A DNA stretch of 35,676 nucleotides from Candidatus Anaerofilum excrementigallinarum (GCA_019115305.1 DXDW01000128.1:1-35676), one strand, 5' to 3'; numbered from the stretch's first letter, positions 1 through 35,676 are shown. Translations and numbers: made by a program. Notes: generated from the letters alone by a model not told the origin.

Positions 1-144
1 CGAACGTCAATTTTTTGGCTTGAATGCAAATTCAAATTGGAAAATAATGTTATTTATTATCCCAGTTTATGGGATTGTAAAGAGGTGTGAGAGCGTCCCA
101 TTGCCTCCCCTGGAGGGGAGTGCAATGGGCAGACTGGTGCGGGC

Positions 145-323
145 GGCGGCATGCGGGCATGCCGCCCTACAGTTGGTACGTTCGGCGGTGGTTGGTGGAA
201 ATCGCCGCTGCCCACGGGCGGCCATAAAGGCCGCCCCTACAGCACGCTTTCAGTTTTTTCGTAGGGGCGGGGTTTATTCCCCGCCCGCGGATTGCAGGGG
301 GCGATTCCGCATCGACCCCTACA
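145..323. repeat. Cluster of GC-rich palindromic (REP/BIME-like) intergenic modules
   Basis: Consecutive inverted repeats: ggcggcatgc-gg-gcatgccgcc (145-166), gggcggcc-ataaa-ggccgccc (216-236), gcgggg-tttatt-ccccgc (268-285), and aggggggcgat...atcgacccct. Several are flanked by the same cctacag / gtagggg motif. Confidence 0.6.
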
Positions 324-415
324 GATGAGGTATTTATGGTATATCATATCACCATGTTTCTCCCGTCCATATCCACCGAACGGGGGATTTTACCTCTGAT
401 TTTGGCGCAATAAAA

Positions 416-443
416 TCGCCCTGGGTGGGGGAACCCAGGGCGA
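416..443 (-). terminator. Intrinsic terminator of the mgl operon
   Basis: tcgccctgggt-gggggA-acccagggcga hairpin directly after the mglC stop, with a T-rich tract on the minus strand. Confidence 0.75.
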
Positions 444-456
444 AAAAACGATGAAA

Positions 457-1512
457 TTACTTGCGAACCAGGTACTTGCGCATATCCAGCGAGCAGGCCG
501 CCAGAATGATGAGACCTTTGATGATGTACTGCAGGTTCGGGTCGATGGACAGGAAGTTCAGGGCAACGAAGATGATACGCAGGACGAACACGCCCAGGAC
601 GATGCCGCTGATCTTACCAGTACCACCAACGAAGCTGACGCCGCCGATAACGCAGGCTGCGATGGCGTCGGACTCGTAGTTGAGGCCGGTGGACTGGGAG
701 ATGGAGCTGATCCGGGCAGCCTCGATGAAGCCGGTGAGGCCGTACATGAGACCGGCCAGGGTGTGCACCATGACGGTGGTCTTGAAGACGTTGACGCCGG
801 AGACGTTGGCAGCCTCAGCGTTGGAGCCGACGGCAAACATGTTCTTGCCGAAGGTGGTCTTGTTCCAGATGAACCACATAACCACGGTGAGCAGGATGGC
901 GTAGAGCACATAGTTGGGGATCTTGACGCTGCCGAAGCTCAGCAGGGGCGGGTCGCCCACTACGAAGTTGCGGTAACCCTGATCCAGGCCGGAGATGGCC
1001 ATGCCCTTGTTGTTGCCCTGCTGCACATACAGCAGCAGCGCGGTGTAGAGGATCAGCTGGGTAGCCAAAGTAACGATGAAGGGATGCAGCTTGAACTTGG
1101 CCACAAAGAAGCCGTTGAAGGCACCGATGGCCGCGCCCAGGGCCACCACGATGAGGATGACCAGGGGGATGGGCAGAGTGCCGATGGAGGGCCACATCTT
1201 GTTGGCGGCGTCGGTAGCCTGGAGCAGCGAAGCAGCCACACAGGCGGTGATGCCCACGGCGCGGCCGGCGCTCAGGTCAGTACCGGTGAGCACGATACAG
1301 CCGGCGATGCCCAGAGCCACAGGCAGATAAGCCGCGGTCAGGCTGAGCAGGTTGACCAGAGAACTGGCCGACAAAAAGCTGGGCTTGGTGACAGCCACAT
1401 AGGCCGCAACCAGCAGCATGATGATGATGAGCGCGTTGTTCAGCAGCCCGTTGCCCACCTTCTGCAAAGTGAGATTCTTGGCGGCGGCAGGCTGTTTGGA
1501 TGTGTTGGTCAT
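457..1512 (-). CDS. mglC: Galactose/methyl galactoside ABC transporter permease MglC
   Basis: 351 aa, multiple TM segments, GIAGCIVLTGTDLSAGRAVG permease motif; adjacent to the MglA and MglB homologues. Confidence 0.92.
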   Translation of the reverse strand: MTNTSKQPAAAKNLTLQKVGNGLLNNALIIIMLLVAAYVAVTKPSFLSASSLVNLLSLTAAYLPVALGIAGCIVLTGTDLSAGRAVGITACVAASLLQATDAANKMWPSIGTLPIPLVILIVVALGAAIGAFNGFFVAKFKLHPFIVTLATQLILYTALLLYVQQGNNKGMAISGLDQGYRNFVVGDPPLLSFGSVKIPNYVLYAILLTVVMWFIWNKTTFGKNMFAVGSNAEAANVSGVNVFKTTVMVHTLAGLMYGLTGFIEAARISSISQSTGLNYESDAIAACVIGGVSFVGGTGKISGIVLGVFVLRIIFVALNFLSIDPNLQYIIKGLIILAACSLDMRKYLVRK

Positions 1513-1530
1513 ATGTACACTACCTCCTCG

Positions 1531-3030
1531 TTACACATACTTGGCCGCCAGCGTCAGGATCTCCTCCTGGCTGGTGGTGCGGGCATCCACCTCGCCGGCC
1601 ACCTGTCCGCCCGACATAACGATGATGCGGTCGCAGACGCCCAGCAGCTCGGGCATTTCGGAGGACACCATGATGACCCCCTTGCCCTCGTTGGCCAGGT
1701 TGATGATCAGCTGATAGATCTCGTATTTGGCGCCCACGTCGATGCCGCGTGTGGGCTCGTCCAGCAAGAGCACCTCGGGGCTGGTGAGCAGCCACCGGCC
1801 GATGATGACCTTCTGCTGGTTGCCGCCCGACAGCGAGCGGATCTGGGTTTTCTGGCTGGGGGTCTTGATGTGCATGGCCTGGATGGACCAATCGGTCTTT
1901 TCGGCCATCTTTTTGTTGCTCAGGCAGACGCCGCCCACCAGATAATCCTTGAGGCTGGAGATGACGGTGTTTTCCCGGATATCCCGGATACCGAAGATAC
2001 CGGTGGCCCGGCGCTCCTCGGTGAGCAGGGCAAAGCCGTTTTTGATGGACTCGCGGGGACTGCGGTTCTGGATCTGTTTGCCATGGAGGGTGATGGTGCC
2101 GCCCTCTCTGGTCATGGCGCCGAACAGGTTTTCCAGCACCTCGGTGCGGCCGGAGCCGTCCAGGCCCGCGATACCCAGCACCTCGCCCTTGCGCAGCTGG
2201 AAGGTAGCGTCCTTCAGGCGGGTATATTTGCCCGCAATGTGCTGCACGTCCAGGATCACTTCGCCGGGTTTGTTGGTCTTGGGCGGGAACCGGTTGGTGA
2301 GTTCGCGGCCCACCATCAGCCGGATGATCTCGTCCATGGTCAGCTCGCCGGCCGGACGGGTGGCCACCCACTGGCCGTCACGCATGATGGTGACGTCGTC
2401 GCTGATGCGCAGGATCTCCTCCATCTTGTGGGAGATGTAGATGATGCCGCAGCCCTTTTTTTTCAGCATATCGATGATGCGGAAGAGGTGCTCCACCTCG
2501 GCCTCGGTGAGGGAGGAGGTGGGCTCGTCGAATACCACGATCTTGGCGTCGTAGCTTACGGCCTTGGCGATCTCCACCATCTGCCGCTGGGATACCGGCA
2601 TGGTGGACATGATGGTGCGGGGATTTACATGAACGTCCAGGGTCTCGAAGATCTCTTTGGTGCGCTTGGCCATACCGGCCTCGTCCACCATGATGCCTGC
2701 CAGCTTGGGGTAACGCCCCAGCCAGAGGTTGTCCTGTACGCTGCGGGTCAGAGCCTGGTTGAGCTCCTGGTGCACCATGGCCACGCCGTTTTCCAGCGCG
2801 TCCTTGGAGTTTTTGAAATCGATCTCTTTGCCTTCCAGGAAGATCTGGCCGGCGTCCTTGCGGTAGATGCCGAACAGACATTTCATCAGGGTGGATTTAC
2901 CTGCGCCGTTTTCACCCATCAGGGCGTGAACGGTGCCGGCCCGCACGGTGAGGTTTACCCCGTCCAGGGCCTTTACGCCGGGAAATTCCTTGCTGATGCC
3001 GCGCATTTCAAGCAGTACCGGCTGCTCCAT
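1531..3030 (-). CDS. mglA: Galactose/methyl galactoside import ATP-binding protein MglA
   Basis: Two ABC domains (GENGAGKST; second [15 protein letters not shown] signature; [15 protein letters not shown]). Start set at [11 protein letters not shown] (cat 3028-3030) with an RBS ggaggaaacc. Confidence 0.93.
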
Positions 3031-3073
3031 AGGTTTCCTCCTTTCCTGGCCTTGCAAGGGGAAGATTCCCCTT

Positions 3074-3161
3074 CAAAGCCGCACACCGGCCCAAACGGGG
3101 CCGCCCGGTGGACGGCCCCGCTCGGGCTTTGTGGGGTTTGAACTGCCAAAGCCTTTGGCAG
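3074..3161 (-). promoter_or_regulatory. Structured mglB-mglA intergenic RNA (nested hairpins)
   Basis: Outer arms caaagcc/ggctttg, inner cggggccg...cggccccg, and a perfect 9-bp palindrome ctgccaaag-c-ctttggcag at 3143-3161. Confidence 0.55.
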
Positions 3162-3175
3162 GATGGGCTAAGGAA

Positions 3176-4327
3176 TTAGTCCTCGCTGGTGGCGTCGTAC
3201 ATGGCGTAAGGTACGCGGATCTTGGCCACGTCTTCGTCCACGGTGTACTGATCGGTGTTGGCCATCAGCTCAGCGCCGCTCTGTACGTTCTCTACCAGGG
3301 TGATCATGGTGGAAGCCATGCCCACGGCGTCCTGCTTGATGGAGCCGGTCATGTTGCCAGCCTTGATGAGGGCCTTGGCGGAATCGGTGGCGTCAACGCC
3401 GAACACGGGGATGATGGTGGTGCCTTCGCCGTTGTTGTAGCCAACATTCTGCAGGGCAGCGATAGCGCCTTCGGCCATGCCGTCGTTGTTGCAGATGATC
3501 AGCTCAACCATGTTGTTGTTGTCCTTGTTGTAGGAACCCAGCAGAGTGACCATGTAGTCGTTGGCGGCCTGCTGGCTCCACTTGCCGTTGGCGTCCACCA
3601 GGTACTTGGTGGTGGCGTTGGCGTCGTAGTAGGCCAGTTCGGGCTTGCCGGCTTCGGTCAGGATAGCGTTGGCGTCCTCAACAGAGTACTGGGTGCGGGC
3701 TTCGGCCTCGGCGTTGCCTTCCTGGCCCTTGAACAGCACGTAGGAGATGGTGCCGTCGCCGTTCAGATCCACGTCGTCATAGTGCTCCAGCAGGTAGTTG
3801 CCGATCATTTCGCCCTGCATATGGCCGGCGTCGGGAGCGTTGGTGCCCACGAAAGCGCACTTGTCATAGCTGTTGATCACGTCGTTGTCGGCCACTTCGC
3901 GGTTGAAGAAGATCACGGGGATACCGGCGGTGCGGGCGGCTTCCACGATGTCCTTGGCGGGATCGGAGGTGGAGGTCTCCACGATGTTGACGATGAGCAG
4001 GTCAGAACCGGCGGTGATAGCGGTGTTCACCTGGTCGGTCTGGGTGGGCTGGCTGCCGGCGGCATCCCAGTTGTTGGGCTCGATGCCCAGTTTGCCCAGC
4101 TGCTCGTCCATGGAAGCGCGGACGCTGGAGATGTACACATCGGAGAAGTCATAATAGAAAACGTCTACCCGCATGGCATCGCCTTCGGCGGCGGGCTGGC
4201 TTTCACCGGTGGCGGGAGCGCTGCCGGAATTGCCAGCAGCGGCGCTGCTGCTGTCGCCGCCGGAGCAGCCGGCCAGCACGCCGACCAGCATCATGGCGGA
4301 CAGAGCGAGAGCAAGTTTCTTTTTCAT
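3176..4327 (-). CDS. mglB: Galactose-binding periplasmic-type lipoprotein (MglB-like)
   Basis: Lipobox signal MKKKLALALSAMMLVGVLAGCSGG; sugar-binding type 1 fold motifs (NNDGMAEGAIAALQNVGYN, PVFGVDATDSAKALIKAG). Start at 4327 after an RBS ggaggtaaac. Confidence 0.9.
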   Translation of the reverse strand: MKKKLALALSAMMLVGVLAGCSGGDSSSAAAGNSGSAPATGESQPAAEGDAMRVDVFYYDFSDVYISSVRASMDEQLGKLGIEPNNWDAAGSQPTQTDQVNTAITAGSDLLIVNIVETSTSDPAKDIVEAARTAGIPVIFFNREVADNDVINSYDKCAFVGTNAPDAGHMQGEMIGNYLLEHYDDVDLNGDGTISYVLFKGQEGNAEAEARTQYSVEDANAILTEAGKPELAYYDANATTKYLVDANGKWSQQAANDYMVTLLGSYNKDNNNMVELIICNNDGMAEGAIAALQNVGYNNGEGTTIIPVFGVDATDSAKALIKAGNMTGSIKQDAVGMASTMITLVENVQSGAELMANTDQYTVDEDVAKIRVPYAMYDATSED

Positions 4328-4570
4328 GTTGTTTACCTCCTGATAGGTTGGTTGCCTGTTGGGGCGTTTCACTGGGTTTGAGGACCCGCGGGCCCTCTCG
4401 TTGTTTTTATTGTACTCGGACTAAGGCGCAAAAACGATAGAAATTTCTTTGGTCATCTAGCAAAAAACTTTTCTTTTTCACTAAAAGAATTTTACTGTTT
4501 TTTCATTTTTATGGGCAGATAGCACAATATATATAGGATATATTTTCTATACCGCCCAAAAAGGCAAAAA

Positions 4571-4602
4571 AACAGCGCTCCTGCGAAAACAGAAGCGCTG
4601 TA
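4571..4602. terminator. Intrinsic terminator-like hairpin
   Basis: acagcgct...agcgctgt arms downstream of the minus-strand TPR remnant. Confidence 0.5.
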
Positions 4603-4610
4603 AATATCTT

Positions 4611-5120
4611 TTATTTTTCCCGGGGCAGCACCCGGTCCATGGAATTGAAATTGAAGAAATGAGGGATGGGCAGATATCGGCCCCGGCGGCTGTACTGGAT
4701 GTCCTGCCAGAGATACCCGATGGAGCTGTCGCATTCCCGGATATCCGCCAGCTCCAGACCGCCCTGCCCTTCCAGCTCGGCCAGGGCGTCTTCCTCCCGG
4801 CCCAGCTTGTGGAGGGCCAGCGCCCGGCAGAAGCGCACCCGGCTGTCGGCGGCCAGGTCCGCGGGCATTTCATCGATCTGTTCCAGCATTTCCCGCCAGG
4901 CCTCGGCGGCGGTGTATACCTCCAGCCCCGCTTTGGCGTAGGCCAGATCGTTGCCGCAAAGGGCAAAGCCCTGGGCCATGCGCTTGGCCGCTGCCTTCCG
5001 GCGTCCCCGGACCAGCTCATACACCGCCGCCAGATACAGCCCGCAGGGGGTGGGCCGCAAAGCCAGAGAGCGGTGCAGCGCCCCCTTTCCTCCCACAGGC
5101 TGCCGAGGCCGGAAACCCAC
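4611..5120 (-). pseudogene. C-terminal remnant of a DUF5107/TPR-like protein
   Basis: Minus-frame translation GLYLAAVYELVRGRRKAAAKRMAQGFALCGNDLAYAKAGLEVY...RVRFCRALALHKLGREEDALAELEGQGGLELADIRECDSSIGYLW is TPR-like. The DIREcdsSigyLW tail resembles the C-terminus of DUF5107 proteins. No convincing start codon or RBS, and no N-terminal domain. Confidence 0.5.
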
Positions 5121-5192
5121 GGCAGAGGGCGGTATTTTCCCCTTCCGGCAGGCAAAAAAGGGGCGGCATTCCCCCCATCCTCTCCCTTTCGA

Positions 5193-5221
5193 TTGACAAT
5201 GTCTGTGAAAGGCGGTACGAT
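5193..5221 (+). promoter_or_regulatory. Sigma-A-type promoter for the ABC transporter
   Basis: TTGACA (5193-5198), 17 nt spacer, TACGAT (5216-5221). Confidence 0.6.
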
Positions 5222-5309
5222 TATTTTTATATTGCTTTTTTATCGTTGACGGCCGCCGCCGACCCCGGCGGGGCCAGAGCCGAGTTTGACAGAAGAAGGA
5301 TTTCATTTT

Positions 5310-8300
5310 ATGCTGCAGATCAAGGATATACGCAAAAAATACGTCACCGGACCGCTGGTGCAGAAGGCCCTGGACGGGGTGAGCCTGGCCTTCCGGGACA
5401 GCGAGTTCGTGGCCATTCTGGGCCCCAGCGGCTCGGGCAAAACCACTTTGCTGAACATCATCGGCGGTCTGGACCGGTACGACAGCGGCGATCTGATTAT
5501 CAACGGCATCTCCACCAAGAAATACAAGGACCGGGACTGGGATTCCTACCGCAACCACACCATCGGCTTTGTATTCCAGAGCTATAACCTCATCCCCCAC
5601 CAGACGGTGCTGGCCAACGTGGAGCTGGCCCTGACCATCTCGGGCGTATCCAAAAAGGAGCGCCGCCAGCGGGCGGTGCGGGCGCTGGAGCAGGTGGGGC
5701 TGGGCAACCAGCTGCACAAGCGGCCCAACCAGATGTCGGGCGGACAGATGCAGCGGGTGGCCATCGCCCGGGCCCTGGTCAACGACCCCGACATTCTGCT
5801 GGCCGACGAGCCCACCGGCGCTTTGGACAGCGACACCAGCGTGCAGGTGATGGAGCTGCTCAAGGAGGTGGCCGCCACCCGGCTGGTGATCATGGTCACC
5901 CACAACCCCGAGCTGGCCCAGGAGTACGCCAGCCGCATCGTCACCCTGCGGGACGGCCTGATCCAGACCGATTCCGACCCCTTCCAGCCCTCGGTCCAGG
6001 CGCCGGCGGTGCACAAGAATATGGGCCGGTCCTCCATGTCTCTGCTCACGGCCCTGTCCTTGAGCTTCAACAACCTGCGCACCAAAAAGGCCCGCACGCT
6101 GCTCACCAGCTTTGCGGGCTCCATCGGCATCATCGGCATCGCTTTGATCCTCTCGCTGTCCAACGGCGTAAACCAGTACATCCAGTCGGTGGAGGAGGAG
6201 ACCCTGTCGGAATATCCGCTGCAGATCCAGAGCACCGGCCTGGACCTCACCTCCATGATGGTCACCGCCGCCAGCGGACACGACTCTTCCAGCTCCGACC
6301 AGGTGACGGTGAACCAGTCTGTGGCCGCCATGTTCTCCGGCTTCAGCTCCAACGACCTGGCCTCCTTCAAGGCCTTTCTGGACAGCGGCGAAAGCGGCAT
6401 CCAGCCCTATGTCAGCGCTGTGGAATACACCTACAACGTATCCCCCCAGATCTGGCGCATCGAGGAGGACGAGGCCCGGCAGGTGCACCCCGACACCTCC
6501 TTTTCGGCCATGGGCCTGGGCTCTTCGGGCAGCAGCAACAGCCTCATGAGCATGGCCACCAGCACCGACGTATTTTATCAGATGCCCCGCAGCACCTCCC
6601 TGTTTGAGGAACAGTACGAGGTCAAGGCCGGCCGCTGGCCCGAAAGCTGGAACGAGTGCGTGGTGGCGCTCACCTCCTCCGGTTCCATCAACGACCAGCT
6701 TCTCTACACGTTGGGCCTGCGGGACAGCGACGAGCTGGAGGAGATGATCCGCCAGTTTTTGGCCGAGGAAAACGTGGATGTGCCCACCGACGACCGCCAG
6801 TACACCTACGACGACTTTCTGGGGGTGGAGTTCCGGCTGGTGAACGCCGCCGACTACTACACCTACGATGAAGAATACCAGGTGTGGACCGACCACTCCC
6901 AGGATGCCGCCTACATGCTGGATCTGGCCAAAAAGGGCGAGCCCCTCACGGTGGTGGGGGTGGTGCAGCCCGCCGAAGGGGCCAACGCCACCGCCCTGCG
7001 CAGCGGCATCGCCTACCCCGCCTCCCTCACCGAGCGGGTGATCGACCAGGCGGCGGCCAGCGAGATCGTTTCCCGCCAGCTGGAGCAGCCCGGGGTAGAT
7101 GTATTTTCCGGCGACGAATTCGGCACCAAAAAGGAAACGGAATTCGACATGGGCTCTCTGTTCACCGTGGACGAAAAGGCGCTGCAAAAGGCCTTTGCCG
7201 TGGACGAGAGCAAGCTCACCGCCGGGCTGGGGGATTCGCTGCAGCTGGACCTGTCCGGCATTGACCTGGGCGGCATGATCGACCCCGACGCCATGGCCAG
7301 CCAGCTGCCCGAGCTGCCCGCCCCCGACCTGGCGGCCATTCTCAGCCAGCTGGACCTGCAGATCTCCCCCGAGGGCATCTCCGCCTCTTTGGAAAAGCTG
7401 CTGGCGGGCTACGGCGACTATGCCGCCAGCCACCCCGAGGCCAACTACTCTCAGCTGGGCCAGCAGTTTATGGATTATCTGGAAACCGACGACGCCCAGC
7501 AGCGCCTTGCCGACGCATTGGAAGCCCTGCTGGAGGAAAGCGGCCAGCTGGAACTGCCGGCAGAAAAGCTGCAGCAGCTGATCGTGGAGATCCTGGAAGG
7601 ATACCCCGAATTTGCCCAGCAGAACGGCTACACCGACCCTGACAAGTTCAGCGAATATCTGGCCCTCTATCTCCAGACCCCCGAGGTGCAGCAGCAGCTG
7701 GAGCTGGCCCGCACCCAGCTGCTGGAACTGGCCGAAGGCGCCCTGGACCTGACCGCCGACCAGGCCGCTGTGCTGGCCCAGAGCCTGCTGGAGGGATACC
7801 AGCAATACGCTGCCGCCAACGGCCTGCCTGACCCCGCCCGGATGGGAGAGCATTTCCTGGCCTATCTGCAAACCCCCGAAGCCACCCAGATGCTGCTGGA
7901 AGGGCTGCAGGCCACCATCAATATGGAGGCCCTGGAACAGCAGCTGGGCACCATCATGCAGGGATACATGCAGTCCACCGTCACCGCCGTGGGCCAGGCC
8001 ATCCAGAGCCAGCTGACCGGCGCCATGAAGCAGGCCGCGGGGCAGATCGCCTCGGCCATTGAACAATCCATGGTGTCCGCCATGAGCCAGATGGGCAAAA
8101 ACTTCCAGAACGCCTTCCAGATCGACACCGACGCTTTCTCCGCCGCCATCCAGGTGAACATGGATGCCGACCAGATGCAGGAGGTGCTGCTCTCCATGTT
8201 CTCGGCTCAGGACGCCACCTACGAGGGCAACCTGAAAAAGCTGGGCTACGCCGACCTGGCCGAGCCCTCGGGCATCAACATCTATCCCCTGGACTTTGAA

Positions 8301-8840
8301 AGCAAGGAAAAGGTGCTGGACATTCTGGATGGCTACAACCAGCGCATGGAGGACTCCGGCCAGGAGGAAAAGGTGATCCGCTACACCGACGTGGTGGGCA
8401 CTTTGATGACCTCGGTCACCGACATCATCAACGTCATCAGCTATGTACTGGTGGCCTTTGTGGCCATCTCGCTGGTGGTGTCCTCCATCATGATCGGCGT
8501 CATCACCTATATCAGCGTGCTGGAGAGGAAAAAGGAGATCGGCATTCTGCGGGCCATCGGCGCATCCAAGCGCAATGTGTCCCAGGTGTTCAACGCCGAG
8601 ACCTTCATCATCGGCCTGTGCGCCGGCGTCATCGGCATCGGCATCACGCTGCTGGCTTTGATCCCCGCCAACCAGTTCATCCACTACCTGGCCGGCAGCA
8701 GCGAGATCAACGCCATCCTGCCCGCCGGGGCCGCCGTGGCGCTGATTCTGCTCAGCGTGCTGCTCACCTTGCTGGGCGGGCTTATCCCCTCCCGCAAGGC
8801 CGCCAAGAGCGACCCGGTCACCGCACTGCGCACCGAATAA
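5310..8840 (+). CDS. ABC transporter ATP-binding protein/permease (MacB-like) with a large extracellular domain
   Basis: Walker [10 protein letters not shown], signature [14 protein letters not shown], Walker [13 protein letters not shown]; then TM, a long Ala/Gln-rich extracellular region, and a C-terminal FtsX-like segment ([27 protein letters not shown]). ATG at 5310 with an RBS agaagg. Confidence 0.92.
7395..7905 (+). repeat. Three ~64-65 aa repeats in the ABC transporter extracellular domain
   Basis: [38 protein letters not shown] / [38 protein letters not shown] / [38 protein letters not shown], starting at 7395, 7587 and 7782. Confidence 0.8.
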
Positions 8841-8858
8841 ACCACATCCAAACCATGG

Positions 8859-8898
8859 CAAAGGGCCGCGGAGAAATGGCTTCTCCGCGGCCCTTTTT
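8859..8898 (+). terminator. Intrinsic terminator
   Basis: aaagggccgcggagaa-atgg-cttctccgcggcccttttt. Confidence 0.9.
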
Positions 8899-8939
8899 GA
8901 AAAGGATGATGAGAGGATGGCAGATGGATCAAGGCGCCC

Positions 8940-9280
8940 TCAGCGGGAAAATGGCCCCGCCCCCGAGGCCACGTAGCCGCCGTCACAGAGGATGTCGGCG
9001 CCGGTGAGATAGCCCATGGCCGGGTCGGCACAGGCGGCATAGAGGGCGGCGATCTCCTCGGGGCGGCCGGGGCGCTTGATGGCGTTGAACTTGAGGTAGC
9101 TGCCGGCCTCCTGGGCCTCCAGCTCCCCCATGGGGGTGTCGAAGTTGCCCGGGGTGATGGACAGCACCCGCACCCCCTTGGCCCCGAACCGGGCGGCCTG
9201 GTGTCTGGCGTACCAGATGACGAAATATTTGGAGATGGCATAGGCGGCCCCCGTCCGGGCGTTTTTGGGCAGCAGATTCA
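8940..9280 (-). pseudogene. SDR family oxidoreductase, C-terminal fragment
   Basis: LPKNARTGAAYAISKYFVIWYARHQAARFGAKGVRVLSITPGNFDTPMG...RPGRPEEIAALYAACADPAMGYLTGADILCDGGYVASG contains the SDR YxxxK and C-terminal motifs. The N-terminal Rossmann half is absent; similarity stops near 9280. Confidence 0.82.
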
Positions 9281-9281
9281 C

Positions 9282-9464
9282 CCGGGCCAGACCTTCACCC
9301 GGCTGCAGTTGCTGGACGAGATCTGGGGCATGGATTCCGACAGCGACGAGCGGACGGTGAACGTGCACATCAACCGGCTGCGCACCCGCTTTTACGGCTG
9401 GCCGGAATTTGAGATCCAGACGGTGCGGGGACTTGGGTACAGGGCGGTGAAGCAGGATGATTAA
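9282..9464 (+). pseudogene. OmpR-family response regulator, C-terminal winged-helix fragment
   Basis: PGQTFTRLQLLDEIWGMDSDSDERTVNVHINRLRTRFYGWPEFEIQTVRGLGYRAVKQDD is the DNA-binding domain. The receiver domain is absent. It overlaps the histidine kinase start. Confidence 0.82.
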
Positions 9465-10539
9465 GGCGGCAAAAAAGATAAAACAGGCGCTGGTGACCTT
9501 CAATCTGTCGGTACTGCTGGTCTGCAATCTTATTTTTATCACGGCAATGCAGATCGGCCTGGTGCTGCTGGTGGGCACTGTGGGCACCTGGATGGGCTGG
9601 ATGGAATCGGGGTTCTATTCCCAGCCCTATGTCATCGTGGTCATCGCCTTTGGCTTTTTCATCCTCATCGGCGTCAGTGTGGTGGTGATGATTCAATTCA
9701 TGTTTGTGCGGCCCCTGCGGCAGATGTGCCGGGCCATGCAGCAGCTGGCCCAGGGGGATTTTTCGGTGCGGATGCGCGCCGGAGGCCGCTGGCGGCCGCT
9801 GGAACTGCGGCAGTTCACCGCCGCCTTCAACACCGCCGCCCAGGAGCTGGGCAACACCGAGATCCTGCGCAAGGATTTCATCAACGACTTTTCCCACGAG
9901 TTCAAAACCCCCATCACCTCTCTGGGGGGCTTTGCCGACCTGCTGCTGGAATGCGGCGAGGAGCTGACGGCGGAAGAGCGGCGGGAGTACCTCTCCATCA
10001 TCAGCAGCGAGTCCCACCGGCTGGCGGCTCTGGCCTTCAATGTGCTGCTGCTCTCCCGCATCGAGTCCCAGACCATCCTCACCGGCCAGACGGAATTTGA
10101 CCTCACCGAGCAGCTGCGCCAATGCGTGCTCATGACCCAGCAAAAATGGGCCGACCGCCAGCTGCAGGTGGAACCCCATCTGTCGGAATGCCGCTGCCGG
10201 GGCAGCGAGGAACTGCTGCGGCAGGTGTGGCTGCATCTGCTGGACAACGCCTTCAAGTTCTCCCCGCCCGGGGCGCCTCTGGAGGTGGGCATCCGGCCCG
10301 AGGGCGGCCGCATCGCCGTCTGGGTGCAGGACGCCGGCCCCGGCATGAGCCAGGAGGTGCAGCTGCGCATCTTCGAGCAGTTTTACCAGGCCGACCCCTC
10401 CCACGCCACCGCCGGCAACGGCCTGGGTCTGGCCATGGTGAAAAAGATCGTGGCTCTGCACGGCGGGCAGATCCAGGTGGACAGCGCCCCGGGCCAGGGC
10501 AGCCGGTTCACCGTCCTTCTGCCCGCCATGGAAGCCTGA
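9457..10539 (+). CDS. Sensor histidine kinase (HAMP/HisKA/HATPase)
   Basis: Two TMs, HAMP region, H-box FSHEFKTPITSLGGF, N-box LLDNAFKFS, G-box DAGPGMS, GNGLGLAMVKKI. Confidence 0.93.
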   Translation: MIKAAKKIKQALVTFNLSVLLVCNLIFITAMQIGLVLLVGTVGTWMGWMESGFYSQPYVIVVIAFGFFILIGVSVVVMIQFMFVRPLRQMCRAMQQLAQGDFSVRMRAGGRWRPLELRQFTAAFNTAAQELGNTEILRKDFINDFSHEFKTPITSLGGFADLLLECGEELTAEERREYLSIISSESHRLAALAFNVLLLSRIESQTILTGQTEFDLTEQLRQCVLMTQQKWADRQLQVEPHLSECRCRGSEELLRQVWLHLLDNAFKFSPPGAPLEVGIRPEGGRIAVWVQDAGPGMSQEVQLRIFEQFYQADPSHATAGNGLGLAMVKKIVALHGGQIQVDSAPGQGSRFTVLLPAMEA

Positions 10540-10556
10540 CAAAATCCCGCCGACAA

Positions 10557-10610
10557 AACAAAAAGCCGACTGCCTTCCGGGAAAACTCCCAAAAGGCAGC
10601 CGGTTTTTTG
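10557..10610. terminator. Terminator between convergent genes
   Basis: aaaaagccgactgcctt...aaggcagccggttttttg. Confidence 0.8.
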
Positions 10611-10617
10611 TGCGTCT

Positions 10618-11655
10618 TTACTGGACGTTTCTTTTTTCGGCGGTTTCGGTGCGGCTGCGGCGATAGGGTTCCAAGGTGTTGCGCAGCTGCTGGAGATACT
10701 CCTGGCGCACCGAGGTGGGGCTGAGGATCTCCATTTCCTGGCCAAACCCGAAGACCCAGGCGAAAAACTGGGGGCTGACAGCCACCAGCACCCGGGCGGT
10801 GAAGCCCCGGCGGTCGGGGTCGGGCAGCACCTGCACTTCGGTGCCGAACCGGTCCCGCAGGGCGTTGAGCAGCTGGGCGCTGCAATGGAGAGTCACCCGC
10901 TCTTCCCGGCCGCCGTACATACCGAACATACGCCGGGCATAGGTGGAGGGATGGGCCTCTTCAAAGGCCTGCCGCCCCTCCCGGGGCAGCTGCATCTCCT
11001 CCCGGGCTGCCTCAATGCGGTCGATGCGATAGTGCTTGATGCGCTCCTCCTGGGCGTCGTAGGCAACCAGGTAGTAGTTGTCGTCCTGGAAGATCAGGGC
11101 CCAGGGGCTCACCAGATACCGCCGTCCCCCGTGGCGGGGACAGCGGCCCTTGTCCAAAGTCCACTCCATATACTGGTAGGACACCTGGTGGTCGTTGTTG
11201 ATGGCTTCACTCAGCTGGTCCAGGGTGTAGTAGATGCGCTGGTTTTCCGCCTTGGCCACACCGCCGGTGACCCAGATCTGGCGTTTGAGCCGGGCCGCCT
11301 GGTGGCGGCTGAGCTGCCGGGACAGCTTGTCGGTGAGCTGGGCGGCTTTTTCGGCGGTGAGGAACCGGCTGCTCTGGACCATATCCATAAGCATGCCGAT
11401 CTCGGGCACTTCGAAAATACGGCTGGCCAGTGCGCAGCCTTTCCGGTCCCGGGTGATGGGCAGAATGTCCAGATCAAATTCCTCTTCCAGTACCTTCAAA
11501 TCGCTGTAAATGCTTTTTCGCTCGGCAACGATTCCCTTGCTTTCCAACCGTTTCAGCAGCTGGGGCACCGTAAGCCGATGCTCGGCATCGGTGTCGTTCC
11601 ACAAGATCCGCAGCAGATGCAACAGTTTGGCCTTTTGGTTGGCATTTTTCGGCAT
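10618..11655 (-). CDS. WYL domain-containing transcriptional regulator
   Basis: N-terminal HTH (RLTVPQLLKRLESKGIVAERKSIYSDLKVLEEE) followed by a WYL-type domain (VSYQYMEW...YLVSPWALIFQDDNYYLVAYDAQEERIKHYRIDRI). Start at 11655 with an RBS aaaggagg. Confidence 0.9.
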   Translation of the reverse strand: MPKNANQKAKLLHLLRILWNDTDAEHRLTVPQLLKRLESKGIVAERKSIYSDLKVLEEEFDLDILPITRDRKGCALASRIFEVPEIGMLMDMVQSSRFLTAEKAAQLTDKLSRQLSRHQAARLKRQIWVTGGVAKAENQRIYYTLDQLSEAINNDHQVSYQYMEWTLDKGRCPRHGGRRYLVSPWALIFQDDNYYLVAYDAQEERIKHYRIDRIEAAREEMQLPREGRQAFEEAHPSTYARRMFGMYGGREERVTLHCSAQLLNALRDRFGTEVQVLPDPDRRGFTARVLVAVSPQFFAWVFGFGQEMEILSPTSVRQEYLQQLRNTLEPYRRSRTETAEKRNVQ

Positions 11656-11770
11656 CCGGCACGCCTCCTTTCTGCAACCTGCACTTTTTGTATTCCGGGT
11701 TCTCTCCCCCTGAAAAGGCCGGACAAAGCCAGCAGTTCGGGCCGCAAAGGCATCCCCTGTTTGTGGATTC

Positions 11771-11822
11771 AGTATACCATGATTTGGCCGGTATGGCAAA
11801 TTTGACCCAGTTGTGGTACACT
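11771..11822. promoter_or_regulatory. Divergent promoter pair with overlapping -35 (WYL regulator / nucleoid-associated protein)
   Basis: Minus strand: TTGCCA (11794-11799) -17 nt- TATACT (11771-11776) with an upstream TGG. Plus strand: TGGCAA (11794-11799) -17 nt- TACACT (11817-11822) with an upstream TGG. Confidence 0.55.
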
Positions 11823-11909
11823 ATATTTTATATCCCCTTTTTCTCTCCCGCTGGTGTGGGGGATCGCGCCGAAAAAAGGGCAATTTTCTACCCGAGGAGG
11901 CTGTTTTAG

Positions 11910-12899
11910 ATGGAGATCACCCTGCAGGCAGCGGTGCTGCATTTGCTGGACACCCACGCCGACCAGCCGGTGCTGGCCGACCGGCCCATGGAGGCCCAGG
12001 AGGAGACGGCCCGGTATCTCACGGCCCATCTTCAGCGCGCTTTTTGCAGCGAGGAGGCCCGGGACTGCCGCTTTGACGAGCAATCTCCCCTGCCGGGACT
12101 GCTGGAAAACGCCGAGGACAATTTTGTGGAGGTGACCCGGCAGATCGCCAACCGCTGGTTCGAGCTGCTGCAGCAATGGCCGGCCATTCCGGCGGCGGAT
12201 GTGCTGTTTGCTCTGGCCACGGTGGACGGAGTGCCCTGTCTGGCCGCTCTGAAACTGAACTATAAAGCCGCCTGGCTCCATGTGAGCGAACAGGGCACCG
12301 GGGTGGAAAATCGGCTGGTGCGCCAGCCCAGCGCCCTGCCGGGTGCGTCGGGCAAGGCCGACGAGGCCTTTTTCGCGGCCCTGGACGGCAGCATCTGCCG
12401 GGTAATTGAGAAAAAATACGACATCGACGGCCGCCGCTCGGCCTATCTCTGCCGTCATCTGGTGGGTGCGGTGAGCGGCTACTCCCCCAAAGAAAAGCTG
12501 GAGGTAGTGCGGGCCGCTGCGGTGGAGGTAAACCAGCAGTTCTACGGCAGCCTGGGCATGGACGAGCCCGCCGTCAACGCGGCGCTGCTGGAAAACTTCT
12601 GCGAGGAAAAGGACGCCGAGCCCCCCACCGCCGAGCAGATCTGCGAGGCCCTTTACGGCGATGTTCCCCACGCCCGGGAGGCTTTCACCCGGATTTTGGA
12701 GGAAAAGGACGTATCCCCCGCCGAGCCGGTGACCATCCTGCCCGCCGCTGTGCGCCGGATGGGAAACCAGAAGCTGAAAGCCTTCAGCGGGGTGGAGGTA
12801 AAGGTACCGGTGGAGGTGTACAAGGACCCCTCGGCCATTGAGTTTATCAAAAACGAAGACGGCACCACCTCGCTGCTCATCAAGAATATTCTGGTCTGA
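11910..12899 (+). CDS. Nucleoid-associated protein (NdpA/NA37-like family)
   Basis: 329 aa: ITLQAAVLHLLDTHADQPVLADRPM...; C-terminal FSGVEVKVPVEVYKDPSAIEFIKNEDGTTSLLIKNI typical of the family. Confidence 0.82.
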   Translation: MEITLQAAVLHLLDTHADQPVLADRPMEAQEETARYLTAHLQRAFCSEEARDCRFDEQSPLPGLLENAEDNFVEVTRQIANRWFELLQQWPAIPAADVLFALATVDGVPCLAALKLNYKAAWLHVSEQGTGVENRLVRQPSALPGASGKADEAFFAALDGSICRVIEKKYDIDGRRSAYLCRHLVGAVSGYSPKEKLEVVRAAAVEVNQQFYGSLGMDEPAVNAALLENFCEEKDAEPPTAEQICEALYGDVPHAREAFTRILEEKDVSPAEPVTILPAAVRRMGNQKLKAFSGVEVKVPVEVYKDPSAIEFIKNEDGTTSLLIKNILV

Positions 12900-12926
12900 C
12901 CCCGCGGGGCGCAGTCCTGTTTTTTG

Positions 12927-12960
12927 CGGTCTCCCTTTTGCAAGGGGGACCGTTTCTTTT
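12927..12960 (+). terminator. Intrinsic terminator
   Basis: cggtctcccttttgcaagggggaccgtttcttttt. Confidence 0.7.
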
Positions 12961-12992
12961 TGTTTGGGGCGATGGAGCAAGCCATCCGCCGC

Positions 12993-13289
12993 AAAAGGCA
13001 CGCGACAGGCTGCCAATATCAACGCTTGTTTCCTTTGGCGCGTAAGAGGGAAACAAAAATCCCCCGGCCCGCAGCAGGCCAAAGGCATGACCGATGAAAA
13101 AGGCACGCGGATGGCTGGCAAGGCCAGCGCTTATTTCCTTTGGCGCGTAAGAGGGAAAGAAAAAGCCCCCGGCCCGCAGCAGGCCAAAGGCATGACCGAT
13201 GAAAAAGGCCAGCGCTTATTTCCTTTGGCGAGCCAAAGGGAAACAAAAAAGCCCCCGGCTCTTGACGAGCCGGAGGCATGACCGAAAAA
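12993..13289. repeat. Tandem ~105 bp direct repeat, two full copies plus one diverged/shortened copy
   Basis: aaaaggc...tttcctttggcg...gggaaa...cccccggc...ggcatgaccgatga begins at 12993, 13098 and 13203. Confidence 0.85.
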
Positions 13290-14465
13290 TCAATTGGTCT
13301 TGGTTTTGGAGCCGTAGCTGTTGGTGGTGTCGAAGGTGATGCCCAGATCTTCCTTGACACGAGAGGTGGCGCGGCGCTTGTTCAGCTCTTCCAGATACAG
13401 ATCCTCGTCGAAGGGGATCTCCACTGCATGGCCCAGCCAGCTGGACAGATGCATGGCGTTGGAGAGAGTCAGACCGCGGATGCCCTCGTAGCCCTCGGCC
13501 ACCAGAGGAGTACCGTGGAGGATGTTGCCGGCGAAGGCGTTGAGCACGCCGATGTGCTGCTCGTTGAGACCGTCGGTCTCCACCTCGATCTCGGTGCACT
13601 CGGGCTTGGCAAAGCCGTCCTTGGCTTCCTTGCACCAGACGCGCTCGTTCTCAGCCAGCTTGAACAGGGTCAGCTTGTCGTTCTCGCAGACCAGCTTGCC
13701 CATCTCCATGTCGATCTCGAACCGGTTGGTGCCGGGAGCGTCGCCGGTGGTGGTGACGAAGACGCCGGTAGCGCCGTTCTCATACTCCAGGTAAGCGGTG
13801 ACGTCGTCCTCTACCTCGATGTCGTGCCATTTGCCGATGTGGCAGAAAGCCTGCACCTTCACGGGCAGACCGCAGATCCACTGCAGCAGGTCCAGCTGGT
13901 GGGGGCACTGGTTCAGCAGCACGCCGCCGCCCTCGCCGGCCCAGGTAGCACGCCAGGCGCCGGAATCGTAGTAGATCTGGGTGCGGTACCAGTCGGTGAT
14001 GATCCAGTTCACACGCTTGATGGCGCCCAGCTCACCGCTGTGCACCAGCTCGTGCATCTTGCGGTAGAGACAGTTGGTGCGCTGGTTGAACATCATGGCG
14101 AAGACGCAGCCGCTTTCCTTGGCAGCCTCGTTCATCTCCCGCACCGCCTTGGTGTAGACGCCGGCGGGCTTTTCGCACATGACATGCATCTTGTGCTGGA
14201 AGGCCTCGATGGCCAGGGTGGGATGCTGGTAGTGGGGGGTAGCGATGAGCACAGCCTCGCACAGGCCGCTGGCGATCAGATCGCTGCCTTCCTCAAAGAT
14301 GGTCACAGACTCGGGCAGGTTGTCCTTGGCCCACTGGCGGCGGTCGGCCCGGCGGTCGGCCACGGCAGTGACTTCGATTTCGGGCAGAGAACCCTTGATG
14401 TAGTTGCTCAGGTGACCGGTGCCCATGTTGCCGACACCGATGACGCCCAGTTTTACCTTGCTCAT
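13290..14465 (-). CDS. Gfo/Idh/MocA family oxidoreductase
   Basis: MSKVKLGVIGVGNMGTGHLSNY dinucleotide-binding motif; MCEKPAGVYTKAVREM; GGVLLNQCPHQLDLLQWICG. Start at 14465 with an RBS. Confidence 0.93.
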   Translation of the reverse strand: MSKVKLGVIGVGNMGTGHLSNYIKGSLPEIEVTAVADRRADRRQWAKDNLPESVTIFEEGSDLIASGLCEAVLIATPHYQHPTLAIEAFQHKMHVMCEKPAGVYTKAVREMNEAAKESGCVFAMMFNQRTNCLYRKMHELVHSGELGAIKRVNWIITDWYRTQIYYDSGAWRATWAGEGGGVLLNQCPHQLDLLQWICGLPVKVQAFCHIGKWHDIEVEDDVTAYLEYENGATGVFVTTTGDAPGTNRFEIDMEMGKLVCENDKLTLFKLAENERVWCKEAKDGFAKPECTEIEVETDGLNEQHIGVLNAFAGNILHGTPLVAEGYEGIRGLTLSNAMHLSSWLGHAVEIPFDEDLYLEELNKRRATSRVKEDLGITFDTTNSYGSKTKTN

Positions 14466-14713
14466 TGTAAATTTCCTCCGTTCCTTTGTATACAGGCGCA
14501 GCCAAGGCCCCGCCTGCATCGGGAAGTTATCTTACCTCTTATTTTAATACTTTATGCGGCGTTGTGCATTACTTTTGTTGCTTTTTTGCAATGCCGCCAC
14601 AACAAATGCAATCTATCTGCCATTTTCACCCGCGGGGGCCTTGCAACTTTTGGTCAGCCGAATACAATAAAAGCAGAACGCTGACCCGCCGGTCAGCCGA
14701 AAGGAGGCGCCCT

Positions 14714-15331
14714 ATGGCCCAGGAATTTTCCGATCTTCCCGCCGAAAAGCGCCGGCAGATCACCAACGCCGCCATCCAGGTGTTTGCCGAAAAGGGATAC
14801 CGCCAGGCCAACACCCGGGACATCGCCGCCAAGGCGGGCATTTCCAAGGGACTTCTGTTTTACTATTTCAAAAACAAGAAAAGCCTGTATCTCTACCTGG
14901 CCGACTGCCTGCGGCAGAGCATCGAAAACCGGATGCCGGCGTCGCTGTCGGAAACCGGGGATTTTTTCGAGATCATGGACCTGGGCGCGGCGGAAAAGAT
15001 GGACCTGCTGCGCAAGACCCCCTGGGCGCTGGATTTTGCCGTGAAAATGTACTACACCGCCGACCGGGAGATCGCCCCCAGCATCCGCCGGTATGTCTGC
15101 CGAATGCTGGACGATATGTTCCAGCGGTATTTTGCCGGAGTAAATACCGAAAAATTCCGCCCGGAGGTATCCCCCCGGCAGGCCCTGGACCTGCTGGTGC
15201 AGCTGATGGACGGCTATATCCACCAGCAGCTGCTGCGGGGCAGTGCCCTGGACATAGATACTCTGCTGGAGGAATACCAGGTGTGGAAAGATGTAGTGCG
15301 CAAATACGCCTATAAGGAGGAATACCAGTGA
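14714..15331 (+). CDS. TetR/AcrR family transcriptional regulator
   Basis: KRRQITNAAIQVFAEKGYRQANTRDIAAKAGISKGLLFYYFKNKKSLYLYL; RBS aaaggagg. Confidence 0.93.
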   Translation: MAQEFSDLPAEKRRQITNAAIQVFAEKGYRQANTRDIAAKAGISKGLLFYYFKNKKSLYLYLADCLRQSIENRMPASLSETGDFFEIMDLGAAEKMDLLRKTPWALDFAVKMYYTADREIAPSIRRYVCRMLDDMFQRYFAGVNTEKFRPEVSPRQALDLLVQLMDGYIHQQLLRGSALDIDTLLEEYQVWKDVVRKYAYKEEYQ

Positions 15332-16224
15332 AACCAACCATCCAGACAGAAGGTCTGACCAAGGACTACGGCAAAGACCGGGGCGTATTTGGTCTGGACT
15401 TCGCGGTGCAGCCCGGAGAGGTGTTCGGCTTTCTGGGGCCCAACGGCGCCGGAAAAACCACCACCATCCGCCAGCTCATGGGCTTTGTGCGGCCGGACTC
15501 CGGCAGCGCCCGGATCCTGGGGCTGGACTGCTTTTCCCAGGCCCCGGCCATCCAGGCCCAGACCGGCTACCTGCCCGGGGAACTGGCTTTGCCCGAGGAC
15601 CTCACCGGGGAAGGATTCATCCGGTTTGTGGCCGCCATGCGGGGCCAGAAAGATCTGAGCCGTGCCCGGGAACTCTGCGACCGGTTCCAGCTGGACGGCC
15701 GCCAGCGGCTGCGGCGGATGAGCAAGGGCACAAAGCAGAAGATGGCGCTGGTCTGCGCCTTTATGGCCCGGCCGGCGGTGCTCTTGCTGGACGAACCCAC
15801 CAGCGGTCTGGACCCCCTGATGCAGAACCGCTTTGTGGAGCTGGTGCTGGAAGAAAAGGCCCGGGGAGCCACGGTGTTTTTGTCCAGCCACCAGTTTGAG
15901 GAGGTAGAGCGCACCTGCGACCGGGTGGCGGTGCTCCGCCGTGGCCGTCTGGCGGCCATCGAGCCGGTGGAGCGGCTGCGCAGCGCCCGCAGCCGGCGGT
16001 ATACCTTCACCTTTGCCCAGCCCCGGCAGGCGGCGGATTTTGCGGCCGGCTGGCAGGGTGCGGCTGTGGAGGACACCAAGGTCACGGTACAGCTGCAGGG
16101 GGCCCACCGGCTGCCCGCTTTGCTGCAAAGCGCCGCCCAAAACCAGGTCACCGGCCTGGAAACCGCCGGCCAGAGCCTGGAAGAGATGTTTCTGAAACTG
16201 TACGGAGAGGAGAATGCCGGATGA
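15328..16224 (+). CDS. ABC transporter ATP-binding protein
   Basis: GTG start overlapping the TetR stop; Walker A GPNGAGKTTT, MSKGTKQKM signature, [13 protein letters not shown]. Confidence 0.93.
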   Translation: MKPTIQTEGLTKDYGKDRGVFGLDFAVQPGEVFGFLGPNGAGKTTTIRQLMGFVRPDSGSARILGLDCFSQAPAIQAQTGYLPGELALPEDLTGEGFIRFVAAMRGQKDLSRARELCDRFQLDGRQRLRRMSKGTKQKMALVCAFMARPAVLLLDEPTSGLDPLMQNRFVELVLEEKARGATVFLSSHQFEEVERTCDRVAVLRRGRLAAIEPVERLRSARSRRYTFTFAQPRQAADFAAGWQGAAVEDTKVTVQLQGAHRLPALLQSAAQNQVTGLETAGQSLEEMFLKLYGEENAG

Positions 16225-17015
16225 ATCTGCCTTTGCTGCGGCGGGAAGCCTCCCGCAACTGGCCCCTGCTGGTGATTATCGCGGGGGTGCTGGCCATGTA
16301 CTCTTTGGTCATCGCCACCATGTACGACCCCGAGCTGGGCGAAAGCCTGGCCATGATGGAAAAAGCCATGCCCCAGCTGTTTGCCGCCTTCGGCATGTCA
16401 GGAGCGGGGGCCACTCTGGTGGAATTTCTCGCCAATTACCTCTACGGCTTTTTGTTTATCGTCTTTCCTTTGGTGCTGGCCATTCTGCTGGCAAACCGGC
16501 TGCTGGTACAGCGTCTGGACCGTGGCACCATGGCCTGGCTGCTGGCCACCCCGGTATCCCGGCTGCGGGTGATCCTCACGCTGGCGGCGGTGCAGGCCAT
16601 CGCTCTGCTGCTGGAAGTGGCCTGGGGCGCCGGCGTCTGCGCCGTGGCCAGCCGTCTGCTGTTTCCCGGCGAGCTGGACGCCCAGCGGTTTGTGCAGCTG
16701 AATCTGGGCCTTGCTCCTTTGATCCTGCTCTTCGGGGCCATCTGCTTTTGCAGCGGCTGCGTCTTCTCCTCCACCCGGCTGGCCCTGGGAGGCGGCGCGG
16801 GGCTCTGCGTGGCCTTTATGCTGCTGCAGATGCTGTCCCAGGTGGGAGAAAAATGGGAATGGCTGCGGCTGTGCACTCCCCTGACCCTCTTTGATGCCAA
16901 GGCCCTGGCCGCGGGGGATGGCTCCCTCTGGCCGGCGGCGGCGCTGCTGGCGGCGGCCCTGGTCCTCTACGGAGTGGGCGCGGCGGTCTTTTGCCGGCGT
17001 GACCTGAGCCTGTGA
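16221..17015 (+). CDS. ABC transporter permease (ABC-2 type)
   Basis: 264 aa, six or so TM segments; ATGA overlap with the ATPase gene. Confidence 0.85.
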   Translation: MNLPLLRREASRNWPLLVIIAGVLAMYSLVIATMYDPELGESLAMMEKAMPQLFAAFGMSGAGATLVEFLANYLYGFLFIVFPLVLAILLANRLLVQRLDRGTMAWLLATPVSRLRVILTLAAVQAIALLLEVAWGAGVCAVASRLLFPGELDAQRFVQLNLGLAPLILLFGAICFCSGCVFSSTRLALGGGAGLCVAFMLLQMLSQVGEKWEWLRLCTPLTLFDAKALAAGDGSLWPAAALLAAALVLYGVGAAVFCRRDLSL

Positions 17016-17035
17016 TCCCACATACAAAACCTGCA

Positions 17036-17077
17036 AAAAAGCGGCCCCTCTCCGCCATGGAGAAGGGCCGCTTTGGT
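17036..17077. terminator. Bidirectional terminator
   Basis: aaagcggcccctctcc...ggagaagggccgcttt. Confidence 0.8.
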
Positions 17078-17085
17078 TTATGCAT

Positions 17086-18012
17086 TTATTCCCACTGGGG
17101 CAGCTGGTTGAGGTCGTAGGGGGTGTCCTGGTAGACGTAGTAGTTGAGCCAGTTGGAATAGAGCAGATGGGCGTGGCTGCGCCAGCGGAACAGCACCCGG
17201 CCGTTGGGGTCGTCGTTTTCGTAGTAGTTTTCCGGCGCCCGGATGGGCAGGCCTTTTTCCAGGTCCCGGCGGTACTCGCTGTCCAACGTCATCTTGTCGT
17301 ATTCCGGGTGGCCGGTGACAAAGATCTGCCGCCCCGAATCGGTGGACATGAGGAACAGCCCCGCCTTTTCGCTCTCGGCCAGAATGCGGATGGCCGGCTG
17401 GGCCTCCACCTGGGCCCGGCAGACGGTGGTGTGCCGGGAATGGGGGGCGTAGAAAAACTCGTCGAAGCCCCGCACCAGGGGGTTGGAGGGGCGCACCACC
17501 CGGTGGGGAAAGATGCCGAACATCTTTTCGGGCAGCGGCTCCTTCTGGATGCCGAAGTGATAATAGAGGGCCGCCTGGGCCCCCCAGCAGACATGCAGCG
17601 TGGACCAGACGTTGGTCTTGGAAAACTCCATGATCTCGCACAGCTCGGGCCAGTAGTCCACCTGCTCAAAGGGCATCTGCTCCACCGGCGCGCCGGTGAT
17701 GATCATGCCGTCGAACCGCTGCTGCCGCACCTGGTCGAAGGTGGTGTAAAAGGCCTTGAGATGGCTGGCCGGGGTGTGCCGGGCCTCGTGGGTGCCGGTG
17801 CGCAGCAAGGTCAGGTCCACCTGCAGCGGGGTATTGGCCAGCAGACGGGCCAGCTGGATCTCGGTGGCGATCTTGGTGGGCATCAGGTTCACCACCACGA
17901 TGCGCAGCGGCCGGATATGCTGGCTGCGGGCCCGCTGGGGCTGCATGACAAAAATATTCTCGTTTTCCAGCGCCTCGGCGGCGGGCAGGTCCTGGGGAAG
18001 GATCAGGGGCAT
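17086..18012 (-). CDS. metA: Homoserine O-acyltransferase (MetA family)
   Basis: MPLILPQDLPAAEALENENIFVM..RSQHIRPLRIVVVNLMPTKIATEIQLARLLANTPLQVDLTLL; TGAPVEQMPFEQVDYW; LHVCWGAQAALYYHFGI. Confidence 0.96.
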   Translation of the reverse strand: MPLILPQDLPAAEALENENIFVMQPQRARSQHIRPLRIVVVNLMPTKIATEIQLARLLANTPLQVDLTLLRTGTHEARHTPASHLKAFYTTFDQVRQQRFDGMIITGAPVEQMPFEQVDYWPELCEIMEFSKTNVWSTLHVCWGAQAALYYHFGIQKEPLPEKMFGIFPHRVVRPSNPLVRGFDEFFYAPHSRHTTVCRAQVEAQPAIRILAESEKAGLFLMSTDSGRQIFVTGHPEYDKMTLDSEYRRDLEKGLPIRAPENYYENDDPNGRVLFRWRSHAHLLYSNWLNYYVYQDTPYDLNQLPQWE

Positions 18013-18051
18013 GGGGGGCTCCTTTCAGCGGTGTATGGCGGGATATTTGGT

Positions 18052-19332
18052 TCAGCGGCAGGCTTTTTCCAGAGCCTGGTCGAAGTCGGCCAGAATGTCC
18101 TGGATGTCCTCGATACCCACCGACACGCGGATCAGCTCGGGGCGGATGCCGGCGGCGATCTGGTCGGCCTCGCTGAGCTGGCGATGGGTGGTGGAGGAGG
18201 GATGCAGCACGCTGGTGCGCAAATCGCCCACATGGACCACCAGGCTGGTCATATCCAGGTTCTCGATGAACTTGGTGCCGGCGGCCAGACCCCCCTTGAC
18301 GCCGAAGGTCAGCACGCCGCCCGCGCCCTTGGGCAGGTACTTCTGGGCCAGGCCGTAGTATTTGTTGCTCTCCAGGCCGGGGTAGTTCACCCACTCCACA
18401 TAGGGGCTGGCCTCCAGGTGCTTGGCCAGGGCCAGGGCGTTTTCGCAGTGGCGCTGCATCCGCAGATGGAGGGTTTCCAGACCCAGGTGGGTCAGCCAGG
18501 CGTTCTGGGGAGCCATCTGGGCGCCGAAGTCCCGCAGCAGCTGGCTGCGCAGTTTGGCGGCAAAGGCAGCCTTGCCGAAGGCCTCGGTGTAGACCAGGCC
18601 GTGGTAGCTCTCGTCGGGCTGGGTCAGGCCGGGATATTTGCCGCTGGCGGCCCAGTCAAAGGTGCCGCCGTCGATGACCATACCGCCCACGCTGGTGGCG
18701 TGGCCGTCGGAGTACTTGGTGGTGGAGTGGATGACAATGTCGGCGCCGTGCTCCAGGGGACGGCAGCAGTAGGGGCTGGCCAGGGTGTTGTCCACGATCA
18801 GGGGCACGCCCAGGGTCTTGGCCGCGGCGGACCACTTTTCAAAGTCCAGCACGCTGAGGGCGGGGTTGCCCAGGCTCTCGGCAAACAGGGCCTTGGTGTG
18901 GGGAGTGGCGGCGGCGATGATCTCCTCCAGAGAGGAATCGGGGTCGATGAGGGCATGGTGGATGCCCAGCTTTTCAAAGCTGACGGCGATGAGGTTGTGG
19001 CTGCCGCCGTAGATGTTGGTGGAAGCCAGGATGTGGTCCCCAGCCTCGCAGATGTTCAGCAGGGCCATCAAAGTGGCGCTCTGGCCGCTGGAGGCAGCCA
19101 CAGCCGCCACGCCGCCTTCCAGCAGAGCCATCTTGCCCTCCAGGGCGGCGATGGTGGGGTTGGAGATGCGGGTGTACATATGGTCGGCGCTCTTCAGGTC
19201 GAACAGAGCCGCCACGTCCTCGGTGTTGTAGTAGCGGTAGGTAGTGCTCTGGGCGATGGGCAGCTCCTGGGGCTGGCCGGAAGCCGCCCGGTAGGTGCCG
19301 TGGACGCAGGCGCTGTCAAACGAAAGTTTCAT
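18052..19332 (-). CDS. O-acetylhomoserine aminocarboxypropyltransferase/cysteine synthase (MetY-like)
   Basis: PLP-dependent Cys/Met metabolism enzyme: YTRISNPTIAALEGKMALLEGGVAAVAASSGQ; DNTLASPYCCRPLEHGADIVIHSTTKYSDGHATSVGG. Confidence 0.94.
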   Translation of the reverse strand: MKLSFDSACVHGTYRAASGQPQELPIAQSTTYRYYNTEDVAALFDLKSADHMYTRISNPTIAALEGKMALLEGGVAAVAASSGQSATLMALLNICEAGDHILASTNIYGGSHNLIAVSFEKLGIHHALIDPDSSLEEIIAAATPHTKALFAESLGNPALSVLDFEKWSAAAKTLGVPLIVDNTLASPYCCRPLEHGADIVIHSTTKYSDGHATSVGGMVIDGGTFDWAASGKYPGLTQPDESYHGLVYTEAFGKAAFAAKLRSQLLRDFGAQMAPQNAWLTHLGLETLHLRMQRHCENALALAKHLEASPYVEWVNYPGLESNKYYGLAQKYLPKGAGGVLTFGVKGGLAAGTKFIENLDMTSLVVHVGDLRTSVLHPSSTTHRQLSEADQIAAGIRPELIRVSVGIEDIQDILADFDQALEKACR

Positions 19333-19450
19333 ACTTGTCCCCTCCTAGCAAACATAACAGCGGGCCGGTGCCCGCCGCCTATACATTATCTTTTATTGTA
19401 CCGCCATTCCCAAAGCCGGTCAAGCCGGAGTTTTACAGGGCAAAATGGGG

Positions 19451-19480
19451 TTGGAACCAAAGGTCCTTTCGTGGTATACT
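19451..19480 (+). promoter_or_regulatory. Candidate promoter of the ABC-F gene
   Basis: TTGGAA, ~18 nt, TATACT preceded by TGG (extended -10). Confidence 0.5.
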
Positions 19481-19555
19481 AAAGATGTATAGCCTTTATC
19501 CGGCTTTTTTCAGTACCGCGGCCTTGGCGCCGCCTTGCAGAAAAGGAGAAACAAC

Positions 19556-21157
19556 GTGCTGACTGTATCCGACGTGAGCCTGCAGTTCGCAGGCAGTACC
19601 CTGTATAAACATGTGGACCTCAAATTCACCGAGGGCAACTGCTACGGCATCATCGGCGCCAACGGGGCGGGCAAATCCACCTTGCTGCGCATTTTGTCCG
19701 GGCAGCTGGAGCCCACCACCGGCACCGTCACCCTCAAGCCCGGCTGCCGCATGAGCGTGCTGGAGCAGGACCATTTCAAATACGACGACTACACCGTGAT
19801 GGAAACGGTGCTCATGGGCAACCCCCGGCTGTATGAGATCATGAAGGAAAAGGACGAGCTGTACAACAAGCCCGACTTTTCCGACGCCGACGGCGAGCGC
19901 GCCGCCGAGCTGGAAGGCGAATTTGCCGAGATGGGGGGCTGGGAGGCCGAAAGCGACGCGGCCCAGCTGCTCAACGGCCTGGGCCTCACCGGCTACGACC
20001 ACTACGGCGCCATGAGCGCTCTGGACGGCAAGGGCAAGGTGAAGGTTCTGCTGGCAAAGGCCCTCTTCGGCCATCCCAACGTGATTTTGCTGGACGAGCC
20101 CACCAACGGTCTGGACCTGGCCAGCATCACCTGGCTGGAAGATTTCCTCATGGACTACGACGGCACCGTGATCGTGGTCAGCCACGACCGCCACTTCCTC
20201 AACGCCGTCTGCACCCACACCGTGGACATCGACTACGGCAAGGTGAAGCTGTACGCCGGCAACTACGACTTCTGGTACGATTCCTCCCGGCTGATGCAGC
20301 AGCTGATCCGCAACCAGAACAAGAAAAAAGAGGAAAAGATCAAGGAACTGCAGGCCTTCATCCAGCGGTTCTCGGCCAACAAGTCCAAGTCCAAGCAGGC
20401 CACCAGCCGCAAAAAGATCCTGGATTCCATCCAGCTGGAGGAGATGCCCGCTTCCAGCCGCAAATATCCCTTTGTGCAGTTCACCCCCGACCGGGAGGCC
20501 GGCAAGGATATCCTGTTTGTGGAGGGCCTGACCAAGACCGTGGACGGGGTCAAGGTGCTGGACAACGTGACCTTCACCGTGAACAAGGGGGACAAGATCG
20601 CCCTGGTGGGCGAAAACGAGGCGGGCCAGACCGCTTTGATGCAGATTCTGGCCGGGGAGCTGGAACCCGACGCCGGCAGCTTCAAGTGGGGCGTATCCAC
20701 CACCCAGAGCTATTTCCCCAAGGACAACTCGGCCTATTTCGACGGCTGCGAGCTCACCCTCATCGAGTGGCTGCGGCAGTATTCCCCCGATCCCTCCGAG
20801 ACCTATCTCCGGGGTTTCCTGGGCCGGATGCTCTTCTCGGGCGACGAGGTGCTCAAGCCCGCCAAGGTGCTGTCCGGCGGCGAAAAGGTGCGCTGCATGC
20901 TCAGCCGCATGATGATGAACGGCGCCAACGTGATTTTGCTGGACCAGCCCACCGACCATCTGGACCTGGAGAGCATCGCCGCCCTCACCGACGGCATCGA
21001 GGCCTTCAAGGGCAACGCCATTCTGGCCACCCACGACCACCAGCTCATCGACACGGTGGCCAACCGCATCATCGAGCTGCCCATGCCCGGGGGCAGCGGC
21101 TGCGTGGACTACACCGGCAGCTTTGAGGAGTATCTGGAGCGCAAGGCCAACGGCTGA
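19556..21157 (+). CDS. ABC-F family ATPase
   Basis: Two ABC domains without TMs ([34 protein letters not shown]; second LSGGEKVRCMLSRMMM, LLDQPTDHLDLESI). GTG start with RBS aaaggag. Confidence 0.9.
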   Translation: MLTVSDVSLQFAGSTLYKHVDLKFTEGNCYGIIGANGAGKSTLLRILSGQLEPTTGTVTLKPGCRMSVLEQDHFKYDDYTVMETVLMGNPRLYEIMKEKDELYNKPDFSDADGERAAELEGEFAEMGGWEAESDAAQLLNGLGLTGYDHYGAMSALDGKGKVKVLLAKALFGHPNVILLDEPTNGLDLASITWLEDFLMDYDGTVIVVSHDRHFLNAVCTHTVDIDYGKVKLYAGNYDFWYDSSRLMQQLIRNQNKKKEEKIKELQAFIQRFSANKSKSKQATSRKKILDSIQLEEMPASSRKYPFVQFTPDREAGKDILFVEGLTKTVDGVKVLDNVTFTVNKGDKIALVGENEAGQTALMQILAGELEPDAGSFKWGVSTTQSYFPKDNSAYFDGCELTLIEWLRQYSPDPSETYLRGFLGRMLFSGDEVLKPAKVLSGGEKVRCMLSRMMMNGANVILLDQPTDHLDLESIAALTDGIEAFKGNAILATHDHQLIDTVANRIIELPMPGGSGCVDYTGSFEEYLERKANG

Positions 21158-21201
21158 CCGCTTCTGCGCATACCCACAAAAAGGAAAAGAGGTTGGATGG
21201 T

Positions 21202-22020
21202 ATGTATCAGCTTTCGTTTATCGGAACGGGAAATATGGGCGGCGCCCTGGTGCGGGCGGCGGCGGCCGGCGGCCACGGGGCCGACTGCCTGCTGACCAAC
21301 CGCACTCTGGCCAAGGCCCAGGCCCTGGTCGACCAGTGCGGCTGTGCCGTGGCCCAGAGCAACGCCCAGGCCGCCGAGGAGGGGTATTTTATCCTGCTGG
21401 GGGTAAAGCCCTATCTCATGGCCGGGGTGCTGGCCGAGATCGCCCCGGTGCTTGCCCGGCGCAAACAGGCGGGTGACCGCTTTGTGCTGGTGAGCATGGC
21501 GGCGGGCCTGACGGTGGACACCCTGAAGCAGATGGCCGGGGACGACTACCCTGTCCTGCGCATCATGCCCAACACCCCCTGCGCCATCGGCAAGGGAATG
21601 GTGCTGGTCACCCCCGGTCCCGGTGTGGAGCCGGCGGAAGTGGACCGCCTCTGCGATCTGCTGGCCGCCGCCGGCCGGTTTGACCCCATCGACGAAAGCC
21701 TGATGGATTCCGGCAGCGTCATCGCCGGCTGCACCGGCGCCTGGGCCTGCATGTTCATCGAGGCCCTGGCCGACGGCGCCGTCCAGACCGGCATGCCCCG
21801 GCCCAAGGCGGTGGAATACGCCGCCCAGGCGGTGCTGGGGGCGGCTGCCCTGGTATTGGAGAGCGGCAAGCATCCCGGCCAGCTGAAAGACGAGGTGTGC
21901 AGCCCCGGCGGCAGCACCATCGTGGGGGTCCACGCCATGGAGACCGGCGGGGTTCGCGCCGCCGCCATGGACGCCGTGACCCAGGCCTTTGCCCGCACCA
22001 AGGAAATGGGAAAAAGCTGA
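21202..22020 (+). CDS. proC: Pyrroline-5-carboxylate reductase
   Basis: YQLSFIGTGNMGGALVRAA; LRIMPNTPCAIGKGM; LKDEVCSPGGSTIVGVHAMETGGVRAAAMDAV. Confidence 0.95.
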   Translation: MYQLSFIGTGNMGGALVRAAAAGGHGADCLLTNRTLAKAQALVDQCGCAVAQSNAQAAEEGYFILLGVKPYLMAGVLAEIAPVLARRKQAGDRFVLVSMAAGLTVDTLKQMAGDDYPVLRIMPNTPCAIGKGMVLVTPGPGVEPAEVDRLCDLLAAAGRFDPIDESLMDSGSVIAGCTGAWACMFIEALADGAVQTGMPRPKAVEYAAQAVLGAAALVLESGKHPGQLKDEVCSPGGSTIVGVHAMETGGVRAAAMDAVTQAFARTKEMGKS

Positions 22021-22030
22021 ATTTTTCCAC

Positions 22031-22068
22031 CGGCTTTCGGCCATCTGGCCGGGGGCCGTTTTTTTCTT
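22031..22068 (+). terminator. Intrinsic terminator
   Basis: ccggctttcggcc-atct-ggccgggggccgttttttt. Confidence 0.6.
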
Positions 22069-22182
22069 TGACCCATTCGACATTTTTTCACAAAATCCGT
22101 AGACAGCCTGCCCTCCCTTTGGTATGATGAGGGTACCAAATGCGTTCCGGCGCAATTTTCTCGATGTATGGAGGGAACTACT

Positions 22183-22476
22183 ATGGCATATTGCAAAAAT
22201 TGCGGCAATCCCATCGACGACAACGCCATCTCCTGCCCCAAGTGCGGCGCCATGCAGAACTCCACCCCGCCGGTGGTGGACAACGGCGGTTTCGGCTGGG
22301 GCCTGCTGGGCTGCTGTATTCCCATTGCCGGCCTGATCCTCTTTTTGGTCTGGAAGGACACCAAGCCCAAAACCGCCAAGGCCGCCGGCATCGGCGCTCT
22401 GGTCTCGGTGATCCTGGGTGTGATCTACTATGTGGCGATCATCGCCCTGGGCGCCGGTGCGTCGCTCATGTATTGA
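22183..22476 (+). CDS. Small zinc-ribbon membrane protein
   Basis: MAYCKNCGNPIDDNAISCPKCGAMQ zinc ribbon plus two TM segments; RBS ggagg. Confidence 0.85.
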   Translation: MAYCKNCGNPIDDNAISCPKCGAMQNSTPPVVDNGGFGWGLLGCCIPIAGLILFLVWKDTKPKTAKAAGIGALVSVILGVIYYVAIIALGAGASLMY

Positions 22477-22834
22477 CCGGCTGGGCGGCTGGTTCCGCCG
22501 CTGGCTGCCCATCGTCTTTGGTTGTCACTGCCGCCCCGACCGCTCCTTTTTCTATAAGGGGCGGCAGTTTCCCCTCTGCGCCCGGTGCACCGGGGAACTG
22601 ATAGGCATTCTGGCAGGGGTCCTGCTGTTCCCCTTCTGGGCGCCGCCGGTCTGGGCCGCTTTTTTGGCCCTGCTGCCTTTGGTGGCGGACGGCTTCACCC
22701 AGCGGCTGACCCGGTACGAGAGCACCAACCCCCGGCGGCTGGTCACCGGCCTGGCCTTTGGCTGGGGGCTTTACTGCCTGTTTGCCCACAGCACGCTGGC
22801 CGCCTTTTTCTTCGGCTTCCACCTGCTGCGCTAG
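22430..22834 (+). CDS. DUF2085 domain-containing membrane protein (start uncertain)
   Basis: VFGCHCRPDRSFFYKGRQFPLCARCTGELIGILAG matches DUF2085. The ORF overlaps the zinc-ribbon gene, and the real start is probably near 22470. Confidence 0.75.
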   Translation: MWRSSPWAPVRRSCIDRLGGWFRRWLPIVFGCHCRPDRSFFYKGRQFPLCARCTGELIGILAGVLLFPFWAPPVWAAFLALLPLVADGFTQRLTRYESTNPRRLVTGLAFGWGLYCLFAHSTLAAFFFGFHLLR

Positions 22835-22872
22835 CCCAGCCCAGAAAAGGCAAACTTTTTTTGAAAAAGCTG

Positions 22873-22901
22873 TTGACTTTTTCCCTTCCGGGTGCTATAA
22901 T
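22873..22901 (+). promoter_or_regulatory. Consensus promoter of tRNA-Val
   Basis: TTGACT (22873-22878), 17 nt, TATAAT (22896-22901). Confidence 0.85.
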
Positions 22902-22913
22902 CTTAATCACCGC

Positions 22914-22990
22914 GGAGGATTAGCTCAGCTGGTTAGAGTGCCTGCATCACACGCAGGAAGTCTGGGGTTCGAGTCCCTAATTCTCCACCA
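22914..22990 (+). tRNA. tRNA-Val (anticodon CAC), CCA encoded
   Basis: GGAGGAT/ATTCTCC acceptor; anticodon arm CCTGC-ATCACAC-GCAGG; GGTTCGAGTCC T loop; terminal ACCA. Confidence 0.93.
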
Positions 22991-22991
22991 A

Positions 22992-23022
22992 AAGCCCGAT
23001 CGAAAGATCGGGCTTTTTTCTT
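22992..23022 (+). terminator. Intrinsic terminator after tRNA-Val
   Basis: aagcccgatc-gaaa-gatcgggcttttttc. Confidence 0.9.
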
Positions 23023-23083
23023 TTTCCCGGCCCCTGGGGCTGGGATTTTTTATTTTTGCCAACACTGGAGCACGACGGGCAGA

Positions 23084-23150
23084 TTTACCAAACCTTTACC
23101 TAAATCTTTGTTCAGCTTGATGGAAGCAGCCCCCCGCTTTTCCGTATAAT
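23084..23150 (+). promoter_or_regulatory. Candidate PhoP box and -10 element upstream of alkaline phosphatase
   Basis: TTTACC (23084), TTTACC (23095), CTTTGT (23106), TTGATG (23117) at exact 11-nt phasing; TATAAT at 23145-23150. Confidence 0.5.
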
Positions 23151-23197
23151 GCAATCGTCACCAAAAAACATCCAACAAGCAAAAGGAGAAATCAACC

Positions 23198-24763
23198 ATG
23201 AAATGTATGGCAAAACGTGCTCTTTGCCTGGCCGCTGCTCTGGCGGTCGCCGGCAGCATGGCCGGCTGCGGCGCTCAGTCTTCCAGCAGCACCGCCGAGG
23301 TACAGCAGTCCTCCAGCACTGCGACCCCCACCGAAACCACCGCCAAGGCTCCCAAATATGTGTTCCTGTTCATCGGTGACGGCATGAGCTACCCCCAGAT
23401 CCAGTCCACCGCCGACTACCTGGGCGCTCTCACCGACACCGACTACCACATGGCCGCCCCCAGCCTGGACGACAACGCCGGCGCCATTCTGGACGGCCCC
23501 TCCTACCTGAACTTCATGAACTTTGAGGTGGCCGGCTCGGCTGTGACCTACGACTCCAACAGCTTCTGCCCCGACTCCGCCTCCACCGCCACCTCCATCT
23601 CCACCGGTCACAAAACCTACTCCGGCACCATCAACATGGACGAGACCGGCACCACCCCCTACGAGACCATCGCCGAGCAGCTGCGGGATCAGAAGGACTG
23701 GGAGATCGGCGTCATCAGCTCGGTCAACCTGAACCACGCCACCCCCGCCGCCTTCTATGCCCACCAGGCCAGCCGCAACAACTACTACGAGATCGGCCTG
23801 GAGCTCATCGAATCTGACTTCGACTACTTCGCCGGCGGCGGCCTGCTGAAGCCCGACGGCGCCGAGGGCGACCAGGAAAACCTGTATGACCTGGCCAAAG
23901 AGGCCGGCTACACCGTGGCCATGACCCAGGCCGAGGCCGAAGCTGTGAACGCCGACACCGAGAAGGCCATTCTGGTGGGCGAGCAGCTGGCCGACGGCGA
24001 CGCTCTGCCCTACGAGCTGGACCGCACCGAGGATATGTGGTCTCTGGCCGACTACGTGGAAAAGGGCATCGAAGTGCTGGACAACGACAACGGCTTCTTC
24101 ATGATGTGCGAAGGCGGCAAGATCGACTGGGCCTGCCACGCCAATGACGCCGCCTCCTCCATCCACGACACCATGGCTCTGGCCGACGCGGTGCAGGTTG
24201 CCATGGACTTCGCCAAGGACCACGCCGACGAGACCCTGATTTTGGTCACCGGCGACCACGAGACCGGCGGTCTGACCATCGGCTTTGCCGGCACCGACTA
24301 CGACACCTACCTGGACCTGCTGGACAGCCAGAAGATCTCCTACGCCAAGTTCGACAGCGACTATGTCACCGGCTACAAGGAGAACAAGACCTCCTTTGAA
24401 GATGTGATGAAGGATGTCACCGAGCTGTTCGGCCTCAAGACCGAGGGTGAGGAAGGCGACAAGCTGGTCCTCACCGACTACGAACTGTCCCAGCTGCGCG
24501 CCGCCTACGAAAAGAGCATCAACGGCACCCCTGCCAGCGAGTACGAGCAGGAAGAATATGTGCTCTACGGCACCTATGAGCCCCTCACCGTCACTTTGAC
24601 CCACATCATCAACAACAAATCCGGCGTTTCCTTCACCTCTTACAGCCACACCGGCCTGCCGGTAGCTGTGCTGGCCCAGGGCGCCGGCAGCGAAAACTTC
24701 GTCGGCTACTACGACAACACCGACATCTACAACAAGCTGGCCGACATGCTGGGCATCGCCTGA
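23198..24763 (+). CDS. Alkaline phosphatase, lipoprotein
   Basis: Lipobox AVAGSMAGCGAQ; FLFIGDGMSYPQIQ; CPDSASTATSISTGHKT active-site Ser; VTGDHETGGLT. Confidence 0.94.
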   Translation: MKCMAKRALCLAAALAVAGSMAGCGAQSSSSTAEVQQSSSTATPTETTAKAPKYVFLFIGDGMSYPQIQSTADYLGALTDTDYHMAAPSLDDNAGAILDGPSYLNFMNFEVAGSAVTYDSNSFCPDSASTATSISTGHKTYSGTINMDETGTTPYETIAEQLRDQKDWEIGVISSVNLNHATPAAFYAHQASRNNYYEIGLELIESDFDYFAGGGLLKPDGAEGDQENLYDLAKEAGYTVAMTQAEAEAVNADTEKAILVGEQLADGDALPYELDRTEDMWSLADYVEKGIEVLDNDNGFFMMCEGGKIDWACHANDAASSIHDTMALADAVQVAMDFAKDHADETLILVTGDHETGGLTIGFAGTDYDTYLDLLDSQKISYAKFDSDYVTGYKENKTSFEDVMKDVTELFGLKTEGEEGDKLVLTDYELSQLRAAYEKSINGTPASEYEQEEYVLYGTYEPLTVTLTHIINNKSGVSFTSYSHTGLPVAVLAQGAGSENFVGYYDNTDIYNKLADMLGIA

Positions 24764-24858
24764 TCCTTCCCCGCCGTTCCCTTCCCTCATCGCCCTTCCT
24801 GCCCCTTCCGGGGGCGGAAGGGCCCTTGGCGTATCTGCCCCAAAAGGAGGTTTTTTCC

Positions 24859-25116
24859 ATGCGGCACAATCTGCTGGTATGCAGTTTACTGGACCTGACT
24901 GCCATTGCGGTGTTCTCGGCGGGATACTGGGTGGACGCCGCCGGACTGATGGCCCTTGGCATCATTCTGTTCGCGGCGGGGCTGGGCTTCTGCCTGGCGC
25001 GGTTCCGCTGCCCCTGCTGCCACCGGTATGTGGGGATCATCGGCTACCGTCCCGGCCGGTTCTGCTCCCGCTGCGGCGCGCTGCTGGAAGACCCCGAGGA
25101 CGACGAACGCCCCTGA
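24859..25116 (+). CDS. Small membrane protein with C-terminal zinc ribbon
   Basis: 85 aa: two TMs then CPCCHRYVGIIGYRPGRFCSRCGALLED; RBS aaaggagg. Confidence 0.75.
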   Translation: MRHNLLVCSLLDLTAIAVFSAGYWVDAAGLMALGIILFAAGLGFCLARFRCPCCHRYVGIIGYRPGRFCSRCGALLEDPEDDERP

Positions 25117-25144
25117 TATTTTCCCGTTAGGAGATCGCTTTGCC

Positions 25145-26296
25145 ATGAAATGTAAACTTGACCCCCAGACCCTGCGCTACCAGGCGCCGCTGCTGGTCTG
25201 CATCCTCACCATCCTGCTTCTGCTGGCGCTGCCCACCGGCTTTGAGGGAGCTCTGCTCTACCAGGAGGCCGAGCGCTGCACCGCCCGGGTGGTGTCCTGC
25301 GACGATTCCGCCATTGTGGACACCGGCCTGGTGCGCTCCGGCGAGCAGCGCTGCCAGCTGGAGATCCTGGACGGCCGCTTTGACGGCCAGAGCGCCACCG
25401 GCGTGAACATGCTCAACGGCTCTTTGGAGCAGGACAAGCTGTTTGCCCCCGGCGACACCGCCCAGGTGGTGGTGAGCTTTGACAGCGAAGGGACCATCAC
25501 CAACGTCACCATGACCGACCACTACCGCCTGGGCTGGGAGGCCGTGATGGCCGCGGGCTTTGCCCTGTTTCTGGTACTGTTTGCCGGCCGCACCGGTCTG
25601 CGGGCCATTGCCTCCTTTGTGCTCACGGTGCTGGTGCTCTGGAAGATCCTGGTCCCCCTCTACCTCCGGAGCTGCAACCCCATCTGGGTGGGCCTGGCGG
25701 TGACCCTGCTGCTGACCATCCTCATCATCGCCTTGGTCTACGGCTTCGACACCCGCTGTCTTTCGGCGGTGTCGGGTGCTTTTCTGGGCATCGGGGTCAC
25801 CTGTCTGCTGGGAATGCTGTTCACCGATCTGTTCCGCATCCACGGGGCGGTGATGGCCTATTCCGAAAGCCTGCTCTACTCCGGCTACCAGGACCTCAAC
25901 CTCACCCGCATCTACATGGCCTCCATCTTCATCGGGGCCTCGGGGGCGGTGATGGACCTGGCGGTGGACATCACCTCGGCGGTAAACGAGGTGGTGGAAA
26001 AGCGCCCCGACATCGGCTGGAAAGAGGCGGTGGGTTCGGGGCTCAATGTGGGCCGGGCGGCCATGGGCACCATGACCACCACCTTGCTGCTGGCCTATTC
26101 GGGCGGGTATATCGCCCTGCTCATGGTGTTTATGGCTCAGGGCACCCCCATTGACCACATCCTCAACTACAAGTATGTGGCCGCCGAGATCCTGGACACG
26201 GTGGTGGGGTCCTTCGGGCTGGTGACCGTGGCTCCTTTCACGGCCCTCACGGCGGGATTTCTGCTCACCCGCCGCCGCAAAAAGAGCAGCGTATAA
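25145..26296 (+). CDS. YibE/F family membrane protein
   Basis: SESLLYSGYQDLNLTRIYMASIFIGASGAVMDLAVDITSAVNEV...AAMGTMTTTLLLAYSGGYIALL is characteristic of the family. Confidence 0.88.
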   Translation: MKCKLDPQTLRYQAPLLVCILTILLLLALPTGFEGALLYQEAERCTARVVSCDDSAIVDTGLVRSGEQRCQLEILDGRFDGQSATGVNMLNGSLEQDKLFAPGDTAQVVVSFDSEGTITNVTMTDHYRLGWEAVMAAGFALFLVLFAGRTGLRAIASFVLTVLVLWKILVPLYLRSCNPIWVGLAVTLLLTILIIALVYGFDTRCLSAVSGAFLGIGVTCLLGMLFTDLFRIHGAVMAYSESLLYSGYQDLNLTRIYMASIFIGASGAVMDLAVDITSAVNEVVEKRPDIGWKEAVGSGLNVGRAAMGTMTTTLLLAYSGGYIALLMVFMAQGTPIDHILNYKYVAAEILDTVVGSFGLVTVAPFTALTAGFLLTRRRKKSSV

Positions 26297-26325
26297 GCGT
26301 TCTGTTTTTGCTCCGTCCGGCCCCG

Positions 26326-26347
26326 TCCGCCGGGCGGAATTTTTTTC
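26326..26347 (+). terminator. Intrinsic terminator
   Basis: tccgcc-gg-gcggaattttttt. Confidence 0.6.
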
Positions 26348-26580
26348 CTTTGCTGCCAATTTGTTAACAATTTGTCTTTATTTACCGCAAAAACCGGGTC
26401 AAAAAGTCGGGATTTTTACATTTTTTCACTGTTTTCTCCAGATAAACAATTGGTTTTTTGGCAATCTGGCCTCTTGCATTTTTCCCGGGCATGAATAAAA
26501 TGGACTATGAAGTGTTTTATAAAATTGCTATATAAATAAGTAGGCGAGATGATTTTGCCTGCTGGCAAGGAGGTTTTTGA

Positions 26581-29499
26581 ATGCGGATTGGTCTGGACAT
26601 TGGTTCCACAACCATCAAGTGCGCCGCACTGAACGATCAAGGCGAGCTGGTGTTTTCCAGCTACGAACGCCATAACAGCCACATTGCGGAAAAGGCCAGC
26701 CAGCTTTTGCAGACCCTGCAGCAGCAATTGGGATGCAAAACCGCCCAGCTGGCCATTTCTGGTTCAGCGGCCATGGGCTTTGCCGAAAACTGCGGCGTGC
26801 CCTTTGTGCAGGAGGTGTTCGCCACCCGCGTGGCCGCCCAGAAGCTGGCCCCCCAGGCCGATGTGATCATCGAGCTGGGCGGCGAGGACGCCAAGATCCT
26901 GTTTCTCACCAACGGCGTAGAGGTGCGCATGAACGGCAGCTGTGCCGGCGGCACCGGCGCCTTTATCGACCAGATGGCTACCCTGCTGGGTCTCACCCCC
27001 TCCCAGCTGGACGAGGAAGCCGCCAAAGCCGAAAAAATCTACACCATCGCCAGCCGCTGCGGCGTGTTTGCCAAGAGCGACGTGCAGCCCCTGCTGAACC
27101 AGGGCGCCCGCATCGCCGACATCTCGGCCAGCATTCTCCACGCGGTGGTCAACCAGACCATTGCCGGTCTGGCACAGGGGCGGCCCATCCAGGGCAATGT
27201 GCTGTATCTGGGCGGGCCCCTCACCTTTTTCAGCCAGCTGCGCAAGGCCTTTGACGAAACCCTGGGCCTGCCCGGCACCCAGCCGGAAAACAGCCTGTAT
27301 TTCGTGGCCATGGGCGCGGCTCTCTACGCCGACGCCGAGCTGGACCTGGAAACAGTGGCCCAGGCCATGTGCAAGGACGGGGCTCTGGGCAGCTATGCCA
27401 GCCAGCCCCCCCTGTTTGCCAATATGGAGGAGTACGAGGCCTTCCATGCCCGGCATATGCGGGCTTCGGTGCCCCGGGTAGCCTTTGGCGAGGACGTGGG
27501 CCCGGTACATATCGGCATCGACTCGGGCAGCACCACCGTCAAGATGGCGGTGATCGACCAGCAGGACAACCTGCTGTTCACCAACTACCAGCCCAACTCC
27601 GGCAACCCCATCCCCCTGCTGCGGCAGCTGCTGATGGACCTGTACCGCCGCCATCCCGGGCTGAACATCGCCAGCGTCACCACCACCGGCTACGGCGAAG
27701 CTTTGGCCAAGAGCGCCTTTGAGGCGGATTTCGGCATTGTGGAGACGGTGGCCCACTTCACCGCCGCCCAGCATTTCATGCCCGACGTGGATTTCGTCAT
27801 CGACATCGGCGGACAGGATATGAAGTGCTTCAAGGTGGAAAACGGCGCCATCAGCGATATTTTCCTCAACGAGGCCTGTTCCTCCGGCTGCGGCAGCTTT
27901 TTGCAGACCTTCGCCGAGGCTCTGGGCTACACGGTGCCGGAATTTGCCCGGCTGGCCCTTTTTGCCGACCATCCCGTGGACCTGGGCAGCCGCTGCACCG
28001 TGTTTATGAACTCCAGCGTCAAGCAGGCCCAGAAGGACGGCGCTTCCATCGAGAACATCTCGGCGGGCCTGTCCATCAGCGTGGTGAAAAACGCCCTCTA
28101 CAAGGTCATCCGGGCCTCCCGTCCCGAGGAGCTGGGCCGCAACATCGTGGTGCAGGGCGGCACCTTCTACAACGAAGCCGTGCTCCGGGCCTTTGAGCAG
28201 GAGATGGGGGTGGAGGTCATCCGTCCCGACATCGCCGGCCTCATGGGCGCCTACGGCGCCGCCCTCTACGGCAAGGCCCATTCTTTGCCCGGCACCCGCA
28301 GCCATGTCATCAGCCTGCAGGGGCTGGAGGACTTCACCCACGAGGTGAAAAACGTGGTCTGCCAGGGCTGCGGCAACCACTGCCAGCTCACCGTCAACCT
28401 GTTTGCCGGCGGCAAGCGGTACATCAGCGGCAACCGCTGTGAAAAGCCCATCACCCACCACGATTCCGACACCAAGCGGGACCTGTACGCCTACAAGCTG
28501 CAGCTTCTCCAGAGCTACCAGCCGGTGGCGGGCAAGCGGGGCAAACTGGGCATCCCCCTGGCTTTGAATATGTACGAACTGCTGCCCTTCTGGTACACCT
28601 TCTTCACCAAACTGGGCTTTGAGGTGGTCACCAGTCCCATCTCCAACCGGCAGCTGTACCTGGCCGGCCAGGCCACCATCCCCAGCGACACCGTCTGTTT
28701 CCCGGCCAAGCTGGTCCACGGCCATGTCCGCGCTTTGGTGGACGCGGGAGTGCCCACCATCTTCTACCCCTGCCTGACCTACAACCTGGACGAGCATCTG
28801 GGCGACAACCACTACAACTGCCCCGTGGTGGCCTACTACCCCGAAGTGATCGCGGCCAACTGCCGGGAACTGTCCGGCACCACCTTTATCTACGACTACC
28901 TGGGCATCCATCGCCGCAAGGACTTTGAAAAGAAGATGCCCCACATCCTGGCCAAATACTTCCCCGACATCACCCCCGCCGAGGTAAAAGCCGCCAGCGA
29001 TGCCGCCTACCAGGAATACGAGCACCATATGGCCGCTGTGCGGGCCGAGGGCGGGCGGATCATCCAGCACGCCCGGGAAAACAATATGCCCATCATTGTG
29101 CTGGCCGGCCGTCCCTACCATGTGGACCCCGAGATCAACCACGGCATCGACCGGCTGATCTGCAGCTGCGGCGCCGCCGTTGTCACCGAGGATTCGGTGA
29201 GCTGGCTGCAGGAGAAATTCCCCACCCGGGTGCTCAACCAGTGGACCTACCACTCCCGTCTCTACGCGGCGGCCAAATACGTCTGCAGCCAGCCCGACAT
29301 GGAGCTGGTGCAGCTGGTGAGCTTCGGCTGCGGCGTGGACGCCATCACCACCGACGAGACCCGCGACATTCTGCAGAACGGCGGCAAGCTGTACACCCAG
29401 ATCAAGATCGACGAGATCACCAATCTGGGCGCTGTGAACATCCGTCTGCGCAGTCTGTTTGCGGCCATCGCCGCCCGAAAGGAGGGCCGGACCCTGTGA
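26581..29499 (+). CDS. 2-hydroxyacyl-CoA dehydratase activase-like protein (two BadF/BadG ATPase domains plus DUF2229-like region)
   Basis: RIGLDIGSTTIKCAAL...GSCAGGTGAFIDQMA...SRCGVFAKSD and a second HIGIDSGSTTVKMAVI...NEACSSGCGSFLQTFAE...SRCTVFMNSS, then TIPSDTVCFPAKLVHGHV. Confidence 0.9.
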   Translation: MRIGLDIGSTTIKCAALNDQGELVFSSYERHNSHIAEKASQLLQTLQQQLGCKTAQLAISGSAAMGFAENCGVPFVQEVFATRVAAQKLAPQADVIIELGGEDAKILFLTNGVEVRMNGSCAGGTGAFIDQMATLLGLTPSQLDEEAAKAEKIYTIASRCGVFAKSDVQPLLNQGARIADISASILHAVVNQTIAGLAQGRPIQGNVLYLGGPLTFFSQLRKAFDETLGLPGTQPENSLYFVAMGAALYADAELDLETVAQAMCKDGALGSYASQPPLFANMEEYEAFHARHMRASVPRVAFGEDVGPVHIGIDSGSTTVKMAVIDQQDNLLFTNYQPNSGNPIPLLRQLLMDLYRRHPGLNIASVTTTGYGEALAKSAFEADFGIVETVAHFTAAQHFMPDVDFVIDIGGQDMKCFKVENGAISDIFLNEACSSGCGSFLQTFAEALGYTVPEFARLALFADHPVDLGSRCTVFMNSSVKQAQKDGASIENISAGLSISVVKNALYKVIRASRPEELGRNIVVQGGTFYNEAVLRAFEQEMGVEVIRPDIAGLMGAYGAALYGKAHSLPGTRSHVISLQGLEDFTHEVKNVVCQGCGNHCQLTVNLFAGGKRYISGNRCEKPITHHDSDTKRDLYAYKLQLLQSYQPVAGKRGKLGIPLALNMYELLPFWYTFFTKLGFEVVTSPISNRQLYLAGQATIPSDTVCFPAKLVHGHVRALVDAGVPTIFYPCLTYNLDEHLGDNHYNCPVVAYYPEVIAANCRELSGTTFIYDYLGIHRRKDFEKKMPHILAKYFPDITPAEVKAASDAAYQEYEHHMAAVRAEGGRIIQHARENNMPIIVLAGRPYHVDPEINHGIDRLICSCGAAVVTEDSVSWLQEKFPTRVLNQWTYHSRLYAAAKYVCSQPDMELVQLVSFGCGVDAITTDETRDILQNGGKLYTQIKIDEITNLGAVNIRLRSLFAAIAARKEGRTL

Positions 29500-30812
29500 T
29501 CGACAAAAACTATGTTCCCCCCAAATTCACCAAGGAGATGAAATCCAACTATAAGATCCTCATCCCCAACATGGCTCCCCTGCATTTTTCCCTGCTGCAG
29601 AGCATTCTGCAGGACGAGGGCTACAATGTGGAGGTGCTCCAGGACGACGGCCCCGGCATTGCCCAGGAGGGCCTGAAATACGTCCACAACGACACCTGCT
29701 ACCCCGCCCTGCTGGTCATCGGCCAGTTCATCACGGCCCTGAAAAGCGGCCGCTACGACCTGGACCACACCGCCCTGCTCATCACCCAGACCGGCGGCGG
29801 CTGCCGCGCCTCCAACTACATCCACCTGCTGCGCAAGGCCCTCTACAAGGCGGGCATGGGCCAGGTGCCTGTGGCCAGCCTGAACTTCAGCGGTCTGGAA
29901 AAAGACAGCGGTTTTTCCCTGACTTTGCCCCTGCTGCACAAGGTGCTGGCGGCGGTGCTGTACGGCGACATGCTCATGTGTCTGCGCAACCAGACTGCCC
30001 CCTATGTGGTGCAGCCCGGCGCCGCCGACGCCCTGACCAAAACCTGGATCGACCGGCTCAACGGCCAGTTCCACCAGGGCCAGGGCGTTTCCCGCAAGCA
30101 GCGGAAAGACAACTTTGAAGCCATCGCTGCCGACTTTGCGGCTCTGGAGCTCAACCGGGTGCCTCGGGTCAAGGTGGGCGTGGTCGGCGAGATCTACGTC
30201 AAATACTCCCCCCTGGGCAACAACCATCTGGAGGAATTTCTGGCCTCCGAGGGCTGCGAGGTCAACCTGCCGGGCCTGCTGGGCTTTGTGCAGTACTGCG
30301 TGGCCAACACCAGCGAAACGGTGCGCCTTTACGGCGGCAGCCCCATTGAGGCCTGGGCGGCCGACGCCATCCTGAAATACCTGGACGGCGCCGAGCAGCA
30401 GTTTGGCGATGCCATCCGCCGCCATGGTCTGCGGGCTCCCACCCCCTTCCTGGAGATGAAAAAGCTGGCCGCCGGCATCATCAGCTACGGCAACAAGATG
30501 GGCGAAGGCTGGCTGCTCACCGCCGAGATGGCCGAGCTGATCACCACCGGCTTTGAAAATATCGTCTGCACCCAGCCCTTTGGTTGTCTGCCCAACCACA
30601 TTTCGGGCAAAGGTATGATCAACAAGCTGCGGGCCATCTATCCCCAGGCCAACATCACCCCCATCGACTACGACCCCAGCGCCACCCGGGTAAACCAGGA
30701 AAACCGCATCAAACTGATGTTGGCGGTAGCCCGGGAACGGCTGGACAACCGGGAGCAGGCCCCCGCGGCCCATTCCTTCACCCAGCCGCCCCACGCCGAC
30801 ATCCACGCCTAA
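29496..30812 (+). CDS. 2-hydroxyacyl-CoA dehydratase subunit-like protein
   Basis: GTG start overlapping the upstream stop (GTGA); NDTCYPALLVIGQFITAL, TQTGGGCRASNYIHLLRKAL, CTQPFGCLPNHISGKGMINKLRAIYP. Confidence 0.88.
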   Translation: MIDKNYVPPKFTKEMKSNYKILIPNMAPLHFSLLQSILQDEGYNVEVLQDDGPGIAQEGLKYVHNDTCYPALLVIGQFITALKSGRYDLDHTALLITQTGGGCRASNYIHLLRKALYKAGMGQVPVASLNFSGLEKDSGFSLTLPLLHKVLAAVLYGDMLMCLRNQTAPYVVQPGAADALTKTWIDRLNGQFHQGQGVSRKQRKDNFEAIAADFAALELNRVPRVKVGVVGEIYVKYSPLGNNHLEEFLASEGCEVNLPGLLGFVQYCVANTSETVRLYGGSPIEAWAADAILKYLDGAEQQFGDAIRRHGLRAPTPFLEMKKLAAGIISYGNKMGEGWLLTAEMAELITTGFENIVCTQPFGCLPNHISGKGMINKLRAIYPQANITPIDYDPSATRVNQENRIKLMLAVARERLDNREQAPAAHSFTQPPHADIHA

Positions 30813-30872
30813 AAGCCGGGCGGGGTTCTGCCTTTGGGCCGATTCCCGCCCTTCCTTAAAAGGAGCCATTCC

Positions 30873-31292
30873 ATGAGCCTGTTTCTTGCTCTGGGGCTGA
30901 TCGCCCTCACTTTGGTGGTAGCCTATCAGGTAAACAAAAAGCAGATCGAACGCCGGCGGTCCCAGGCAGGCAACGCCCTCCAGGCCGAATACCGCACCGA
31001 TCTGCCCATCGACGACTGCATGGACCTGCTGCGCAATCCCACCGGAGACGAGATCTTCGCCTACACCTGCACCCGCCAGCGGGACGGCAGCTTCCTGCTG
31101 CATTTCACTTTGCACAATCCCACCGGCCAGCCTCTGGACACAGTGTATACCCTGCGGCTGGACCCCGGGCGGCAGACCGTCATTACCCTGGATTTTGTGC
31201 GGGAGACCTTCGGCAACCCCGAACCGGTGTTCAAAGGGGATCTGCTGGACACCTTTATCTGCCAGAAGCTGTCCGCCACCCGGCAGATGTGA
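30873..31292 (+). CDS. Hypothetical single-TM protein
   Basis: 139 aa with an N-terminal TM and a good RBS (aaaaggag). No recognised family. Confidence 0.65.
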   Translation: MSLFLALGLIALTLVVAYQVNKKQIERRRSQAGNALQAEYRTDLPIDDCMDLLRNPTGDEIFAYTCTRQRDGSFLLHFTLHNPTGQPLDTVYTLRLDPGRQTVITLDFVRETFGNPEPVFKGDLLDTFICQKLSATRQM

Positions 31293-31372
31293 TCTGTTTT
31301 TCAAATTTTGCTTTTCTTTTTGCCCTCTATTTGGTATAATAAAAAAGTACCCGCCGGCTGCGCCGGCGATAC

Positions 31373-31449
31373 GGGCCATTAGCTCAGTTGGTTAGAGCTG
31401 GCGGCTCATAACCGCTTGGTCCCGGGTTCAAGTCCTGGATGGCCCACCA
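31373..31449 (+). tRNA. tRNA with CAT anticodon (elongator Met or lysidine-modified Ile2; not resolved)
   Basis: GGGCCAT/ATGGCCC acceptor; anticodon arm GGCGG-CTCATAA-CCGCT; GGTTCAAGTCC; CCA encoded; TGGTATAAT upstream at 31332-31340. Confidence 0.9.
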
Positions 31450-31482
31450 AAGGAAAGACGAACACTCGTCTTTCCTTTTTTG
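31449..31482 (+). terminator. Intrinsic terminator after the tRNA
   Basis: aaaggaaagacga-acac-tcgtctttcctttttt. Confidence 0.9.
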
Positions 31483-31550
31483 TTGCGCTTTTTTGCCTTT
31501 GCCTTATCCGTACAGGGCGGTTTTCCCGCTCCAAGTGAATCGCCTGTCCG

Positions 31551-31581
31551 GCCCCCAGCGCGTTCGCCCGGGGGCTTTTTT
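31551..31581 (+). terminator. Orphan terminator-like hairpin
   Basis: gcccccagcgcgttcgcccgggggcttttttg, with no recognised gene between it and the preceding tRNA terminator. Confidence 0.55.
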
Positions 31582-31681
31582 GTATAATCCTTTCCTGTTG
31601 CAGCCTGTTACTAAGCGCCTCAAAAGGATCTTTGACAAGCAGTATTAGGGTCTTTGCAGTCTTGCTTTTTACCGGGCAAAA

Positions 31682-31722
31682 CAAAACCCTCCCGCCGGCT
31701 TTGCAGCCAGCGGGAGGGCCCG
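31682..31722 (-). terminator. Terminator of the surface-fibre locus
   Basis: ccctcccgc...gcgggaggg with a T-rich tract on the minus strand (ttttgttttgc). Confidence 0.75.
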
Positions 31723-31751
31723 CGAATCTTTACAGAGAAGCTATGTAGTTG

Positions 31752-32726
31752 TTATTCCTGGGTGCCGCCGCTCTTTTTCTTGCGGGTGACAAGCCAGGCA
31801 ATCAAACCGGCGATCACTGCCACGCCAGCTACGCCGCCGACCACAGCGCCCACATTCATGCCTTCACCGGCAGACTGGGGAGTCTCGTTCTCATCGATGT
31901 CCTCGCCCTCGTCGCCTTCGTCGGTGCCGGGAGCCAGAGGGGTCTCGCCCTCGTCGATGTCTTCGCCTTCATCGGTACCGGGAGTCAGCGGAGTCTCGCC
32001 TTCGTCGATCTCCTCGCCGCCCTCATCAGGGCCTACTACCACCGCGCCGCCGCCGGGCACAGCCACGTCATCATACTCGATCACGGTGCCGCCGGGCAGG
32101 TACTCGGTCACATTGTTGGTGTGAATCACCGGGGTGTAGTAGAAAATGATCTCGTTTTCACCAGCCGTGATGGTCACGGTCTGGGCGCCGCCCACAGCAT
32201 TGTATTCGGTGACAGCCACAGGATACAGGGTAAGCTGGCTGTTCAGGTTGGCCACGCCGCGCAGGGCGGGAGCCACTTCTTCACCGGTTTCCTGGTCCAG
32301 GTAACGCACCACATAGCTGCCTTCCTGGCCCTGCTGCAGCAAAGAGTACTGGGCCACGCCGCTGCCGTCGGCGGTAATGGAGGTGACACCCTCCAGACCG
32401 CTGGCCACGTTATTCACATAGTAACGGTCATCCGACAGCTGAATGTCGCTCATCTGGGGCACCACAGTACCCAGTTCGGTGCCGGATTCCACCATCACCG
32501 CCACGCCGCCGGCCTCGGTGGTCTTCACATTTTCGGCACCCAGGGTTTCGGTCAGACGGGTGGTATAGCTTTCAGCAAAGGTGCCGTGCTCACCGGGATA
32601 AAACACCACAATGTAGTTGTTTTTCTCCTCTTCGCCGTCCGCTGCAAAGGCAGGTACTGCCATCAGGCTCATCGCCATACACAGAGCCGCAGCCACTGCG
32701 CACAGCCGTTTGATGGTTCCTTTCAT
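31752..32726 (-). CDS. Secreted surface protein with MucBP-like segment, acidic repeat stalk and C-terminal TM/KKK anchor
   Basis: Signal peptide MKGTIKRLCAVAAALCMAMSLMAVPAFAA; VVRYLDQETGEEVAP; DEGEDIDEGETPLAPGT repeats; GAVVGGVAGVAVIAGLIAWLVTRKKK. Confidence 0.8.
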   Translation of the reverse strand: MKGTIKRLCAVAAALCMAMSLMAVPAFAADGEEEKNNYIVVFYPGEHGTFAESYTTRLTETLGAENVKTTEAGGVAVMVESGTELGTVVPQMSDIQLSDDRYYVNNVASGLEGVTSITADGSGVAQYSLLQQGQEGSYVVRYLDQETGEEVAPALRGVANLNSQLTLYPVAVTEYNAVGGAQTVTITAGENEIIFYYTPVIHTNNVTEYLPGGTVIEYDDVAVPGGGAVVVGPDEGGEEIDEGETPLTPGTDEGEDIDEGETPLAPGTDEGDEGEDIDENETPQSAGEGMNVGAVVGGVAGVAVIAGLIAWLVTRKKKSGGTQE

Positions 32727-32729
32727 GGC

Positions 32730-33461
32730 TCAGTCCTCCTTCTCTTTCTTCTTTTTCTTCCAGCTCAGGAAGACGAAGCCGCCGATGGCCACCACAGCCA
32801 CGCCGCCCAGAATCCACACCAGGCTGTTATCGCCGGTCTGTACATACCGGGTCTGGGTGACTACCTCGGGAGGCAGCTGCACCTGATTGACCACCGTTTC
32901 GGTGACAGGCTCCAGTTCCTCGGCAATAAACTGGAACTGGATGCTGCCCACGGCGTTCTGGTAATCGTTGTCCAGGCTGGTGCCGTCGGCCTGCAGCATC
33001 AGGGAAACGTCCACCGATTCCCCGGGCTCCAGAGTGGCCACCATCTGGTAGTTTTCACCATTGGTGCGGCCCAGGATGCTGTTCAGTTCTTCCAGCTCAC
33101 CGGTGCCGTCACCACCCAGCAGAGCGCCGGTGGCCTCGCCGGTGGCGGGATCAAAGCCGTACAGCACGCTGTCACCGCAGGTCAGGCTGACGGTATAGCC
33201 GGCGCCGGACGCGCCGTCCTGGGACAGGGTGTTCACCACGTTGGTGTCCATGTAAAAGTTGGCGATGTTTTTGCTGGTGTTGGTCAAAGTGATGGTATCG
33301 GTATAGGGAACGCCGGGCAGCATGCTGCCGAAAGCATCCATACCGCCGGTGCACTCCAGAGTCTCGCCGTTATACACCACGCTGCCATTCTCCGCTGCAA
33401 AGCAGTTGATGGACAGGGCCGCTGCCAGCGCCAAAGTCAGGCCGAATATTCTCTTTTTCAT
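32730..33461 (-). CDS. Secreted, membrane- or wall-anchored surface protein with degenerate QTGD motif
   Basis: Signal peptide MKKRIFGLTLALAAALSINCFA; C-terminal YVQTGDNSLVWILGGVAVVAIGGFVFLSWKKKKKEKE. Confidence 0.78.
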   Translation of the reverse strand: MKKRIFGLTLALAAALSINCFAAENGSVVYNGETLECTGGMDAFGSMLPGVPYTDTITLTNTSKNIANFYMDTNVVNTLSQDGASGAGYTVSLTCGDSVLYGFDPATGEATGALLGGDGTGELEELNSILGRTNGENYQMVATLEPGESVDVSLMLQADGTSLDNDYQNAVGSIQFQFIAEELEPVTETVVNQVQLPPEVVTQTRYVQTGDNSLVWILGGVAVVAIGGFVFLSWKKKKKEKED

Positions 33462-33489
33462 GCTTTTTCACCTGTCTTTCTGTCGCTGC

Positions 33490-34167
33490 TTACTGGCGAA
33501 CGCTGGCAATATTGCCGTTTTCGTCCAGTTCTACCTGCACGCCCCAGCTGGCCTTGATGCCCGCCGCGTTCACTTCGTTGTAGTCGGCGCCTGCAAACTG
33601 TACGCCCTCGGCCACGGCCTCCAGCACGATGGCCTTGTCGGCGTATGCATTGCTCAGGTCGGCGGCAATATCAAAGCTTTCCAGCAGACCGGCGGTAGCA
33701 GTGCCGGCATCCACCGGAGAGGTGCAGTAGAACACCTGGGTCTCATCGCTGTCCTCATCGCTAAACAGGGCAGCCAGGCTTTTCGCCTCCAGCCAGCCCT
33801 CAGCGTTGGGGTTCAGGGTGATCTTACCGGCGTCCAGATCCTCCAGCTTTTCGCCGGTTTCCTTGTCCGCCCAATATTTACGCACGGTAACGCGGATATA
33901 ACTGTCCACGCTGCCGGTATTTTTCACACTGTAATTGTCGGTGACCGCCACATCTTCGTCGCCGGGCATAACCACACCGTCGAACACGGCGTCCACCTCT
34001 TCGGTATCTCCGTTATCGGAATTGAATGCAATTGTCAGATTCGGGGCCTGCAGCGGTGCGGTAACAGGTGCATTGCCGCTGGCCTGCCCTGCCGCCAGAG
34101 AGCCTCCGGCCGCCGCGGCTGCCAGCAGTACCACCGCTGCCCCCATCAGCAAAAATCTTTTTTTCAC
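33490..34167 (-). CDS. TasA/camelysin-like secreted protein
   Basis: GTG start (VKKRFLLMGAAVVLLAAAAAGGSLAA). DGVVMPGDEDVAVTDNYSVKNTGSVDSYIRVTVRKYW...FYCTSPVDAGTATAGLLESF...EAVAEGVQFAG resembles the TasA/CalY domain. Confidence 0.7.
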   Translation of the reverse strand: MKKRFLLMGAAVVLLAAAAAGGSLAAGQASGNAPVTAPLQAPNLTIAFNSDNGDTEEVDAVFDGVVMPGDEDVAVTDNYSVKNTGSVDSYIRVTVRKYWADKETGEKLEDLDAGKITLNPNAEGWLEAKSLAALFSDEDSDETQVFYCTSPVDAGTATAGLLESFDIAADLSNAYADKAIVLEAVAEGVQFAGADYNEVNAAGIKASWGVQVELDENGNIASVRQ

Positions 34168-34180
34168 GTGAAACTCTCCC

Positions 34181-34705
34181 TTATGCTTTCTTTGCGGGAT
34201 CTTGCCGCGCCGTATTGCCGCGTTTGGATTTCCCTCGGTCTGCAACTGTCCATAGAACAAGCGCCAGAGCAAATATTGCTGCGCAAATTGCGATCCCGCT
34301 CGGCTGTCGCAGAGCTGTCGCCATTCGTCCCCAATAAGGGATGCTGTATTCCACCCGGCCGATCACTCGGTCGTAACCCACTGGGTAGACATCCGCCTGG
34401 GCGTTTGCGTCGCCCTTTGTCACCAGCTCTTGGCTGGCTGTGTCGTTCTCCACCACCCGGTGAGTTTCCACCAGGCCTGTACGGGAGCTTAGTTTGTAGG
34501 TGATGATGTCGCCTGGCTCCAGCTGGGCCGGATCACAGGCCTTTACATAGATTGCACTGCCCACCGGCAAAACCGGCGTCATGCTTGTGGTGAGGATTTC
34601 AAAGATTTGGTATCCGAATAGTTTGGGAACGGTAAGGGGAAGGGCGGCGGCAACCAGCGCCAGCACCAGCACCGTTGCCACAGCGTTCAGTGCTTTTGCT
34701 TTCAT
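34181..34705 (-). CDS. SipW-like (ER-type) signal peptidase I
   Basis: FEILTTSMTPVLPVGSAIYVKACDPAQLEPGDIITYKLSS...LVETHRVVEND...LVTKGDANAQAD; N- and C-terminal TMs; Ser/His rather than Ser/Lys arrangement. Confidence 0.88.
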   Translation of the reverse strand: MKAKALNAVATVLVLALVAAALPLTVPKLFGYQIFEILTTSMTPVLPVGSAIYVKACDPAQLEPGDIITYKLSSRTGLVETHRVVENDTASQELVTKGDANAQADVYPVGYDRVIGRVEYSIPYWGRMATALRQPSGIAICAAIFALALVLWTVADRGKSKRGNTARQDPAKKA

Positions 34706-34771
34706 GCCGCCGCCCCTCTCAGATCTTACGAAAAATATTTACTGTGAAAACGTGCAAGCTTTGCCCAAAGC

Positions 34772-35419
34772 TCAGCCCACAAACAGCTTGTTCAGCTCAT
34801 CCACAGTGGTGTTGCCCAGCTCGGGAGCAGGCAGGTTCGCAGCCTGAACAGCAGCAGCAGCAACGTCGATGTTCAGCTCGGCTCCAACGTATTCATTGCC
34901 CCATTCGCCAGGAATGTTCAGGTAGCTGAACAGATAGGCGGTATTCTCAGCGCTGTTAGCGCTGATAGCATGGGGATAGTAGAACACCAGAGAACCTGCG
35001 CCGCCATCCGCACACAGCCAGCCGCGCTGCTCGCTGGCAGCAACGATCTGATCATACAGGGGCTGCATATCGGTCACCAGACCTTCGGGGTCACTTGTGT
35101 TGGTGATGAAAACCCGAATTGCTACATAGCAATCCTGCGAACCCTCCTGCACGGCTACCGCCACGTTTTTGCCGATCTGGTCGCCGGGCATCACGTCGCT
35201 GTAGTGATAGCCGCCCTTGTCGTTCTTTTCAAAGGTCCAAACTTCATTCTCATCCACCTTGAAGGCTTCGTCGATCAGCTCAACGTCCACATTGCCGGTG
35301 GTGAAAACATTGGTCTTGACATCGGTCTTATCGGTGAAGTAGGCCAGAGTAGCGCCCACACCGATCACCGCAACCAGAGCCAGGCTGGCAGCAGCGGTGA
35401 GAAGATTTTTCTTTTTCAT
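34772..35419 (-). CDS. TasA-like protein with SipW-dependent-type signal peptide
   Basis: MKKKNLLTAAASLALVAVIGVGATLAYFTDKTDVKTNVFTTGNVDVEL matches the SipW-dependent signal pattern; SDVMPGDQIGKNVAV; C-terminal LNIDVAAAAVQAANL. Confidence 0.85.
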   Translation of the reverse strand: MKKKNLLTAAASLALVAVIGVGATLAYFTDKTDVKTNVFTTGNVDVELIDEAFKVDENEVWTFEKNDKGGYHYSDVMPGDQIGKNVAVAVQEGSQDCYVAIRVFITNTSDPEGLVTDMQPLYDQIVAASEQRGWLCADGGAGSLVFYYPHAISANSAENTAYLFSYLNIPGEWGNEYVGAELNIDVAAAAVQAANLPAPELGNTTVDELNKLFVG

Positions 35420-35464
35420 GCTATGTACCTCATTCGATCAAAAGGATTTTCCGGTTTAGAGAAA

Positions 35465-35676
35465 TTAGTCAGCTTTCCTGCCCTGGAAGAAGTTATCGGC
35501 GCTACCAGCTTCAGTCACACCGGCCTCATAAGCGGCTTTGGCATCGGCAAAGTTGGCAGTCTGGATAGCAGCAACCTCAATAGTAATGTCCTGCAACTGA
35601 GTAGATGCCATCGCCTCTTCCGCGATATCTGCAACCTGCACCTTAGTAAATACATTGCCCAAAGAACCTTCGAATT
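35465..35676 (-). CDS. Second TasA-like protein, C-terminal part only (runs off the window)
   Basis: SLGNVFTKVQVADIAEEAMASTQLQDITIEVAAIQTANFADAKAAYEAG shares the I-x-VAA-x-Q-x-AN C-terminal pattern with the neighbouring TasA-like protein. Confidence 0.65.
   Translation of the reverse strand, partial: FEGSLGNVFTKVQVADIAEEAMASTQLQDITIEVAAIQTANFADAKAAYEAGVTEAGSADNFFQGRKAD

Follow-up and report, generated by a model that had tools for sequence, protein, structure and literature searches.

Gene organization of the locus

The window analysed here is a complete contig (C34; 35,676 bp) from a metagenome-assembled genome (MAG) of 245 contigs that is 84% complete. Six closely packed minus-strand ORFs span positions 35674 to 31752, and a hairpin follows them. 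In transcription order, the first is T0 (35465..35674), a TasA-like protein that is open at the contig edge and retains only its C-terminal 69 aa. It is followed by T1 (34772..35419), a TasA-like protein of 215 aa with a LAYFTD SipW-type signal, a SipW-like signal peptidase of the ER type (34181..34705; 174 aa), and T3 (33490..34167), a divergent TasA-like protein of 225 aa with a GTG start. The last two genes encode secreted proteins: A1 (32730..33461; 243 aa), with a sortase-type C-terminus, and A2 (31752..32726; 324 aa), which is MucBP-like and has an acidic proline-rich stalk, a transmembrane (TM) segment, and a basic tail. T0 is incomplete and the gene run is cut at its 5′ end because the contig stops within the locus; the remaining part of T0 presented 52% identity across 60 aa to a TasA-like region in L027.

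The intergenic gaps are, in the same order, 45, 66, 13, 28, and 3 nt. The shortest one separates the A1 stop, which ends at 32730, from the A2 ATG, which starts at 32726, and the ribosome-binding site of A2 (AAGGAGG, 32735..32741 on the minus strand, read directly from the sequence) lies inside the end of A1. A hairpin scan placed a terminator-like hairpin of 17 pairs at 31684..31721, on the same strand, as the operon end. The scan retrieved seven terminator-like sites in the region against 4.5 expected, and this hairpin has by far the longest stem.

The five complete proteins presented approximately 35 to 63% identity to homologues in other genera, and the third codon position was the most divergent one in every complete gene when compared to up to seven relatives (0.39, 0.34, and 0.53 for the three positions of A1). 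Thus, the six ORFs are not chance ORFs. A long plus-strand ORF at 31749-33557 was discarded as a shadow, since the divergence at the third position favours the minus-strand genes. A preliminary description of this DNA had placed six minus-strand genes here and proposed that the last two were translationally coupled; we recovered the ORFs between 31752 and 35674 and the coupling arrangement just as described.

TasA-like proteins and SipW-like peptidase

T1 scored 35.2 bits against TIGR04088, the SipW-type signal peptide model (cut-off 19), in agreement with the LAYFTD-type signal previously read in it, whereas T3 had no match to TIGR04088 and matched no family model above its cut-off. Against PF12389, T1 reached 20.7 bits, under the gathering score of 22.5, T3 gave none, and there was no match genome-wide. 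Both proteins were also under the 60-bit cut-off of the BsaA family model TIGR04090 (T1, 27.8; T3, 17.2). The SipW-like protein exceeded the cut-off of TIGR02228 (82.2 bits; cut-off 51.85) and fell under that of the Bacillus SipW equivalog NF046067 (70.1 bits; cut-off 190). Its gene is the sole copy in the MAG.

Profile comparison linked T3 to T1 (hhalign 99.1%, E 4e-19 over 179 columns; the T1 alignment had eight members). The joint T3/T1 profile matched B. subtilis TasA over the N-terminal 80 residues or so (hhalign 97.2%, E 3.7e-11), a score that derives partly from the signal peptide; the T1 profile alone reached 78.8%. The TasA query sequence was checked against 8aur and 5of1. The kinship of T1 and T3 to TasA holds at the level of sequence profiles and, together with the TIGR02228 and TIGR04088 matches, bears out the SipW/TasA-type membership proposed earlier for the locus.

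In TasA, an N-terminal strand with F29, I32, and F39 inserts into the next subunit (PMC9674648). An aromatic residue following the signal's LA, with a phenylalanine some 10 residues further on, a pair that resembles these donor-strand aromatics of B. subtilis TasA, was present in 21 of 23 T1, T1b, and T3b proteins and in none of the 12 T3 proteins. Since T3 lacks the signature and adjoins A1, it could be the end of the chain at the anchor, and T3 may act as a fibre base adaptor. The AlphaFold2 model of T3 had a pLDDT of 80.7; in a Foldseek search against the PDB, cohesin modules were nearest, no hit had E <1e-3, and TasA was outside the top 50. The comparison with PDB sequence profiles gave no match.

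A1 and A2

A1 scored 20 bits against the LPXTG anchor model TIGR01167 (cut-off 15.9), which also matches 11 of 14 A1 homologues. The tail of A1 reads YVQTGD, ahead of a TM segment and a charged tail, and its TGD (T209, G210, and D211; codons at 32829..32837, minus strand) is invariant in all 14 aligned near homologues. The proline of the canonical LPXTG or NPXTG motif is absent from A1 here, and the near homologues likewise have xxTGD without proline; NPxTG is found only in distant homologues, which present NPQTGD, NPNTGD, NPRTGD, SPDTG, or PPQTGD.

A1 was present in 14 of 392 genomes across the class Clostridia. Of 29 A1 homologues examined, 28 are immediately preceded by a TasA-like gene in the same orientation, and 25 of these 28 carry a TG motif right before the TM segment; it is missing in three distant homologues. 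These loci were located through A1, so the TasA-like neighbour was not itself selected for, and several of them are close relatives rather than independent cases. A1 is thus the constant part of the cluster. Moreover, at five loci found by the BsaA family model, a tailed protein adjoins the TasA-like gene, with weak A1 matches in four of the five and with the tail motifs PPTGDD, IPKTGD, IPKTGD, LPKTGS, and PATGG. A role in wall anchoring is best backed by these tails together with the TG motifs and neighbour counts of A1, which is most simply read as a sortase-anchored fibre base. At the structural level, the A1 model (AlphaFold2, pLDDT 65.0) had no Foldseek hit in the PDB with E <1e-3, and the TasA fibre 8aur appeared at rank 29 (E 0.026).

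A2 matched PF06458 (MucBP) at residues 140-198 with 16 bits, under the gathering score of 23, and weak MucBP matches were found in 7 of 11 A2 homologues (best E 7e-5). A2 is more variable than A1 and has no clear TG motif. The preliminary description had both tailed proteins replacing TapA as the membrane or wall base. The two are not equivalent: A1 is a conserved core component with a sortase-type tail, whereas A2 is variable and MucBP-like, and the parallel with TapA can be no more than one of function. Both proteins have what reads as a standard Sec signal with an AxA-type site at its end, so A1 and A2 are probably not substrates of SipW.

The full cluster in related genomes

We searched 199 genomes of the same family. 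A1 was present in 14 of them and strong T3 matches (E <1e-60) in 13, all of which carry A1. In relatives, the full cluster has approximately 10 to 12 genes in a conserved order: a SARP-type regulator, a protein of about 155 to 175 aa (no Pfam match), a giant surface protein, a TasA-like protein, a second SipW, further TasA-like proteins, SipW, T3, A1, A2, and, in some cases, a sortase. This single gene order was seen in Bittarella, Fournierella, Gemmiger, and other genomes, the named hosts being Bittarella massiliensis, Fournierella massiliensis, and Gemmiger sp. The sortase adjoins A1 or A2 in five relatives, and a smaller form of the cluster (L028 and L029) has a TasA-like protein, SipW, T3, A1, and a sortase. 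The giant proteins examined presented VWA, DUF7601, DUF7604, DUF5979, or weak SpaA matches, and those seen have a C-terminus without a TM segment and basic tail. TasA-like genes are the most numerous component at each locus.

The single order across relatives and the TasA-like gene upstream of A1 agree with the conserved synteny that the preliminary description proposed to test, and the Bittarella/Fournierella/Gemmiger family fits its gut Firmicute host. On the other hand, the proposed six-gene system is rejected, because the contig ends inside the locus and relatives carry more genes.

Sortases and missing genes in the MAG

The MAG harbors three sortases. None is adjacent to the locus, and one is the orthologue of the sortase in the relatives' cluster. 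This closest kin is on contig C211, beside a SARP gene, and has the motif TLSTC; the same sortase-SARP pairing is also found in G025. A congener without A1 or T3 (G018) retains the C211-type sortase at the same chromosomal place, with an open frame that covers 255 of 256 model positions. The C211 sortase is thus not dedicated to the fibre there, which weakens the idea of a fibre-dedicated sortase in this genus. A1 and T3 were absent from both congeners searched, so their distribution is patchy.

A search of the MAG for the missing cluster genes recovered the C211 sortase and SARP pair alone; neither a second SipW nor a giant protein nor additional TasA-like genes turned up. Since the MAG is 84% complete, these absences are weak evidence.

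Proposed model and alternative explanations

The locus probably makes TasA-like surface fibres, in a variation on the biofilm-fibre system of Bacillus. With somewhat better than even confidence, we read the window as holding the 3′ part of a cluster that is conserved in Clostridia and encodes a wall-anchored, TasA-type surface fibre. Starting from the observed gene content, homologies, synteny, C-terminal motif, and sortase genes, we infer how the subunits polymerise and are anchored, and what T3, A2, and the giant protein do, as follows. The SipW-like peptidase would trim T0, T1, and probably T3. T1-type subunits, with their N-terminal donor strand, would polymerise through strand complementation as TasA does, and T3, without the donor-strand signature, would probably be the terminal subunit that connects the fibre to A1 as an adaptor. 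After export by Sec, A1 would be retained by its C-terminal TM segment, and a sortase would link it to the wall at QTGD. A2, translated directly after A1, would be a surface protein of MucBP-like type next to the base of the fibre. The giant VWA or SpaA/Cna-B-like protein of relatives probably forms the tip or the binding part; their cluster also carries the SARP-type regulator.

The main competing explanation concerns the anchor. A1 and A2 could be membrane-held chaperones or nucleators like TapA or CapP, with no sortase involved and the TG motif as a relic. TapA donates the strand that starts TasA filaments (PMC10151520) and B. cereus CapP is sortase-independent (PMC13082335), and A1 itself lacks the motif proline in a locus without an adjacent sortase. 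We regard this as unlikely, though worth serious attention, given that TGD is kept in all 14 near homologues, NPxTG occurs in distant ones, and five relatives have a sortase in the cluster.

The remaining explanations do without a TasA-type fibre. An ordinary sortase-built pilus, made of the giant Cna-B-like protein and A1 with the TasA-like proteins as secreted accessories, would account for the VWA, DUF7601, DUF7604, or weak SpaA domains of the giant proteins and for the presence of a sortase. Nevertheless, TasA-like genes outnumber every other part at each locus, the giant proteins seen have no TM segment and basic tail at their C-terminus, and A1 is a small protein of one domain without a repeated pilin, which makes such a pilus improbable. 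Alternatively, T1 and T3 could be soluble proteins processed by SipW (for instance, antimicrobial or protease-like) and A1 and A2 unrelated surface proteins. The Pfam name of the family is metallo-endopeptidase, and the fold search with T3 did not recover the TasA fibre. We consider this similarly improbable when set against the tight and conserved order of T3 and A1, the donor-strand region retained by T1-type proteins, and the filaments made by their relative BsaA (PMC7395162).

If the wall-anchored fibre is correct, it is possible, and here we are clearly more tentative, that it represents a separate Clostridia class of filament: a non-covalent, donor-strand TasA-type polymer with T3 as adaptor, an A1-sortase link to the wall, and a giant VWA/Cna-B-like adhesin. 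Such a filament would unite TasA and sortase-pilus principles in a single organelle. The way in which TasA-type fibres attach to cells is unsettled, and A1, a family encoded directly after a TasA-like gene across Clostridia and bearing a sortase-type tail, gives gut anaerobes an answer that can be tested. In these common commensals, it would further be the marker of a surface organelle whose parts possibly bind mucus or the host.

Comparison with known systems

We found no description of this gene composition in gut Clostridia in the open-access literature, with few subscription papers and preprints covered. The closest characterised system is sipW-bsaABCRSD of C. perfringens with its flanking srtB, where BsaA makes filaments and its export needs SipW (PMC7395162). 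The two are alike in having SipW, a TasA-like filament protein, and other secreted proteins in the operon, as well as an adjoining sortase (PMC7395162). They differ in that T1 is far under the BsaA cut-off, that C. perfringens has the BsaRS two-component system whereas the cluster of relatives has a SARP regulator, and, in a comparison that covered BsaA among the secreted Bsa proteins, in the several TasA-like proteins, A1 and A2, and the giant VWA/Cna-B-like protein. Deletion of srtB left both the pellicle and the BsaA polymers unchanged (PMC7395162), which is compatible with a sortase acting on the anchor and not on the fibre, while giving this no direct support.

The tapA-sipW-tasA operon of B. 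subtilis also combines a SipW-type peptidase, TasA-family subunits, and an accessory protein (PMC9674648). Here, however, the accessory A1 has a sortase-type C-terminus, the cluster has more genes, and the hhalign similarity to TasA is limited to its N-terminal 80 residues. TapA is not conserved even within Bacillus (PMC10151520). In B. cereus, sipW-calY/tasA with CapP likewise includes at least two camelysin/TasA subunits, SipW, and an accessory protein other than TapA (PMC13082335, PMC10151520). In contrast to our model, CapP controls TasA/CalY filaments without a sortase (PMC13082335), and no A1-type protein with a TM/TG tail is known to us from that system.

Finally, whereas the repeated subunits here are TasA-like and have no sorting signal, the cluster shares with SpaA-type sortase pili the sortase, the TG-motif tail, and the VWA/Cna-B-like domains on a large surface protein.

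Between the SARP-type regulator and the giant surface protein, a conserved protein of ~155-177 aa was encoded in all seven loci that extend that far, with copies at 16080-16547 in L021, 17709-18242 in L024, 1307-1825 in L025, and 17676-18185 in L030, and others in further loci. The L021 copy, which we searched against Pfam, retrieved no match. Regarding A1, the proposed wall anchor, a 551-aa open frame in L033 (6295-7947) contained an A1-like match (E 6e-21) and had no TasA-like neighbour, being the sole exception among the 29 A1 homologues examined.

Apart from the fibre locus, the source genome carries a sortase gene adjoining a SARP-type regulator on another contig, C211 (L037:8525-10661). 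In the congener G018, this sortase gene occupies the equivalent chromosomal position without the regulator. Near the end of the fibre operon, the window contains a plus-strand tRNA-Met gene (CAT anticodon, 31373-31449), which is a possible integration site.

On contig C14 of genome G508, a TasA-like gene and A1 are paired three times within ~23 kb (132000-156000, loci L114 and L115), which suggests paralogous fibre bases within a single genome. Fournierella massiliensis (G138; L023, L034, and L124) and Gemmiger sp. An87 (L043 and L044) each present at least two A1/A2/T3 loci, every one of them located at a contig end or on a tiny contig. The assemblies were probably broken by repeats of the fibre locus, and such repeats may also have caused the break at the fibre locus in the window.
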